The notes under the pieces were generated by a model, which did no database searches, had not been told where the DNA came from, and was given only the letters and a program-made list of their open reading frames with translations. A stretch of DNA of 64,000 bases, taken from the NCBI RefSeq assembly GCF_000146065.2, contig NC_020449.1, positions 1 to 64,000 on the forward strand. Reading direction: 5' to 3'. The position numbers and the translations under genes were made by a program. This stretch comes from Candidatus Cloacimonas acidaminovorans str. Evry (GTDB lineage Bacteria > Cloacimonadota > Cloacimonadia > Cloacimonadales > Cloacimonadaceae). Shown in pieces: positions 1 through 64,000 of the stretch. Position 1 is the first letter of the stretch, and each line of letters begins with the position of its first letter.

Positions 1-1332
1 ATGGATCAGGATATTTGGCAGAACATATTAGATAAACTGGAGGAAAATATAAATCCTCAAAGTTTCAAAACCTGGTTTTCAGATACAAGATTAGTAGATA
101 TGAATGACAGGGAATTGATGATTAGAGTGGCAACTCAATTTTCGGCTAATTATCTGAATCAGAATTACAAAGAGGTTTTAGGAGAAATTTCTTATGGTCT
201 TTATGGTCGGAAGTATGATGTTCAATTTATAACTCAGCCCCACCGTAATCACAATAAAGAAAAAGATGTTCAGGATTATAGTATTAAGCGGGTTAGTGCC
301 AATGTAAGATTAAATGAGCGTTATACTTTTGATGAATTTGTAGTGGGTAAAAACAACAATTTTGCTTATAGTGCGGCAAAAGCGGTAGCAGAATCGCCTG
401 GATATACCTATAATCCTCTTTTTATTTATGGTGAAAGCGGAATGGGAAAGACCCATTTGATGCAGGCAATTGGAAATTATATTTTGAAAGAAGGACGAAA
501 CTGTTCCATTTACTATATAACTTCCGAGGCGTTTACCAATGAAATGATTGATGGCATTCGCAGCAATAAAATGCCGGAATTCAGAGCAAAATTCAGAAAA
601 GTTGACCTGCTTTTAATGGATGATATTCATTTTCTTTCCCGCAAAGAAGGAACGCAAGAAGAATTTTTCCACACCTTTAATGCCCTGTTTGAAAACAAAA
701 AACAGATTGTGCTCACTTCCGACAGACCCCCCAAAGATATTCCCGATTTGGAAAAACGCTTGGTAACACGCTTTGAAAGCGGTTTGCTTTGCGATCTGAA
801 AAGTCCTGATTTTGAAACCCGCGTTGCCATTTTAAGAAAAAAAGCGGAACCGGAAAATGTGGTTTTAAGCGATGCAATATTTAATTTTATTGCCGATAAC
901 ATTACCAGCAGTGTGCGTGCTCTGGAAGGTTCTTTAATTCGTATTTTGGCATTTTCATCCTACAATAAACTTAATCCTGAAGACATAGATATTAATCTGG
1001 CAGCGGAAATTTTATCTGATATGATTTCGGAAAAGGTGCATTCCATAACTTTAGATGCTATAACGGAAAAGGTCTGTGAATGTTATGGAATTACACCTGC
1101 CCAGTTACTGGAAAAAACCCGCAAACCGCAAGTTGCTTTTCCCCGTCAGGTAGCAATGTATCTGGCAAATTATTTAATTCCTCAGCTCTCTTTAAAAGAT
1201 ATCGCGGAATACTATAACAGGAAAGATCATACTACGGTTCTCCATGCTAAAAAGATGGTGGAAAACCAGTTTCGGGAAAAAGAGGACTTCCGAATTCAGC
1301 TGGAAGAAATAATTAAAAACCTGAAAAAATAA
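1..1332 (+). CDS. dnaA: Chromosomal replication initiator DnaA
   Basis: ATP-dependent initiator that binds DnaA boxes at oriC and opens the duplex. 443 aa, normal for the family. Domain I is at about 1-75, a short linker follows, then the AAA+ domain with Walker A GESGMGKT (144-151) and Walker B LLLMDDIHF (203-211). Domain IV carries the DnaA signature, RQVAMYL near 382-388 and DHTTVLHA (409-416). The window begins on its ATG, so no upstream signal is visible. Six DnaA boxes lie 170-370 bp past its stop, the common dnaA-oriC arrangement. The next gene is not dnaN, which is unusual for the dnaA locus of many bacteria. Identification is secure. Confidence 0.98.
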   Translation: MDQDIWQNILDKLEENINPQSFKTWFSDTRLVDMNDRELMIRVATQFSANYLNQNYKEVLGEISYGLYGRKYDVQFITQPHRNHNKEKDVQDYSIKRVSANVRLNERYTFDEFVVGKNNNFAYSAAKAVAESPGYTYNPLFIYGESGMGKTHLMQAIGNYILKEGRNCSIYYITSEAFTNEMIDGIRSNKMPEFRAKFRKVDLLLMDDIHFLSRKEGTQEEFFHTFNALFENKKQIVLTSDRPPKDIPDLEKRLVTRFESGLLCDLKSPDFETRVAILRKKAEPENVVLSDAIFNFIADNITSSVRALEGSLIRILAFSSYNKLNPEDIDINLAAEILSDMISEKVHSITLDAITEKVCECYGITPAQLLEKTRKPQVAFPRQVAMYLANYLIPQLSLKDIAEYYNRKDHTTVLHAKKMVENQFREKEDFRIQLEEIIKNLKK

Positions 1333-1503
1333 TGAAGATAGAACGCAGATAACTGGATTTATTGGATTTTCTGGATTTATTATTTTTATTATTTTGTGTA
1401 GATAGAGGACGCTGTTCTTCTGCAAAAAAATTATTATAAGATGCAGAGCTATGCCGAGCTATGGCTACAATAAAACGAGAAGAACATCGTTTTTATAAAA
1501 AAG

Positions 1504-1722
1504 TTATCCACAAGTGTGGATAGAATTAAGTGGATGGAGGTGAATAAATTATATATAAATGCTTGCGGTAACTTTTTCTGTGGATAAGTAAGGATAAAAA
1601 CCAAAGTTATCCACAAGTTATCCACAAGGAAATACTTGCAGGAAAAGCATACAAGGCAAAGAGAAAAGAAAAAGCTTGACCAAATATCCCCCTATCCACA
1701 ACGCCTACTTATAATACTATAT
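1504..1722. other. oriC: Putative replication origin oriC
   Basis: Six DnaA boxes matching or one base from TTATCCACA lie at 1504-1512 (+), 1515-1523 (-, CTATCCACA), 1579-1587 (-), 1607-1615 (+), 1618-1626 (+) and 1692-1700 (+, CTATCCACA). The first two form an inverted pair, and boxes four and five are direct neighbours 2 bp apart. AT-rich stretches at 1541-1560 and 1704-1750 are candidate unwinding elements. After the last box comes a short GC-rich step and then a CTA-CTT-ATA-ATA-CTA run (about 1705-1719) that resembles DnaA-trios. The whole 1333-1752 gap holds no convincing gene. Confidence 0.9.
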
Positions 1723-1752
1723 AAAAGATTTAATTAAAATAGGATTATTATT

Positions 1753-2967
1753 ATGGAATTGTTTCCCAAGGTATTAAAACTGCTTATCTGCATAATTATT
1801 CTGGTAATTATGTTAAGCGGTTGTACTGATAAGAAAAACTTAACCGGTGATAATTTCAGTGATATTAGAGCCATAACTATAGAAGATAAACCTGGAATTA
1901 TTATGGGTTTCAGTTTTCCTGCCGAAACCAAAGCAAAAATAACAGGAAATGAGACAAAACTGCTTGCCGGTAACTATCAAAATGCTGTTGCAATATGTCT
2001 TTTAAGGTTTACGGAGCTTCCTTCTCCGATAACGGAAACGGACAGCTGTTTTCTAACTGTAAACATCAGCAAGCGTTCCGCTCTTCCGCGTAATCCTTTA
2101 ATGTTACAACTATACAAATTAAACAATGTCTGGCTTGATTCCTTAAATCTTAACGATATTTCGGAAGGTGATTTAAGTTTATTGGCGGAATACACTGTTG
2201 CAGATACAGTAGGCAGTTCCGGAAAAGTAATTACCTTCAATCTTTCTTCCTCTGAAGTTGTTAACTGGAGTAATCCTGATTCTACCGGCTGGAATTTCGT
2301 GCTTAAAACAGAAAATGAGGGCTGGGTAGAAATAACTTCTCTGGAAGGAAGCAACAAGCCAACTCTTAACTTCAAATATAAAACGGAAACTGGGGGTGAA
2401 TGGATAAATTATAATAAATCTCCTGCTAAAGATACTTATATTTTAGAAGCACCGGAAACAAATCCTTCCGTACTATGGAAAATCAGCAATCTTAATTCCT
2501 CCCGTCTCTATATAAAATACGAGCCAACTTACACTCTTTTTAAAGATAACGAAGGTAACACATTAACAGATATACAAATAAAACGGTTGACCGTAAATAA
2601 AGCGGAAATAGTTCTACATATAAAAAACAATGACTATTACAATTCCTCTACCAGCTATTCTCTTTATCCTTTCAATGTTGTAAAGGACTCTATAGATAGT
2701 CCCTTACCTTTGTTAAAAAGCGATTATGAAACGCTTGTTTATACAAGTACCAGCAGTGGAATTATTAAAGGCGATTCTTTAACGGTTGATGTTACTCCGA
2801 TAATCCAGGCATATACTTCCGGAGAAAAGATACCTAAAGGAATAATGATTCAATCTACTCAGGAACGCAAAAATTTCGGCACACTGGAATTTTGGGATTG
2901 CAATGAAAGCACTCCGGCTGAGAAAAAACCGTATATCAAAATAACTTACACTCCTCCCTATTTATAA
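1753..2967 (+). CDS. Hypothetical lipoprotein next to oriC
   Basis: 404 aa of unknown function. A type II signal peptide ends in the lipobox LSGC with Cys24, so it should be lipid-anchored to an outer or inner membrane. The mature part is Ser/Thr/Asn-rich and beta-like. It seems to hold two similar halves, each with an FNLSSSEVV- or VTPIIQAY-type core followed by a closing strand (TLNFKY and PYIKITY). This recalls DNRLRE-type beta-sandwich modules, but the likeness is by eye only. It opens an eleven-gene rightward unit and is 1 bp from the next gene. The start follows an AT-rich stretch with no strong Shine-Dalgarno sequence. Confidence 0.8.
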   Translation: MELFPKVLKLLICIIILVIMLSGCTDKKNLTGDNFSDIRAITIEDKPGIIMGFSFPAETKAKITGNETKLLAGNYQNAVAICLLRFTELPSPITETDSCFLTVNISKRSALPRNPLMLQLYKLNNVWLDSLNLNDISEGDLSLLAEYTVADTVGSSGKVITFNLSSSEVVNWSNPDSTGWNFVLKTENEGWVEITSLEGSNKPTLNFKYKTETGGEWINYNKSPAKDTYILEAPETNPSVLWKISNLNSSRLYIKYEPTYTLFKDNEGNTLTDIQIKRLTVNKAEIVLHIKNNDYYNSSTSYSLYPFNVVKDSIDSPLPLLKSDYETLVYTSTSSGIIKGDSLTVDVTPIIQAYTSGEKIPKGIMIQSTQERKNFGTLEFWDCNESTPAEKKPYIKITYTPPYL

Positions 2968-2968
2968 G

Positions 2969-3769
2969 ATGAAAAGATTTGTTTTAATACCTCTAATCCT
3001 TATCCTGTTATTTGCCTGCACTAAAAAAGAAGAAAAAGGCATTGCTTTAGCTCAGGTAGATAAAGAAATTCTCTATCTGGATGATTTTAAGTCCACTTTT
3101 TCGGTTGAGGATTGGGAAAATTTAAGCCCCGAAATAAGGAAAAAATACATTGAGGATTGGGTAAACCTAACTCTTTTAGCTCATTATGCCGATAAACAGG
3201 GCTTAAATAAAGATCAAGCAGTGAAACAAAAAATTAACTATGCAAGCAAAAAAGTGAAAGCCAATGCTTTAATTGCTAAACGCCTTTCTGAAATTGAGGT
3301 CTCGGAAGATCAGCTCTTCAACTATTTTCGTCTACATCAGGCAGAATTTCAAAAAAATGCAGTAGAATATAATATCCGGCGTATAGCTTTAATGGATAAG
3401 ATTTCTGCGGAAAATGTTCTGCAACAATTAAGCCAGGGAATGAGTTTCACGGAAGCTGTGCAACGCTATTCAACAGAAGAACTTAAAAACAGAGGCGGAT
3501 TTATGGGTATGGTTTCTGCCACCGGTACTGATTCTCTTTTCTGGTTAAAAGCACGCGAATTGAAAGAAAATGAATATGGCTTGGTCTATAAAGAACCAAT
3601 GTGGTATGTTTTTCAGGTAGTGGAAAGTAAAATTACACCTCAGGAAGCTAATTTTGAAGATTATCGGGCAGAAATCAAACGCAAGGTTCTGCTGGAAAAA
3701 CAAGACCAGGTGTATCAAGAATTAATTAAAGAAATCAAATCCCAAACCAGTGAGATTTATTATTACTAA
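2969..3769 (+). CDS. Peptidyl-prolyl isomerase-like lipoprotein (parvulin/PpiC type)
   Basis: 266 aa with a lipoprotein signal (LLFAC, Cys17). An N-terminal SurA-like helical region precedes a parvulin-like domain at about 130-225, with features such as FTEAVQRYS and a GGFMGM turn. It probably assists folding of exported proteins at the membrane. It is followed after 14 bp by a larger SurA-like protein, so two periplasmic folding factors are produced together. The parvulin core is degenerate compared with the neighbour, so catalytic isomerase activity is uncertain and a chaperone role is as likely. Confidence 0.8.
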   Translation: MKRFVLIPLILILLFACTKKEEKGIALAQVDKEILYLDDFKSTFSVEDWENLSPEIRKKYIEDWVNLTLLAHYADKQGLNKDQAVKQKINYASKKVKANALIAKRLSEIEVSEDQLFNYFRLHQAEFQKNAVEYNIRRIALMDKISAENVLQQLSQGMSFTEAVQRYSTEELKNRGGFMGMVSATGTDSLFWLKARELKENEYGLVYKEPMWYVFQVVESKITPQEANFEDYRAEIKRKVLLEKQDQVYQELIKEIKSQTSEIYYY

Positions 3770-3783
3770 TAAGGAATTTAAGA

Positions 3784-5040
3784 ATGCGAAAATTAGCAAT
3801 AACCCTTATCCTGTTAGTTCTAACTTTATTTTTAAGCGCAGAACTGATAGATAAAATAGTAGCCAAAGTAGGAACCGACATTATTCTGCTTTCCGATTTA
3901 CAGAAAGAAATGGTGCAGATGCAAAGTGTAGGTTTATTGGAAGAAGATACAGACCCCAGAGATGTTCTGGATGAAATGATAAATCAGAAATTAATTATCC
4001 AGAAAGCTAAAGACCTGAATATTACAGTTAACGACGAGGAAATAAAAGTAATGGCAGAGAACTATCTGAAAAAAGTAAAAGCTCAATATCCCAGTTCCTC
4101 AGCTTTTGCCGCCGACCTAAAAAAAAGCAAGCTTACAGAATCCGATTTACTGCAACTTTATAGAGATATACTAACTGAACAAGCACTCTCCGACCAGATT
4201 TTGAAAAAAGAAATAATTAACAAGGTCTCTGTTACGGAAGCAGAAGTGATAAATTTCTATAATGCTACCAAGGATTCCTTAGCCGTAAAACCCGTTTCCT
4301 GGGATTTAGGAATTATTTTCAGAGAAATAAAACCCAACCAGAAAAGCAAAGAAGCAAAACTGGCAGAAATAAAAGAAATTCAAACACGCCTGAAAAATGG
4401 TGAGGACTTTGCTACCCTCGCCAGCACGGAAAGTGACTGTCCCAGTAAAGAAGTTGGAGGTGACCTCGGTTTCTTTAAAAGAGGACAAATGGTTAAACCC
4501 TTTGAAGATGCTGCCTTTGCTTTACAGCTTGGAGAAATAAGCGACATCGTAGAAAGTGAATATGGCTATCACATTATCCGCTTAGAAGAAAAAAGAGGTA
4601 ATGAAATCCGTGCCCGCCATATCTTAAAAGCCCTTACTCCTACAGCTGAAGATTCTTTACGCGAAAGACAACTGATGGAAGAAATCCGTAATCGCTATGC
4701 CAAAGGTGAAAGCTTTGCTTCTTTGGCAAGGGAATATTCTATGGATCAAGAAAGCAGAGAAGATGGCGGTTCTTTAGGAGAATTTACGGAAAGAGACCTC
4801 CCTTCCCTTTTTGCTACCCAAATTTTACAAACACCTGTAGGAGAAATGACTCCCGTTCTGGAAAATCAGGGTATGCTTTACATTTTCTGCCGCTTGAAAG
4901 AATACCCTCCCCGTATTTATAAATATGAAGAAGTAAAAGACCAAGCTCGGGAGATGGTTCTTAAAAGAAAACAGATAGATGCCTTTAATGCCTGGATAGA
5001 AAATTTACGGCGTGAGGCGTATGTACAAATAACTTTATGA
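3784..5040 (+). CDS. SurA-like periplasmic peptidyl-prolyl isomerase
   Basis: 418 aa with a signal peptide (about 1-19) and a SurA N-terminal helical domain at about 20-165. Two parvulin rotamase domains follow at about 170-270 and 275-375. Both show the family pattern: EIRARHIL at the start of the second, GGDLGFFKRG and GGSLGEFTERD turns, and FEDAAFALQLGEIS in the first. Proteins of this kind escort outer-membrane proteins through the periplasm. The stop overlaps the pgpA start by 4 bp (ATGA), so the two are translationally coupled. The fit with SurA is good in length and domain order. Confidence 0.9.
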   Translation: MRKLAITLILLVLTLFLSAELIDKIVAKVGTDIILLSDLQKEMVQMQSVGLLEEDTDPRDVLDEMINQKLIIQKAKDLNITVNDEEIKVMAENYLKKVKAQYPSSSAFAADLKKSKLTESDLLQLYRDILTEQALSDQILKKEIINKVSVTEAEVINFYNATKDSLAVKPVSWDLGIIFREIKPNQKSKEAKLAEIKEIQTRLKNGEDFATLASTESDCPSKEVGGDLGFFKRGQMVKPFEDAAFALQLGEISDIVESEYGYHIIRLEEKRGNEIRARHILKALTPTAEDSLRERQLMEEIRNRYAKGESFASLAREYSMDQESREDGGSLGEFTERDLPSLFATQILQTPVGEMTPVLENQGMLYIFCRLKEYPPRIYKYEEVKDQAREMVLKRKQIDAFNAWIENLRREAYVQITL

Positions 5041-5534
5041 CTGCTGAAAAACCCCAAAAACTGAATATTTATACCTTTTTAGCAACGCTTTGCGGAATTG
5101 GCTTTATTCCTGTTATGCCGGGAACTTTTGGTTCTCTTCTTGCTTATGGAATTTATATGCTCTTTTCCGGTTCACCTTTTCAAGGGAAGGCACTGTTTTA
5201 TGCTTTGCCTGCTTTAATAGCGCTTTGTTTAATAGCTGTTTTTTTAAGCACTAAAGCGGAAAAAACCCTGGGAAAAGATAACGGAAGTATTGTAATAGAT
5301 GAATTCTGCGGTTATTATGTAAGCGTTTTGTGTTTACCTCATAGTTGGCTAATAGGTCTTTATGCTTTTGCCCTTTTCCGGGTTTTTGACATAGCTAAAC
5401 CCTTTCCTATTAAAAAAGTTCAGGAACTTCCCGGTGGCTGGGGAGTTATTACAGATGATATTATTGCCGGAATTTATACCAATATACTTATTCAAATACT
5501 AACTAAAATATATCCAAAATTCTTTGGATTATAG
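5037..5534 (+). CDS. pgpA: Phosphatidylglycerophosphatase A
   Basis: 165 aa membrane enzyme that dephosphorylates phosphatidylglycerophosphate to phosphatidylglycerol. Family hallmarks are the PGTFGSL segment (28-34), the acidic DEF at 88-90, and the FRVFDIAKPFPI stretch (114-125) followed by GWGVITDD (134-141). Several hydrophobic segments fit an inner-membrane protein. It overlaps the SurA-like gene by 4 bp and lies 8 bp before yajC, so it belongs to the envelope-biogenesis part of the operon. Confidence 0.93.
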   Translation: MTAEKPQKLNIYTFLATLCGIGFIPVMPGTFGSLLAYGIYMLFSGSPFQGKALFYALPALIALCLIAVFLSTKAEKTLGKDNGSIVIDEFCGYYVSVLCLPHSWLIGLYAFALFRVFDIAKPFPIKKVQELPGGWGVITDDIIAGIYTNILIQILTKIYPKFFGL

Positions 5535-5542
5535 GAGAAAAA

Positions 5543-5884
5543 ATGAACTACATATTACTACAGGCAGCCCAAAAAGGCACTACTCAACAAGGTGGTGCAG
5601 GCACAACTTTGATCTTTATGATCATAATGTTCGTTATTCTGTATCTCTTGCTTATCAGACCCCAACAAAAGAAAGCCAAGGAAACTCAAAAGATGCAGGA
5701 TTCACTAAAAGTAAACGATAAAGTCATAACCAGTTCCGGAATCTATGGTCGCGTCGTTTCCATAAAACCCGATAAAGGAATTGTGGTTTTGGAAATTGAT
5801 GATACCAATAAAGTGCGGATAGATATTCAAAAAAACGCCATCATAGGAGTTGTTACAACATCTGAACCCGAACCGGAAAAATGA
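5543..5884 (+). CDS. yajC: Preprotein translocase subunit YajC
   Basis: 113 aa accessory subunit of the Sec translocon (with SecDF). One membrane segment spans about 21-39, ending in LLIRPQQKKAKE, which is the family's most recognisable stretch. A small soluble beta domain follows (VNDKVITSSGIYGRVV). The N-terminus is Gln/Gly-rich. A strong GGAG ribosome site lies just before the ATG. The stop overlaps def by 4 bp. Confidence 0.95.
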   Translation: MNYILLQAAQKGTTQQGGAGTTLIFMIIMFVILYLLLIRPQQKKAKETQKMQDSLKVNDKVITSSGIYGRVVSIKPDKGIVVLEIDDTNKVRIDIQKNAIIGVVTTSEPEPEK

Positions 5885-6441
5885 AATATAAGCCCAAAAT
5901 CTTACCTGTGCGTCTCTACGGGGATGATTTTTTAAGAAAGAAACTGCCAGAAATTGATTATAATACTCCAGGCCTGCCAGAATTTATAGAAGATTTAATC
6001 TACACTATGTATGCAAGAGATGGAATAGGCATTGCTGCTAATCAGGTTGGCTCTTTCTACCGAATGATTGTTATAGACCCGGAACAGGATAATAAGTTAA
6101 ATAAAAAAAGTCCGATAGTGATGATTAACCCTGTAATTGAAAACAAAGAAGGCGAAGTTGTTTACGAAGAGGGCTGTATCAGTTTACCTGATATCTTTGC
6201 AGATGTGTCACGCAGTAAAAAAATTACCTATTCCTACACGGATAGAATGGGAAATCGCATAACGGAAACCGCTGAAGAAATAAAGGCAGTAGTTATTCAA
6301 CACGAATTTGACCATCTGGAAGGTATTTTATTTATTGACCATTTGGGAACTCTTGACCGCTTGAAAATAATGCACAAACTTAAAAAACTGCAGGCAAGAG
6401 CGGTTAACGGACAGAATATACTGGAAGGACTTACTTTATAA
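5881..6441 (+). CDS. def: Peptide deformylase
   Basis: 186 aa metalloenzyme that removes the formyl group from nascent N-terminal formyl-methionine. All three motifs are intact: GIGIAANQVG (48-57), EEGCISLP (96-103) with metal ligand Cys99, and HEFDH (141-145) with two metal-binding His and the catalytic Glu. It overlaps yajC by 4 bp and fmt by 1 bp. The def-fmt pair is a classic arrangement, since Fmt adds the group that Def removes. Confidence 0.97.
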   Translation: MKYKPKILPVRLYGDDFLRKKLPEIDYNTPGLPEFIEDLIYTMYARDGIGIAANQVGSFYRMIVIDPEQDNKLNKKSPIVMINPVIENKEGEVVYEEGCISLPDIFADVSRSKKITYSYTDRMGNRITETAEEIKAVVIQHEFDHLEGILFIDHLGTLDRLKIMHKLKKLQARAVNGQNILEGLTL

Positions 6442-7385
6442 TGCGTTACCTGTTTATTGGTTCTTCAGATTACGGTTTACCAGCACTGAATAAATTACGG
6501 CAAAATGGTTATGAACCCTCTTTAATAATCAGCCAGCCAGCTAAACCTGCAGGACGCAATTTACACTTAACTCCTACTCCTATATCACAATATGCCATTG
6601 AACAAAAGCTACCGCTTTTTACTCCTATGGATATAAACTCTGCAGAAAGCATAACAAAAATGGCAGAACAAAAGGCAGATATAATAGTTACTGCTGCCTT
6701 TGGCGAATTTATAAATAAAAAAATCCGTAATCTCTGCCCTTTTGGAGCTGTAAATCTGCATCCTTCATTGCTGCCCAAATATAGAGGTGCCAGTCCTATT
6801 CAAAGTGCCATTTTAAATGGAGAAACCGAAACCGGAACTACAATATCCCTTGTTTCCGCAAAAATGGATGCAGGACCTATTCTGGCTCAGACAAAGCTTT
6901 CCATAGCTGAAAATGAAACTTACAGCGAACTGAAAGAACGCCTGGCAGAACAGGCAGGTGATTTACTACTCCAGTTTTGGAAGAAACTTATAACGGAAAA
7001 ATCACTTTGCGGAACGAAGCAGGATGAAAGCAAGGCAACTTACTGCTATAAAATAACCAATAAAACCTGCCAAATTGACTGGAATAAAAGAACTGAGGAA
7101 ATTCATAACCAAATTCGCGCTTTTTCTTTAACTCCCGGTGCCTGGACTCTGTTTAGATATAATAAATTGAAGATATTGTGTTCAGAAAAGACAGTAGAAC
7201 CGGCAAATGGTGAACCGGGGCTTATTTGCAAGATAGATAAAAAGCGCGGTTTTTTTGTTAACTGTCTGGACTTTAAATTGCTTATTACTAAAGTTCAGCC
7301 GGCGGGAAAGAAAGTAATGGAAGCAGTTGCTTTTATAAACGGAGCCCGCCTTAGAGAAAAAGAAAAATTAGGAGGGGAAAAATGA
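6441..7385 (+). CDS. fmt: Methionyl-tRNA formyltransferase
   Basis: 314 aa enzyme that formylates initiator Met-tRNA using 10-formyl-tetrahydrofolate. The catalytic core is visible: Asn105 and His107 in NLHPSLLPKYRG, and Asp143 in KMDAGPI. A C-terminal OB-like tRNA-binding domain starts near residue 205 (CQIDWNK). Length is normal. It overlaps def by 1 bp and the DUF116 gene by 4 bp. Confidence 0.97.
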   Translation: MRYLFIGSSDYGLPALNKLRQNGYEPSLIISQPAKPAGRNLHLTPTPISQYAIEQKLPLFTPMDINSAESITKMAEQKADIIVTAAFGEFINKKIRNLCPFGAVNLHPSLLPKYRGASPIQSAILNGETETGTTISLVSAKMDAGPILAQTKLSIAENETYSELKERLAEQAGDLLLQFWKKLITEKSLCGTKQDESKATYCYKITNKTCQIDWNKRTEEIHNQIRAFSLTPGAWTLFRYNKLKILCSEKTVEPANGEPGLICKIDKKRGFFVNCLDFKLLITKVQPAGKKVMEAVAFINGARLREKEKLGGEK

Positions 7386-8134
7386 GAAAAGAATACTTTT
7401 CTATAATCAAATTCCCTGTGCTCGTCAGCTTTTCTTTGCTTATTATAACGCTCATCTTCTTCTTTATAGTGTTAGGCAGTTATCACCGTTTAGGTCTTTC
7501 TGTCTGGGGAAATGTGCTCTATACAATACTCTTTATGGTGATTGTAATTCTAATCGGCACTTGGATTTTAGCTCTTGTCAGCACCCACAAAAAAATCAAG
7601 CCCCTTTGGTTGAGACATTATCTTTCCTGGATGCTGGTGAATATCTATTATCCTTTAGCGAGAGTTTTTGGCAGGATTTGTTTTCAAAAAATGGACACCA
7701 TACAGGAGTCATTTCTCTATTTTAATAATGAAATTGTAGTTACCAACTATCAGGGAATGCATTCTTCCAATCTGCTTTTACTTTTGCCTCATTGCCTGCA
7801 AAGTTCCAATTGCAAAATTCGTATTAATAACAACATTGTAGAATGTCAGGAATGCGGTGGCTGTGATATGGCTAAAATGAAGGCCTTAACCAAGGACTAT
7901 CAGATTAAAACTGCAGTTGCCAGTGGCGGTTCTTTGGCAAGAAAATTGGTAAATGATACTCATCCGGATATTATAATTGCTGTTGCCTGCAATCGGGACT
8001 TAACAGAAGGAGTTCGTGAAAGCTGGCGTTACCCTGTTTATGCAGTTTTGAATGAACGCCCCAAAGGTCCTTGTTTTGAAACCACTGTAAGTCCTGCAGT
8101 AATTGACTTTGCCATCCATAAATTTGTTCAATAA
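7382..8134 (+). CDS. DUF116 membrane protein with Cys cluster
   Basis: 250 aa. Two N-terminal membrane segments (about 11-32 and 42-66) precede a soluble Cys-rich domain. Cys138, Cys144 and the CQECGGC group (Cys155, 158, 161) come first, then further Cys in AVACNRDL and GPCFETTV. The pattern and the fmt-DUF116 adjacency fit the DUF116 family, whose biochemical role is not established. The spacing of the Cys residues suggests a metal site, probably zinc or iron-sulfur (inference). It overlaps fmt by 4 bp. Confidence 0.85.
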   Translation: MRKEYFSIIKFPVLVSFSLLIITLIFFFIVLGSYHRLGLSVWGNVLYTILFMVIVILIGTWILALVSTHKKIKPLWLRHYLSWMLVNIYYPLARVFGRICFQKMDTIQESFLYFNNEIVVTNYQGMHSSNLLLLLPHCLQSSNCKIRINNNIVECQECGGCDMAKMKALTKDYQIKTAVASGGSLARKLVNDTHPDIIIAVACNRDLTEGVRESWRYPVYAVLNERPKGPCFETTVSPAVIDFAIHKFVQ

Positions 8135-8146
8135 AGGAGAGAAAAC

Positions 8147-8983
8147 TTGAAACGCATCAATCTCTTCACAATAATCCTTATTCTATTGCTTAATGCCTTT
8201 ATTACTATGGCTTTAATCAATAAATACGGAAACAAAACACCAGAAACCGATACTTTCGTTTCGCAGGGAACTTCTCAACCGAGTAAAGCCTCTTCTGCCA
8301 AAAGGATAAATTCTATTACCGAAGCTGTAAAAGCAGTGGAGCCGGCAGTTGTTAGCATCAATGTTATAAAAACGGAATATGTGCGAGCCGTATCTCCTTT
8401 TGGTTTGGGTTTTTTTGATTTCTTCGGTTCCATACCTTTACTGCGTCAGATAGAGTCCATTGGCAGCGGTGTTATTTATGATCCTAAAGGTTACATCGTT
8501 ACCAATGCCCATGTAGTTAGTGGAGCTACTCAAATTAAAGTTATTTTACCTGATAAACGCGAATTTTCCGGAACCGTTGCCGGAATTGACGAAATTCACG
8601 ATGTTGCCAAAGTAAAAATCACCGGAAATAATCTTCCTGTTGCCGAAATGGGCAATTCCAACGATTTAATTATCGGAGAATGGAGTATTGCTTTAGGTAA
8701 TCCTTATGGTTTTTTAATGAATGATTCCAAGCCCAGTGTTTCTGTAGGAGTGATTTCTGCTGTGAACCGTAATTTTGCTGCCCGTCAAGACAGGCATGAA
8801 TATAAATCTATGATTCAAACGGACGCTGCTATCAATCCTGGAAATAGTGGTGGTCCCCTTGTTAATATCAATGGAGAAGTAGTTGGTATTAATACCTTTA
8901 TCTTTTCCGAAAATGGAGGCAATATCGGTATCGGCTTTGCTATTCCTATAAATTCCGTAAAGACCATTTTAGCAAAGATATGA
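8147..8983 (+). CDS. HtrA/DegP-type serine protease lacking PDZ domains
   Basis: 278 aa trypsin-fold protease. It has an N-terminal membrane anchor or uncleaved signal (about 5-24) and a complete triad: His122 in VTNAHVVSG, Asp152 in EIHDVAKVKI and Ser234 in PGNSGGP. The protein stops right after the protease domain (IGFAIPINSVKTILAKI), so the PDZ domains usual for DegP/DegS are absent. The frame ends with a normal TGA, and the next gene overlaps by 4 bp, so this looks native rather than a frameshift. The start is TTG with a strong AAAGGAGA site at 8133-8140. It is likely periplasmic and membrane-tethered. Confidence 0.9.
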   Translation: MKRINLFTIILILLLNAFITMALINKYGNKTPETDTFVSQGTSQPSKASSAKRINSITEAVKAVEPAVVSINVIKTEYVRAVSPFGLGFFDFFGSIPLLRQIESIGSGVIYDPKGYIVTNAHVVSGATQIKVILPDKREFSGTVAGIDEIHDVAKVKITGNNLPVAEMGNSNDLIIGEWSIALGNPYGFLMNDSKPSVSVGVISAVNRNFAARQDRHEYKSMIQTDAAINPGNSGGPLVNINGEVVGINTFIFSENGGNIGIGFAIPINSVKTILAKI

Positions 8984-11703
8984 ATAGAAAATATACCTTA
9001 TTTCTGCTGATATTGCTTTCCTGCGGTTTGCTTTTTGCCCAAACAGCACTCAGTTGCTATGATATTCAGTATAATCCTGAGGGGGGAGGCGATTCACCTT
9101 ATTTGGATCAAATTGTTACCGTTCAAGGAATTGTAAGTGGCGTTACCTATTATTCCGGAAGCGGTTATAACAATTACGGTTTCTTCATTAGTGATCCAAC
9201 AGGGGGTCCCTGGAGCGGATTATTTATCTATAATCAAACCTATCATCCCGCTTTAGGAGATTTTGTGCGCGTAACGGGAACGGTAAAAGAATATTACGGC
9301 TTAACGGAAATTTCGCAGGTATCTTCCCTTCTGGTTTTAAGCCAGGGCAATCCTCTTCCTGCACCCACTGAAATAAATACCGGTTCTCTGGATAATTTCA
9401 GCAGTGGAGAACAATGGGAAAGCGTTTTGGTGAAGGTAGTAAATGTTACCGTAACAGTTGAACCCAATAGTTATCAGGAGTTTTATGTAGATGACGGCAG
9501 CGGGCAATGCCAGATAGATAATCAATTCTTTGGCTCTAATCACAGCTGGAATAATATTACATTAGGACAGGTCTACAGCGAAATAATCGGGATTGTGGAT
9601 TATTCCTACAGCTACTATGCCATCAATCCGCGTTCGGAAACAGATATGATTTCAGGAGCTAACACAGTAACTTTGGCTATTCCTCATCAATCAGTCGGTT
9701 TGCACAGTTCCGTTTCCGTTCCTATAAATGCTTATCGAATAGAGACAGCGCAGAATTATCAATCCTATTCTTTCAGCATTTCTTTCAATCCCCATATTCT
9801 GAATTATGAATCAATCAACACTGCAGGCACTTTATCCCAGGCAGGAAATGTAATTGCTTCTGCGGAAAGTGGAGTGTTATCTGTTTCTTATCAAAGCAAT
9901 TCAAGTTTAAGCGGGCAGGGAATTCTTTTAAAACTGAATTTTTACGCTGCCAATACAGGAACGACTGCGCTAACTTTTTCGGATGTAATATTCGGAACCG
10001 ATGTAATTCAAAGCTGTATCAATGGAAGTGTAACTGTAAATAGCAGTTATAATTCACCTGGCGATACTTTAACCGTTATCCAGCGTCCTCTTCTCAATAT
10101 TCCGGAAATAGTTGTTCCCGGAGAAACATTAAAAATAACCTGTTTAGCCCCTCAAAATACAAGCAACTGGAATGCCTGGCTGAGACATAATAATAAACGA
10201 CTGAATTTACTGATTACAAACAGCCAATGGTTAACTTTGCCAAACCGTTGGGAACTTACAACAACGGTTCCTTCTGTTCCTGTTTATGAATTATACGATT
10301 TGGAGGTCTCTGCCAGTGGAGGTATAAGCGATATTACAGCTAATGCTGTTCAGGTTATTCCCAGCCGAAAAAACAATTACTATTTTGTCCATATAACAGA
10401 TTCGCATATGCCCAATCGTCTGTATTATCCTAATGCAGGTTTTGATGCTGATTCTACTGCCGTAGAGGATTTTAGAGCTGTGATGGACGACATTAATATT
10501 ATTCATCCCGAGTTTGTTCTTTTTACCGGCGATTTAGTTAACGAAGGAGAGCTGGAGGGCTTTGCCAATCAATATTGGTTTGGCTGGACGCAAAAATTGC
10601 TCACCGAATTTGAAGTTCCGGTTTATGTTACTGCCGGAAATCATGATATTGGCGGTTGGAATCAAACCCCTCCTCCTGCAGGAAGTGCCCGAAAAAACTG
10701 GTGGAAATATTTTGGTTGGAGCTGGCTGAATAATGAAGACCTGAGCTTTCCCTATCATACACAGGATTACTATTTTACCTATAATAATACTGTTTTTATA
10801 GGGTTAGAGAGCTATGACAATTATGATTACTGGCGACCAGCTATTTATGGCGAAACAAGCTATACTGATCAGCAAATTGCCTGGCTGAATAATACCCTTT
10901 CTCTTTTTCCGAACTACAAAAAGGTTCTTTTCCACCATTACGATTTTAAGGAACAGCTTTTTCTTTCCTCGTTGGGAATAGATCTGTCTCTTTGGGGTCA
11001 TATTCATTCCAATAACGGTTCAATCTATACTTATCCCTATAATTTAGCTACGCGTAGCGTTTGTGATGGCAACCGTGCTTATCGGGTTATTAGAGTTAAT
11101 AATGAACAATTGACCCCTTATGCCACAATTTATGCCGGAGCAACAGGCAATAACCTTTCTGTTCAATTTTATCCTTCCAATTATGGAGTAGCGGATAGTG
11201 TGAAGGCAATTATTATCAATAATCAGCCCCTTGCTTTTGAAAATGCTCAGCTGAAATTTATTATGCCTCAACGAGATACGGGTTATAATGTTTCAGGAGG
11301 AACTCTTACCCAGGTAGATAAGAGTGGCAATTATAATATCTGTTATGTTCGTGTTTCCCTTTCTGCCAATAGCACTTCCACTGTTACCGTAACAGAAAAC
11401 GGAGTGGAAATATCCGACCCTGTTCAAGTTCCTGTTGTCTTCACAATAAAATCCGTTTATCCCAATCCTTTGGTAAAGCAGGGAAATCTGCAAGTTATTA
11501 GCGATAAAACATTTCCGGAGCTGCACCTGCAGCTTTTTAACCTGAGAGGGCAACTGGTTTATCAAGAATGCCTAAAAGGAATTTCTCAAGGGGAAAGTCA
11601 TCTTTCTTTTACCTTACCCGATTCCTTAGCCAGCGGAATTTACTTTCTGCGTTTTCGGGAAGATAAAACCCAAATTCACAAAATCCTCATTTTGCAAAGG
11701 TAA
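8980..11703 (+). CDS. Secreted metallophosphoesterase with OB-fold, cohesin-like and T9SS sorting domains
   Basis: 907 aa secreted protein with a signal peptide ending near LLFAQ (21). An OB-fold, nucleic-acid-binding-like region at about 35-220 contains VTVQGIVSGV and GDFVRVTGTVKE. A cohesin-like beta region follows at about 230-350 (FSISFNPHILNYESI). A calcineurin-type metallophosphoesterase spans about 465-700, with TDSH (472-475), GD in FTGDLVNE (near 515), GNHD (near 552) and WGHIHSN (near 672). The last 80 residues form a T9SS-type sorting domain (SVYPNP, FNLRGQLVY, SGIYFLRF). It is probably a cell-surface phosphatase or nuclease. It overlaps the protease gene by 4 bp. Confidence 0.88.
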   Translation: MNRKYTLFLLILLSCGLLFAQTALSCYDIQYNPEGGGDSPYLDQIVTVQGIVSGVTYYSGSGYNNYGFFISDPTGGPWSGLFIYNQTYHPALGDFVRVTGTVKEYYGLTEISQVSSLLVLSQGNPLPAPTEINTGSLDNFSSGEQWESVLVKVVNVTVTVEPNSYQEFYVDDGSGQCQIDNQFFGSNHSWNNITLGQVYSEIIGIVDYSYSYYAINPRSETDMISGANTVTLAIPHQSVGLHSSVSVPINAYRIETAQNYQSYSFSISFNPHILNYESINTAGTLSQAGNVIASAESGVLSVSYQSNSSLSGQGILLKLNFYAANTGTTALTFSDVIFGTDVIQSCINGSVTVNSSYNSPGDTLTVIQRPLLNIPEIVVPGETLKITCLAPQNTSNWNAWLRHNNKRLNLLITNSQWLTLPNRWELTTTVPSVPVYELYDLEVSASGGISDITANAVQVIPSRKNNYYFVHITDSHMPNRLYYPNAGFDADSTAVEDFRAVMDDINIIHPEFVLFTGDLVNEGELEGFANQYWFGWTQKLLTEFEVPVYVTAGNHDIGGWNQTPPPAGSARKNWWKYFGWSWLNNEDLSFPYHTQDYYFTYNNTVFIGLESYDNYDYWRPAIYGETSYTDQQIAWLNNTLSLFPNYKKVLFHHYDFKEQLFLSSLGIDLSLWGHIHSNNGSIYTYPYNLATRSVCDGNRAYRVIRVNNEQLTPYATIYAGATGNNLSVQFYPSNYGVADSVKAIIINNQPLAFENAQLKFIMPQRDTGYNVSGGTLTQVDKSGNYNICYVRVSLSANSTSTVTVTENGVEISDPVQVPVVFTIKSVYPNPLVKQGNLQVISDKTFPELHLQLFNLRGQLVYQECLKGISQGESHLSFTLPDSLASGIYFLRFREDKTQIHKILILQR

Positions 11704-11709
11704 TATCTT

Positions 11710-12717
11710 ATGCCTCAGAAAAGACCCCAAACCTCAAAACTCCTCTATCTCCCGTGGATTATCAAGCACCTTTCCTATTACTTGAAACTGAATACTCACA
11801 TCTTGAAAAAAGGTGTTCCCTTAAAGGAAATACTGATTCTGAAATATCCTTTCTGGTTCAAAGATGCCAAAAATCCTCCTCTGCTTTCCGTAGATATTAC
11901 CGATGCCTGCAATTTACGCTGCATTTATTGTAATAATCCCTTTTTCCCTTATCCGAGAACAATGATGAATCAGGATGTTTTTAAGGCCTTAATTGAGCGC
12001 CTGAAACGCCATCCTGTAAGCAGAATCAGAATCAGTGGAGGTGAGCCAACCCTGCATCCTCAATTTGATACAATGCTGAAAGAAATGTCCTATTACTGTA
12101 AATATTTATCTATCATCACCAATGGGCAATGGCAAAATCCTGAAGTGAATGAAAAACTCCTTAATTGCGGACTTAGCTTTATTGAACTTTCTATGGATGC
12201 CGTCGGAAAAGATATCTACGAAAAAAGTCGTCCTGGTGCCGATTACGACCTTTTCTTCCAAAACCTGAAACAGCTTTATAAACTGAGAAATCAGTATAAA
12301 GTTGACCTCATCATCCGCATTCGTTTAATGGTGCGTCCTTCAACTATGGATAAAGAAAAGGAAGATAGCCGTTTTTTACGCCAATTCTGCGATTGTGTTT
12401 TACCGCAACATATTTTACAGCATCCCGAAACACCTTCCCAAGAAGATGTTTTTATCCAAAATTCTATCCTGCAAAATTCACTTCCTGTTTGCACTGTTCC
12501 CTATCGTGATCTGCAAATAAGACCTGATGGTTTGGTTCCTCTTTGTCCAGCAAAAGGATGCGCTATCAATCCTGAAGACCGTATTTTTATTGGAGACATT
12601 CAAAAAGATGAAATTCTTGATCTGTGGAATGCACCTTTGCTAAAACAAATGCGGGATGCGCATCGCAACAGAAAGGGAGAAATATTAAAGCTTTGCAGGA
12701 ATTGCCATTATAGCTGA
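11710..12717 (+). CDS. Radical SAM protein with SPASM-like C-terminus
   Basis: 335 aa. The radical SAM cluster motif is CNLRCIYC (Cys67, 71, 74), followed by the SAM-binding ISGGEPTLHP. The C-terminal region has further Cys: VCTVPYRDLQIR, LVPLCPAKGC and the terminal LCRNCHYS. These fit an auxiliary iron-sulfur site of the SPASM or twitch kind. The substrate is unknown. It closes the eleven-gene unit 6 bp after the secreted phosphoesterase. No short peptide precursor gene was found beside it, so a RiPP role is not supported. Confidence 0.85.
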   Translation: MPQKRPQTSKLLYLPWIIKHLSYYLKLNTHILKKGVPLKEILILKYPFWFKDAKNPPLLSVDITDACNLRCIYCNNPFFPYPRTMMNQDVFKALIERLKRHPVSRIRISGGEPTLHPQFDTMLKEMSYYCKYLSIITNGQWQNPEVNEKLLNCGLSFIELSMDAVGKDIYEKSRPGADYDLFFQNLKQLYKLRNQYKVDLIIRIRLMVRPSTMDKEKEDSRFLRQFCDCVLPQHILQHPETPSQEDVFIQNSILQNSLPVCTVPYRDLQIRPDGLVPLCPAKGCAINPEDRIFIGDIQKDEILDLWNAPLLKQMRDAHRNRKGEILKLCRNCHYS

Positions 12718-12883
12718 AAAGAGGGTTGAGAGGGTTTGAAGGTTTAGAGGGTTTTGAAAATTAAGGATACAGATAGGTTGTCATCTTCATCAATCCTTCT
12801 TAAAAAAGGTTGATTCCTTGAAAAGCAAAGAGCGAAATAAATGCTTTAGAAGGGTAGGTAAACCCCTCCCCAAAAATTATGCT
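12718..12883. repeat. Convergent gap with AACCYTCTA-type repeat
   Basis: Between two convergent genes. 12720-12757 holds degenerate 9-bp-type units (GAGGGTTTG, AAGGTTTAG, AGGGTTTTG), the reverse complement of the tandem at 36842-36904. A weak imperfect hairpin near 12788-12812 (TCAATCCTT / AAGGTTGA) could serve as a bidirectional terminator. No gene seen. Confidence 0.5.
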
Positions 12884-13672
12884 TCAGAATTTATACTTAA
12901 AAGAAATACCATTTATTTCGGGTTGTGCATTCAGCATTAGACGAGGTGTATTTTTCAGGACTAATCTTGCTGTTACATAACCGATAACGGCACCGGCAAA
13001 AACATCGCTGCTCCAATGCTGATCATCATTTAAACGCGAAAGGGAAGTTAAAGTGGCAATTGTATAAACAGTTGGAGGCACCCAGCGGGAATTTTTGTAT
13101 TGTTCTGCTAAAACAGGTGCCAAACTCCAAACCAAAGTTGTATGTCCCGAAGGAAAACTATCCCGGGAAAAAGAAATTCCCTTGCCGTTCCAAAATTCTT
13201 TTCCTTCTTCTTTATAGGGTTTTTGCCTTTGGGAAGCCAGCTTCAAAGTTTGGGTAACCGCTAAAGAGAGGAGTGAACTTTTCAGGCATAGCAGAGAAGT
13301 ATCTATTGTCTTTTCATCTTTAGTTAAATATCCTCCCAAAGCAGTTAACGCCATTACCGGAAACATAATTTTTACTTCTCCGAATTGTTTGGCAACCGTA
13401 AAAATATCATCCGTAACTTCATTTCTGTTCCGTTGAAAGCAATCCCGCAAATCATCATCCAGAAAATATAAACAACCTCCGGTAATAACTATTGCACTTG
13501 CTTGCAACCAATTATCCTTTTGCCAACTAAAAGGTGCCGTAGCTCCGGCATAAATTGTTTCAGGATAGGATAACAAATAATCTTGCAAAAAGTTATCTTC
13601 CTCTGCAGAAAATAACGGAACCGCCATTAGCACCAAGACCACAGCAAAACAGAAAGGATAAAATTTACTCAT
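12884..13672 (-). CDS. PAP2-family phosphatase, secreted or membrane
   Basis: 262 aa from the ATG at 13672. That start gives a clean signal peptide (MSKFYPFCFAVVLVLMAVPL); an upstream TTG at 13699 would add nine polar residues. The PAP2 phosphatase motifs are present: KLASQRQKPY with a variant first motif, PSGHT (second, catalytic His) and SRLNDDQHWSSDVFAGAVIG (third, catalytic His in QHWSSD). Family members dephosphorylate lipid phosphates such as undecaprenyl pyrophosphate or phosphatidic acid. The gene stands alone on the minus strand between repeat-filled gaps. Confidence 0.85.
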   Translation of the reverse strand: MSKFYPFCFAVVLVLMAVPLFSAEEDNFLQDYLLSYPETIYAGATAPFSWQKDNWLQASAIVITGGCLYFLDDDLRDCFQRNRNEVTDDIFTVAKQFGEVKIMFPVMALTALGGYLTKDEKTIDTSLLCLKSSLLSLAVTQTLKLASQRQKPYKEEGKEFWNGKGISFSRDSFPSGHTTLVWSLAPVLAEQYKNSRWVPPTVYTIATLTSLSRLNDDQHWSSDVFAGAVIGYVTARLVLKNTPRLMLNAQPEINGISFKYKF

Positions 13673-13802
13673 TTGTCTATCTTCTAAAATGGCGGACAAC
13701 TGTCAAGATTAAACACAATAAGGTTTATAGATAGATTGATTTCAGCCACCGAAAATACCGAAAAGAACATATCTGAATTATTATCCCCTTTTTTAAAAAA
13801 AA

Positions 13803-13847
13803 GTTCCGTAGGAACGACAGATACTAACAACGGGTTTCAACCCGGTG
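13803..13847 (+). repeat. Family A twin-hairpin repeat, copy 1
   Basis: 45 bp: hairpin GTTCC-GTA-GGAAC, a linker GACAGATACTAACAA, then hairpin CGGGTTTCAACCCG. Near-identical copies are at 13891, 21202 and 21290, and degenerate or inverted ones at 14287 and 51299. Confidence 0.85.
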
Positions 13848-13890
13848 AAAAAGAACATAAGAGAGACATTATCTCTTTTTCCGAGAATGA

Positions 13891-13935
13891 GTTCCGTAGG
13901 AACGACAGATACTAACAACGGGTTTCAACCCGGTG
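13891..13935 (+). repeat. Family A twin-hairpin repeat, copy 2
   Basis: Same as copy 1 over its 45 bp and starting exactly 88 bp after it. The 43-bp spacer ends in GAATGA, as does the spacer of the pair at 21202/21290. Confidence 0.85.
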
Positions 13936-14007
13936 ATAAGTTATATCAATTCTTTTCATTAGCTTATTTTCCAGTTTCAGGGACAAATATATTTTAGGGA
14001 AGCAATC

Positions 14008-14097
14008 TTTCCTTAGAGCATTGCCTTAGCATTACGGACTCATTGCTAATCCCATCCGTAATGGGTAAGCAATGGGTAAGCAATGCTATTAGGGAAG
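14008..14097. repeat. Family C palindromic element, copy 1
   Basis: Imperfect long inverted repeat. The left arm (TTTCCTTAGAGCATTGCC...) pairs with the right arm (ATGGGTAAGCAATGCT...AGGGAAG). GGGTAAGCAATG is duplicated inside the right arm. Related copies lie at about 33617-33700 and 51046-51137. It resembles a small MITE or REP-like element; no transposase is nearby. Confidence 0.7.
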
Positions 14098-14210
14098 AGG
14101 TCTTTTTTATTAACAAAATAATAAGCTATCTGTATATCGCAGGAAGAGATAGATATATTGTTCAGCTAATGCTTTAATTTATATACTAGTAACCTAATTA
14201 TGCAATTGTA

Positions 14211-14240
14211 AAAAATAGGGTGACAAATTTAGATTTGCCA
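14211..14240 (+). repeat. Family D hairpin repeat, copy 1
   Basis: AAAAATAGGGTGACAAATTT then AGATTTGCCA, a degenerate form of an A-run followed by a GGCAAA/TTTGCC hairpin. Other copies are near 34467, 51179 and 61126. Confidence 0.5.
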
Positions 14241-14379
14241 TAGATTATTTAATTTTTTTATCCATAAACCATAAATAATGGAATATATTCCGTAGGACTG
14301 GTAGAAAAATAACAACAGGTTTTGAACCTGGCACAGAGATTTTCAATATCATTTCTGTAATGAAAAGTCCTTTATCTTT

Positions 14380-14611
14380 CCTACGAAAGCAGAAATCCCG
14401 ATACTTGTCATTCCTACGAAAGCAGAAATCCCGATACTTGTCATTCCTACGAAGGCAGAAATCCCGATACTTGTCATTCCTACGAAGGCAGAAATCCCGA
14501 TACTTGTCATTCCTACGAAGGAAGGAATACCGATACTTGTCATTCCTGAGAAGGTAGGAATCACGATACTTGTCCCTGATACTTGTCATTCTTGTGAAAG
14601 CAGAAATCCAT
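14380..14611. repeat. 33-bp tandem repeat array
   Basis: Six units begin at 14380, 14413, 14446, 14479, 14512 and 14545, exactly 33 bp apart, followed by a shorter decayed copy ending near 14611. Each unit begins CCTACGAAAGCAGAAATCCC and ends GATACTTGTCATT. The core resembles the dispersed CCTGCGAAAGCAGG palindrome seen at 21090 and 46460. There are no unique spacers, so this is not a CRISPR. Later units drift (GGAAGGAATACC, GAGAAGGTAGGAATC). Confidence 0.9.
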
Positions 14612-14812
14612 ACTATTAAATACATTAAAACAGATTCTGCATCAAGTGCGGAATGACAAACTAATTAAGCTCAACCATTTTTCTCATTCAAATAAATGAT
14701 TTCAACCGGACATTATGGAGAATAAAGGAAGAATTAAACTCTGGAATAAAAGATAAAATTCCTTTTTTTGATTGAAAATGTGAACCTTTACAATACTCTT
14801 ATAAAAAAATAC

Positions 14813-14841
14813 TTGACATTTTAGAAGAAGAATTTTATTGA
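14813..14841 (+). promoter_or_regulatory. Possible promoter for radical SAM gene
   Basis: A perfect TTGACA (14813-14818) is followed 15-17 bp later by TTTATT/TATTGA as a weak -10, about 35 bp before the ATG at 14876. The -35 is good and the -10 is poor, so support is moderate. Confidence 0.4.
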
Positions 14842-14875
14842 GTAAAAAAAAAGGTATTACTTTGGGTGATTTGCT

Positions 14876-16219
14876 ATGAAGAATGTAAAGACAATTGCAC
14901 TAAACCAATTAATCAATTACATAGCCAACGATCCTCTGAATAAGTTGCCTAAAATAATGGAGTTGGCTAAAAAACTTGACCGTAAGGGAACTTATTTAAA
15001 GTTATTTACTGTAATCACTGATGCTCTGTCAGATGAAACCAGCCATTGGCACAAATTTGTAGAAAACTTGTTTAACAATGTTGATTCCAAGGTTATTCAT
15101 AAACTGGCAGAATGTTTTGCAATCAATACAACACTGGTTGGTAGACCGATACGGGAGAAGTATAAAGCAAAATATTCAATACAAGTGCCCTGGGCTATTC
15201 TGATGGACCCTACAAGTGCCTGTAATCTTTCCTGCACCGGTTGTTGGGCTGCTCTATATGGAAAACAGCATAATTTGCCTTTTGAGGTTATGGATTCTAT
15301 CTGCAAGCAAGGCAAGAAATTGGGCATTTACTGGTATCTCTTTTCGGGAGGCGAACCCTTAATCCGCAAAAACGACATTATTAAACTCTGCAAAAAACAT
15401 CAGGATTGTTTCTTCCTTTCTTTTACCAATGGCACACTGGTGGATGAAAAATTCTGCGAAGAGGTTCTAAACGCAGGAAATTTAACACTTTGCTTTTCCA
15501 TTGAAGGAAATGAACCGGCAACCGATATGCGCAGAGGAAAAGGAGGCTACAAAAGAGTGATAGAAGCAATGGAAATAATGAAAAAATACCGTTTATTTTT
15601 CGGTTATTCCACTTGCTACCATCGCTATAATACAGAAAGCGTTGCTTCCGATGAATTTGTGGACGATATGATTGCAAGGGGCTGTTTCTATGCCTGGAAC
15701 TTTACCTACATTCCTATCGGCAAAAATGCCCAGCCCGATTTGATTGCTACTCCTGAACAGCGCGCCTATATGTATAAAAGGGTTAATGAAATCAGAACTC
15801 ATAAGCCCATCCTGGCTTTGGATTTTTGGAATGATGGAGAACTTGCCAACGGTTGCATTGCCGGTGGACGCAGCTATTTTCATATCAATGCTGCTGGAGA
15901 TGTTGAACCCTGTGCCTTTGTTCATTACTCCAATGTAAATATTAAAGAGGTCTCTCTTTTGGAAGCATTGCAATCACCAATCTTTAAAGCATACCAAAAA
16001 AGACACCCCTTCAACCAAAACCTTTTACAACCCTGCCCGATGCTGGATAACCCGGAAAAGATTATGGAAATTGTAAATGAAGCCAATGCCAAATCTACAG
16101 ATATTGAAGCTCCCGAAAGTATAGAAGAGCTGTGCGCTAAAACAAAACCCGCTGCGGAAAAATGGGCTCCCGTGGCAAAAGAACTCTGGGAAAACAGAGA
16201 AAAAAATAGCAGCACATAG
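14876..16219 (+). CDS. Radical SAM/SPASM domain protein
   Basis: 447 aa. A helical N-terminal region of about 105 residues, poorly related to known domains by eye, precedes the radical SAM core with CNLSCTGC (Cys116, 120, 123) and FSGGEPLIR. A SPASM-like C-terminal part has GCIAGGRSYFHINAAGDVEP then CAFVHYSN, and a later QPCPMLDNP, giving Cys ligands for auxiliary clusters. The C-terminal tail is charged. It stands alone, with 1.2 kb of repeats upstream and 330 bp of repeats downstream. The substrate is unknown, and no precursor-peptide gene is visible. Confidence 0.85.
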   Translation: MKNVKTIALNQLINYIANDPLNKLPKIMELAKKLDRKGTYLKLFTVITDALSDETSHWHKFVENLFNNVDSKVIHKLAECFAINTTLVGRPIREKYKAKYSIQVPWAILMDPTSACNLSCTGCWAALYGKQHNLPFEVMDSICKQGKKLGIYWYLFSGGEPLIRKNDIIKLCKKHQDCFFLSFTNGTLVDEKFCEEVLNAGNLTLCFSIEGNEPATDMRRGKGGYKRVIEAMEIMKKYRLFFGYSTCYHRYNTESVASDEFVDDMIARGCFYAWNFTYIPIGKNAQPDLIATPEQRAYMYKRVNEIRTHKPILALDFWNDGELANGCIAGGRSYFHINAAGDVEPCAFVHYSNVNIKEVSLLEALQSPIFKAYQKRHPFNQNLLQPCPMLDNPEKIMEIVNEANAKSTDIEAPESIEELCAKTKPAAEKWAPVAKELWENREKNSST

Positions 16220-16551
16220 ATTTTTATACACAGAGAACACCGAATTAATTTATAATAATCTATGTCATCATAAGCGCCGTAAAAGTTATTTCTATGGTCA
16301 AAGTTTTGAAGGCGCTAATGACTCCTGACTTTCCTCTTGACTTTTTCCTTGACAGATAGCTCTCTCATAATAAAAGGGTATTAGCTGTAGATACACTTCA
16401 ATCCCATTTATCTCCCGGTCCTTAAATAAAGGGTAAACAAGGGAAGGGTATCAATTAGTTTATGTCAAACAAGATGAATTTACAAGTGACAGAAAAAAAA
16501 CACTATTTAATTTAGTGACGGAACAAAAATATCCGTTACGGAGCAGGGTAA
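16220..16551. other. Intergenic region with a family G repeat
   Basis: 332 bp with no credible gene. It contains the family G element at 16271-16332. TTGACT and TTGACA occur at 16337 and 16349, with CATAAT at 16366, but the spacings do not make a canonical promoter. Confidence 0.6.
16271..16332 (+). repeat. Family G repeat, copy 1
   Basis: 62 bp bounded by TAAGCGCC and GGCGCTAA, near-perfect inverted ends, followed by TGACTCCTGACTT. A second copy on the minus strand at 50797-50857 matches at most positions (AAGTTATTTCT, AAGTTTTGAAGGCGCTAATG). Confidence 0.8.
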
Positions 16552-17442
16552 ATGATAAAAGAAGTTGGACGTCTGAATCTGGATGATTATAAAATCCTGG
16601 ATACCGAAGTGGAAAAAATTTTCCGCAATATAGAAAAAGGTAAAGACGCACTCGCAGAAAAACAAATTACTGATTTGGGTAATACGGCAAATTACTTTGT
16701 CCGAGAAGAATTAGGCAAACGCTTAGCGCAATATTCCGGTAATGGAGAAATGGATGCAATTTGTGGACGCCTTTTAGACCATTTTATATATGGTGTAAGA
16801 GCAACCGCACTCTTCTATTTTTATTACAAACATCAGGATCATCCCGAAATCATTATTAAAACAGTGGAAAAGACCTTTGAAAGCGTGCCTTGGGAATCGG
16901 AAACAATCTGTTTTGAACTTTGGAAAAAAGCTCCCGCTGTAATGCAGGAATATATGCCTACCTGGGCTGAATCGGATAATGAAAAAAAACGCGCTATCAG
17001 TATGCACGGTATGGAAAATATTGCCTCCCGCCATCCTCAATATGTGCTTTCCTTCGTTTCCAATCTTTTGGATGATGAAAGTGAAGAAGTTCAGAAAAAA
17101 GTTTGTCATATTCTTACTCAGGTAGGAAGACAAAAACCTTTACAATGCTACAATAGTATTCGGCGCTGGCTGATTGAAGGCGATGAAAAAAGAATTCGCA
17201 TTCTCTGGCAAGCAATGAAAAAACTTGCCAATATTTATGCGCAACGGAGTCGTCGGGATAAAACCAACGAATTTATGAATGTTACACAAAAAACTATTGC
17301 CGAATGGCGAAACGATCCCGATCCTAAAGTTGCCACAATGGGAGCAAAACTTTCAGGCATTATAGCCAAGAAAAAGAAAAGAGAAAATCAAAACCAGAAG
17401 GCAGCTAATTCCGAAAACAATTATTATTCCAGACAAATATGA
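16552..17442 (+). CDS. HEAT-like repeat protein (DNA alkylation repair fold)
   Basis: 296 aa, almost wholly helical. Repeating pairs of helices such as DHFIYGVRATALFYFYY, NEKKRAISMHGMENIAS and SEEVQKKVCHILTQVG recall AlkD-type HEAT-like DNA alkylation repair enzymes. The tail (about 275-296) is Lys/Asn-rich and probably disordered. The stop overlaps the methyltransferase by 4 bp. Glycosylase activity cannot be judged by eye, so it could equally be a scaffold protein. A second helical-repeat protein of similar size is at 53717-54529. Confidence 0.65.
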   Translation: MIKEVGRLNLDDYKILDTEVEKIFRNIEKGKDALAEKQITDLGNTANYFVREELGKRLAQYSGNGEMDAICGRLLDHFIYGVRATALFYFYYKHQDHPEIIIKTVEKTFESVPWESETICFELWKKAPAVMQEYMPTWAESDNEKKRAISMHGMENIASRHPQYVLSFVSNLLDDESEEVQKKVCHILTQVGRQKPLQCYNSIRRWLIEGDEKRIRILWQAMKKLANIYAQRSRRDKTNEFMNVTQKTIAEWRNDPDPKVATMGAKLSGIIAKKKKRENQNQKAANSENNYYSRQI

Positions 17443-18275
17443 ACATTAGGCAGGATTTTTCACGCATTGCAGTAATTTTGGTGGAACCAATCTATGGAGG
17501 AAATGTAGGTGCCATAGCCAGAATAATGCACAATTTCTGTTTTTCAGACCTGCGCATTGTAGGTAAGGTTCCGGAAAAAAACGATTTTTACCTGGCTATG
17601 CATAGTGAAGAAATTCTGGAAAATGTAAATATATATAGCACCCTGGAAGATGCAATTAACGGATTGGATAGAGTTATTGCCTTTTCCCGTCGCCTAGGTA
17701 AAAATAAACCCGTTGATTTTACCCCCGGACAAATGGCAAAATATGTTCATAGTTTACCCGATTCCAATATAGGACTTGTTTTTGGACGCGAAACTTATGG
17801 CTTAACTGATTCTGAGGCAGAACTTTGCCCTCTGCGCTGTCACTTTATGGCTAATCCTTCCTTTCCTTCTCTGAATTTGGCTCAGGCAGTTGCTTTAGCA
17901 CTTTGGGAAATTTATTCCCTACCTTGGGAAGAAAAACAAAAAGGGAAAAAATACTATAATTCTGCCAGCGGAAAAGAACTGGATGAAATCCGCAACTACA
18001 TTTTGGAAGTTATGCGCCAATGCGGTTTTTTCCAAAGAAGAGAAACTATAAATTGGGATACCTTTCTGGCTAAAATGCTGGCACAACTTAATCCCGATAA
18101 AAATATGCTCTACCGCTTAAGGCAAATGTTTAATCGGTTTAATGTATTAGTTACAGGTAAGGGTTTGGGTTATGAATTGCCGAATTCCTCTTCGGAAAAA
18201 GAAGAGAACAAAAAAAATTCTGAATTGGACAATTCCTGTTCCACCGCCTCAAGACCTTGCAACCCTGATACTTAA
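17439..18275 (+). CDS. TrmH/SpoU-family RNA 2'-O-methyltransferase, TrmJ-like
   Basis: 278 aa SPOUT (knotted) methyltransferase. The three family motifs are visible: motif 1 EPIYGGNVGAIARIMHNF (about 12-29), motif 2 GLVFGRETYGLTDSE (about 111-125) and motif 3 NPSFPSLNLAQAVALALWE (about 138-156). The Asn-Leu-Ala order and the C-terminal extension fit the TrmJ group, which methylates position 32 of tRNAs. Overlap with the HEAT gene suggests coupled translation. The last 30 residues are polar and low-complexity. Confidence 0.88.
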   Translation: MNIRQDFSRIAVILVEPIYGGNVGAIARIMHNFCFSDLRIVGKVPEKNDFYLAMHSEEILENVNIYSTLEDAINGLDRVIAFSRRLGKNKPVDFTPGQMAKYVHSLPDSNIGLVFGRETYGLTDSEAELCPLRCHFMANPSFPSLNLAQAVALALWEIYSLPWEEKQKGKKYYNSASGKELDEIRNYILEVMRQCGFFQRRETINWDTFLAKMLAQLNPDKNMLYRLRQMFNRFNVLVTGKGLGYELPNSSSEKEENKKNSELDNSCSTASRPCNPDT

Positions 18276-18296
18276 AGATATTATAAAGGAAGAAAA

Positions 18297-21026
18297 ATGA
18301 AAAGAACCTTATGTCTTGTGTTACTATGTTTGCCGTTGCTTATTTTAGCAACAACTCTCAAGACACCAATTCAGTTTCCTGTTCCGCAAGAGGGCTTATC
18401 TCAATCTGCATTATTTAAACAAGGTTATGGTTTTTCCAGTGCTCCCGGAACTCTACAATTGCCCGTTAAACAAATAAACATCCTTCTGCCTAAAGATGCT
18501 GTTGTAGATAATTGGCAGGTAATTTTAGAGGCAGAAGCAACTTTTACGGAAGAGCCACCGGAATTTAATTCTGCTTTTTCCAATGGTGAGGAAATATTAA
18601 CATCTCCTGTGAATAGAAATATTTATTCCCGATACAGGTATATGGGTTTAAGGAAATGGGGTGAACTTAATTATGCCTGTTTTAATGTATTACCTGCTAT
18701 ATATAACGGTTCCCATTGGCTGTGGAGTCCCTCCTGTCAGATAACTATTAATTACACTTCTTCTGCCAAAGCTAAAGGCATTATTCCTCCAACTTTTACC
18801 GATGCAGGTTTCTTTGCTAATCCGCAATATCTTTCTCAATGGTATACTGACTCCAAAGAACAAAATAATCACCTTTTAGTGATTACTACTCCGGAACTAT
18901 ATACAGCTTTGGATTGGCTTGTTACATTTCGCCAGTCCCAAGGTGTAGATGTTTCTTTTTGTGATATAGCAATAGCTTTGGCTTCCGGAACGGGAACCGA
19001 TAATGCTGAAAAATTGAGAAATTATCTGCAGAATACTTATGCCTCAACCCCCTTTTCCTATTTGCTTTTAGTTGGTGACTATGATACGGTTCCCGTGGCT
19101 TATGTAACTCCTGAGCCAAATGGGCAGGAAACAGTTCCTACCGATTTCTTTTATTCGGATTTAAGCAGTAATTGGGATACCGATAATGATGGCAAAAGAG
19201 GTGAATATTCTACCGGTTATATGAATGAGGATTATGGAATTGATTTTACCCCGGAGGTCTTTGTGGGACGCATTTCTACAAACAGTGCAGCAAATGTCAC
19301 GGAAATTGCCAATCGGATTGTAAATTATGAGCAGTCAAGCCAACCCTGGAAAGAGAAAAATCTGTTAGCAGGAGCTTTCTTGAATTATCAAGGAGAGCCG
19401 GAATCTGCATATTTACAAACCGATGGAGCCACTTTTATGGAATTTATGCGGAATACCTGTTTAGCAGAACAGGAAAACTTTACTATGTATGAACAGGAAG
19501 GGGTTGTTCTTTCTTATCCTTGTGACTTACCGGTAAATTATGACAACTTTCGTAATAAAATCAATTCCGAAAGCCAGGGTTTTATAAACTGGAGTGCACA
19601 TGGCAGTTCTATAAGCTCTTCTCGCAAAGTTTGGATAAATGATAATAACGAAAATAACTTTCCTGACCCTAATGAAATGCAATGGATGAATTTAGTTAAC
19701 CGCCAAAGTTTTGATGATTTGGAAAATACTAACGGAACTGTTATCTATGCTGCATCCTGTTATAATGGAATGGTAGATTATAATAATCCCTGCTTGGCAG
19801 AATATGCCTTAATTAAAAAAGCGGTGGGAGTTATTGCCGCTACCAGAACCGGCTGGTATAAAATCGGATGGCAAAATCCAGGTTGGGGCGGGCTTGCCAG
19901 TTATAATTATCATTTTGTGGAAAACTTCCGTCAGGCAAAACTGGACTTAGGTTCTGCTCATTCCTGGGCAAATCTATTGCATACACAATATTACCTTTTT
20001 GGTGATCCTGTTGATAACGGAGGAATAATCTATCCCGAATTACAAAATGTTTATACTTATATGCTTTTCGGAGACCCTATGGTGGGCTGGACTCCCAATC
20101 AAATTAGCCCTGCAGGTGAAATTTTGGTTTGGGAACCGGAAGGAAATGGAGGACTTGCAGTTGTTAATGCTCTCAGGAAAATAAGTAATTTTAATGTGAT
20201 TTATTCCGATAAACTGATTCCGGATTATGATTATCTGAATAACTTTGAGGCAGTGTTTTACTTGGCAGGAAATTCTCTTCCGGAAACGGAACTTGAGCCA
20301 ACTTCTTATGAATATAGTTACTTAAACAACTATCTGGAAGCAGGAGGTAAACTCTACTGCGAAAATTATATTGATGATAGTTACGGTGAGTTATATACCA
20401 AAATGGGTGTTCAGATGGCAGATAATAATCCTCTTAATATTACATCTATCTTCTATCCTTCCAGCAACTTGGCTTGGAATTATAACGGTGCTGATTCCTC
20501 TATATATCCCATAATTCCTGCTCAAACAACTGCTCAGGGAATATTTTTTGCCTCCAGTGATAATACTAATAATCCTATTATAGGCATTTTGAATACTACA
20601 GATAACTACTCCGTGCTTACTTCCTCTTTTAGAACTACACAAATAGAATCAGGGGAATATACATTAAACAATATGATTGGTATTATCCTTTCGGAATTGA
20701 ATGTTATGGACTATAATCCGGTAGGGAATAACGATCCAATAATGGTTCCTGTAATCCAATCGGTAAGTGTGTATCCCAATCCTGCTTCTCAATCTTCTTC
20801 TATCCGTTTTAATCTTACTAAATCAGCACCGGTTTCTATTGCCATTTACAATATTAAAGGACAAAAAGTGAAAGATTTAATCGGGTCAGAACTGAAAAGC
20901 GGTAACTATCAATTTACCTGGAATGGCAAAGATAATAACGGCAGGTATTGCTCCAGCGGTGTATACTATTATAGAATTGTTACCCCGGAAAAGAACATCA
21001 CCAAAAAAATGTTGCTCTTCAAGTAA
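18297..21026 (+). CDS. Secreted gingipain-like cysteine protease (C25) with T9SS sorting domain
   Basis: 909 aa with a signal peptide (about 1-19). A propeptide-like N-terminal part precedes the C25 domain at about 195-600. The catalytic His is in NWSAHGSS (near 434) and the catalytic Cys in AASCYNG (near 487). VGDYDTVPV is also typical of gingipains. A FlgD/T9SS-type sorting domain covers the last 85 residues (SVYPNPAS, IYNIKGQKVKDLI, SSGVYYYRIV), ending in LFK. It probably digests external proteins for an amino-acid fermenter. It follows the methyltransferase by 21 bp with a good AAGGAAG site. Confidence 0.9.
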   Translation: MKRTLCLVLLCLPLLILATTLKTPIQFPVPQEGLSQSALFKQGYGFSSAPGTLQLPVKQINILLPKDAVVDNWQVILEAEATFTEEPPEFNSAFSNGEEILTSPVNRNIYSRYRYMGLRKWGELNYACFNVLPAIYNGSHWLWSPSCQITINYTSSAKAKGIIPPTFTDAGFFANPQYLSQWYTDSKEQNNHLLVITTPELYTALDWLVTFRQSQGVDVSFCDIAIALASGTGTDNAEKLRNYLQNTYASTPFSYLLLVGDYDTVPVAYVTPEPNGQETVPTDFFYSDLSSNWDTDNDGKRGEYSTGYMNEDYGIDFTPEVFVGRISTNSAANVTEIANRIVNYEQSSQPWKEKNLLAGAFLNYQGEPESAYLQTDGATFMEFMRNTCLAEQENFTMYEQEGVVLSYPCDLPVNYDNFRNKINSESQGFINWSAHGSSISSSRKVWINDNNENNFPDPNEMQWMNLVNRQSFDDLENTNGTVIYAASCYNGMVDYNNPCLAEYALIKKAVGVIAATRTGWYKIGWQNPGWGGLASYNYHFVENFRQAKLDLGSAHSWANLLHTQYYLFGDPVDNGGIIYPELQNVYTYMLFGDPMVGWTPNQISPAGEILVWEPEGNGGLAVVNALRKISNFNVIYSDKLIPDYDYLNNFEAVFYLAGNSLPETELEPTSYEYSYLNNYLEAGGKLYCENYIDDSYGELYTKMGVQMADNNPLNITSIFYPSSNLAWNYNGADSSIYPIIPAQTTAQGIFFASSDNTNNPIIGILNTTDNYSVLTSSFRTTQIESGEYTLNNMIGIILSELNVMDYNPVGNNDPIMVPVIQSVSVYPNPASQSSSIRFNLTKSAPVSIAIYNIKGQKVKDLIGSELKSGNYQFTWNGKDNNGRYCSSGVYYYRIVTPEKNITKKMLLFK

Positions 21027-21201
21027 AGAGGGTGAGAAGGTTAAAGAGATAGATAGTAATATTATTTCCTAAAGGAAAAGTCCTCTGTAATACCTGCGAA
21101 AGCAGGTATCCAGATTATTTGGGAATATTATTGCATTTTTAATATAGATACCTTATAAGAATGTGAAAGACAACAAAAAAGTACATATCTATCTAAAATG
21201 A

Positions 21202-21246
21202 GTTCCGTAGGAACGACAGATATTAACGACGGGTTTTAACCCGGCG
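21202..21246 (+). repeat. Family A twin-hairpin repeat, copy 3
   Basis: GTTCCGTAGGAAC hairpin, linker GACAGATATTAACGA, then CGGGTTTTAACCCG hairpin. It starts 88 bp before copy 4, the same period as copies 1 and 2. Confidence 0.85.
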
Positions 21247-21289
21247 CAAAGAGAATAGCTAAAATTTTTATCTGCTTTATCACGAATGA

Positions 21290-21334
21290 GTTCCGTAGGA
21301 ACGACAGGTACTAACGACGGGTTTTAACCCGGTG
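21290..21334 (+). repeat. Family A twin-hairpin repeat, copy 4
   Basis: GTTCCGTAGGAAC hairpin, linker GACAGGTACTAACGA, then CGGGTTTTAACCCG hairpin. Preceded by GAATGA, as in copy 2. Confidence 0.85.
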
Positions 21335-21713
21335 TAAAGAAAGTGTTTAAGTTGTTACTTTTTGTTTATCTGGATTCCTGCTTTCACAGCAAGGACAAAG
21401 TACATTCAACCTATGCAAGAATGATATAGTGATTATTCTTTATAAGGCAGTAAAAGAAACCTAAACATAAGAATATTAGATATGTAATTATCTGTTTCTT
21501 AATAGATTAGTTTATGACTCTTTAATACTATCTTAGCTCTGTTAAAGAATTATAAAAAATTTGTTATAGGTAGAGAAAAACAGGTATGAAAAAAGGATTA
21601 ACAAAGACGAAACGGCAAAAAATGATTACCTCATCTTTCCAGAAAATTAGCTGGATGCAGAGAGTTAATCATTTTGGCTTGGGAAAAATCATAACTTAGC
21701 ACCTTTATAAACT

Positions 21714-22538
21714 ATGATATTACGCAAAATAAAGTGTATTCTCTGGCACATTTATCTGATAAGTGAGTTTTTCCTTGTTTCTGCCCTAATTAGGATTTTT
21801 AGTGCTGATTCAAAATTATGCAGAAAACGCCTAGTGAAAAATAACACTCGCATCAGCAAACGCTTTATTCGTGCTTTTAACATTAAATTAACTATAAATA
21901 ACTCCGAAAGTTTACAAAAATTGCAGGATATTCCTTATCTGGCTGTTTCCAATCATACAACTTACCTTGATATTATATTGCTTTCTGCGGTTGAGAATTT
22001 TGTCTTTATAACCTCTGTGGAAATGAGAAAAAATCCCTTTTTGGGTAGAATAACCAAAAGCGGTGGCTGCCTGTATACAAACAGAAAAAAATATATATCC
22101 TTGCCTGCTGAAATTGAGAAATTTGCTTCTGCTATTCATCAGGGCTTTAAAGTTGTGCTTTTCCCTGAAGGAACAAGCACCAATGGCATAACAGTTCAGC
22201 CTTTTCGCCGGTCCCTTTTTCAAGTGGCAATAGAAGCAAAATGTCCTATACTGCCAGTTTGTATTAAATATAAGGCAATAGATGGAAAAAAGATAGAAAA
22301 AAAAAATCGCGACCTTATTTACTGGTATGGAGATATGCCTTTCCTTATTCATTATCTAAAAATTATAGGACATTCCCTTGAGGCACAAATAGATATTTTA
22401 ACAATTATACCCTATCAGGAAGGGAAAACCAGACAAGAACTTGCTAATCAGGTCTATGGGCAAATTCTTTCCTCCTACTTGGAACAAGAAAGTTCAGTTG
22501 ACAAACAAAGCAGTTCTTTATCTATGGTTCTTAAATGA
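21714..22538 (+). CDS. plsC: 1-acyl-sn-glycerol-3-phosphate acyltransferase (PlsC family)
   Basis: 274 aa membrane-bound acyltransferase of phospholipid synthesis. Motif I is NHTTYLD (80-86), with catalytic His81 and Asp86. GGCLYTNRKK supplies motif II. Motif III is FPEGTST (150-156), and PILPVCIKY matches motif IV. An N-terminal hydrophobic segment spans about 8-30. The ATG has no clear Shine-Dalgarno site, so the start is less certain than the function. Family members can also act on lipid A or ornithine lipids, so phosphatidic acid as product is the default assumption. Confidence 0.85.
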   Translation: MILRKIKCILWHIYLISEFFLVSALIRIFSADSKLCRKRLVKNNTRISKRFIRAFNIKLTINNSESLQKLQDIPYLAVSNHTTYLDIILLSAVENFVFITSVEMRKNPFLGRITKSGGCLYTNRKKYISLPAEIEKFASAIHQGFKVVLFPEGTSTNGITVQPFRRSLFQVAIEAKCPILPVCIKYKAIDGKKIEKKNRDLIYWYGDMPFLIHYLKIIGHSLEAQIDILTIIPYQEGKTRQELANQVYGQILSSYLEQESSVDKQSSSLSMVLK

Positions 22539-22571
22539 AAAATCATTGCTTTCTGCAGAGAAGGAGCACAG

Positions 22572-22772
22572 ATGAACAATAAAGATGATGAAAAAAACAA
22601 ACTGCACTTAAACCGCACCAATTTTATCCTGTTGCTGGTTGCGGCAATTGTATTAGTTGTTGGCTACATAATTATGTCCTTCAATGAGATTACTATATCC
22701 CCAATTTTGTTGGTTATTGCTTATGCCGTAATCGTTCCTTTTGCCTTGCTCTATCACCCTAAAAAGAAATAA
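22572..22772 (+). CDS. Small two-helix membrane protein (DUF3098-like)
   Basis: 66 aa. A charged N-terminus, membrane segment FILLLVAAIVLVVGYIIMS, a short loop, a second segment ILLVIAYAVIVPFALLY and a final HPKKK. The pattern resembles DUF3098 proteins of Bacteroidota, which lie in envelope gene clusters. The ATG follows AGGAGCACAG. It sits between plsC (33 bp) and the DUF58 gene (1 bp), so it is co-transcribed. Function unknown. Confidence 0.75.
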   Translation: MNNKDDEKNKLHLNRTNFILLLVAAIVLVVGYIIMSFNEITISPILLVIAYAVIVPFALLYHPKKK

Positions 22773-22773
22773 G

Positions 22774-23652
22774 ATGCCCCTTTTATCTGAAGAAGCATTA
22801 GTTCGCCTGAATAAGTTCCAGCTAACTGCTAAAAGCATAGTTGAGGGCTTTTTAGTGGGCTTGCATAAATCCCCCTATCATGGTTTCAGTGCAGAATTTT
22901 CTGATCACCGCCAATATAATCCCGGAGAACCGTTAAAAGACCTGGACTGGAAAATTTTGGCAAAAACGGAACGCTACTATGTAAAACGCTATGAAGAAGA
23001 AACCAATCTACGCAGTTACATTCTCTTAGACCACAGTAAATCAATGTTCTTCAGCTCCGGGAAAAGCACTAAAATTGAATATGCAACTCAATTGGCAGGT
23101 GCTTTAGCGTGGCTGATGATTTCCCAAAAGGATGCTGCTGGACTTTATACATTTAACAATAAAATTACTTCCGCTTTTCCCCCCAAAGCTATTAGAAGCT
23201 ATACTTCTCAGTTATTTGCCGCTCTCTTGGATTTGAAAGCGGAAGACCAAACAGACCTGTTAACTCCCTTGCATCAAATTGCCGAACTCGTCAAAAAACG
23301 CTCCCTGATAATCATTATCAGTGACCTTTTGGATGAACCGGAAAGAATTATGGAGGCATTGAAACATTTCCGTGCCCGAAAACACGAAGTGCTCGTTTTT
23401 CACATAATTGACCCAAAAGAAGAAAAGTTTGATTACAAAAGAGAAGCACAATTTATAGATAGTGAAACAGGAGAAAAAATAACTGTCTCACCCTGGCAAA
23501 TACGGAAGGAATATGTAGAAAATTTTCATCAGTTCGCGGAATATCTAAAAAGGGAATGCTACAAAAATCAAATAGAATACAATCCCGTAGATACCTATAC
23601 TCCTATTGAAGACCTCCTGCTGAAGTATCTAATTAAACGACAGAAGGGTTAA
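22774..23652 (+). CDS. DUF58 family protein with vWA-like fold
   Basis: 292 aa from the ATG at 22774, 1 bp after the preceding stop. The DUF58 signature SDHRQYNPGEPLKDLDWK then YYVKRYEEET is complete, followed by a vWA-like domain with a MIDAS-type DHSKS near 95-99 and IIIISDLLDEP. DUF58 proteins usually travel with MoxR AAA+ ATPases in metalloenzyme or membrane-complex maturation. No MoxR gene is adjacent here, so its partner must be encoded elsewhere. A further 11 residues upstream (TTG start) would overlap the small membrane gene and is less likely. Confidence 0.88.
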   Translation: MPLLSEEALVRLNKFQLTAKSIVEGFLVGLHKSPYHGFSAEFSDHRQYNPGEPLKDLDWKILAKTERYYVKRYEEETNLRSYILLDHSKSMFFSSGKSTKIEYATQLAGALAWLMISQKDAAGLYTFNNKITSAFPPKAIRSYTSQLFAALLDLKAEDQTDLLTPLHQIAELVKKRSLIIIISDLLDEPERIMEALKHFRARKHEVLVFHIIDPKEEKFDYKREAQFIDSETGEKITVSPWQIRKEYVENFHQFAEYLKRECYKNQIEYNPVDTYTPIEDLLLKYLIKRQKG

Positions 23653-23655
23653 ACA

Positions 23656-24507
23656 ATGGCTTACAGATATGTTTCACATGAAACAATTCGGTCTGAACTT
23701 GCTAATGCCTTAAAACATATAACCTTTAACCCTGATCCTGAATTACCCGCTTTGCTGAAAAGTGCCCTTGCCAATGAAACAAGCGAAATAAGTAAAGATA
23801 TCCTTAAATGTATGTTGAAAAACATAGAATTGGCACCTAAAATAGAAATTCCTTTATGTCAAGATACAGGTTCTTTGGTTGTTTTTGCGGAAATAGGTAA
23901 TCATTGCATTATAAACGGACCTCCTTTACCTGAAATTATTAACGAAACCCTAATCAAAACCTCTGCAGAACTTTATTTGCGTCCGTCTATACTGAAAGAC
24001 CCCCTTTTGCAAAGAGAAAATACGGGAAATAATGCCCCTGCCGTAATTCATATTTCCATAGTAGAAGGAGATAAACTAAAACTTCAGATTGCTCAAAAAG
24101 GCGGTGGCGCAGAAAATATGAGCCAATTAAAGATGTTTACTCCCTCTGCCAAAGTTGATGCGATTAAGAACTTTGTAGTGGAGACAGTTACTCTGGCTAA
24201 AGGAAATGCCTGTCCACCTTTAATCATCGGAATAGGAATCGGAGGCAACTTTGAGACCTGTGCTCTGTTAGCAAAAAAGGCATTGTTTCAAACTCTGACC
24301 GCAAAAAATCCGATTGAACAATATGCCATTTTAGAACAGGAAATCCTGAAAAGCGTTAACGAAACAGGAATCGGAGTGCAAGGTTTAGGAGGAAAAACAA
24401 CTGCCTTAGCTGTGCATATTTTAAACGCTCCCTGTCATATTGCCTCCTTACCGGTAGCAGTAAATTTACAATGCCATTCCCACCGGCATATAGAAATAGT
24501 TATCTAA
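23656..24507 (+). CDS. Fumarate hydratase class I, alpha subunit
   Basis: 283 aa N-terminal half of the iron-sulfur class I fumarase / L(+)-tartrate dehydratase family. It interconverts fumarate and malate. PLCQDTG (67-73) provides cluster Cys68, with GNACPPLIIGIGIGGNFETC carrying two more Cys. The partner subunit starts 4 bp past the stop. The two-subunit oxygen-sensitive form fits an anaerobe. Tartrate dehydratase shares the architecture, but fumarase is the more general choice. Confidence 0.92.
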   Translation: MAYRYVSHETIRSELANALKHITFNPDPELPALLKSALANETSEISKDILKCMLKNIELAPKIEIPLCQDTGSLVVFAEIGNHCIINGPPLPEIINETLIKTSAELYLRPSILKDPLLQRENTGNNAPAVIHISIVEGDKLKLQIAQKGGGAENMSQLKMFTPSAKVDAIKNFVVETVTLAKGNACPPLIIGIGIGGNFETCALLAKKALFQTLTAKNPIEQYAILEQEILKSVNETGIGVQGLGGKTTALAVHILNAPCHIASLPVAVNLQCHSHRHIEIVI

Positions 24508-24510
24508 CTT

Positions 24511-25014
24511 ATGAAAACATATAGATTTACCTTGCCTCTTTGTCCTGCTGATATTGCTCCACTGCATATTTCTGATAAGGTTTTGCTTACCGGCTGTCTG
24601 TTTACAGCCAGAGATGTAGCCCATAAAAGGATGGTGGATATTCTGAAAAGAGGTGAAAAACTACCTTTAAACCTGGCAGAAACAACACTTTTTTACTGCG
24701 GACCAAGCCCTGCCAGACCAGGAAATATATGTGGAGCAATAGGACCTACAACCAGTTCCCGAATGGATATTTATACCCCTCTTTTAATTCAAAACGGCTT
24801 GAGAGTTATGATTGGCAAAGGTGAACGCTCTATAGAAGTCCAAAAAGCAATTATGGACTTCGGAGCGATATATTTTGTTATGCCTGGAGGTATTTCTGCC
24901 TATCTCTCACAACATATAGTTTCCTGTGAAACATTTCTGTGGCAAGAACTGGGTCCCGAAGCTATTCATAAACTTTGGGTGCAAGATATACCAGTGTATG
25001 TAGCAATAAAATAG
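24511..25014 (+). CDS. Fumarate hydratase class I, beta subunit
   Basis: 167 aa C-terminal half of the class I fumarase. Hallmarks are TGCLFTARDVAHKR (near 29-42), YCGPSPARPG (near 62-71) and GAIGPTTSSRMD (near 75-86). It ends the plsC-DUF58-fumarase transcription unit. Length is normal for the split beta subunit. Confidence 0.92.
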   Translation: MKTYRFTLPLCPADIAPLHISDKVLLTGCLFTARDVAHKRMVDILKRGEKLPLNLAETTLFYCGPSPARPGNICGAIGPTTSSRMDIYTPLLIQNGLRVMIGKGERSIEVQKAIMDFGAIYFVMPGGISAYLSQHIVSCETFLWQELGPEAIHKLWVQDIPVYVAIK

Positions 25015-25033
25015 CGGGATGGAGAGATAGCTT

Positions 25034-25075
25034 AAAAGCCCCAAAGGGCGACACAATAATGTAGACGGTTTTAAA
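25034..25075 (+). repeat. Family B repeat, degenerate copy
   Basis: AAAGCCCCAAAGGGCGACAC followed by AATAATGTAGACGGTTTTAA, the left half of family B (GCCC..GGGCGAAACAATGAT). It fills much of the 181-bp gap before the membrane operon. TTGACA at 25116-25121 is present, but no -10 lies at a suitable distance. Confidence 0.65.
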
Positions 25076-25195
25076 CTCCAAAACCTCAGGAGCTCCAGCA
25101 TAGCAAAAAAAGAGATTGACATAAATGGGCATTTTCTGTGCGTGGAACAGAAGGTTTAAATAACTGTTAAGAAAGAGAGACAGGAGACCAAGCGT

Positions 25196-28123
25196 ATGAG
25201 ATTATTCAGAAGTCGCCTAATCTTTCTCTTGCTGTTTCTGCTCCTATTGTTAAGCACAGTGATAATTGCACAGAAGCAGTCAGACGCAGAAAGATATGTA
25301 GTAGAGGATTTCAAAGTAGAAGATATTCCTGCAGATGATGGAACTGGATTAATGCTTTCGTGGAAGCCCTTGGAGCGGGACAAAAGAATTATTGAATACC
25401 GCATTTACAGGGGAGTAAGTCCTGATACCCTTTTCTTTTTAGATGCCATTCCGGTTAATGTAAAAACAGGTGTTGCTTCTGAGAGGATGTTCTATTATGA
25501 TAATTCTGGCAGTGAATTTTTTGATATTTCTTCGCCTCGCAAGTTAAAGAAAGAAAAGCAGCAGGGTAAAAATAGTCCCTTATATCAAAAAATGCCTCGT
25601 AACATTCCTTTTTTAGCAGAAATATCCGGTAAATTTTCTCTGCTTTCCATTAGCGAAAAGAACAAATACTATTACAGCAGTCAGAAAGTTACATTGGATA
25701 AACCCCAAGAACAAGGTTCGGAAAAGGAAAAACAGGAAGAGGGAGAAACCTATGCGGGATTGAAAGACAATCAACAGACAGTGTATTGTTTCTTAAATCC
25801 CGGAGAGAAATACTATTATACCATTGTAGCGGTGAATGAAAGAAGGCAGTTTCAAAAGCATGCTAAAATTACAGCAGGTAGCCCTGAACCTAATGCTCCA
25901 GAACCAGCAACAGCATTACACAGTGTGGTTTTAGAAGATAGCAGGGAATTACGGTTTGAATGGGAACTTCCATTATACAATTCGGACATAGCTCAATATC
26001 GTATTCATCAAACACCTCTTTTTACGCCTACGGATTGGGATTCGCTTCGCTTACATCCTGAACTGTTTCAGCCCAAAACAGTAGTTCTGCAAAGCGGTTT
26101 CGCAGGTTACGGTTCCGGGAAAAATTATTGCCAGGTTTCTATTCCTGAAGAGGCGTCTCTGGAGGCATATATTAATTCAGCTTATACTTTGGAATTAATA
26201 GATGCGGATGGTTTCAGCAGTTTTTCTGCTCTTTCCAAACCCAGGATAAAGCATAGTAAAGACCTTCCTGCCAAACCGATAATAAAAATGGAAGATAAGC
26301 CCAATGACAAAGGTGACCGCTTAACTGTTGTTTGGGAACATCCTATTTGTTTTGTAGTTAAGACCACAGCTCTGAACAATAAGTTTAATAAGTTTCGGGT
26401 AAATTATCAGCTGAATAAAACCGAAACCCAGCAAGTGGATAACATCTATTTTGAGTTCTATAAGAAGGGTGAGGAAAAGCCCTTTGCCAAAATTAACGAG
26501 TTTTATCAGGATAACAGTGTTATCTTAAAAGTTCCCAATAATTACGATTACAAAAAGGGATTTCGGGTAAAAATCACTTTGGCAGGTAAGCCAGAAATAC
26601 CTCAGGACTATTGTATAGAGCAGGATTTGGAATATGATCCCAGTATGCTGGCTATTTTACCTACCAAGGCACTTTATCGTAATGGTAAAGATGTATCTAA
26701 AATCAGCAATGTAGTTTACCGCAAAAATATGGCTTCCAAGCAGTTAACTTTGGTTAAGCGCAATACCTCTTATGATAATTCTTTAGATGTTACAATTCCT
26801 TATGCTACTATTATTCAAAAGCCGGTTAACGGTTTTACTTTTGCCCAGGGTGATACTTTGATAACCTATATCAATGGAGAGAAGCAAGCGCGTAAATTAA
26901 AGCCGGGAGATATAAAAACACCTTTAGCTTTAATTTCGCCCAATATTGATTTGGTTTATGACAAAGAAAATGAAACGCGCATTGAGACCAATATTTTCCC
27001 CGATTTAGGCAGAAAAGAAGCACAGGAAAAGGTGGAGGAGCTAACTAAAAAAATTGCAGAGCTAAAAGACAAGATAACCGGTGAGACCGATCCTGCTGTA
27101 GCTGAACAGTTAAATCAAAATATAGAGCAATTGCAAAAGCAGTTAAATGCTTATGCTAAGAATGAAAATCTGATTAACGCTAATAAAATTCCCAACCGGA
27201 AAAGCAGAATACGTTATATTGCTAAAGTACGAGAGGACTATTCCCGATACAGCACTTATCAGGTTGTTCGTACTAATAGCAGAGGGCTTTTTACGGAAAG
27301 TGACCTGTTAAAAGACGGAGATGATATATTCTATATGAAGCCCGTTTCCAATGTTTTTGATACCAATAAATATACTACCCTTGTGGCAATGCTTATTTTC
27401 GGCTTAATGGTAGTTATTTTTATCAATTTAGCCAAGCGTGGTAAGGACTTGTATATAAGGCCAATTGCCGGTTTGGAAGAAATTGATACAGCAGTTGGTA
27501 GAGCAACGGAAATGGGACGTCCGATTATGTATATGATGGGATATGGTTCTTTAGGAGATGTAGCTACTATTGCCTCTATGGGAATTTTAAGTTTGGTAGC
27601 TAAGAAAGCTGCAGAATATGATATTAAACTTATTGTGCCCGTTTATAATTATATCGTTATGCCGGTAGTTCAGGAAATTGTTAGAGATGCACATTATTCC
27701 GTAGGTCGTCCGGATAGTTATGATAAAAACAGTGTATTCTTTTTAACTGATGTCCAGTTTGCTTATGTAGCTGGTGTAAATGGAATTATGATTCGGGAAA
27801 GAGCTGCAACTAATTTCTATATGGGTTATTTTGCTGCAGAGGCATTATTGATGACTGAAACGGGTAATGGTATTGGAGCTTATCAAATAGCCGGAACCGA
27901 TGCCATCACGCAGATTCCCTTTTTTATAACAACCTGTGACTATACTTTAATTGGAGAAGAGCTTTATGCTGCTTCTTCCTATTTGAACCGTGAACCAATG
28001 CAACTGGGAACTTTGAAAGCGCAGGACTATTACAAATTCCTGATTTTTGCCTTTGTAATTGCCGGAGCGGTTCTTTCCACTTTCCAGTTGACTGGTCTTA
28101 GTGAATTATTTCCCCTAAAATAA
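25196..28123 (+). CDS. Large FN3/DUF6754-like membrane protein, paralogue 1
   Basis: 975 aa. Topology by eye: a signal or anchor (about 3-22), a long exported region to 725, a membrane segment (about 726-746), a cytoplasmic alpha/beta domain (about 752-931) and a last membrane segment (about 947-966). The exported part has about three FN3-like modules (LSWKPLERDKRIIEYRIYRG, FEWELPLYNSDIAQYRIHQ, DKPNDKGDRLTVVWE) and a coiled coil at about 600-660. The C-terminal domain, from memory close to Pfam DUF6754, has IRPIAGLEEIDTAVGRATEM, GRPIM, GTDAITQIPFFITTC and LIGEELYAASSYL. A paralogue closes the same operon. AGGAG lies 9 bp before the ATG. Function unknown. Confidence 0.85.
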   Translation: MRLFRSRLIFLLLFLLLLLSTVIIAQKQSDAERYVVEDFKVEDIPADDGTGLMLSWKPLERDKRIIEYRIYRGVSPDTLFFLDAIPVNVKTGVASERMFYYDNSGSEFFDISSPRKLKKEKQQGKNSPLYQKMPRNIPFLAEISGKFSLLSISEKNKYYYSSQKVTLDKPQEQGSEKEKQEEGETYAGLKDNQQTVYCFLNPGEKYYYTIVAVNERRQFQKHAKITAGSPEPNAPEPATALHSVVLEDSRELRFEWELPLYNSDIAQYRIHQTPLFTPTDWDSLRLHPELFQPKTVVLQSGFAGYGSGKNYCQVSIPEEASLEAYINSAYTLELIDADGFSSFSALSKPRIKHSKDLPAKPIIKMEDKPNDKGDRLTVVWEHPICFVVKTTALNNKFNKFRVNYQLNKTETQQVDNIYFEFYKKGEEKPFAKINEFYQDNSVILKVPNNYDYKKGFRVKITLAGKPEIPQDYCIEQDLEYDPSMLAILPTKALYRNGKDVSKISNVVYRKNMASKQLTLVKRNTSYDNSLDVTIPYATIIQKPVNGFTFAQGDTLITYINGEKQARKLKPGDIKTPLALISPNIDLVYDKENETRIETNIFPDLGRKEAQEKVEELTKKIAELKDKITGETDPAVAEQLNQNIEQLQKQLNAYAKNENLINANKIPNRKSRIRYIAKVREDYSRYSTYQVVRTNSRGLFTESDLLKDGDDIFYMKPVSNVFDTNKYTTLVAMLIFGLMVVIFINLAKRGKDLYIRPIAGLEEIDTAVGRATEMGRPIMYMMGYGSLGDVATIASMGILSLVAKKAAEYDIKLIVPVYNYIVMPVVQEIVRDAHYSVGRPDSYDKNSVFFLTDVQFAYVAGVNGIMIRERAATNFYMGYFAAEALLMTETGNGIGAYQIAGTDAITQIPFFITTCDYTLIGEELYAASSYLNREPMQLGTLKAQDYYKFLIFAFVIAGAVLSTFQLTGLSELFPLK

Positions 28124-28135
28124 ATGAGGTTCTAA

Positions 28136-28765
28136 ATGAAAAAGACAATACCTTTAATCATCGTAATCGTGGGGGGCATCATCTTTGTGCTTTATGCCTT
28201 AAGTCCCCATAAGCTTTTACAGGATGACTTTTATAACAAGTTTTATCTTCCTTGGGCTTATGCATCTGCCCCCTGGGCTGCTCTTTTGGGAGTTATCAGT
28301 TTATGTATGATGCACAGTAGTAAAATTAAAAGAAAAGCTCCCAAATGGCAATACAGTTATTTCTTTTTTGCCGGGTTTATTATAACTTCTCTTGCCGGTT
28401 TTATCGGCGGAACTCAAAAAGGTAGTGTTTTGATGTGGATTTTTGAGAATATGCAGATGCCGATGAGTTCCACGATGTTTTCCCTTTTGGCATTTTATAT
28501 GGCTTCAGCTGCTTATAAGGCATTTAGAGCGCGTTCCGTGGAAGCTACCGTTTTGCTTCTTGCCGCAATTGTAGTTATGTTAGCGCAGGTGCCTTTGGGA
28601 GTTAAGATTTATAAGAATCTGCCAATTATATCACAATGGATACTGGATGTTCCTAATCTTGCTTCCAAAAGAGGAATTGCCATTGGAGTTGGACTTGGCG
28701 GTGTAGCAACTTCCCTGAAAATTCTTTTAGGTATTGAGCGTTCCTATTTGGGTGGAACGGATTAA
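28136..28765 (+). CDS. Polytopic membrane protein of the DUF6754 operon
   Basis: 209 aa, not recognised. About six hydrophobic segments (near 5-20, 40-58, 75-92, 108-127, 138-155, 180-200). A positively charged loop KIKRKAPK comes after the second. An amphipathic stretch YKNLPIISQWILDVPNLASK precedes the last helix, and the Gly-rich GIAIGVGLGGVATS is a distinctive patch. It follows paralogue 1 by 12 bp. It is likely a membrane core subunit of a complex with its neighbours (inference from operon structure). Confidence 0.75.
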   Translation: MKKTIPLIIVIVGGIIFVLYALSPHKLLQDDFYNKFYLPWAYASAPWAALLGVISLCMMHSSKIKRKAPKWQYSYFFFAGFIITSLAGFIGGTQKGSVLMWIFENMQMPMSSTMFSLLAFYMASAAYKAFRARSVEATVLLLAAIVVMLAQVPLGVKIYKNLPIISQWILDVPNLASKRGIAIGVGLGGVATSLKILLGIERSYLGGTD

Positions 28766-28783
28766 GCAAGGGGAGGATGAAGA

Positions 28784-29965
28784 ATGAACTTTTTTGAAAG
28801 AATGCAAAGTTTAGACCGGCGGTGGATCTACATTGTAGTAGCGCTGGCAATTATCATCCCTTTAATGATACCCTACAATTCGGATAATGTAACTTCTCCA
28901 CCTACAGAGAACTTGTATCAGATGATTGATTCCTTTGCAGGCAGAGAAGATAGAGCTGTCCTTTTAAGTTTTTTACACGATGCTGCTACGATGCCTGAAC
29001 TTTATCCTATGGAAATAGCTATTATCCGGCATTGTTTTGAAAGAAATGTAAAGGTCTTTGCTCTTACTTTTTTAACTTCAGGAGCTCCTATTATTGATTA
29101 TGCTTTCAATTCGGTAAAAGAAGAATATCCTGATATAAAAAGCGGGGTGGACTATTGCAATTTTGGCTATAAACCTCAGCCAATGGCTGTAGTTTTGGGA
29201 ATGGGAGATAATATTGCCAATGCTGTAAATACTGATGCTGAAGGACGTAAACTGGAAAGCTTGCCGATTATGAAAGGAATAACTAATTACAACGAAATGA
29301 ACCTGGTAGTAGAGTTTTCCGGAAGCAGTCCAGGAGTTTACTGGATATATTATGCCCGACCCAAATTTGGAGTTAATGTTGCTTTGGGAGTTACAGCAGT
29401 TATGGCTGCCGATGAATATCCCTATTTGCAATCGGGTCAATTGATAGGTATGCTGACAGGACTTAAGGGTGCAGCGGAATATGAAAAGCTGGTTGATGTT
29501 TTTGCTGCTTATCGTGATCCGGCAATTGACTATAGTGTTAAAACAGATGCGGAAGGAAACAAGATTCTGCCAGGGCGTCCCTTTGGCAAGGAAGTTCTAA
29601 ATGATGAGAGCACAAAGAAATTGATCAATATTACCACGCAAACGAAGGCGGAATTTACTCCCGAGGAATATACTGCATTTGTAGCCAAATATCCGGAGCA
29701 GAAAGCAATTTTTGACCAATTGAAAGAAGAGCAAAACGGCACAATAATTATTGATGTAACGAAGATAACTCCGGAACTGAGAAATAGGATGGGAGAAAAT
29801 GCTTACCGGGAAATCAATCAACTTACACATAATATCAGTTATAAATTCAAAGTAGCCAGAATTGGAATGAATGCTCAATCGGTTGCCCACATTATGATCA
29901 TCATCTTTATCCTTTTGGGTAATATCGGTTATTTCATTCAGAAAGCCAAAACGGCAGAAAAGTAA
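28784..29965 (+). CDS. Membrane-anchored alpha/beta protein of the DUF6754 operon
   Basis: 393 aa, not recognised. One N-terminal membrane segment (about 14-30, preceded by Arg-Arg) and one near the C-terminus (about 367-385, followed by Lys) put the 330-residue middle domain outside by the positive-inside rule. The middle has an alternating strand-helix order: RAVLLSF, then MEIAIIRHCFERN, VKVFALTFLTSG and later SGQLIGMLTGLKGAAEYE. This order runs parallel to the DUF6754-like domain of the large paralogues. GGAGGATGAAGA supplies a good ribosome site. Gaps are 18 bp upstream and 16 bp downstream. Confidence 0.75.
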   Translation: MNFFERMQSLDRRWIYIVVALAIIIPLMIPYNSDNVTSPPTENLYQMIDSFAGREDRAVLLSFLHDAATMPELYPMEIAIIRHCFERNVKVFALTFLTSGAPIIDYAFNSVKEEYPDIKSGVDYCNFGYKPQPMAVVLGMGDNIANAVNTDAEGRKLESLPIMKGITNYNEMNLVVEFSGSSPGVYWIYYARPKFGVNVALGVTAVMAADEYPYLQSGQLIGMLTGLKGAAEYEKLVDVFAAYRDPAIDYSVKTDAEGNKILPGRPFGKEVLNDESTKKLINITTQTKAEFTPEEYTAFVAKYPEQKAIFDQLKEEQNGTIIIDVTKITPELRNRMGENAYREINQLTHNISYKFKVARIGMNAQSVAHIMIIIFILLGNIGYFIQKAKTAEK

Positions 29966-29981
29966 GAAAGGGAGGATAACA

Positions 29982-30584
29982 ATGAGTTTTGAATTATTTA
30001 GTAATCTCGTAGCAGCATTTTTAACCCTGTGTATTTTCTCCTTCCTTTATAAGGAAAATCCCTTTTATAGAATGGCGGAACAACTTCTGGTGGGAGTTTC
30101 CCTGGGTTATACTTTAGTGTTTACTTATGAACGGATATTTATTCCGTATGTGTGGCAGCCGATTATTCTAAAACATAATTTTGTCCTTATTTTACCCTGC
30201 CTGATGGGAATACTTTATCTGTTCCGTTTTTCGCGCAAACTGGGTTGGCTTTCCCGTTATCCTATTGCCTTTTCTATGATTGGAATCGGTTTTGGTGTTC
30301 CGATGGGAATTCATGCCGGAATTTTAGTGCAGATGCGTCAGGCGATGGTTCCCCTGGAAAATATCAATCTCATTCTTATTCTTTTAGGCACAATTGCCGT
30401 TCTGTTATATTTCTTTTTCTCCAAGGCGCATACTGGTGCTTACGGAAAATTTGTCGGGTTGGGAAAATGGTATATGATGATTGGTTTTGGTGCCTCTTTT
30501 GGTTTAACGGTTATGGCGCGTATTTCCTTGCTGATTGGAAGAATTCAATTCCTCGTTATAGATGTTTTTGGATTGATGAAATAG
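29982..30584 (+). CDS. Second polytopic membrane protein of the DUF6754 operon
   Basis: 200 aa, not recognised. Several hydrophobic segments (about 5-22, 35-52, 65-80, 92-112, 125-143, 160-190). A conserved-looking cytoplasmic KENPFYRMAEQ follows the first, and a basic FRFSRKLGWLSR follows the third. GGGAGG precedes the ATG. The organisation (small polytopic protein 16 bp after the anchored one) suggests a stoichiometric subunit. The 107-bp gap that follows is the only sizeable one in the operon. Confidence 0.75.
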   Translation: MSFELFSNLVAAFLTLCIFSFLYKENPFYRMAEQLLVGVSLGYTLVFTYERIFIPYVWQPIILKHNFVLILPCLMGILYLFRFSRKLGWLSRYPIAFSMIGIGFGVPMGIHAGILVQMRQAMVPLENINLILILLGTIAVLLYFFFSKAHTGAYGKFVGLGKWYMMIGFGASFGLTVMARISLLIGRIQFLVIDVFGLMK

Positions 30585-30602
30585 CTCAATTTAGGAACCT
30601 TT

Positions 30603-30674
30603 AAGTTCCCTTTTAACATAACAGTTGTATAGATTTATGTTACAGACATTGAAGGAAGAGAATCAAGGGAACTT
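30603..30674 (+). promoter_or_regulatory. Nested inverted repeat upstream of paralogue 2
   Basis: Perfect 10-bp arms AAGTTCCCTT (30603-30612) and AAGGGAACTT (30665-30674) enclose perfect 8-bp arms TAACATAA (30614-30621) and TTATGTTA (30635-30642) around a 13-nt loop. The RNA could fold into a long hairpin with a 22-nt bulge on the 3' side. It lies in the only large gap of the operon, just before the paralogue 2 start. It may be an RNA control element, mRNA stability element or protein-binding site. Confidence 0.55.
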
Positions 30675-30691
30675 TGGTTAAGGGATAAAGA

Positions 30692-33481
30692 ATGAAAAAA
30701 TATCTTATTGTAATCGGAATTATTCTGTTGATAGGGATTTCATTGCTTTCCACGGATGATGCAAAACCTGCTTCCCTGAAAGGTAAAATAACAGAATTTT
30801 CTGCTTCCGATATGCCTTTTGACGATGGTAGCGGAATTGTATTGAAATGGAAACCTCTGGATAAATCGTATCGGATTATTAAATATAATATCTATAGAGG
30901 GGTTAGACCTGATTCGTTATTTTTTATCAGCAGTATAGAAGTTGATCCCAAATTAGGTGTTTTAGCGCCGGAATTATATTTCTACGATAAGGGAGAAGAA
31001 CCCTTTATTGAATTTGAAACGGCTCCCCAAAAGCTGAAAAAGGAAAAACAGCAAAGCCATAATAGTCCGCTTTTCAAAAAGTTTCCCCGGCAACCGGAAT
31101 TGCTTGCTACAATGCTGACCAGATACAATATTATAGGAGCCATCAATAATTCCAAGCTTTATCATAGTTCCAAACCGGTAACAAAAGATGAAGATATTAT
31201 GGCGGGCTTGAAATTAAACCGTTTTGAAACCATTTTAGGTTTTCCCAAAGCGGGCCAGGAATATTACTACACAGTTCTGGGAGTGAACGAAAGAGGAAAA
31301 TATTTACCTTATGCGGATATTCAAAAAGTAATTCCTGAAGATAATCCGCCAGAACCATCCGCAAATTTTTCCAGCACTTACATCCAAGATACGGGAGTTT
31401 TCAATTTTGAATGGCTACCACCATCTTCTTCAGAAGATATTGCAATGTGGGAGGGTTGGCTGATTCCTTTAGCGCAAAAACCGAATAATGGTGAGTTACT
31501 TTCTGAAAATTGGCAAAATAGCGCTATTCCCCTTTTCCAGATTCCCAATTATTCCGGAGCTGTAAATACCTGTTATAGTGTAGATACCAAAGAAGAAGGG
31601 ATAGATTTACCTGCCAATTTGGCTGATTATTATCCCGTGCTTTCTTACAGCGACTATATGGGTCAAAGTGCAGTCGTTTCAGCTAAAAATTTTCGTATCC
31701 TGAATTCTTCACAACTGCTTAAAATGCCCCAAATTGAGGTTAAAGATAAACCCAACGACAAAGGGGATTATTTATCTGTTTCTATGGGAAAACCCCTGGT
31801 TTTTGTCAGCCAGGCGCTTTATTTGAATAAGGCAAAGACAACTTTACGCATCAACTATGAGGTCTCTAATAACGAATATTACAAGATTAAGGAATTGAAA
31901 TTTACCGTTCTTGATTCCTTAAATAAAGAAATTGGCAAGGTCTCCGAACACTATCTGGATAAGAAAGTGCAATTCAAACTGCCTAAACAGTATACTGCCA
32001 TTAAAAATATGAAAATTCGGATTGCTGTTCATACTAATGGCAACGGTAGCTTTGAGGATTATACAGAACAACATATTGTTTATGATCAAAAGAATAAGAT
32101 CTTTCGTGGCGAGAATATCTATTATCAGAATGAACCGGTGAACAAGCTCTATTATGAAATTCTTACCCGCAATGGTTTTGATCCTGATTTTTTGTTTGGA
32201 GAGAGGACTAATGGCTTAACCCGGGCTTACGACCATTCCATTCCCTACGAAAGTATTGTGTATAAAAGCATTCTGGATTATGATAACAAGGGTAAGCGTC
32301 TGATTTTAGACCCGCAAATAACAATAGCTGTTGATCAGGTAAACGGATATACTTTTGCTGTTCCCTTATTCCGTAATAAATTTGAACAAGACCTGAAAAA
32401 ACAAAAAGAGGAACTGGATAATTTATTGGCGGAAAAAAACAAATATCCTGCTAATGCTATTCCCGATTCTTTATTGGCGGCAATTCAGGAAGCGGAAGGA
32501 AATTATAACTTTATAACGAAGCATCCTGCTTATCTGCAAGCTCAAAAGACAAAGACCAATAAGGAATGGCTGAAGACCTTATTAGCTACGCATAATAAAA
32601 ATATGCGCAGTTATTCCTACAAGGTTATTAAAACAGATGGAAAAGCCAATTTTGCAACTACTGCCATTTATGCCGATGCTAAAGGGAATACCGCATTTTA
32701 TCCGCGGAGCGATTGGTTTGATACTACCAAATATATAACTCTTGCTGCTTCTATTTTATTGTGTTTATTCCTTATTTATGCCATCATCCAAAGTCGGAAA
32801 GGAAATGCTTATATCAGACCCATTGCCGGTTTGGAATCTATTGAAGAAGCAGTTGGCAGAGCTACAGAAATGGGTCGTCCTATAATGTTTGTTCCCGGTT
32901 GGGGAACTTTAGGTGATCCTGATACGGTTGCTTCAATGCTGATTTTAGGGCAGGTAGCAAAAAAAGCCGCCGAATTTGATGTCCGTTTAATTTCACCTCA
33001 TTGTGACTATATGGTTTTGCCTTTAGCTCAGGAAATTATTCAAAATGCGTATAATGAAGTTGGACGTCCGGATGCCTTTAATTCCAATGATATTTTCTTC
33101 ATTTCTTATGATCAGTTTCCTTACTGTGCAGGAATCAATGGAATAACGGTGAGGGAAAGAGTTGCCACCATTTTTTATATGGGATATTTTAATGCCGAAG
33201 CACTGCTGTTAACGGAAACAGGAAACCAAACAGGCGCTTTTCAGATTGCCGGAACCGATGCTATAACCCAAGTGCCGTTCTTTATTACTACCTGTTCTTA
33301 CACCTTGATTGGAGAAGAATTTTATGCTGCTTCTGCCTATATTTCCCGCAATCCGGACTTGGTTAGTATGTTGAAGGCATCGGATTATTTTAAAGCTACA
33401 ATTATAATTGTATTGTTGATTGGCACTTTGCTGGCAACCCTGAATTTTACCGGTTTCATCAATGCCTTTCCGATTGAGTAA
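30692..33481 (+). CDS. Large FN3/DUF6754-like membrane protein, paralogue 2
   Basis: 929 aa, colinear with paralogue 1: signal segment, FN3-like modules (LKWKPLDKSYRIIKYNIYRG, FNFEWLPPSSSEDIAMW, DKPNDKGDYLSVSM), a helical charged stretch (about 560-650), a membrane segment near 680-700, an alpha/beta C-terminal domain (about 705-884) and a last membrane segment near 902-922. Shared blocks include KLKKEKQQ, IRPIAGLE, AVGRATEMGRPIM, PFFITTC and YTLIGEE. The exported parts have diverged more than the C-terminal domain, which suggests a common cytoplasmic job and different outside partners. Function unknown. Confidence 0.85.
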   Translation: MKKYLIVIGIILLIGISLLSTDDAKPASLKGKITEFSASDMPFDDGSGIVLKWKPLDKSYRIIKYNIYRGVRPDSLFFISSIEVDPKLGVLAPELYFYDKGEEPFIEFETAPQKLKKEKQQSHNSPLFKKFPRQPELLATMLTRYNIIGAINNSKLYHSSKPVTKDEDIMAGLKLNRFETILGFPKAGQEYYYTVLGVNERGKYLPYADIQKVIPEDNPPEPSANFSSTYIQDTGVFNFEWLPPSSSEDIAMWEGWLIPLAQKPNNGELLSENWQNSAIPLFQIPNYSGAVNTCYSVDTKEEGIDLPANLADYYPVLSYSDYMGQSAVVSAKNFRILNSSQLLKMPQIEVKDKPNDKGDYLSVSMGKPLVFVSQALYLNKAKTTLRINYEVSNNEYYKIKELKFTVLDSLNKEIGKVSEHYLDKKVQFKLPKQYTAIKNMKIRIAVHTNGNGSFEDYTEQHIVYDQKNKIFRGENIYYQNEPVNKLYYEILTRNGFDPDFLFGERTNGLTRAYDHSIPYESIVYKSILDYDNKGKRLILDPQITIAVDQVNGYTFAVPLFRNKFEQDLKKQKEELDNLLAEKNKYPANAIPDSLLAAIQEAEGNYNFITKHPAYLQAQKTKTNKEWLKTLLATHNKNMRSYSYKVIKTDGKANFATTAIYADAKGNTAFYPRSDWFDTTKYITLAASILLCLFLIYAIIQSRKGNAYIRPIAGLESIEEAVGRATEMGRPIMFVPGWGTLGDPDTVASMLILGQVAKKAAEFDVRLISPHCDYMVLPLAQEIIQNAYNEVGRPDAFNSNDIFFISYDQFPYCAGINGITVRERVATIFYMGYFNAEALLLTETGNQTGAFQIAGTDAITQVPFFITTCSYTLIGEEFYAASAYISRNPDLVSMLKASDYFKATIIIVLLIGTLLATLNFTGFINAFPIE

Positions 33482-33931
33482 AAAAGGTGGAAAGGCATTA
33501 AACCCTGGAAGGTTGAAATCTCCGTCAACCTCTAATAAAATATGAAGTTACCAATACAATAGTTCATTATTCTCCGGAATTTTCCTAACTCCTTCTAAAT
33601 AAATATAATTACATCTTCTTCCTTGATTGCATTGCTTACCCATTTCTTACTCATTACTAATGCCATCCGTAATGGGTAAGCAATGCTTCAGCAATTCAGG
33701 CAGGAAATAAATCCCATTTTTGTCACTGAGAATAACTTTTTGTCACCATATATTATTATGGGAGCAAGATAATTGGTCTACCGAATTCTGCTGCGCGAGA
33801 TGCGGAAAATAATACAAACAATATAAATAGCAGATTTAAAAGGCATAAATATTTTTTATTTTATGCTGATGCTCGCTTGCACAGGAATGACCAATAACTT
33901 ATCCTAAAAAAATGATATAAGGAGAAAAGAA
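33482..33931. other. Intergenic region with a family C element
   Basis: 450 bp without a credible gene. It contains the family C element (about 33617-33700) and a decayed AACCTC-type stretch just after the operon stop. GCTCGCTTGCACAGGAATGA near 33872 is a remnant of the CCTGCGAAAGCAGG family. A GGAGAAA ribosome site for the next gene lies at about 33921-33928. Confidence 0.6.
33617..33700. repeat. Family C palindromic element, copy 2
   Basis: Left arm CATTGCTTACCCATTTCTTAC..., right arm AATGGGTAAGCAATGCTTCAG, with TAATGCCATCCGT at the centre. Same layout as the copies near 14008 and 51046. Confidence 0.7.
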
Positions 33932-34381
33932 ATGAAAGCAACACGCGCCAATCTTCTGGGTGAATTTACTGGTCACTTGGATGGACTTATCTATTACCGG
34001 AGCAAGAAAAACGGCAAACTTTATGTGCGCCGTCGCTTTAAATTCAAAAATCATCCCGCTCATCCGGTATTTACAAAAAATATCCAAAACATTTATGCAC
34101 TTTCCCCTTCAGAGGGTTATAAGCAAAACTTGAAAATATATATTGCCTTGTTCAACGCTAATCTGCCGGAGGGGAAAAAGCCCTTGCACACTTGGACAAA
34201 TGCCTACACAACATTGATGTTCGCTTTGCAAAAGGCATTTCCCGAGACGGTAAATCTCGGCACTCTTACAAGGGACCAAATCTATAGCCAAAACCTTCCC
34301 TGCAAAAGCGTGAAACAGGCAGTAGAAGCAGGTTTATTACCCCTTGTTGAGACATACGAACTCCTCAGCGCAGAATTTTAG
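33932..34381 (+). CDS. Hypothetical basic protein (orphan)
   Basis: 149 aa, not firmly recognised. The N-terminal LLGEFTGHLDGLIYYRSKKN followed by GKLYVRRRFKFK recalls the start of DUF6266-like proteins (G-F-x-G-x-x-G then a short basic strand), but the likeness is weak. The middle and C-terminus are helical. No signal peptide or membrane segment. A good AAGGAG site lies 8 bp before the ATG, which supports translation. It stands alone between a 450-bp repeat gap and a leftward gene. Confidence 0.7.
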   Translation: MKATRANLLGEFTGHLDGLIYYRSKKNGKLYVRRRFKFKNHPAHPVFTKNIQNIYALSPSEGYKQNLKIYIALFNANLPEGKKPLHTWTNAYTTLMFALQKAFPETVNLGTLTRDQIYSQNLPCKSVKQAVEAGLLPLVETYELLSAEF

Positions 34382-34590
34382 ACAATATAACTTAGATAAG
34401 GGTATTTGGGTGAGGCGTTTTTAAAAATAGCGGACTATTCTTAAAGCCAAATAATACAGCTACTGGAAAAAGGGTTGGCAAATTCTTTCTTTGCCTCAGC
34501 AATAAAAGGTTTCTAAAGGAATTTATGCTTTTGCTCTCTGCCCTCTGCCTTCAGCGCTTTGCTCTCAACTTTCTGTTCTTTGCCCTCCGC
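34382..34590. repeat. Gap with family D hairpin
   Basis: A convergent gap. 34467-34497 is a family D copy: AAAA, GGGTTGGCAAATTC, TTTCTTTGCCTCAG. The rest is a C/T-rich CTCTGCCCTC-type run without clear structure. Confidence 0.5.
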
Positions 34591-36558
34591 CTATTTGATG
34601 ATGGTAACTTTTTTCTGCCTGCTTTGATTGTGGGAATTCAATTGTAATAAATAAACTCCGTTAGGTAAATTCAGGTTTAAGTTCTGAGAGACAATGCCAT
34701 TAGCACCACCGGAAAAGGTTTGTTCACAGACCTTTTGTCCCCGGATGTTATAAACAACAAGTTTGGCAGGTGACTTATCCTGAAAATAACTGATAGTAAA
34801 ACTATTACGAATAGGATTGGGTTTCACTTCCAGTTGCAGAAAAGCAGGATTTTGGTTCTCATCTTCAACTGCATTAGGTATAATGGTTAAAGTGATCATA
34901 TTGGAAGGAGAAGATATGTGGTCGGGAGAATAAAACGCACACACATAAAAAGAATAAGTTCCCGGTGTTAAATCGGAAATACTGCAGGAAGTTGTTTCTG
35001 CAGGTAAAGTTGTATACAGCTCTTCATCCACATAAACAAAATAATTATCTGGAGTAATTGATGGTGCCTGCCAACCTAAATGAACGGTTCCTTGAGCATC
35101 TACAAAGCCATTCAGAAATTGAGGAGCAGGATAATAAGCACCTCCCAAAGTTCCATCCGGATTTAAGCGCATTGCATAAATATCATAGTTAACGCCTTCC
35201 TCATAAGCCAGAACACACCAGCCGGCATTAGCAACATCCAAATCAAAATGCAGTTTGGGATTTCCCACGGAATCAAGAAAAATATCAGCACTCCAGGGAC
35301 TGCTTTGATCACTTTTTACAGCATTAACTTTCAAGTGCTCATTGTAGCTGTCTCCCGGGTTAACAGCCAAAGAATAAATACCATAAGCGGTATCCTGATA
35401 AAAATAAGCTGCAACAGGATCGGAATAAGAATTCCCTTGAGCAATTATCTGTACTCCAGTATCTCCCCAAAGACGATTTCCCGAATAATCCATAAGCTGT
35501 CTGGCAAGGCCTATATTGTTCTGATCAGGATCGGTAGTGCGATACCAGGCAAAAACCTTTTCATTAACTGTGTCCACTGCCAACTTAGGATAATATTGCT
35601 GATTGAAAGTATCTGTGGAAATAAGAGTTCCGTTTTCAGATGTAGTAACAGTTCCACCGGAATTAACTCTTGCCATATAGACCTCATTGATCATATCATT
35701 ATAACGATCATCATACCAGGCAAGAACTGCTCCTCCATTACCATCAGACACAAATGGAATAATCTGTTCCCAGGCAGGTAAGCCACTTGCATTATTGATA
35801 GCTACATCCCAAATAGTTGTTCCCTGCGGAGAAAGTTTGGTTACAAAAATCTGACGGTTGGGAGCCCAAAAAGGTCCGCTGTCTATATAATATTTCAGCA
35901 ATAAGTTGCCATCTCCGGAATCCAGCAATTGGGGCCAGGTAAAACTAATGGCATCACCGGCAAAAGTGAGGCCATTTGTTCCCCATAAAAACTCTCCGCT
36001 TGGGGATATCCTTTGCAGATGGATTTCCGTAGTAAGAGCATTTCTCTGCCAGGCAACATAAACATCTCCACTGGAATGACAGAGAAGAATTGGACTTAGA
36101 TTACTGAAATCAGCGCTAATATCGTTGGAAAGAGCTATGCCATTTGGAGAAAGCAAAATATTGCCATCACTATCCACTTTATAAAGCATTATATTGTTAA
36201 CTCCGGCAGTGCGAATATCCTGAAAAGTAAGCCAGGCATTTCCGGAACTATCCACATCCAAATCCCATTCGGTTAACCAAGTCATTTGCGGAAAGTTGCT
36301 GACCAAAATGCCCCGGGGATTTTGCCATAAATGATTGCCTGAGGAATCCAAATATTGCATCCAGACCTCATAACTGCCGTTTAAATTGTCAAAACGGGCA
36401 AGATACATATTGCCATTATTACAAATAGCAATTTTGGGGATAACCTGCTCTCCAGCACCTCCTGCTAAAAGAGTTGGAGTTAATGCAGAATTGCTAAATT
36501 GGGCATTTAATCCGTAGAAAAGCAGGAAAAGAGATAATAGGAGGATGATTCTTTTCAT
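34591..36558 (-). CDS. Secreted repetitive beta protein with FN3 and T9SS sorting domain
   Basis: 655 aa. Signal peptide about 1-20 (LFYGLNAQ). Residues 30-460 are built of similar short beta units with W or Y and D-rich turns (LDVDSSGNAWLTFQD, CHSSGDVYVAWQR, VSDGNGGAVLAWYDD), likely a beta-propeller. An FN3 module follows at about 475-560 (VHLGWQAPSITPDNYFVYVD). The last 80 residues are a T9SS-type sorting domain (EVKPNPIRN, VYNIRGQKVCEQ, LPNGVYLLQL, final IIK). It is probably a surface or secreted binding protein. A single gene on the minus strand. Confidence 0.85.
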   Translation of the reverse strand: MKRIILLLSLFLLFYGLNAQFSNSALTPTLLAGGAGEQVIPKIAICNNGNMYLARFDNLNGSYEVWMQYLDSSGNHLWQNPRGILVSNFPQMTWLTEWDLDVDSSGNAWLTFQDIRTAGVNNIMLYKVDSDGNILLSPNGIALSNDISADFSNLSPILLCHSSGDVYVAWQRNALTTEIHLQRISPSGEFLWGTNGLTFAGDAISFTWPQLLDSGDGNLLLKYYIDSGPFWAPNRQIFVTKLSPQGTTIWDVAINNASGLPAWEQIIPFVSDGNGGAVLAWYDDRYNDMINEVYMARVNSGGTVTTSENGTLISTDTFNQQYYPKLAVDTVNEKVFAWYRTTDPDQNNIGLARQLMDYSGNRLWGDTGVQIIAQGNSYSDPVAAYFYQDTAYGIYSLAVNPGDSYNEHLKVNAVKSDQSSPWSADIFLDSVGNPKLHFDLDVANAGWCVLAYEEGVNYDIYAMRLNPDGTLGGAYYPAPQFLNGFVDAQGTVHLGWQAPSITPDNYFVYVDEELYTTLPAETTSCSISDLTPGTYSFYVCAFYSPDHISSPSNMITLTIIPNAVEDENQNPAFLQLEVKPNPIRNSFTISYFQDKSPAKLVVYNIRGQKVCEQTFSGGANGIVSQNLNLNLPNGVYLLQLNSHNQSRQKKVTIIK

Positions 36559-36683
36559 TTTTTACCTCTGATTGGGTTTTGTTTAGAGATAATTTAATCA
36601 CTTTTGGGAGGAAGGCAAATGACTACTTCTTTACGGGTATGCGGGAACAAGAAAAAAATTTTGGTAAGGGTATGTTCATTTTT

Positions 36684-36735
36684 GCGAGGGGCTTACGCCA
36701 CCTTTTACATCATTGTGTCGCCCTGACGGGCTTTT
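36684..36735 (-). repeat. Family B repeat, inverted copy
   Basis: On the plus strand: GCGAGGGGCTTACGCCACC, TTTTACATCATTGTGTCGCC, CTGACGGGCTTTTG. The two small palindromes GGC-TTAC-GCC and GCCC-TGAC-GGGC are retained. Confidence 0.8.
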
Positions 36736-36780
36736 GTAAAAAGGAAAGGAAAAAAAGAAAAAACTCGGGGCTTTCATTTT

Positions 36781-36831
36781 TACGAGGGGCTTACGCCACC
36801 ATCGCTATCATTGTTTCGCCCTTCGGGCTTT
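36781..36831 (-). repeat. Family B repeat, inverted copy
   Basis: On the plus strand: TACGAGGGGCTTACGCCACC, ATCGCTATCATTGTTTCGCC, CTTCGGGCTTTA. Matches the plus-strand copy at 50518-50568 closely. Confidence 0.85.
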
Positions 36832-36841
36832 AATGTATCTC

Positions 36842-36904
36842 AACCCTCTAAACCCTCTAAACCTTCTAAACCTTCTCAACCTTTTAAACCTTCTCAACCT
36901 TCCT
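36842..36904. repeat. 9-bp tandem repeat, seven units
   Basis: Seven consecutive 9-mers: AACCCTCTA, AACCCTCTA, AACCTTCTA, AACCTTCTC, AACCTTTTA, AACCTTCTC, AACCTTCCT. The reverse-complement form recurs in shorter runs near 12720 and 50477. Confidence 0.85.
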
Positions 36905-36990
36905 CAATTACTTTCTGTTTTCCCTATAAATTTCATTCTTCCTTTCCCTATTGGCTTATACCCTTTTAGCAAGCTCCGTCTACAAAGTGC

Positions 36991-37018
36991 TTGACTTAAA
37001 ATCTTTTGTATAGATTAT
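36991..37018 (+). promoter_or_regulatory. Promoter for DUF2809 gene
   Basis: TTGACT (36991-36996), 16-bp spacer, GATTAT (37013-37018). It lies 50 bp before the GTG start at 37068. Confidence 0.55.
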
Positions 37019-37067
37019 GGTAAAGATATTCTTTGAGATTAGATAAAGAAAAAAGGCAATACATCAG

Positions 37068-37505
37068 GTGGATAGAAAAAAGCCAGAGATTATAAAAAAG
37101 GGATTTCCTTTTGTGGTTATTGTTTTAAGCGCAATTTTGGGAATTGGTTCGCGTAAATATGGAAATTATCTGCCGAATTTTATGGCAGAATATACCGGTG
37201 ATACAATGTGGGCATTAGCTTTTTATGCTTTATTCTGGATGTTTTTTCCCCGTAAAAGGAATTGGGAGATTGCTTTGTTAACCTTTGATTTTTCCTGCTT
37301 AATTGAACTTAGCCAATTGTGGCATCCTGTATGGCTGGAAAAAATCCGTTCCACTATTATCGGTGGTTTACTTTTAGGTTTTGGTTTTCGTTATACTGAC
37401 CTTTTTTGTTATTTTGCCGGTTGTCTTTTGGGTTTTCTTATTTTTTCTTTAGGTAAAAGCAGGAGAAGCAATAAAAAGCTATTTGGGGAGGCAACTTGCT
37501 TATAA
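37068..37505 (+). CDS. DUF2809 membrane protein
   Basis: 145 aa with four hydrophobic segments (about 12-28, 44-59, 66-80, 100-130). The N-terminal pattern GIGSRKYGNYLPNFMAEYTG then DTMWALAFYALFW matches DUF2809, small membrane proteins of unknown role. The start is GTG; a weak AAAAGG lies about 12 bp upstream. It ends 104 bp before dapA, which has its own promoter. Confidence 0.8.
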   Translation: MDRKKPEIIKKGFPFVVIVLSAILGIGSRKYGNYLPNFMAEYTGDTMWALAFYALFWMFFPRKRNWEIALLTFDFSCLIELSQLWHPVWLEKIRSTIIGGLLLGFGFRYTDLFCYFAGCLLGFLIFSLGKSRRSNKKLFGEATCL

Positions 37506-37529
37506 AAATAACCTTTTCATCTTTTTTGA

Positions 37530-37558
37530 TTGACGAAAATCGTCTCTTTTGCTATTAT
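37530..37558 (+). promoter_or_regulatory. Promoter for dapA operon
   Basis: TTGACG (37530-37535), exact 17-bp spacer, TATTAT (37553-37558). Transcription would begin near 37565 and give a leader of about 45 nt with a CTGGAGG ribosome site before the dapA ATG. The best sigma-70-type promoter seen in the window. Confidence 0.75.
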
Positions 37559-37609
37559 GGAATAAAATATGTTTATAGATAAGGATATATAACCCTGGAG
37601 GTTAAAAAA

Positions 37610-38485
37610 ATGCTGCAAGGAACTTATGTTGCCCTCATTACACCCTTTAAAAATGGCAGTATTGACTGGACTGCTTTAGAAGACCTGATTCAGTTTCATC
37701 TGGATAATGGAACAACAGGTATTTTACTTTTAGGAACAACTGCTGAAACAAGCGCTCTGGCTTCCGATGAAAAAGATGCTCTTTTGCGTTTTGCTCTGAA
37801 AAAAATTGACGGAAAGTTACCTGTTATAATTGGCACCGGAACAAACAATTTACATCAGACCCTGGCTTCCACGCAAAAAGCAAAAGAATTAGGAGCTGAT
37901 TATGCTTTGGTTATTACTCCCTATTACATCAAGCCCACGCAAAAAGGGATGTTGGAATACTTTGGCATCATTGCTTCCAAAATTGATATTCCCATTGTGA
38001 TTTATAATGTCCCCGGTAGAACAGGAGTGAATATTACTGCTGCTACCACTGTTGAATTGGCAAAGACCTATCCCAATATTGTCGGTATTAAAGATGCCAG
38101 CGGAAATTTAGTGCAGGTAACGCAAATTGTGCGTGACGCTCCGGAAAATTTTTCCGTGATGTGCGGTGAAGATGCTTTGAACCTTCCTTTAATTGCTATT
38201 GGAGCTAAAGGAACTATTTCTGTTACCGCTAATGTAGCTCCAAAACTGATGAGTGAACATATTGCCACCTGTTTGAAGGGTGATTTTATTACAGCAGCCA
38301 AACAGCATCAATATTTGGCTCGCTTAAATGAAATGATGTTTATTGAAACCAATCCTATTCCCGCGAAAGAGGCACTGGCAATGATGGGAAAAATTACTTT
38401 GGCATTTCGCAGTCCGATGTGTCCTCTAATGGAAAACAATCGTGCTCTGCTAAAACAATGTCTGCAGGACTATAAACTGATATAA
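37610..38485 (+). CDS. dapA: 4-hydroxy-tetrahydrodipicolinate synthase
   Basis: 291 aa TIM-barrel aldolase of lysine and diaminopimelate synthesis; condenses pyruvate with aspartate semialdehyde. Schiff-base Lys161 is in VGIKDASG and Tyr132 in IYNVPGRTG; the GTTAE substrate-binding segment is at 42-46. Length is typical. A CTGGAGG site precedes the ATG and a good promoter lies 50-80 bp upstream. It leads a rightward unit through to NfeD. Confidence 0.95.
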   Translation: MLQGTYVALITPFKNGSIDWTALEDLIQFHLDNGTTGILLLGTTAETSALASDEKDALLRFALKKIDGKLPVIIGTGTNNLHQTLASTQKAKELGADYALVITPYYIKPTQKGMLEYFGIIASKIDIPIVIYNVPGRTGVNITAATTVELAKTYPNIVGIKDASGNLVQVTQIVRDAPENFSVMCGEDALNLPLIAIGAKGTISVTANVAPKLMSEHIATCLKGDFITAAKQHQYLARLNEMMFIETNPIPAKEALAMMGKITLAFRSPMCPLMENNRALLKQCLQDYKLI

Positions 38486-38495
38486 GAGGTAATAA

Positions 38496-41417
38496 ATGAA
38501 ACAAAAAAAGTTGCTCTATGGCTTCCAGCTGATTGAAAAGAAAGAAATTAAAGAGATAAAGGTAACTGCCTATCGCTATCAGCATTTGCAAAGCGGTGCA
38601 GAACTTATGCACTATGAATGTGATGATGATAACAAGGTTTTTATGATCGGGTTTAAAACAGTTCCAGAAGATAATACCGGTTGCCCTCATATTATGGAAC
38701 ACTCAGTCCTGAACGGGAGTAAAAACTTTCCTGCCAAAAGCACTTTTATGGAACTGGTTAAAGGAAGTATGAACACTTTTGTGAATGCTATGACCTTTAC
38801 CGATATGACCTGCTATCCTGTAGCCAGCACCAATAATAAGGATTTTATAAACTTGATGCGGGTTTACCTGGATGCGGTGTTTTTCCCCAATATTTATAAT
38901 GAACCCAATATTTTACATCAGGAGGGATGGCATTTGGAATTGACCTCCGAAGATGCTCCTTTGAACTATAGGGGTGTTGTTTATAACGAAATGAAGGGTG
39001 CTTTATCCTCTCCCGAAAACAGTATCAATAGAAAATCCCGTCAAGCACAGTTTCCTGATACACCCTACGGTTTTGAAAGTGGAGGTGATCCTGAAGCCAT
39101 ACCGGAACTAACTTACGAAAAGTTTATTGCTTTTCACCAAAAATACTATCATCCTGCCAACAGCAAAATAACTCTTTATGGCGATATGGATATTGAGGAA
39201 ACCCTGAAAATAATAGATGAGGAATACCTTTCCCAATTTGAAGATAACAACGAAAAAGTGCAAATTTCTCTCCAAGAACCCTTCGGCAAAACCAAAGTGC
39301 TGAAAATGGAAATCCCTGTGGAAGAAGGCAAAGATATTGAGGATCAATATTATCTTGCCCTTAACTGGACTTACGGACAGATTACCGATAAATACCTGTC
39401 TCAGACATTAAAAGCATTAGCGGAAATGCTGATGGATACTCCTGCTTCACCCTTAAAAAAGGCAATTCAGGATTCTGGCTATGCTAAAGACAGCACAATC
39501 GTTGTTGAAGATGATATCTTGCAGCCAACCGTATTTCTGCTCTGTAAACAAGTGAAAAAGGAAAATATTGAACCCTTGACCAAACTGATCAAACAGGAAC
39601 TGAAAAGGATAGTGAAAGAAGGTCTGGATAAAAAACTGATTGAAGCGGTTATCAATAAAATGGAATTTAACTTGCGGGAAGCTCAATATAGATTTTATCC
39701 CAGGGGCTTGATTTATGCCCTTAATTCACAAGGACTTTGGATGCATAACGGCAATCCGGTAGATAAACTTGCCTTTGAGCCAATGCTGAAAGAACTACGC
39801 AAGGGACTGAAAGAACCCTATTTTGAAGAACTTATAGAAAAAGCAATCCTGAATAATAAACACTCCAGCCAAATTACCTTTGTTCCCGTCCCAGGTTTGA
39901 TTCAAAAAATGGAACAGGAAACCGCGGAAAAATTAGCTACTCTGAAAAAGAAAATGACCAAAAAAGAAATTGCCAAACTAATTGAATTCAACAAAAAACT
40001 GATTCAATGGCAGCAGGAACCCGAAACCAAGGAAAATCTGGAAAAAATACCTATGCTTTCCTTAAGTGACCTCAATCCTGAGGCAAAACACTATCCTACC
40101 GAAGAAGACATCTGGAACGATATTAAACTGCTGAAACATCCTGCAACCACCAACGGAATTGTTTATTTCAAATCCTACTTTGACCTTGCCCATGCAGAAG
40201 AAGAAGACCTGCCCTGGATTAAGCTTTACACTCAACTGGTGGAATGGATGAACAGTGAAAATTACAGCTATGCAAAACGCTCTACGGAAATTGATAGTAA
40301 TACCGGTGGAATTTATTTGGATATAGCTCTTTATAACAGTTACCAAACCCCGGATGATATTTTACCCAAGATCCTTTTACGCGGTAAAGCAGTTAAAAAC
40401 AAATTCGGTAAGCTAATGGAGCTTGCTTCCGATTTTGCCCTAAAGCCGCTTTTTGATGAACCGGAACGTTTAAAAAAACTACTGGCAGAATTAAAAGCCA
40501 AAAGTGAAGCAATGTTATCCTTCAGAGGACACACAATTGCCATTCAAAGAATGCTAAAACCCCTTTCTCAAATATATCATTGGATAGATATAACTAATGG
40601 ACTGGGTTACTATCATTTCCTTTGTGACCTGGTGAGCAATATGGATTCTGCCATTGATGAAATAATGGATGAACTGAACTGGATTAAAAAGACCTTCTTT
40701 ACTACCCATAATATGATTATCAGCATTACGGCAGATGCAGATATAATACCTTCTGCCATAGAAAAACTGGGAACTTTTGCCGATAATGTTTCTACTGAGG
40801 CATTTGCACCCGTAGAAAGTCATTTTGCTGTGCGGCAATTCAACGAGGGTATTTATGCTCCGGTGCAAGTTCAATTCTGTGCCAAAGGTGGTAACTTTTT
40901 CCGTAAGGGCTATTCCTATAGCGGTAAACTTAGAGTTCTAAATAACATTCTGCGGAGTAGTTATCTGTATCAGGAACTTCGCGTGAAAGGTGGCGCTTAC
41001 GGGAATATGAGTGATTTTACTTTGGGCGGTTATTTATACTTTGTTTCCTATCGCGATCCCAACTTAAGAGAAACCCTGGAGGTCTATAACACCGTTCCCG
41101 AGTTCTTAAGGAACTTTGATTGTGATAAGCGGGAATTTGATAAATATGTCATAGGTGAAATTTCGTCTTTAGATTTTCCTTTAACTCCTGAAGGAATGGG
41201 AGATAAAGCGGATGAGGATTATATCACCGGTTTCACTTTTGAAGATAGACAGCAAATTAGAGATGAAGTGCTTTCCGCTAAAATAGAAGATATGAGGAAC
41301 TATGCCGAACTGATTGAAGCGGTTATGAGTAAAAATCACTATGCCGTTTTCGGTTCGGAAACCAAAGTGAAAGAAGCCGCAGACCTCTTTGATGCTATAA
41401 CTCCCGCGCTTAGATAG
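38496..41417 (+). CDS. M16C metallopeptidase (presequence protease-like)
   Basis: 973 aa two-half zinc peptidase of the insulinase clan. The inverted zinc motif HxxEH is HIMEH (65-69), with the third ligand Glu in YNEMKGALSSPE. Length and order fit the PreP/Hyp family (M16C), whose chamber digests short peptides. There is no signal peptide, so it is cytoplasmic. It probably degrades peptides for the cell. It starts 10 bp after dapA and ends 23 bp before rsgA. Confidence 0.92.
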   Translation: MKQKKLLYGFQLIEKKEIKEIKVTAYRYQHLQSGAELMHYECDDDNKVFMIGFKTVPEDNTGCPHIMEHSVLNGSKNFPAKSTFMELVKGSMNTFVNAMTFTDMTCYPVASTNNKDFINLMRVYLDAVFFPNIYNEPNILHQEGWHLELTSEDAPLNYRGVVYNEMKGALSSPENSINRKSRQAQFPDTPYGFESGGDPEAIPELTYEKFIAFHQKYYHPANSKITLYGDMDIEETLKIIDEEYLSQFEDNNEKVQISLQEPFGKTKVLKMEIPVEEGKDIEDQYYLALNWTYGQITDKYLSQTLKALAEMLMDTPASPLKKAIQDSGYAKDSTIVVEDDILQPTVFLLCKQVKKENIEPLTKLIKQELKRIVKEGLDKKLIEAVINKMEFNLREAQYRFYPRGLIYALNSQGLWMHNGNPVDKLAFEPMLKELRKGLKEPYFEELIEKAILNNKHSSQITFVPVPGLIQKMEQETAEKLATLKKKMTKKEIAKLIEFNKKLIQWQQEPETKENLEKIPMLSLSDLNPEAKHYPTEEDIWNDIKLLKHPATTNGIVYFKSYFDLAHAEEEDLPWIKLYTQLVEWMNSENYSYAKRSTEIDSNTGGIYLDIALYNSYQTPDDILPKILLRGKAVKNKFGKLMELASDFALKPLFDEPERLKKLLAELKAKSEAMLSFRGHTIAIQRMLKPLSQIYHWIDITNGLGYYHFLCDLVSNMDSAIDEIMDELNWIKKTFFTTHNMIISITADADIIPSAIEKLGTFADNVSTEAFAPVESHFAVRQFNEGIYAPVQVQFCAKGGNFFRKGYSYSGKLRVLNNILRSSYLYQELRVKGGAYGNMSDFTLGGYLYFVSYRDPNLRETLEVYNTVPEFLRNFDCDKREFDKYVIGEISSLDFPLTPEGMGDKADEDYITGFTFEDRQQIRDEVLSAKIEDMRNYAELIEAVMSKNHYAVFGSETKVKEAADLFDAITPALR

Positions 41418-41440
41418 ACCCCCTTTTGCCCTGGAGGGAA

Positions 41441-42505
41441 ATGAAACAAAAAGATAAAAAGAAAACAAAACGCTGGACAGGTAAAATAAAAAATGTCCAT
41501 CTGCCAGATATTGAAATCCTGGATGAGATTAAAGAAAAAGCAGAATTTAAGGCATCACGCATCAGCACAAAAGCAAACCAGTCCTATAAGGAAGGGCTTA
41601 AATTGGTGCAGGGCAGAATTATGGAAATTAAAAGCAACTACCGCTATATTGTAGAAATTAACGGTGAGCTGGTAACAGCTAAAATGAGCGGACGACTGAA
41701 ACAGTTCTTGTATCAAAGCCATACAATTGCTGCCGTAGGAGATTTTGTTGCTGTAGATGTTGCCAATAATTCAGATAAACGCATTGAAAAAATTCTGCCC
41801 CGTCGCTCCGCTTTAATTCGTTACGGAAAAGGTAGTTTTCAAAAAGAGATTATTCTGGCTGCCAATATAGATCAGGTAATTATTACCTCTTCCTGGAGAA
41901 AACCAAGATTTAAGGCAGGACTTATAGACCGCTACCTTTGTATAGTTGCCATCCAGAATTTGAAACCCATCATCGTTATCAACAAAATAGACCTACTGGA
42001 AGATGAACAAGAACTAAAAGAACAAACTGCTTATTATGAAGCAATGGGCTATCCTCTTATTTGTACTTCTGTAGTTAACGGAACCGGTATGCAGGAATTG
42101 AAGGAATTGTTGAAAAATAAAGATTCAGTGTTTACAGGGCATTCCGGAACCGGAAAGACCTCGCTAATAAACTATTTGGAACCCTCCTTAAACCTTCCTA
42201 CAGCAGAAGTTAGCGACCGCAATGAAAAAGGAAAACATACTACTTCACAATCAATATTAATTCCCTGGAGTTTTGGAGGTCATCTTTTAGATACCCCAGG
42301 AATTAAAACCATCACTTTGCATAGAGAAGATAAAGAACATATTCCTAAGGTCTTCCCCGGTTTTGAACGCTTGTATAGTAAATGCAAATTTAGCGATTGC
42401 CGTCATATTAATGAAGATGGCTGTGCCGTTTTGGAAGCGATGGAAGAAGGAATTATTCCTTATGAACGCTACGATAGCTATCAATATCTTTATGCGAGTT
42501 TATAA
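41441..42505 (+). CDS. rsgA: Ribosome small subunit-dependent GTPase RsgA
   Basis: 354 aa circularly permuted GTPase that assists late 30S maturation. The order is OB-fold, then G4 (VINKIDLL), G5-like TSV, G1 (GHSGTGKTS) and G3 (DTPG). A C-terminal zinc site has CKFSDCRH followed by Cys in EDGC. The start is the ATG at 41441 because GGAGGG lies 4-6 bp upstream; an earlier TTG at 41426 would place the ribosome site inside the gene. The first 65 residues are Lys-rich and longer than usual. It overlaps nadK by 1 bp. Confidence 0.94.
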   Translation: MKQKDKKKTKRWTGKIKNVHLPDIEILDEIKEKAEFKASRISTKANQSYKEGLKLVQGRIMEIKSNYRYIVEINGELVTAKMSGRLKQFLYQSHTIAAVGDFVAVDVANNSDKRIEKILPRRSALIRYGKGSFQKEIILAANIDQVIITSSWRKPRFKAGLIDRYLCIVAIQNLKPIIVINKIDLLEDEQELKEQTAYYEAMGYPLICTSVVNGTGMQELKELLKNKDSVFTGHSGTGKTSLINYLEPSLNLPTAEVSDRNEKGKHTTSQSILIPWSFGGHLLDTPGIKTITLHREDKEHIPKVFPGFERLYSKCKFSDCRHINEDGCAVLEAMEEGIIPYERYDSYQYLYASL

Positions 42506-43359
42506 TGCAGAATTTTGCGGTTTACATCAATCCTGAGTTCAGTGACAAAAAAAGCATCTATAACTTGCTGGAAAAATTAAGAAACGATTCCGACATCAAT
42601 TTCTTCAGCATAGAATCTATCCCCGATTTACCGAAGGAGCTATTTAAGCCCTTACCTAAACCGGCAAACAGTAAACACATTGACTGCATCCTGGTTTTTG
42701 GCGGTGATGGAACTATCTTAAAAGCCAAGGATTTGGCTCTGTTAACCGGAGCTCCCATTTTAGGAATTAACCTTGGCTATTTGGGTTTCCTTTCCGAAAG
42801 TGTTCTTCCTGAAATTGCTTCATCCATTGAAAACCTGAAACAGGGAAAATACCGTTTACTGCATAGAATGTTAATAGAATGCCATCTGAAAAGGGAGGGG
42901 AAAATTATCTATGAAGCATTGGCATTAAATGATGCCGTTATTCATAAAGCGGAAAGTCCGGGCTTAATTCATATTCGGATTAAAGCCAGTGGACGCTATG
43001 TATTTGATACCCGTTGTGATGGAGTTATAGCAGCCACTCCTACCGGTTCAACTGCCTATTCACTTGCAGCAGGAGGTCCGATTTTAGCTCCAGAAATGAA
43101 GGCAATTGTTCTTGCTCCGCTCAATCCTCATATTTTAGCTATCAGACCTATGGTTTTTCCGGCAACGGAACGCTTGGCGATGAAGGTTTATGGCTTAAGT
43201 CAACCAGCGATGTTACAAATTGACGGTCAAAATTCACAGACCATTCAAGAAGGTGATGAGGTTTTTGTAACTGCTTCCGAGCGTAGCGTTTCCTTCATCA
43301 AGCTTTCCAATCGGACTTTCTATCAAATTCTGCGCAGGAAACTCAATTTGGGCAAGTAA
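42505..43359 (+). CDS. nadK: NAD kinase
   Basis: 284 aa enzyme that phosphorylates NAD to NADP. The active-site GGDGTILKA is near 73-81. LGINLGYLGFLSE then ALNDAVIHK and the TPTGSTAYSLAAGGPI segment are family hallmarks. Normal length. It overlaps rsgA and recN by 1 bp each. Confidence 0.95.
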   Translation: MQNFAVYINPEFSDKKSIYNLLEKLRNDSDINFFSIESIPDLPKELFKPLPKPANSKHIDCILVFGGDGTILKAKDLALLTGAPILGINLGYLGFLSESVLPEIASSIENLKQGKYRLLHRMLIECHLKREGKIIYEALALNDAVIHKAESPGLIHIRIKASGRYVFDTRCDGVIAATPTGSTAYSLAAGGPILAPEMKAIVLAPLNPHILAIRPMVFPATERLAMKVYGLSQPAMLQIDGQNSQTIQEGDEVFVTASERSVSFIKLSNRTFYQILRRKLNLGK

Positions 43360-45062
43360 TGTTATCCGAGCTTTACATAAAGAATTATCTTCTAGTTCCG
43401 GAAATGCGCTTATCCTTGGATAAGGGCTTAACCGTTATCAGTGGAGAAACGGGAGCCGGTAAATCTATTGTAGCAGGTTCAATTTCTCTTATTTTCGGAG
43501 ATAACTTAGCTGGCATTGAAGCATTTGATAAAGAACAGCCAATCTATCTGGAAGTAAGCTATAACCTTGAAAAAGCGGAAGAACTGAATAAGTTCCTTTC
43601 TCAAAACGGAATAGAAACAGAGGAAGAGTTAATCTTGGCACGGGAAATAAGTCCTAACGGCAAATCCGGCTATTATGTAAATGGACGCAAAGTAGGAGTA
43701 AGCTTACTGAAAGAATTGAAAAGTTATCTCATTGATTTTCACCATCAAAGGGATCAACAGCGTTTGCTTTCTCCTTCCTATCAACTTGATTTATTGGATG
43801 CTTATGCTGATTTGACAAGAATTAGAGAGGAATTTGCCGATTTATACAGAGAACTGAAAGCAGGGCTGAAAAAACTGGATGAACTGAAAAAAGAAGCAGA
43901 AAGACAAAAAGAAATAAATGAACTCTATCGCTTTCAATATGAAGAACTGGAAAATGCCAAACTACGTATAAATGAAGATGTAGAACTGCAAAATGAATAT
44001 GAACTGCTTTCCCACACCTTGGAAATAACTGAACTATATAACCAAATTACTGCAGAACTTTTAGAGCAGGAAAACAGCGTCTTTGATATAATCAGTGGTT
44101 ACTTGAGCAAACTGAAACATTATGAACACCTTAATCCCGAAATCGGATATGCCGTAAACAATATGCAACAAGCATTGGAAAACCTGCAAGAAGCATCCCT
44201 CAATCTTTCCCGCTCCAAAGATAATATTTCCTTTGAACCACAACATCTGCAGGATATTCAAGCGCGCCTGGATTTGATCAATTCTCTGGTGCATAAACAT
44301 AAGGTTCGCAGCATTGAAGAACTGCTCAATCTTTTTGCCGAAAGGTCTGCTCAAATTGCCGCTTTTGCCGATAACGAAAAGTCAATTGCAGAATTGGAAA
44401 AACACTTGGAAAAGAACTTTGCCGAATTAAGGAAAAAAGGAGAGGAACTTTCTCGCAAAAGACAAAAATCCGCTATAGAACTTAGTAAGGAATTGCAGGA
44501 TAATATCCGTGCTTTAAGTATTCCCGAGGGAATATTAGAAATTAGGATTGACAAAAAAGCCGAGGATAATTTTGTAATTTCTGATTATTTATCTGCCGTC
44601 TCGGAAAGCGGTCAGGAGAGTGTGGAATTTCTTTTTTCCGCCAATCCGGGCTTTGAATTAAAGCCCTTATCTGCAGTTGTTAGCGGAGGTGAATTATCCA
44701 GAATTTTGCTGGCTATAAAAAAAGTGCTGGCAGACCGCTTGGAGCCCAAACTGATTATTTTGGATGAAATAGAATCAGGAATTGGGGGAAAAACAGCTGC
44801 TATAGTAGCTGATTTTATTGCCAAACTGGCTGAAAGGCAACAGGTCTTGTGTATTACACACCTGGCTCAGATTGCAGGAAGAGCCAAAAAACATTTGGTA
44901 ATAGAAAAATTTACTCAAGGTGAGAAAAGTTTTGTGAACATACGCAAAGTGGAAGCTGAACAACGCTTGCAGGAAATAGCCAGAATGCTTTCCGGAACCT
45001 TAACTGCCAAAGCTCTGGAACATGCTGCAGAAATATTAAAAGACATAAACATAAGAGGTTAA
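43359..45062 (+). CDS. recN: DNA repair protein RecN
   Basis: 567 aa SMC-like ATPase of double-strand break repair. Walker A is GETGAGKS (near 29-36). Coiled-coil arms run from about 160 to 380. SGGELSRILLAIK is the signature and LIILDEIESGIGG is Walker B (near 465-477). ITHLAQIAGRA follows. nadK-recN adjacency is common in bacteria. Intact and of normal size. Confidence 0.96.
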   Translation: MLSELYIKNYLLVPEMRLSLDKGLTVISGETGAGKSIVAGSISLIFGDNLAGIEAFDKEQPIYLEVSYNLEKAEELNKFLSQNGIETEEELILAREISPNGKSGYYVNGRKVGVSLLKELKSYLIDFHHQRDQQRLLSPSYQLDLLDAYADLTRIREEFADLYRELKAGLKKLDELKKEAERQKEINELYRFQYEELENAKLRINEDVELQNEYELLSHTLEITELYNQITAELLEQENSVFDIISGYLSKLKHYEHLNPEIGYAVNNMQQALENLQEASLNLSRSKDNISFEPQHLQDIQARLDLINSLVHKHKVRSIEELLNLFAERSAQIAAFADNEKSIAELEKHLEKNFAELRKKGEELSRKRQKSAIELSKELQDNIRALSIPEGILEIRIDKKAEDNFVISDYLSAVSESGQESVEFLFSANPGFELKPLSAVVSGGELSRILLAIKKVLADRLEPKLIILDEIESGIGGKTAAIVADFIAKLAERQQVLCITHLAQIAGRAKKHLVIEKFTQGEKSFVNIRKVEAEQRLQEIARMLSGTLTAKALEHAAEILKDINIRG

Positions 45063-45063
45063 T

Positions 45064-45984
45064 GTGAAGAAAAGAGAAAAACGCAGAGTTAAAGGAATAG
45101 CTATCTTTATAGTATTCCTTGCGATAGCTGCCTCAATTGTCCAGTGGCAAAATAAAGCCGGAAAACACGAGACCTACAATTTTAAGCCGGCTCAAAATGA
45201 ATATTGGGACCTCAAATTTCTCAATAAAGCTCAAATATCATTTTCTTCTCCGAATGTAGCCAAAGCCAAAACCGAAATTGAAAAAATCATCAGCGAACAT
45301 TCTACGAAACAGATTAGAAAGCAAAGTGAGGGCTCTTTTGGTGCTTATATTTTTAGTGTTCCCCAAAAAGACCTCCCTATTATTGTAGAAAAATTACGCA
45401 GTTTTGGTTCAGTGAACTCTCAAACAGAACAAATTGATACTGCTTTGGTGAATATTGATTATGAAAGTGAACTTGTCCGCTTACAGAGTTATGAAAGAGA
45501 ACAGGCAGAGCTAAATAATGTCCGTTTTCCTACCGATACTCAAAACAGACGCAAAGAAGAATTACATTCCCTGATCCAGAGCACGCGCTCCAATTTGGAT
45601 AAACTGAAAGAATCAAATAATGTTCTTCTTTTTATTACTTTGGTTCCACAACAAAAAACCAATACTATAGAAGTAACCATTAAATCTTTAGCTCTCAATT
45701 TCTTCAGTTGGCTTATTATTTTTACTGTGGGAGCAATTCTGGCTTATTATGGAACTCGTTTGCTAATGTATTTTCTTGCCGCTTTAGGAGTAAAAGGCAT
45801 CGGAGCTGGTGGTTTAGGCGGTTCTTATCGTTATGGTGGATATGGAGGTTATTACAATCGTTATTATAACCGCTATGGATATGGTCACGGAAAGCGTAAA
45901 GTTAAACGCATATATAAGGATAAAAGAACAACCCCTGTATCCGAAGATGAAAACACTGAACAATCCGAAGAAGGAAAGCAATAA
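45064..45984 (+). CDS. DUF4349-like membrane protein with Gly/Tyr-rich tail
   Basis: 306 aa, GTG start 1 bp after recN. An N-terminal membrane anchor (about 10-25), then an exported domain with coiled-coil character (FGSVNSQTEQIDTALVNIDY, ELVRLQSYEREQAELNN). This sequence order fits DUF4349. A second membrane segment spans about 215-240. The cytoplasmic tail (about 255-290) is rich in Gly, Tyr and Arg (GGYGGYYNRYYNRYGYGHGK) and probably disordered. The NfeD gene follows directly. Function unknown. Confidence 0.75.
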   Translation: MKKREKRRVKGIAIFIVFLAIAASIVQWQNKAGKHETYNFKPAQNEYWDLKFLNKAQISFSSPNVAKAKTEIEKIISEHSTKQIRKQSEGSFGAYIFSVPQKDLPIIVEKLRSFGSVNSQTEQIDTALVNIDYESELVRLQSYEREQAELNNVRFPTDTQNRRKEELHSLIQSTRSNLDKLKESNNVLLFITLVPQQKTNTIEVTIKSLALNFFSWLIIFTVGAILAYYGTRLLMYFLAALGVKGIGAGGLGGSYRYGGYGGYYNRYYNRYGYGHGKRKVKRIYKDKRTTPVSEDENTEQSEEGKQ

Positions 45985-46428
45985 ATGCAACTTTTACCTT
46001 GGCAGATATGGATGATGCTTGGAATAGGGTTTATCATCATTGAAATCTTTGATCCTGCCTTTTTCTTTTTCTCACTTGGAATTGGAGCTATCATAACTTC
46101 TCTGCTTTCTTTGATACCTATTTTAGGTAATAGTGTTCCTCTGCAGATTCTTATTTTTGCGGTTCTCAGTTTTATTTCCTTTCTTTTTATGCGTAAGCTG
46201 GGTAAAAAGCTTTTATCCAAGCCAGGCGGAAATACCAATGTTTATGCCTTAAAAGGGCAGAATGGCTTTGTCACCAAAGAAATTCCTGCCGAAGGAAAGG
46301 GTTATGTAAAAATTGGAGGAGAGGAATGGCCTGCGATTGAGGTAGAAAATAAGGCAGTGGAACTTGGTGCCAAGGTTGTTGTTGAAGGTATTGAAGGTAA
46401 TAAGGTTATCGTTAGAAAAATCCCATAA
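45985..46428 (+). CDS. NfeD family protein (short form)
   Basis: 147 aa. Membrane segments in the first 75 residues, with the IEIFDPAFFFFSLGIGAI pattern of NfeD proteins. A C-terminal OB-fold domain follows (GQNGFVTKEI, GEEWPAI, GAKVVVEGIEGNKVIV). NfeD proteins act with stomatin-like membrane scaffolds; no stomatin gene is adjacent, the neighbour is a DUF4349-like protein instead. It starts on the base after the previous stop. Confidence 0.88.
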   Translation: MQLLPWQIWMMLGIGFIIIEIFDPAFFFFSLGIGAIITSLLSLIPILGNSVPLQILIFAVLSFISFLFMRKLGKKLLSKPGGNTNVYALKGQNGFVTKEIPAEGKGYVKIGGEEWPAIEVENKAVELGAKVVVEGIEGNKVIVRKIP

Positions 46429-46459
46429 CCGATTTCTTTTCCTTCCTGTTTTTATTGTC

Positions 46460-46497
46460 ATTCCTGCTTCCATTGTCATTCCTGGGCAAGCAGGAAT
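46460..46497. terminator. Palindrome between convergent genes
   Basis: Perfect 10-bp arms ATTCCTGCTT (46460-46469) and AAGCAGGAAT (46488-46497) with an 18-nt loop, between rightward NfeD and leftward nth. It belongs to the dispersed CCTGCGAAAGCAGG family and may stop transcription from both sides. No strong U-run follows, so this is tentative. Confidence 0.45.
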
Positions 46498-46590
46498 CCA
46501 TACAATATCATCATCCCCAAAATCCCTATAATCCTGTTCATTCCTAACCTGTTTTATCTGTGTAATCGGTGAAATCTGGGAGAGGATTTT

Positions 46591-47235
46591 TTATACTCCA
46601 ACCCGATTGCAGAATTCCGCTACAGGGCATATTTCGCATTTGGGTTTACGCGGAGTGCACAGATTTTGTCCAAAAGCAACCAAATAGGAATTGAAATTCA
46701 GCCAGTATTTTTCCGGCAACTTTTGGCGCAGGGTCATTTCCGTTTCCAAGGGTGTTTTTGTCTGAATATAGCCCCAACGATTACAAATTCTATGCACATG
46801 AACATCCACACAGATGGCAGGTTTTTGAAAAGCTACGGCACGAACCAGGTTTGCCGTTTTTCTTCCAACTCCGGGAAGTTCCAATAAATCGTCTATTTCT
46901 TCGGGTATTTTTCCGTTAAACTTTTCTTTCAGCACTTTAGGCAATTCCTTCAAATGTTTGGCTTTTACTCTATGAAAACCAACCGGAGTGATAAGTGCAT
47001 CCAATTCAGCCAAGGGTATCTTTTCCAGGTCTTCTATCTTTTGGACTTTTGGGAATAATTTTTCTACTACTTTCGCTGTAGTTTCATCTTTGGTTCTGGC
47101 GCTAAGAATGGTAGCTACAAGCACTTTGAAAGGGTCTTCGGTTTTAATTTGAATGAGGTCAACTACGGGTGTTTTCACGCTGTAAAAGTGTTTTTTTAGG
47201 CGTTCCATCACGGTGTCTATATCCCTATTTTGCAT
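46591..47235 (-). CDS. nth: Endonuclease III
   Basis: 214 aa DNA glycosylase/AP lyase for oxidised pyrimidines. The helix-hairpin-helix LELPGVGRKTANLV contains catalytic Lys126, with catalytic Asp144 in VDVHVHRICNRW. The [4Fe-4S] ligands Cys193, 200, 203 and 209 have the correct C-X6-C-X2-C-X5-C spacing. The ATG at 47235 follows an AGGAG site; an upstream alternative adds eight residues without one. A single leftward gene. Confidence 0.96.
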   Translation of the reverse strand: MQNRDIDTVMERLKKHFYSVKTPVVDLIQIKTEDPFKVLVATILSARTKDETTAKVVEKLFPKVQKIEDLEKIPLAELDALITPVGFHRVKAKHLKELPKVLKEKFNGKIPEEIDDLLELPGVGRKTANLVRAVAFQKPAICVDVHVHRICNRWGYIQTKTPLETEMTLRQKLPEKYWLNFNSYLVAFGQNLCTPRKPKCEICPVAEFCNRVGV

Positions 47236-47336
47236 TCTGTCTCCTGTAATAAAAAGCAATAGCTGTAAGCTTTTAAAAAAAGTTATTGCCTAAAAAATGG
47301 CTTTCAGAAATCTTGTCAATCAATAAGGAGAAATGG

Positions 47337-48008
47337 ATGTGTGGACGTTTTGCCCAGGTTATTAAATATCAAGACCTGAAAAAGATGACAGAGGAACTAA
47401 AAATTAAGGAGAGCTCAGAGCAGCTGGAATTGAACTATAATGTAGCTCCAACAAATATTGTGGCTGCTGTAGTTGCCAAAGATGATTGGCGTTATATGGG
47501 TTTTTTCCGTTGGGGTTTAATTCCTTCCTGGAGCAAAAAAATTCCGGAACAGGCACTAATTAATGTTCGCAGTGAAAGTATCTTAGAAAAACCGAGTTTT
47601 AAGACATCTTTTTTGCGCAGACGATGTTTAATTCCTGCCAATGGATTTTATGAATGGCGTAAAACAGATAAGCAACCCTTTTTTATTAAGGCAAAAGGGG
47701 ATAATTTGCTTTATCTTGCTGGGATTTATGATGCCTGGTATGGACCCGACGGCAGTTACATTCCTTCTTTGGGAATAATTACTACTTCTGCCAATGATTT
47801 TATTCAGCCCTTGCACGAAAGAATGCCCCTTTTGCTAAATCCTTCATTATATGATACCTGGCTGAATCCTGCAGCACAAAATCCCCAAGAACTCCAATTG
47901 CTGCTTACAGTTCCTTCGGAAATTGAACTGGAAATGTATCCAGTCAGCAGAAGAGTGAATAAACCTGAAAACAATGATGCCGATTGCTTAAAACCGATTG
48001 CGCATTAG
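47337..48008 (+). CDS. SRAP/HMCES-type abasic-site binding protein
   Basis: 223 aa. The ATG at 47337 makes Cys2 (MCGRF) the second residue, as the mechanism needs: after Met removal Cys2 forms a covalent link to abasic sites in single-stranded DNA. Other active residues are Asn76 in INVRSES, Glu106 in NGFYEW and His160 in LHERMP, at the positions known for E. coli YedK. AAGGAG lies 6 bp before the ATG. It is back to back with nth, another abasic-site enzyme, though on opposite strands and 101 bp apart. Confidence 0.95.
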   Translation: MCGRFAQVIKYQDLKKMTEELKIKESSEQLELNYNVAPTNIVAAVVAKDDWRYMGFFRWGLIPSWSKKIPEQALINVRSESILEKPSFKTSFLRRRCLIPANGFYEWRKTDKQPFFIKAKGDNLLYLAGIYDAWYGPDGSYIPSLGIITTSANDFIQPLHERMPLLLNPSLYDTWLNPAAQNPQELQLLLTVPSEIELEMYPVSRRVNKPENNDADCLKPIAH

Positions 48009-48041
48009 GCAGGGCAAAATCATTTTTATAAGGCACCGAAT

Positions 48042-49124
48042 ATGGATAACTTAAAAAAACAAATTCTGATTGTAGATGACGATTTAGCTATTCTGGATTG
48101 CATCCGAATGAGCTTACAAAAGGATTTTCCCTGTAGGATAACTGCCTGCAGTGATTCCCGGGAAGCATTGGAACTGCTGGAAAGCAATATTTTCAATGTG
48201 ATTATTTCCGATATCGGAATGCCCAATCTTTCCGGATTTCAGCTTTTGGAATATATCAATAAACTGAATCCTAATATCCCTGTTATTCTGATAACAGGTG
48301 AAGTAGACACGGAAAAAATACGTTCTGCTGTTCAGTTGGGTGCCTTTGATATTCTCCATAAACCCTTTGAATTATCCGATTTACATATTTCAGTTAAACA
48401 GGCATTACAAAAAAATTCCCTCCTTCTCCAAAATGAAATGTATCGCTTAAATCTGGAAGAACTGGTGGAAAAAAGAACAAAGGAACTTTATATTGCCCAA
48501 TGTCAACTGGAAAAGAATTATTTAAATACCATTCATGCAATGGTTAATGCTATGGAAGCCAATGATGTTTATATTCGCGGACATTCCGAAAGAGTTACTG
48601 TCTTAAGCATTATGCTGGGTAAAATTATCGGGCTGGATGCGGAAGACCTTAAACTTTTAAGAATAGGTGCTATCCTTCACGATTTGGGCAAAATTGGCAT
48701 TTACGACACCCTTCTCAATAAAAAAGGGTCTTTAACCTCCAGTGAATATGAAATGGTAAAACAGCATCCGGTTATCGGTGCTAAAATTATTCGCCCTATT
48801 GGATTGCCAACTCCTGTGTATGAAATAATTCTCCAACACCACGAATGGTTTAACGGAAAGGGCTATCCTTATGGCTTAACCGGTAACCAAATTTCTCCTT
48901 TAGCCAGAATTGTTACTATTGCAGATGCTTATGATGCTATGACCAGTAAAAGAGCATACCGCGAAAATCTGGATGCCAAATCTGCCAGACAGGAAGTGAT
49001 TAATAAAGCAGGAATTCAGTTTGATCCTGATTATGGCAAGGTCTTCTTTGATAATTATTCTCATATTGTTGAGCCCGTGAGTGATAGTCCCGCAATTCAG
49101 AACCTGCTGTTTGATATGTTATAA
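48042..49124 (+). CDS. Response regulator with HD-GYP domain
   Basis: 360 aa. The receiver domain (about 5-125) has phosphoacceptor Asp57 in IISDIGMP, acidic VDDD (11-14), Thr in LITGE and Lys in LHKPFE. A coiled linker follows (about 130-165). The HD-GYP domain has GHSERV, ILHDLGKIGI (near 208-217) and HHEWFNGKGYPYG (near 266-278), then the IADAYDAM segment. HD-GYP proteins hydrolyse cyclic di-GMP. No histidine kinase is adjacent, so the input signal is unknown. Confidence 0.93.
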   Translation: MDNLKKQILIVDDDLAILDCIRMSLQKDFPCRITACSDSREALELLESNIFNVIISDIGMPNLSGFQLLEYINKLNPNIPVILITGEVDTEKIRSAVQLGAFDILHKPFELSDLHISVKQALQKNSLLLQNEMYRLNLEELVEKRTKELYIAQCQLEKNYLNTIHAMVNAMEANDVYIRGHSERVTVLSIMLGKIIGLDAEDLKLLRIGAILHDLGKIGIYDTLLNKKGSLTSSEYEMVKQHPVIGAKIIRPIGLPTPVYEIILQHHEWFNGKGYPYGLTGNQISPLARIVTIADAYDAMTSKRAYRENLDAKSARQEVINKAGIQFDPDYGKVFFDNYSHIVEPVSDSPAIQNLLFDML

Positions 49125-49154
49125 AGATAATTAGAAAGTATATAAGGAGTTATA

Positions 49155-49811
49155 ATGGTACAAATTATTAGTGCCGCAGAGGCAGCTGCAATGATTAAAC
49201 CCGGAAACCGTCTTGCCATTGGCGGTTTTTTAGCTGTCGGAGCTCCGGAGACAATCATTGACGCAATGGTAGAAAACGGAAATAAAGACCTCCACATAAT
49301 CGTTATTGCTTCCGACTGGGAAGACAGAGGTGTGGGTAAACTTGTTGTAAATAAGATGGTTAAAAGTGCTCAGGTCTCGCATATGGGAACCAATAAGACC
49401 ATTCAAGCCCAAATGAATGCCGGCGAAATTGATATTGAACTTGTTCCTCAAGGTACACTTATGGAAAGAGTTCGCGCTTTTGGAGCCGGTTTAGGGGGTA
49501 TTTTAACTCCCACAGGACTGGGGACAATTGTGGCTGAAGGGAAACAAATTATTACTGTGGATGGAAAGGATTATCTTCTGGAAACTGCTATTCCCAGTGA
49601 TTTTGCTCTCATTAAAGCTCACAAAGCCGATAAATTAGGAAACTTAACTTACCGCAAAACAGCCCGTAACAGCAATCCTATTATGGCTATGGCAGGTAAA
49701 ATTACCATCGCGGAAGTTGATGAAATTGTGGAAATTGGCGAACTGGACCCTGAGGAAGTAATAACTCCTGGTGTTTTTGTAAATTATCTTGTTTTAGCAA
49801 AGGAGAATTAA
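49155..49811 (+). CDS. CoA-transferase family I, subunit A
   Basis: 218 aa alpha subunit of a two-subunit 3-oxoacid / acetate-type CoA-transferase. IGGFLAVGAPETIIDA (near 22-37) and GTLMERVRAFGAGLGG (near 99-114) are typical, with TGLGT and ETAIPSDFALIKAHKAD near 140-155. AAGGAG lies before the ATG. Subunit B follows after 1 bp. In an amino-acid fermenter this enzyme would move CoA between organic acids; the exact acids cannot be read from sequence. Confidence 0.92.
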   Translation: MVQIISAAEAAAMIKPGNRLAIGGFLAVGAPETIIDAMVENGNKDLHIIVIASDWEDRGVGKLVVNKMVKSAQVSHMGTNKTIQAQMNAGEIDIELVPQGTLMERVRAFGAGLGGILTPTGLGTIVAEGKQIITVDGKDYLLETAIPSDFALIKAHKADKLGNLTYRKTARNSNPIMAMAGKITIAEVDEIVEIGELDPEEVITPGVFVNYLVLAKEN

Positions 49812-49812
49812 G

Positions 49813-50466
49813 ATGGCATTAGATAAACGAGCTATGATCGGAGCACGCATTGCTAAAGAATTCAAAGATGGCGATTATGTAAATTTGGGTATTGGCTTAC
49901 CTACTGAAGCTGCAAATCACATTCCGGAAGGAATTAGCGTTATCTTCCAGTCGGAAAACGGACTTTTAGGTGCCGGTCCAAAACCTCCTGAAGGACAGGA
50001 AGATAAAGATATGATCAATGCTGGAGGAGGTTACATAACCTGTATTCCGGGAGCAAGTTTTTTTGATTCTGCCACCTCTTTTGCTATCATTCGGGGTGGA
50101 CATATAGATGCCACCGTTTTAGGAGCTCTGCAAGTTGACCAGGAAGGAAATTTGGCGAATTGGTTAATTCCTGGAAAAATGGTTCCCGGAATGGGAGGAG
50201 CTATGGATTTGGTGACTGGAGCGAAAAAAGTTATCGTGGCAATGGAACACTGTGATAAATATGGCAACTCCAAAATCCTGAAAAAATGCACTTTACCGCT
50301 TACCGCTAAAGGGAAGGTAAACCTCATTATTACCGATATGGCTGTGATAGAAGTTTGCCCTGAGGGACTTTATTTACGCGAAATTGCCGAAGGACTTACC
50401 ATTGATGATGTGGTTCAAGCTACAGAAGCAGAACTGATTATCCCTGAAAGAGTTAATACCTTCTGA
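49813..50466 (+). CDS. CoA-transferase family I, subunit B
   Basis: 217 aa beta subunit. Catalytic Glu48 lies in the SENG motif (47-50), after NLGIGLPTEAANHIP. GGGYITCIPGASFFDSATSF and GAMDLVTGAKKVIVAMEH are further family blocks. Together with subunit A it forms one complete transferase. It ends the SRAP-to-CoA-transferase unit and is followed by 1.16 kb of repeats. Confidence 0.93.
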   Translation: MALDKRAMIGARIAKEFKDGDYVNLGIGLPTEAANHIPEGISVIFQSENGLLGAGPKPPEGQEDKDMINAGGGYITCIPGASFFDSATSFAIIRGGHIDATVLGALQVDQEGNLANWLIPGKMVPGMGGAMDLVTGAKKVIVAMEHCDKYGNSKILKKCTLPLTAKGKVNLIITDMAVIEVCPEGLYLREIAEGLTIDDVVQATEAELIIPERVNTF

Positions 50467-50517
50467 TAACAAAAAAAGTTGAGAAGGTTTAGAGGGTTTA
50501 GAAGGTTGAGATACATA

Positions 50518-50568
50518 AAAAGCCCGAAGGGCGAAACAATGATAGCGATGGTGGCGTAAGCCCCTCGT
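50518..50568 (+). repeat. Family B repeat
   Basis: AAAAGCCCGAAGGGCGAAAC, AATGATAGCGATGGTGGCGT, AAGCCCCTCG: palindrome GCCC-GAA-GGGC, 20-bp linker, palindrome GGC-GTAA-GCC. Best-preserved copy with its inverted twin at 36781. Confidence 0.85.
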
Positions 50569-50615
50569 TAAAAAATGGGAAAACACTCTCTTCTATCATC
50601 TCTTTGCCCTTTGCC

Positions 50616-50667
50616 AAAAAGCCCCTAAGGGCGAAACAATGATAGCGAAGGTGGCGTAAGCCCCTCG
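50616..50667 (+). repeat. Family B repeat
   Basis: AAAAAGCCCCTAAGGGCGAA, ACAATGATAGCGAAGGTGGC, GTAAGCCCCTCG. Same structure as the copy 98 bp upstream. Confidence 0.85.
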
Positions 50668-50711
50668 GAAGAAAGAAGCCCCGAGTTTTTTCTTTTCGCT
50701 TGCTCGGTTCC

Positions 50712-50750
50712 CAAAAGCCCCTAAGGGCGACACAATGATGTAGAAGGTTT
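50712..50750 (+). repeat. Family B repeat, left half
   Basis: CAAAAGCCCCTAAGGGCGAC, ACAATGATGTAGAAGGTTT. The right half is replaced by 9-bp-type sequence, and an AACCCCTCG end turns up near 50779. Confidence 0.7.
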
Positions 50751-50796
50751 AGATTTCCGGAAGGTTGATATCCTTGTAAACCCCTCGTAAAAATTT

Positions 50797-50857
50797 AAGT
50801 CAGGAGTCATTAGCGCCTTCAAAACTTCGGCTTCAGAAATAACTTTACTGGCGCTTA
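50797..50857 (-). repeat. Family G repeat, copy 2
   Basis: Inverted copy of 16271-16332. Plus-strand ends are AAGTCAGGAGTCATTAGCGCC and GGCGCTTA. Confidence 0.8.
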
Positions 50858-51045
50858 TGCCTCGTGACTACCTATTATCAATATGAATATATCTGATTTT
50901 ACGAATTATCACTGATTATTTTATTATAATTCCCTATTTTAACAACAACTCAATTTTTCCTTTCTTTATTTTTCTGGAATTGCCCATCATCAAAACACAC
51001 GGCTAATTATTTTGCTAATTTACTATATTATAATTTGTTATATTT

Positions 51046-51137
51046 TCTTCCTTAGGAGCATTGCTTACCCATTGCTTACCTATTACTAATGCCATTAGCA
51101 ATGGGTAAGCAATGCTTCAGTAATGCTATTTGGGAAG
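51046..51137. repeat. Family C palindromic element, copy 3
   Basis: TTCTTCCTTAGGAGCATTGC at the left pairs imperfectly with AATGCTATTTGGGAAGAA at the right. The inner arms CATTGCTTACCCATTGC and GCAATGGGTAAGCAATG are exact complements. Confidence 0.75.
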
Positions 51138-51153
51138 AACATTTTTTTGATAA

Positions 51154-51230
51154 TTAAACCCGAATAAGGCAATTGAGGAAAAATAGGTTGGCAACTTCCG
51201 CTTTGCCAAAGAGTTTGTAGCACTCTGAAA
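51154..51230 (+). repeat. Family D hairpin repeat
   Basis: TAAACCCGAATAAGGC, then AAAAATAGGTTGGCAACTTC, then CGCTTTGCCAAAG. The same order (TAAACCCGAA, A-run, TTGGCA, TTTGCC) recurs at 61101-61156. Confidence 0.6.
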
Positions 51231-51298
51231 AATATATGTCCTCTATTTATAGTGAAACAGAATGCGGCAATCTAAATATAAAATTTAACTTTTCTGCC

Positions 51299-51343
51299 CA
51301 GGGTTAAACTCCCACTATAATATCTGTCGTCCCTACGGAACTC
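51299..51343 (-). repeat. Family A repeat, inverted copy
   Basis: Plus strand reads CAGGGTTAAACTCCC, then ATAATATCTGTCGTCCC, then TACGGAACTC. A second, more decayed inverted copy spans about 51367-51413 (CGCCGGGTTAAAACC, TGTCGTTATC, TACGGGAT). The spacing between them is shorter than the 88 bp seen elsewhere. Confidence 0.65.
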
Positions 51344-51624
51344 TTTCTCTTTCATAGCGATATCTTTTCGCCGGGTTAAAACCTGTCGTTATCTAACTTT
51401 CATTGCTACGGGATTTTTACTAAAATATAAGCTTAATGATTAGGGAAAAAATATTAATTATTATTTTTACTGCCTCATTTGGGTAAAAAAGGTGGAGAAG
51501 GTTTAGATGCTTTCAGCTCTTTGCTCTTAACCAAAATCTTTACGACCTATTAGCAACAAGGATTTAACTGATTTTACGGATTAACCCGGATTTTTTTATT
51601 ATAATCCCCTATTTTAACAACACC

Positions 51625-52968
51625 TCAATTTTTTCCTTCTTCATTTTCCAGCACATAATCCTCAACCAAAAACCTGTCATCCCTGCTGATTTCCACTTTC
51701 AGATAGATTCCATCCTCTTTATAGTCCTCACTTATAATTTCTGCAATATCGTGCATCTTAGAAACCAGAGCCGTTTTATCGTAAGGAATTTTTAGTTGTA
51801 ATATTCTGTTTCCTAAAAGAATTTCTTCCATTTTGGCAAGCAATTTATCTATATTTATGCCTTGAATAGCGGAAATAAACACTCCTTCCGGAAAACGGCT
51901 TTCCAACAGAGACACCAATATGGAATCCACATTGTCTATTTTATTGAAGACCAAAATCTGCGGAATTGTTTCAGCTCCAATTTGTTGCAGAACCGAATTC
52001 ACCTGTTGAATGTAATATTCAAAGCGCTCATCGGAAACATCAACAATATGTAACAGCAAATTGGCATCCTGCACTTCCATCAAAGTTGCCTTGAAAGAAG
52101 CAATCAAATGATGAGGCAGTTTGGAAATAAAACCTACCGTATCCGACAGCACAACCGGATTTCCCGTGGAAAGTTTCAGCTGTCTGGAAGTGGAATCCAG
52201 GGTGGCAAAAAGTTTATCTTCAACCAGCACACCGGCATTAGTTAACTGATTAAAAAGTGTTGATTTACCGGCATTTGTATAGCCCACTAAACAAATCTTT
52301 TTTGCTTTTTCGCGTTGCTTGCGTTGTGTTTCTTTTTGGTGCTGGATGGTTTCAATTGCTTTGTTGATTTTTCGAATTTTATCTTTAATCAGGCGTCTGT
52401 CTATTTCAATTTGTTTTTCACCCATTCCTCTTGTAGCAGTGCCGCCAGTATTTCTCACTCCACCGCGTTCTTTATCAAAATGTTCCCACATTCTTTTTAA
52501 GCGTGGCAATTGATATTCCAGTTCAGCAAGATGAACCTGCAGTTTGGATTCCCGCGTTTTGGCATGTTTATGAAAGATATCTAAAATGACCTCGGTGCGG
52601 TCCATAACCTTTATTTGATAGTCCCTTTCAATATTATATGCCTGAGAAGGACCCAGTTCATCATTAACGATTAGGATGTCTGCCTGTGCCTGCATCATTT
52701 TTCGGCTTAATTCAGTCAAAAACCCTTTGCCAAAATAGGTTCCTCTTTCGGGAGCATTTCTTCTTTGATGATAAGTTCCCAAAACCTGAATTCCAGCCGT
52801 TTCAGCCAGGCGTTCCAGTTCGTTTAACGATTCCTTGATGTCTTTGTCTGTTTCTCTTGAATTTGCTAAAGCAGCTAAAAAAGCCGTTTTTTCAGTTCTT
52901 TCGGCTTGTTCCCAATTTTCGGGCTCCAGCTCAAATTCATCCAGTGCCTTATATTCTTCATTATTCAT
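51625..52968 (-). CDS. hflX: GTPase HflX
   Basis: 447 aa ribosome-associated GTPase that splits stalled ribosomes. The N-terminal HflX domain (about 45-200) includes GTYFGKGF and NDELGPSQAYNIE, then RMWEHFDKERGGVRNTGG. The G domain has G1 GYTNAGKS (229-236), G3 DTVG (276-279) and G4 NKID near 345. The ATG follows an AAAAGGAAAA stretch. The last eight codons and the stop lie inside a dispersed repeat (family H), so the C-terminus may have been added by that element. Confidence 0.95.
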   Translation of the reverse strand: MNNEEYKALDEFELEPENWEQAERTEKTAFLAALANSRETDKDIKESLNELERLAETAGIQVLGTYHQRRNAPERGTYFGKGFLTELSRKMMQAQADILIVNDELGPSQAYNIERDYQIKVMDRTEVILDIFHKHAKTRESKLQVHLAELEYQLPRLKRMWEHFDKERGGVRNTGGTATRGMGEKQIEIDRRLIKDKIRKINKAIETIQHQKETQRKQREKAKKICLVGYTNAGKSTLFNQLTNAGVLVEDKLFATLDSTSRQLKLSTGNPVVLSDTVGFISKLPHHLIASFKATLMEVQDANLLLHIVDVSDERFEYYIQQVNSVLQQIGAETIPQILVFNKIDNVDSILVSLLESRFPEGVFISAIQGINIDKLLAKMEEILLGNRILQLKIPYDKTALVSKMHDIAEIISEDYKEDGIYLKVEISRDDRFLVEDYVLENEEGKN

Positions 52969-53170
52969 ATTTTCCTTTTATCCTGTGCTTATTTTTGCTG
53001 TCAAGGAAAAAGCAGTGGTCGGTCAAATTCCTCTTTGGCAGAAAGGTGATAAAAAATAATAGACACTCTTCTCCCTTTCCGTAATGATACAATTTTCTGA
53101 CTTCCTTGAACTGGCAAGAAAGGGCTTGACAGAAACCCCTTATAAAAATTTCAAGGATAAAATATAGAGG

Positions 53171-53255
53171 GAGGATTAGTCCTAATTGGTAAGGCAGCGG
53201 TCTTGAAAACCGCCGGGTTATGCCCTTGGGGGTTCGAATCCCTCATCCTCCGCCA
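53171..53255 (+). tRNA. tRNA-Ser (anticodon UGA)
   Basis: Acceptor arms GGAGGAT and ATCCTCC pair perfectly. Anticodon stem GCGGT/ACCGC with loop CTTGAAA gives UGA. A long variable arm (CGGGTTATGCCCTT) is typical of serine tRNA. GGTTCGAAT T-loop; CCA is encoded. Confidence 0.95.
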
Positions 53256-53280
53256 GAAAAATAAGGCAGAAAAAATAACG

Positions 53281-53372
53281 GGAGAGGTGACCGAGTTGGC
53301 TTAAGGTGCACGCCTGCTAAGCGTGTGTGGATTAAAAGTCCACCCAGGGTTCAAATCCCTGCCTCTCCGCCA
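53281..53372 (+). tRNA. tRNA-Ser (anticodon GCU)
   Basis: Acceptor arms GGAGAGG and CCTCTCC. Anticodon stem CACGC/GCGTG with loop CTGCTAA gives GCU. Long variable arm with GTGGA/TCCAC; encoded CCA. Confidence 0.95.
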
Positions 53373-53388
53373 CTTATAAAAAAATTGC

Positions 53389-53463
53389 TGGGCAGTCGCC
53401 AAGTGGTAAGGCAGCAGGTTTTGGTCCTGCCATACGAGGGTTCGAATCCTTCCTGCCCAGCCA
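53389..53463 (+). tRNA. tRNA-Gln (anticodon UUG)
   Basis: Acceptor arms TGGGCAG and CTGCCCA. Anticodon stem GCAGG/CCTGC with loop TTTTGGT gives UUG. Type I variable loop; GGTTCGAAT T-loop; encoded CCA. Confidence 0.95.
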
Positions 53464-53478
53464 AAATATAAAACGCAT

Positions 53479-53552
53479 TGGGATGTCGTCTAATGGTAGG
53501 ACAGCGGACTCTGGATCCGTATGTGAGGGTTCAACTCCTTCCATCCCAGCCA
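53479..53552 (+). tRNA. tRNA-Gln (anticodon CUG)
   Basis: Acceptor arms TGGGATG and CATCCCA. Anticodon stem GCGGA/TCCGT with loop CTCTGGA gives CUG. Encoded CCA. Closely related in sequence to the UUG tRNA just upstream. Confidence 0.95.
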
Positions 53553-53716
53553 GTTTTATAAAAAAGGGAAGATTTGTTTTGGAGGGTTTGTCTTTTAATG
53601 ATAGGAACGAGTTAACTTCTTTAATATTATGCCAGTTATATTTTTCTATTGACAGGTAAAAGGATTTTCAGGCATAAGGAAAAAAGAAAGAGAAAAAGTA
53701 AAAGCGGGAGAGATAA

Positions 53717-54529
53717 ATGCTTACCATTGACTGGAAGGAACGGCTGAATATGGATACAGCTGATTTCCTGAAAAATAAACTGCCGAAAGGTGATTATGAT
53801 TTTGAAATCATCTTTATTGCATATCCGGAAAGAGTAAATGGAAAGATTCCCGCTGAAGTTATCACTCATGTAGCAAGCAATATTGTTCAGCAACTGGGGA
53901 AAAAGCATGATGCTTATCTTCCATTTTACAGAGCGTTATGGAATAAAAAGGGAGATTACGGTAAGCTTGCCTTTGGTCAAATATTAAGCAAACTGCTTAA
54001 TCGTAAGCCCTCTGTTTATTTGCCTCTTTTGGAAGAAGCACTTTCTAATGCTACGATGGCAGAAATCAATGCTTTGTTGGATAAAGTTATGTTACCGCTT
54101 TTACGCAAGTATCCTGAAAAATATCTGAATAAGGTTTTTCAATACAGCAATAGTTCAAATCCTGCTCTTCAAAAATCCGCCTTGAATCTATTGATAAAAC
54201 TTGTGAAAAGACGCGAAGACCTCATTCCTCAAATTATGACCTTTTTTTCCAGGCAGTGGTTATCCCCTTTGGGAGAAGCGGTTCCCTATCATATTACAAT
54301 GCTAAAAACGGTTGCCAAGCTAAATCCTGAATATTACTTAAAAATTTGGGAGGAATTCAGTTTCAGTCGTGATCCTCAAATCGTAGAATTGCTTTGCACT
54401 TCAATAACGGATTATTATCCGGAACTGGAGAGCCCTGTAGAGATTTGGACAAAAAGCGGAAATGCCCGTTTGAAAAAAGCTGCTACTGCTGCTCAACGTA
54501 CTTTAAAAAAGAAAATAGGAGCTCAATAA
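53717..54529 (+). CDS. HEAT-like helical repeat protein
   Basis: 270 aa, all helical, with repeated helix pairs (AEINALLDKVMLPLLRKYP, NPALQKSALNLLIKLVKRR, DPQIVELLCTSITDYYP, ARLKKAATAAQRTLKKK). No catalytic motif was recognised. The size and repeat style are like the protein at 16552-17442, but the sequences are not clearly alignable by eye. It leads a unit with greA 3 bp downstream. A GGGAGAG site precedes the ATG. It is probably an adaptor or scaffold. Confidence 0.65.
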   Translation: MLTIDWKERLNMDTADFLKNKLPKGDYDFEIIFIAYPERVNGKIPAEVITHVASNIVQQLGKKHDAYLPFYRALWNKKGDYGKLAFGQILSKLLNRKPSVYLPLLEEALSNATMAEINALLDKVMLPLLRKYPEKYLNKVFQYSNSSNPALQKSALNLLIKLVKRREDLIPQIMTFFSRQWLSPLGEAVPYHITMLKTVAKLNPEYYLKIWEEFSFSRDPQIVELLCTSITDYYPELESPVEIWTKSGNARLKKAATAAQRTLKKKIGAQ

Positions 54530-54532
54530 AAG

Positions 54533-55012
54533 TTGGATTTAAGCCAATTTATTACCAAAACCGGAATGCAACGGTTGCAAAAAAGAATAAATGAACTGCT
54601 TGCCGAACGCCCGGAAGTTATTAAGGCAGTAGCTATTGCGCGCGAATTTGGGGATTTAAGTGAAAATGCAGAATACAAAGCAGCCAGAGAAAGACAACGA
54701 GCTATTGATAATGAAATTGATTATCTTAGAAGACGCAGTGCCAATTTGAAAGTGATAGATACCAGTGAATTTCCCAAAGATATGGTGCGTTTCGGAACTT
54801 ATTGTGTAGCAGAAGATATTAACACCAAAGAATGTATCTGCTACCATCTGGTCGGTCCCGAAGAACTGAATTATTACAATGAAGAAGGCATTCAGGAGGT
54901 CTCTATTGTTTCTCCCATCGGCAAAGCTTTATTAAGCAAAAAAATAGGTGAAATAGCCATTGTTAAAGCTCCAATCGGAGAAAGAAAACTGAAGATAAGA
55001 GAAATTAAATAG
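54533..55012 (+). CDS. greA: Transcription elongation factor GreA
   Basis: 159 aa. The N-terminal coiled coil has ITKTGMQRLQKRINELLAER and the acidic-tip LSENAEYKAARERQ (near 43-56), which reaches into RNA polymerase to rescue backtracked complexes. A C-terminal FKBP-like domain follows (VSIVSPIGKALLSKKIGE). The start is taken as TTG at 54533, 3 bp after the previous stop; the ribosome site is weak, so coupling to the upstream gene is likely. Confidence 0.93.
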   Translation: MDLSQFITKTGMQRLQKRINELLAERPEVIKAVAIAREFGDLSENAEYKAARERQRAIDNEIDYLRRRSANLKVIDTSEFPKDMVRFGTYCVAEDINTKECICYHLVGPEELNYYNEEGIQEVSIVSPIGKALLSKKIGEIAIVKAPIGERKLKIREIK

Positions 55013-55027
55013 ATAACTGGAGATATA

Positions 55028-56434
55028 ATGAAAAAGACAAAACAAGAAAAACTTGCCTACGAACCCCGAAATTTCTGGAAAGAAGCCACTTTTGAGGAAC
55101 AAAAAAAGGCAATGGCTTATGCCATTCCTTATATTGAATTTCTGAATAAAGCCAAAACCGAACGCGAAACAATTGCCTATACCTTAGAAATATTGAAGAA
55201 CAATAAGTTTTCCCCTATTGGTAAAAAAGGCAGCCGCAAGGTCTATAGCGTTTTTCGCAATAAGACAATGGCAATGGCTGTTATTGGCAGTGAACCAATT
55301 TCCAAGGGATTTAATATGATTGCTGCCCATATTGATTCTCCCCGGGTAGACCTGAAACAAAATCCCCTTTATGAAGATAATAATAGCGCTTTAAGCTGTA
55401 TGCGGACACACTATTATGGCGGAATTAAAAAATATCAGTGGGTTTCAACTCCTCTGGCTTTGCACGGAGTTATTATCAAAAAAGACGGCTCCGTTTTGAA
55501 TATTTGCCTTGGGGAAAAAGAAGATGAGCCGGTTTTTGTGATTCCCGATCTTTTGCCTCATTTGGCAGGAAAGGAACAATATACCAAGAAGTTAGACGAA
55601 GCAATAGAAGCCGGTAAAATGAATCTTGTTTTTTCAGGAATGCAAGAACCAGGCAATGAGGAAAAAGAAGCAATCAAGAATTATGCCTTAAGACAGCTGC
55701 ACGAAAAATACGGCATCACCGAAGCTGATTTTCAAAGTGCGGAACTGCAATTAGTTCCAGCTTTTAAAGCGCGTCATTCAGGTTTTGATAATTCTTTTGT
55801 AATTGGTTATGGACAGGATGATCGTATTTGTGCCTATAATGCCTTGATGGCTTTAATAAATAACCTTCCTGATAAGCCCAAACGCACAATGGTGGTCTAT
55901 TTTTCCGATAAAGAAGAAGTTGGCAGTCAGGGAAATACAGGTGCTCAAAGTATTTTTATTCAGGACTTTATTTCCGATTTACTGGCTCATAATAATGAAG
56001 ACAACAGCAGTGCCAACTTGCGTAAAACCTTCATAAACAGCCAGATATTAAGCGCTGATGTAACTGCTGCCATTGATCCCAATTATCCTAATGTGCACGA
56101 AAAGCAAAATGCCGTTATTTTCAATTATGGCATCGGCATTTCCAAATTTACGGGAAGAGGAGGAAAATATAGTTGCAACGATGCCAATGCCGAATTTATT
56201 GCCAAAGTTATCCGCATTTTCAATCAGGCAGGAGTTTTTTGGCAATCAGGCGAACTGGGAAAAGTGGATGAAGGTGGCGGCGGAACTATTGCCTATTTTC
56301 TTTCCAATTTGGGAGCGGAAGTTTTAGATTGCGGAGTGGGTTTAATGGGAATGCATTCGCTGTATGAATTGTGTTCCAAAGCGGATTTATATTCTACTTA
56401 TCTTGGCTATAAGGCATTTTTACAAGCCGATTAA
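55028..56434 (+). CDS. M18 family aminopeptidase
   Basis: 468 aa zinc aminopeptidase of the aspartyl aminopeptidase family. AAHIDSPRVDLKQNPLYED carries a metal His, DKEEVGSQGNTGAQS the Asp-Glu-Glu group, and SADVTAAIDPNYP plus a late GVGLMGMHSLYEL the last ligands. There is no signal, so it is cytoplasmic. It releases N-terminal (often acidic) residues from peptides, in line with amino-acid fermentation. An AACTGGAGATAT stretch lies before the ATG. Confidence 0.92.
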   Translation: MKKTKQEKLAYEPRNFWKEATFEEQKKAMAYAIPYIEFLNKAKTERETIAYTLEILKNNKFSPIGKKGSRKVYSVFRNKTMAMAVIGSEPISKGFNMIAAHIDSPRVDLKQNPLYEDNNSALSCMRTHYYGGIKKYQWVSTPLALHGVIIKKDGSVLNICLGEKEDEPVFVIPDLLPHLAGKEQYTKKLDEAIEAGKMNLVFSGMQEPGNEEKEAIKNYALRQLHEKYGITEADFQSAELQLVPAFKARHSGFDNSFVIGYGQDDRICAYNALMALINNLPDKPKRTMVVYFSDKEEVGSQGNTGAQSIFIQDFISDLLAHNNEDNSSANLRKTFINSQILSADVTAAIDPNYPNVHEKQNAVIFNYGIGISKFTGRGGKYSCNDANAEFIAKVIRIFNQAGVFWQSGELGKVDEGGGGTIAYFLSNLGAEVLDCGVGLMGMHSLYELCSKADLYSTYLGYKAFLQAD

Positions 56435-56437
56435 AGA

Positions 56438-57013
56438 ATGAAAAAGTATTTGCTGCCCGTCTGCTTTCTTTTACTCATTTCAAAACTCCTTTCATTCCAA
56501 GAAACCCTAACCCTTGATCAAATAATAACAGAAATAGCAACTGAAATTCAGACCGGGCAGCCCATTTTTTTAGACATCAATTGCGGAGAGTGGAATCCTG
56601 TTTTAACCCAGAAACTGAGTACCAATCTTTTAGAAAAAGGTGCGGACTTGCGTTATAACTTATCTGAAACCAAAGCGGATATTTCCTCCCTGGAAGAAAA
56701 AAAAGTCCCCGATCTTTCAGTTCTTGGATTGGAAAAAGCATTGCTGGTTCAGATAAATCTTAATATTGCGTGGCAGGAAACCGTAAAGAGCAGTTTCTTC
56801 TCCTACCGCACTGAACGGTATCCTGTCCACATTTTTGAAATTAGGCAGATTCAACTTCCTACTCAGCAGATTCTAAAAATTTCCACCTATAATTTACCGC
56901 GTCCCAATCCGGATGTTTCAGGAACTTCCTCTTTTCATTTTCGTTGGTTTGAGCCCTTAGTTGCAGGTGCAGCTATTGGTTCCCTCATATTTCTTCTCTG
57001 GAATTTTGATTAA
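56438..57013 (+). CDS. Hypothetical exported protein with C-terminal membrane segment
   Basis: 191 aa, not recognised. An N-terminal hydrophobic signal (about 4-19) and a C-terminal membrane segment (LVAGAAIGSLIFLLWNF) border a soluble middle with ENGADLRYNLSE-like polar sequence. It starts 3 bp after the M18 gene and 15 bp before the bamD-like gene, so it is co-transcribed with an outer-membrane assembly factor. An envelope role is inferred only from that. Confidence 0.65.
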   Translation: MKKYLLPVCFLLLISKLLSFQETLTLDQIITEIATEIQTGQPIFLDINCGEWNPVLTQKLSTNLLEKGADLRYNLSETKADISSLEEKKVPDLSVLGLEKALLVQINLNIAWQETVKSSFFSYRTERYPVHIFEIRQIQLPTQQILKISTYNLPRPNPDVSGTSSFHFRWFEPLVAGAAIGSLIFLLWNFD

Positions 57014-57028
57014 AAAAAGGAATATATT

Positions 57029-57763
57029 GTGCGAAAATACATCTTTCTTTTGCTGATTACCGTTTTTTGCCTTGTTTCCTGCAGCAGTAATAAAACACAG
57101 CTTTCTACAGAAGCCAAGCTGAAAAATGCCGATGAGCTTTTTGCCAAAAAGAAATATTCCCGCGCTGCAGTTATCTATGAAGAGATATCTTTTGAACGTA
57201 AATCAGCTGCAACTGCTTATGCTACAATGAAAGTTGCCGATTGTTATTTCAATATGAATAAATTTAGTGATGCGCGAGCCAAATATCAGCAGTTTATAAA
57301 TTCATTTCCTGATCACGAAAATGTTGCCGATGCCTATTTTCGGATAGGAGTATGCCTGTTTGAAGAATCCCTGCCTCCGCAGTATGATCAAACCGAGACC
57401 ATAAAATGTATAGAAGCATTTCAGACCTTCATAGACCGTTATCCTAATGATCCTCGCTATGTTCAAGCAGTGGATTATATTCATAAATGCCAATATAAGC
57501 TTTTGGAAAAACAATACTTAACCGGTTATATCTACTATAAAATGAAGGACTATAGCAGCGCTTTGATGTATTTTGACGAAATTGTATCCTTGGGCAATAA
57601 TGATGAATTAGACCGTCAATCACTCTACTATTCCGCCAAACTGCATCTTCATCAAAAGAATTACGACAAAGCTAAAGCGAGCTATGAACGCCTGAAAAAT
57701 CGCTATCCCGATTCCAAAGAGGCAAAAAGTTTAACGAAAAAATTCGCCAAGCTGGAAAAGTAA
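57029..57763 (+). CDS. bamD: BamD-like outer membrane assembly lipoprotein
   Basis: 244 aa with GTG start. Lipoprotein signal with Cys18 in LVSCSS. Tetratricopeptide repeats run across the mature part: ADELFAKKKYSRAAVIYEE, SDARAKYQQFINSFPDHEN, CIEAFQTFIDRYPNDPRYV and KAKASYERLKNRYPDSKEA, in the BamD/YfiO style. The protein would be on the inner face of the outer membrane helping BamA insert beta-barrels. It precedes nadD by 2 bp, which is an uncommon neighbour. Confidence 0.85.
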   Translation: MRKYIFLLLITVFCLVSCSSNKTQLSTEAKLKNADELFAKKKYSRAAVIYEEISFERKSAATAYATMKVADCYFNMNKFSDARAKYQQFINSFPDHENVADAYFRIGVCLFEESLPPQYDQTETIKCIEAFQTFIDRYPNDPRYVQAVDYIHKCQYKLLEKQYLTGYIYYKMKDYSSALMYFDEIVSLGNNDELDRQSLYYSAKLHLHQKNYDKAKASYERLKNRYPDSKEAKSLTKKFAKLEK

Positions 57764-57765
57764 AA

Positions 57766-58347
57766 GTGCAGGGTAAGGTTGCAGTTTTGGGGGGCAGTTT
57801 TGATCCTGTTCATTCAGGTCATCTGCATATTGCCAATCAAATCCTGCAACAAAAAGCAGCAGAAACAGTTCTTTTTGTCCCAAGCGGTCATCACCATTTT
57901 AAGAAAAACTCTATTATTCTTCCCTTTGAAAAACGCTATGCCTTAGTGAAAAAAGCAATTAAAAACAATCCTCAATTTGCTATTTCCGATGCCGATCAGG
58001 AAGGTAGCGGTTATACGGCTCATTTAATGCAAAAACTGAAAAGACGGTATCCGGCTGTGGATTTCAGCTTTGTAATCGGTTCGGACAATCTGAAAGAGCT
58101 GCATTTGTGGTATGATTATCCTTATTTGGCTAAGGAATTGCATTTTTTAATTTTACCGCGCCCGGGTTATGCCCTTCTGCCGGAAGTTATTAGTCAGCTG
58201 AAAGCAACGGTGTTAAATATTGAACTTTGCCCTATTTCCGCTACTGAAATCAGACAGCGCATAAAAAACAGGGAAAGCATTAAAGGTATGGTGCCGGAAG
58301 AACTGGAACAGGAAATAATTCAGCTTTACAGAGAAACGGGAATTTAA
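57766..58347 (+). CDS. nadD: Nicotinate-nucleotide adenylyltransferase
   Basis: 193 aa nucleotidyltransferase of NAD synthesis. GGSFDPVHSGHL contains the HxGH motif (16-19), and PISATEIRQRI near the C-terminus is the second ATP-binding motif. GSDNLKELHLWYDY is also typical. GTG start 2 bp after the bamD-like stop. With nadK at 42505, NAD and NADP synthesis steps are both in the window but not linked. Confidence 0.95.
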   Translation: MQGKVAVLGGSFDPVHSGHLHIANQILQQKAAETVLFVPSGHHHFKKNSIILPFEKRYALVKKAIKNNPQFAISDADQEGSGYTAHLMQKLKRRYPAVDFSFVIGSDNLKELHLWYDYPYLAKELHFLILPRPGYALLPEVISQLKATVLNIELCPISATEIRQRIKNRESIKGMVPEELEQEIIQLYRETGI

Positions 58348-58701
58348 GCCCGCATATTTATTAACAACACGGATTTTACGGATTAAAAGGATTAACCCGG
58401 AGGGTAATTTTTAATTCTCAATTTGCAATTCTCAGTTCTGCATTTTTGTATTTGGTTTCCCATTATGAACCTGTTTTTCTCTTGCCATCTTGCCATATTG
58501 CTTTTTTCCCATTTTGCTTTGGTCTTCCTCTCTTGTTTTCCATCATCAACCCAACTTTAGGATGAGTGGAGGTTGAGAGGAGGATGAGTAATAAACGGAA
58601 AGGAATTATAAAATAAAAAGCTTGACGGAAATTAGTAAAGGAAATATAGATAAAAATGGGTAATGTATAGTGCATTAACTTCTAAAAAAAGGAGGTTAAC
58701 T
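58348..58701. other. Intergenic region with degraded repeats
   Basis: 354 bp without a credible gene. ACGGATTTTACGGATTAAAA then GGATTAACCCGGA (about 58369-58400) resembles the family H left end at 51568. Then a run of CCATNTTGCC-like pyrimidine-rich units (about 58480-58530). TTGACG at 58622 may be part of a promoter, without a clear -10. A strong AGGAGG lies at 58690-58695. Confidence 0.5.
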
Positions 58702-60549
58702 ATGATGCGCTATAAGGTTTTGATTCTTGCCGTTCTGCTTTTAAGCAGTGCATTTTTAAACAGCGGCATTTCTCGCTATTACACTTTTGCCTACACAATT
58801 GCTGAATACAATCCTATAAATGGGATTCAACTTTCTTTTCCGGATATGAATAATTACATTAGTTCAGGCATAGAAATTGGTTTTCCCTTTCCTTATTGCG
58901 GGCAGATATATGAAGATATAAAAATATCCACTAATGGTTTTATCAATCCTGGTGCCAACTGGAATGATGACAGCCCCAATAATCAGTTACATTATGGCAT
59001 TTATCCGATAATTGCTCCTTTATGGGATGATCTTAGTTTGGCGGAAGGAAGTTTGCAATATGCAACAATTGGCACAGCTCCCAACCGGGAATTTTGGGTG
59101 CAATACTCCAATGCTCGCTGGCTCTATAATAATTTTAATTGTTATGTAAACTTTCAAGTAGTGCTATCCGAAAACGGCAAAATTAAATTCCGTTATGGAA
59201 ACACGAATGGCTCTCCGCTAAATTGTTCTGCTTCCATCGGAATTAATATGCCCAATGCAGGAGCAGGCAATTTTTTCAGTATCACTCCAAGTAACCCTCC
59301 TACGGTATCTACTGCACAGGAAAACTATAGTATAAACGAAATTATTCCCGCTGGAACGGTTTACATCTTTAATCCTTTGCCGCCTGTCCTTTATGATCTT
59401 TCTCTGAAGATAGAATATAGTATGTTTTATACGGAGGGAATATATCATAATCTGCATGAAAGTTTTCCTCTTCCAGTGACGGTAAAAAACAATGGAACCG
59501 AGACAGTTGATAACTATGATGTGGTTCTTTATTGCGGGCTAACGGAACTTTGCCGTTTAAATGGCATTTCCCTGGCACCGGCAGACAGCCATTTATATGA
59601 TTTAGTGGCAACTATAGATTCCAGCGGATGGAAACATTTAACTGCAATAGCAGAACTTCCCGAAGATGAATATCCGGAGGACAATATTGGCGATTATACC
59701 TGCATTATACGTCCCAATCCCAATACCGGTATCATTGTAGGTTCAGGAAATGAACTGCAAAGAATTCCTATAGATGTTTACTGGAAATATTCCCTTTACG
59801 AGACAATTTACTATGCTGAGGAAATTGGTAATAGCGGAACTATTTATGGAATTAGTTATTATATGAATTCCACATTTTCTCACAATCTATTGGTAAAAAT
59901 CTGGGTAGGGACAACCAATTTAACTAACTTAAATGAGGGCTGGATTGCTGCAGGCGAATTGACACCTGTCTTCAATTCCTATATTATTATGCCACCAGAA
60001 AGTAATGAAGTGTATTTTCCTTTTTCTACTCCTTATCAATATCAGCAGGGCAATTTGTGTGTAATGGTCTATCATTCACATACTTATGCTCTTGCCTGCA
60101 CTGATACTTTTTTAGCTCAAACTGTTCCGGAAATGAGAGCTTTAAAACGCTGGACTGATGCTTATGATCCCGATCCTTATAATCCTCCTGTTTATAATGA
60201 ATTAAATGGTAAAATGCCGAAAACCGCATTTTATTTGATTCCTGAGATTCCTGTGCAGGATGAATATCTTCCCCAGGCAAAGACAATAGGTTGCTATCCC
60301 AATCCCTTTAAAGAAACTACTACTCTGCAGCTGAATCTGGATAAAAAACAGGAGGTCTGCCTGGAAATATACAATAGCAAAGGACAGAAAGTGAAAACCA
60401 TCTTTAATGGCTATGTAGAAAAAGGCGAAACGGAAATTTCTTGGAATGGTTTAGACAACAACAACAGAACAGTTGCCAACGGCTTATATTTTTGTAAGCT
60501 GAAAACAAAGGACAGGTGTGAAACAGCTAAACTGATTGTATTGAAATAA
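58702..60549 (+). CDS. Secreted multidomain protein with T9SS/FlgD-type sorting domain
   Basis: 615 aa from the ATG at 58702, 6 bp after GGAGG; a start 39 bp earlier would bury the ribosome site in the gene. Signal peptide about 1-22. A nidogen-like beta region (about 35-200) has IGFPFPYCGQIYEDIKIS and NGFINPG. A CARDB-like module covers about 225-335 (FPLPVTVKNNGTETVDNYDV). A further lectin-like region spans about 340-480. The last 85 residues form the sorting domain (GCYPNPFKE, IYNSKGQKVKTIF, NGLYFCKLK), ending in VLK. It is probably displayed on the surface or released. Confidence 0.83.
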   Translation: MMRYKVLILAVLLLSSAFLNSGISRYYTFAYTIAEYNPINGIQLSFPDMNNYISSGIEIGFPFPYCGQIYEDIKISTNGFINPGANWNDDSPNNQLHYGIYPIIAPLWDDLSLAEGSLQYATIGTAPNREFWVQYSNARWLYNNFNCYVNFQVVLSENGKIKFRYGNTNGSPLNCSASIGINMPNAGAGNFFSITPSNPPTVSTAQENYSINEIIPAGTVYIFNPLPPVLYDLSLKIEYSMFYTEGIYHNLHESFPLPVTVKNNGTETVDNYDVVLYCGLTELCRLNGISLAPADSHLYDLVATIDSSGWKHLTAIAELPEDEYPEDNIGDYTCIIRPNPNTGIIVGSGNELQRIPIDVYWKYSLYETIYYAEEIGNSGTIYGISYYMNSTFSHNLLVKIWVGTTNLTNLNEGWIAAGELTPVFNSYIIMPPESNEVYFPFSTPYQYQQGNLCVMVYHSHTYALACTDTFLAQTVPEMRALKRWTDAYDPDPYNPPVYNELNGKMPKTAFYLIPEIPVQDEYLPQAKTIGCYPNPFKETTTLQLNLDKKQEVCLEIYNSKGQKVKTIFNGYVEKGETEISWNGLDNNNRTVANGLYFCKLKTKDRCETAKLIVLK

Positions 60550-60638
60550 AACTAAACATAATTAACCGCGAGTTCCAGGCATCTTTGATTCAATAGTTGC
60601 TTTAGCACCTTACTATAGGCAAATAGAGTAATTGGTAC

Positions 60639-60666
60639 TTGACAAATAAATCAAAGCTTATAAATT
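60639..60666 (+). promoter_or_regulatory. Promoter for GerW-like gene
   Basis: TTGACA (60639-60644), 14 to 16 bp, TATAAA (60659-60664) overlapping TAAATT (60661-60666). 25 bp before the ATG at 60692. The spacing is a little short for the better -10. Confidence 0.5.
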
Positions 60667-60691
60667 AGAAATATAAGAAAAGGAGTTGACT

Positions 60692-61102
60692 ATGGATATC
60701 AAAGAAATACTCTCACAAATCCGCTCCATAGCAAATAATGCTTTAGGTGGTGGTTATTCTTTCGGACAGCCCTCAAAATTGGGTGATCTTTATGTAATTC
60801 CGGTTGCCAGAGTTACTTATGGAATGGGTGGCGGAGCTGATGAATCCTCTCCCGATACTGCCAAAAAAGAAGATGAAGACAGCTCTTCCCCAGCAGAAGA
60901 AAAAGGCAAAAAGGTAAAAAATAAAGTTGGTTTCAGCGGAGGTGGAGGTATTGGCATTCATAGCGTTCCGGTAGGGCTTTTTTCCCTTAAGGAAGACCGC
61001 ATTAAGTTTCATCCAGTAATTAGCTTTTGGGAAATTATTGCGATGATGAGTTTATCAGCTCTGTTTGTCCTGAAAATGAAAAAGTTGAGGTTTAAAAAGT
61101 AA
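60692..61102 (+). CDS. GerW/YtfJ-family protein
   Basis: 136 aa. The N-terminal ANNALGGGYSFGQPSKLGDL then YVIPVARVTYGMGGG matches the GerW family, first described as a spore germination protein. A low-complexity acidic/basic insert (about 50-80) precedes the second conserved block GGGGIGIHSVPVGLF. A C-terminal membrane segment lies near 110-128. The ATG at 60692 is 6 bp after AGGAG. No sporulation genes are visible here, so a general role is more likely. Confidence 0.85.
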   Translation: MDIKEILSQIRSIANNALGGGYSFGQPSKLGDLYVIPVARVTYGMGGGADESSPDTAKKEDEDSSSPAEEKGKKVKNKVGFSGGGGIGIHSVPVGLFSLKEDRIKFHPVISFWEIIAMMSLSALFVLKMKKLRFKK

Positions 61103-61156
61103 ACCCGAAATATACTGTTTAGGTAAAAACGGATTGGCAGTTTCTTCTTTGCCCAG
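61101..61156 (+). repeat. Family D hairpin repeat, copy 4
   Basis: TAAACCCGAAATATACTG, AAAAACGGATTGGCAGTTTC, TTCTTTGCCCAGAG. It begins on the stop codon of the GerW-like gene. Confidence 0.55.
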
Positions 61157-61197
61157 AGGGAATTTGAATACCTGCAAAACTGCTTTAGGTGATGAAT

Positions 61198-62178
61198 ATG
61201 CTTTCTATTTTTAGCCCCAGTAACTATGCCCCTTTTAATATTGCCTGCGAGGAATATATCCTGAAGAACTTTCCTGAGGATGTATTTTTGCTTTATATAA
61301 ACAACCCCAGTATTATTGTAGGTAAACATCAAAATACTTTGGCAGAAATAAATTACGAATGGGTAAGGGAACATAATATTCCGGTTGTGCGTCGTTTAAC
61401 AGGTGGTGGTTCCGTATTTCACGATCCAGGAAACTTGAATTATTCCTTTTTGATGAATGAAAGTGAGGATTTTAACCGTAATTTTGAACGCTATACCAAA
61501 CCCATTTTAGCTGTCCTTCAGGAGTTGGGAATTCCTGCCATTTTAGAAGGAAGAAACGACCTTACTATCAATGGCTGCAAGTTTTCCGGGAACGCTAAAA
61601 CCAATGCCTTCGGAAAAACTCTCCAGCATGGAACTATCCTTTTCAGTTCCAATATTTCAGACCTCACCGCGGCTCTAAACCCGAGAGAAGAAAAGTTTAA
61701 CGATAAAGCGGTAAAATCCGTGCAGGCAAGAGTTACCAATGTTTCCGACCACCTTCCTTATCCTCTTTCTTTGCAGGATTTTGTCACTTTAGTTAGGGCA
61801 AAAGTGAGAACTATGTATCCCGATATTCAGGATTATACTTTTTCCCTCAGAGATAAAGAGGAAATCCAAGCTCTAATGAATAGTAAATATGATACCTGGG
61901 AATGGAACTTTGGCAAATCACCCCGCTATAATTTGTGCCATTCCCTTAAAACAAAAGTAGGAATAATTGAATTCTACCTCCTGGTAAATAAAGGTATCAT
62001 TGAAGAAGTGAATATCTACGGCGATTTTTTTACTAACCGCGAAATTAGCGAACTGGAAAATGCCCTCTGCGGAATTGAACATAAACCTGAAACGGTAGCA
62101 AAAGTGCTGAAAGATATGGAATATAAAAGCTTTTTCGGAGAGGTGAAACTGGAAGAAATTGTGAAGGCAATGTTTTGA
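61198..62178 (+). CDS. lplA: Lipoate-protein ligase
   Basis: 326 aa from the ATG at 61198, 5 bp after AGGTGA; starts at 61189 (GTG) or 61192 are also possible. It activates lipoate with ATP and attaches it to lipoyl domains of 2-oxoacid dehydrogenases or glycine cleavage H protein. RRLTGGGSVFHDPGNLNYSF (near 65-84) binds lipoyl-AMP. Lys128 in NGCKFSGNAK is the catalytic Lys. The C-terminal domain (about 240-326) is of the LplA kind. Confidence 0.93.
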   Translation: MLSIFSPSNYAPFNIACEEYILKNFPEDVFLLYINNPSIIVGKHQNTLAEINYEWVREHNIPVVRRLTGGGSVFHDPGNLNYSFLMNESEDFNRNFERYTKPILAVLQELGIPAILEGRNDLTINGCKFSGNAKTNAFGKTLQHGTILFSSNISDLTAALNPREEKFNDKAVKSVQARVTNVSDHLPYPLSLQDFVTLVRAKVRTMYPDIQDYTFSLRDKEEIQALMNSKYDTWEWNFGKSPRYNLCHSLKTKVGIIEFYLLVNKGIIEEVNIYGDFFTNREISELENALCGIEHKPETVAKVLKDMEYKSFFGEVKLEEIVKAMF

Positions 62179-62227
62179 TGTTTTACAAAGAGGAAAAGAG
62201 AAAAAGAGAAATGACGAGAGAGTAGGA

Positions 62228-62277
62228 AAGCCAGAAAGGGCTACACAATTATGTAGAAGGTGGCGTAAGCCCCTCGG
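62228..62277 (+). repeat. Family B repeat
   Basis: AAGCCAGAAAGGGCTACACA, ATTATGTAGAAGGTGGCGTA, AGCCCCTCGG. The left palindrome is damaged and the right one intact. It lies in the convergent gap between lplA and the SNF2 gene. Confidence 0.75.
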
Positions 62278-62427
62278 AAAAAGAAGAATACTACTATTCA
62301 CTCTCTATTTATTTTTCAGGTTTCCTATTAGCACTTTAATCACTGTTTTTTACGATGTTTGCCTTGGGCTTCCCCTTTTCCCCTTTTCACTTTCCTCCAG
62401 ACCTATTGATCTCTTGACCTCTTGACC

Positions 62428-64000
62428 CTATTCCGAATAGCTAAAAAGTTTCTTTATATCTTCTTTCGTCATTGCCTTCAGCACATTTTGTCCACCCTCA
62501 ATAACCGTTTCAAAGAGTTCGCGTTTGTTTTGTTGCAGTTGCAGGATTTTTTCTTCCACAGTGCCTTTGGTAATCAGACGAAAAACTTGAACCTTATGTG
62601 TTTGTCCGATTCTGTGAGTTCTATCTATTGCCTGATTTTCCACCATTGGATTCCACCAGGGATCATATAGGATAACGGTATCTGCAGCAGTTAAGTTAAG
62701 TCCCGTTCCACCTGCCTTCAAGGAGATTAAAAAGAGTTTAATCTCGGGATTGGTTTCAAAGCTTTTTATGGGAGTAACTCTATCCTTGGTTTGTCCATCC
62801 AGGTAGCAATAGGGCAAGGAATTTGCTTCCAAGACCTTCCGAATAATGGACAGCATTTGGACAAACTGACTGAAAATCAAGACCTTATGTCCTGCATTTG
62901 TCGCTTCGGTAACCAGTTCCAGAAGCTGTTCCAGTTTGGAGGATGCTTCCAGTTCCGGTAAAATATCGCCATTGGCAAGATGAGGGTGATTGCAGACCTG
63001 TCTTAGTTTTGTAAGTGCAGCTAAAATATGAATATAGCTTGGCATCTCTTTTCCCTCCGGCAGGAGTTTTTTATGCACCATATCCAAAATTTGCAGGTAA
63101 AGTTTTTCCTGCAGGGTATTTAGTTTGCACCAGGAAATTTGTTCCTGTTTATCCGGAAGTTCCAGGAGCACATCTTTTTTTATTCTGCGCAGCATAAAAG
63201 GGGCAACCATTCGGGATAAAGAAAGTCGGGCAGTTATTTCTCCTTCAGCAGGCAGATAATTCTGTTTAAATTTATTCAGGGTGCCCAAATAGCCAGGGTT
63301 CAGGAAATCAAATATAGACCAAAGTTCGGTAAGATTATTTTCAATAGGAGTTCCCGTTAAAGCCAAACGGTGTTTGCTTTTCAGTTTTTTGATGGCGGAA
63401 GTGCGTTGAGCGGAAACATTTTTAATATTTTGTGCTTCATCCAGAACAATCCATTCAAACTCCATATTTTTCAGGTAAGCAACATCTCCCAAAACCATAG
63501 AATAGCTCATAATAAAGAGCTGGACATTAGGATTGGAGAGGATTTCCATCCGGGTTGTTTTATTACCATCCACAATGGCAAAAGGGATATTGGTATGGAA
63601 CTTGTCAATTTCCGCAGCCCAATTATAAAGCAAGGTCTTAGGACAAATTACCAGTGAGACCTGCCCCAAAGTTGTAGATAAAATGGCAGAAAGTGCCTGA
63701 ATGGTTTTTCCCAAGCCCATTTCATCGGCAAGAATACCGTTTAAGTGATAATGTGCCAACATTTTAATCCAGGCAACACCGGCTTTTTGATAACCGCGTA
63801 AAACGGTTTGCAAATAGAGAGGTAAGGTTTCAGGACCTTCCAATCGCCTTTTCAGTAACGCCTCATAAAATCCTTCTAACCATTCATCACCCTGCATTCT
63901 AAAGGCAGGATTATCTTCCTGCAATTTAAGATAATAGGGCAGGTTCATCATTCGGGAACGATACACCTGATCAGTTTTATGTTCACTGCGGGAAAGAAGT
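62428..64000 (-). CDS. SNF2-family DEAD/DEAH-like helicase (N-terminus outside the window)
   Basis: At least 523 aa. The reading frame stays open to the window edge, so the true start lies beyond 64000. The visible part is the SNF2 motor: LADEMGLGKTIQALSA (motif I), LDEAQNIKN (motif II), ALTGTPIENN (motif III), then helicase C with IFSQFVQML, SLKAGGTGLNLTAAD and DRTHRIGQ (motif VI). It ends in a short Lys-rich tail. Bacterial SNF2 proteins of this type resemble RapA-like or HepA-like remodelers; the missing N-terminus (often a zinc or SWIM domain) prevents a closer call. Confidence 0.92.
   Translation of the reverse strand, partial: LLSRSEHKTDQVYRSRMMNLPYYLKLQEDNPAFRMQGDEWLEGFYEALLKRRLEGPETLPLYLQTVLRGYQKAGVAWIKMLAHYHLNGILADEMGLGKTIQALSAILSTTLGQVSLVICPKTLLYNWAAEIDKFHTNIPFAIVDGNKTTRMEILSNPNVQLFIMSYSMVLGDVAYLKNMEFEWIVLDEAQNIKNVSAQRTSAIKKLKSKHRLALTGTPIENNLTELWSIFDFLNPGYLGTLNKFKQNYLPAEGEITARLSLSRMVAPFMLRRIKKDVLLELPDKQEQISWCKLNTLQEKLYLQILDMVHKKLLPEGKEMPSYIHILAALTKLRQVCNHPHLANGDILPELEASSKLEQLLELVTEATNAGHKVLIFSQFVQMLSIIRKVLEANSLPYCYLDGQTKDRVTPIKSFETNPEIKLFLISLKAGGTGLNLTAADTVILYDPWWNPMVENQAIDRTHRIGQTHKVQVFRLITKGTVEEKILQLQQNKRELFETVIEGGQNVLKAMTKEDIKKLFSYSE

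Follow-up and report, generated by a model that had tools for sequence, protein, structure and literature searches.

A conserved four-gene membrane module of Candidatus Cloacimonas acidaminovorans, genetically coupled to a MutL-like ATPase homologue, as a possible part of an ATP-driven envelope machine

Four membrane proteins, a DUF6754 protein (D), two polytopic proteins (M1 and M2) and an anchored alpha/beta protein (A), are encoded as a conserved unit, D-M1-A-M2, and this unit is genetically coupled to a pair of genes, E and K, of which E encodes a homologue of the MutL/GlmL ATPases. One copy of the unit lies in the window, by which we mean the 64,000 nucleotide stretch that was analysed. 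The explanation that we favour, and hold tentatively, is an ATP-driven envelope machine with exchangeable D-M1-A-M2 modules served by E-K. The features of the window are as follows.

25196..28123, plus strand: D1, 975 aa; signal peptide, FN3-like ectodomain, coiled coil, TM segment, cytoplasmic DUF6754 domain and TM segment
25274..27340, plus strand: D1 extracytoplasmic region; FN3-like modules, coiled coil at about 27002-27190
27347..28108, plus strand: D1 DUF6754 (PF20539) domain; Rossmann-like, with a TM helix on each side (AlphaFold pLDDT 89.7)
28136..28765, plus strand: M1, 209 aa; polytopic, about 6 TM, without Pfam family
28784..29965, plus strand: A, 393 aa; N-terminal TM, predicted extracytoplasmic Rossmann-like domain and C-terminal TM, without Pfam family
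29982..30584, plus strand: M2, 200 aa; polytopic, about 6 TM, without Pfam family
30692..33481, plus strand: D2, 929 aa; paralogue of D1 and lineage-specific duplicate
32705..33466, plus strand: D2 DUF6754 domain (Pfam match)

The five genes form one run, and their coordinates, the lengths of the products and the gaps between the genes (12, 18, 16 and 107 bp) agree exactly with an earlier note on this DNA where it gives them. There are GGAGG-like ribosome sites at the M1 and M2-side starts. The 107 bp gap between M2 and D2 contains an inverted repeat, AAGTTCCCTT ... AAGGGAACTT (window 30600-30675). Elsewhere in the window, a minus-strand ORF (14245-14625) encodes near-identical RRNDKYRDFC repeats and is probably a translated DNA repeat array.

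Both large proteins had been proposed to carry DUF6754, and Pfam places the domain at residues 718-971 of D1 (1.5e-116) and 672-925 of D2 (1.9e-112). There is a third, short D in the genome, and all three copies are members of the family at E<1e-110, with whole-domain scores of 388, 375 and 413 bits against a gathering score of 27. The cytoplasmic domain of D2 retains the conserved motifs of the family. It had also been noted that the exported parts diverge more than the cytoplasmic domain, and this is the case: D1 and D2 are 29.9% identical over D1 residues 25-700 and 57.7% identical over residues 731-970, and the best-kept exported stretch is the first ~215 exported residues (41% identity). 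Support for an FN3-like ectodomain is moderate. The fn3 family is matched at E<=0.01 in 11 of 27 long ectodomains (best 1.9e-5), but D1 itself scores 22.8 bits, which is below the Pfam gathering score of 25 bits. Several D relatives (D1 and D2 of loci L131-L135) open with lipobox-like signal peptides, so the N terminus of their ectodomain may be lipid-anchored; there is no lipobox in D1 or D2 of the window.

Hydropathy and the distribution of positive charges predict that the DUF6754 domain is inside. The anchored alpha/beta protein of the earlier note, A, is present, but by the positive-inside rule its alpha/beta domain sits outside the membrane. We dropped the idea that neighbouring genes give the appearance of a complex by read-through, since the predicted topology has D ending outside and M1 starting inside. 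AlphaFold models show a confident Rossmann-like domain both in A (pLDDT 87.3) and in DUF6754, where it lies between the two TM helices. The alpha/beta order is similar in the two domains, and each resembles the molybdenum-cofactor carrier protein (target TM ~0.5), which raised the idea that A and D are remote paralogues, one on either side of the membrane. We do not claim this, as profile comparison gave a probability of only 9.7%, and on a TM helix alone.

The unit is smaller than the five genes first described. The genome is a single contig of 2,246,820 bases, and the third DUF6754 gene, at 1.386 Mb, starts a compact run of D (388 aa), M1 (232 aa), A (276 aa) and M2 (212 aa) with overlapping stop and start codons. 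The unit is therefore D-M1-A-M2, and the copy in the window carries an extra D after M2. Directly upstream of the short D there is a lipoprotein gene (265 aa; L004 6357-7154), which is kept at 11 related Cloacimonadota loci and is a possible extra partner. DUF6754 was found in 122 of 125 Cloacimonadota genomes, most members of the family to which the window belongs having three copies and most other Cloacimonadota two. The order D-M1-A-M2 is present at 19 of 20 long-D loci taken from this phylum and the remaining locus stops at a contig edge. The extra D2 is confined to two families among these loci, the window's and one other, and is a local duplicate. In the D tree the two D2 groups fall in separate clades, each with its own D1 (support 0.90 and 0.93), so that the duplication probably arose twice. 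None of the genes flanking the run in the window is present at the Cloacimonadota long-D loci, and any other neighbour is common to at most six of them. The unit thus ends with the described run.

The same arrangement extends well beyond Cloacimonadota. A scan of GTDB contigs, for which the bait was an approximate sequence checked through its matches (best identity 82%), returned more than 500 relatives. The best 80 of these come from Planctomycetota, Marinimicrobia, Zixibacteria, Acidobacteriota, Gemmatimonadota, Calditrichota, Fermentibacterota, Coatesbacteria, Latescibacterota, Stahlbacteria, Cloacimonadota and one record labelled Deltaproteobacteria, so that a range of about a dozen phyla is a lower bound. 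No DUF6754 was found in viral contigs or plasmids. In HMM maps of the loci, D-M1-A-M2 is the order almost throughout, and the set often stands two or three times in tandem. Where at least 4.5 kb of downstream sequence is available, D is succeeded by M1, A and M2 in 105 of 111 cases; D without the three smaller genes is a rare exception. Pairwise distances of the four subunits correlate (r 0.80-0.89), which is partly due to common ancestry. The profile searches and neighbourhood analysis thus find an almost invariant co-occurrence of the four genes, in Cloacimonadota and in other phyla. What remains of the heteromeric membrane complex of the earlier note is a conserved, co-inherited membrane set of four genes rather than five, from which a complex may be inferred.

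In a tree of the four proteins, the window's set groups with the third of the tandem sets in Zixibacteria and relatives, apart from the short set of its own genome. This suggests that the paralogous modules predate the phyla. Outside Cloacimonadota, D is only 370-530 aa long at most loci; the large FN3-like ectodomains and D2 seem to have been elaborated within Cloacimonadota. At Phycisphaerae loci (including L075, L078 and L083) nadC-birA-like genes stand on one side of the cluster and plsX-fabH-fabD-fabG-like genes on the other, all named by inspection. This placement is a possible hint at lipid metabolism, or merely conserved order.

A second group of genes accompanies the membrane set. In the window's genome it is found far from both D-M1-A-M2 modules.

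684-687.5 kb (L116 8075-11509), minus strand: C3-E-K locus, probable energy module; E (MutL-like) 620 aa, K 376 aa, C3 137 aa

This copy of E was found with the E profile at 1e-296. E belongs to the MutL family: relatives in L043 and L075 match PF13941 at 424-433 bits, above the gathering score and over positions 1-450 of the 450 in the model, and the three nucleotide motifs of the actin fold (DCGSTTTK, DIGGATTD and GSGGVL) are retained. K combines a biotinyl-lipoyl-like part with an end that is KOW-like (weak match to Spt5). The order C4-C3-E-K is found upstream of D in many phyla. K follows E in 39 of 44 cases, the two are fused in Marinimicrobia, and D lies directly downstream of K in 38 of 56 cases. 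In L128, a fused E-K gene is upstream of a long-D module. Many Cloacimonadota (e.g. L145 and L146) have as a second copy a divergent E-K fusion of ~980-1080 aa, which is missing from the window's genome. In a complete Coatesbacteria chromosome (L108), E is apparently split by an inversion beside two inverted D-M1-A-M2 sets.

Presence and absence of these genes follow the membrane module. Among 78 genomes of Planctomycetota, D and M2 are in an identical set of 22, and K is in 19 of these 22 and in none of the other 56 (P ~7e-20 and 2e-15, with kinship among genomes ignored). K is present in all 71 near-complete Cloacimonadota genomes and DUF6754 in 69 of them. In 23 of 26 genomes without K on the D contig, K is located elsewhere, and E is in 26 of 26 tested genomes having M2. 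There are from one to five or six M2 genes per genome against one main E-K (5:1 in G143 and G229, 4:1 in G136). Taken together, the data show that the membrane module is genetically coupled to E-K. Where the set is split (G168, G215, L077 and L087), K and D stay together and M1-A-M2 are far off, which points to D as the likely docking partner of K-E. Averaged over alignment columns, identity is 60-66% in D, E and K against 31-47% in M1, M2 and A, in samples that differ; the higher conservation of the first three is as expected if the inner domain of D touches E-K.

Of the membrane proteins, only D belongs to a named family. M1, A and M2 have no convincing family in Pfam or NCBIfam, the DUF6754 family has no function assigned to it in Pfam, and its fixed partners M1, A, M2 and E-K have no description in the open literature that we could find, in agreement with the earlier view that no function had been assigned. 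A search of the open literature found no paper that deals with DUF6754 or with a MutL cluster of this kind. For D, A, M1, M2 and E, the PDB gave no convincing relative by sequence, and K gave only weak KOW/RNA-polymerase matches. Foldseek against the PDB returned nothing more specific than generic Rossmann matches (for D, best E 5e-4 and query TM 0.33; for A, best E 8e-3). No member matches a component of a known pump, secretion system or respiratory system in Pfam, NCBIfam, PDB-sequence or fold searches. By the searches used, the membrane module thus fits no characterised kind of system, and its mechanism is predicted.

The second D-M1-A-M2 set and the E-K locus shift the likely mechanism from the sensor of the earlier note to an ATPase-linked machine. 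In the explanation that we favour, the window would encode one membrane module, out of two in the genome, of a multi-subunit envelope machine not yet characterised. M1 and M2 would form the membrane core, A would present its Rossmann-like domain outside, and D would have a variable ectodomain outside and the conserved DUF6754 domain in the cytoplasm. C3-E-K would be the cytosolic module, with E as an actin-fold (ASKHA) ATPase homologue of the MutL/GlmL superfamily and K as a barrel-sandwich/KOW adaptor. We infer a physical complex in which E-K would dock on the cytoplasmic face of D and hydrolyse ATP, driving a conformational cycle of D-M1-A-M2 by which a substrate would be moved or assembled across or in the inner membrane, the substrate and the direction being likewise predicted. 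A single E-K pair would be shared among several modules that differ in their outside parts, and duplication of D in this lineage would give modules with two different ectodomains. Such a machine would work like the ECF-type transporters, in which one ATP-binding module is combined with several membrane modules per genome. However, there is no common family, E is of the actin fold and not an ABC protein, there are four membrane subunits here, and transport is hypothetical. Several observations count against the explanation: E-K is unlinked to either module in the window's genome; two near-complete genomes (G050 and G061) have K without a DUF6754 match; neither M1 nor M2 could be linked to a transporter by Pfam, by PDB sequence or by fold; and the relatives of E of the GlmL type serve soluble mutases as accessory proteins and are not known to be motors.

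MutL/GlmL-type proteins are thought to be chaperones or activases for mutases, and E-K could instead be such a pair, serving to activate or repair an enzyme that D, A, M1 and M2 would build in the membrane. The seat of catalysis would then be the highly conserved D domain (GRATE, ESLILAETG and CDYTLIGEE motifs) and/or the outside domain of A. E covers the whole MutL domain (PF13941; GlmL of glutamate mutase, Or-4 of ornithine aminomutase) and keeps its ATP-binding motifs, D has 36 invariant columns with many charged residues in 76 sequences, and both A and D have Rossmann-like folds, all of which agree with such an enzyme. However, E is ~150 residues longer, falls under the Or-4 equivalog cut-off and far under that for GlmL (NCBIfam; 229.5 vs 475 bits), and is fused or adjacent to K and linked to membrane genes rather than to a B12 mutase. 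None of the libraries searched revealed a catalytic signature, and two 6-TM subunits in a fixed four-gene set exceed the needs of a membrane-anchored enzyme. We consider this reading unlikely.

The ectodomains of D1, D2 and A might instead sense ligands or the state of the envelope and signal through M1 and M2 to DUF6754 and E-K. Variable ectodomains over a conserved cytoplasmic domain would suit such a sensory or regulatory complex, as would the probable double origin of D2, and D1 and D2 could possibly present different sensors outside. M1 weakly resembles 7TMR-DISM, but at 15.5 bits (E 0.017) against a gathering score of 29 bits, and this family is absent among those matched by 40 relatives. 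There is no kinase, cyclase, phosphodiesterase, receiver or DNA-binding domain in the unit or in E-K, and four membrane subunits in lock-step across about a dozen phyla would be unusual for a receptor, so a sensory role seems rather improbable to us.

A scaffold that organises the envelope (shape, division or linkage of inner and outer membranes), in which E would be a cytoskeletal partner of the actin fold and long ectodomains of D would bridge the periplasm, is more doubtful still. The superfamily of E is consistent with it, as are the 700-aa ectodomains with a coiled coil and the lipobox-like N termini of some D relatives; D1 and D2 of the window lack that lipobox, however, the outside part of D in other phyla is mostly too short for spanning the periplasm, and no connection with genes for division or shape was observed. 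Finally, a redox or ion-translocating complex analogous to Rnf/NQR is very improbable, as the likeness is anatomical only (a barrel-sandwich subunit in K, two ~200-aa 6-TM subunits and an anchored outside subunit) and there is no common sequence family and no Pfam or NCBIfam match to Rnf/NQR, flavin, haem or Fe-S families in the set or E-K, and none of the conserved columns of M1 or M2 is an invariant cysteine.

Near-universal presence in Cloacimonadota and strict co-inheritance elsewhere, where the set is patchy, suggest that these genes do something important, and the clean pattern of presence and absence and the small number of genes make this directly testable. Slightly more tentatively than for the favoured explanation itself, we suggest that they may represent an undescribed class of ATP-driven envelope machine, in which an actin-fold MutL-like ATPase and a barrel-sandwich adaptor would power interchangeable four-subunit modules in about a dozen phyla, with large FN3-like ectodomains and a second DUF6754 subunit added in Cloacimonadota. 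Three of the four membrane proteins have no Pfam family. If the ATPase link is true, this would be a new type of energised membrane system, and ATPases of the MutL/GlmL type would be used outside B12 enzymes.
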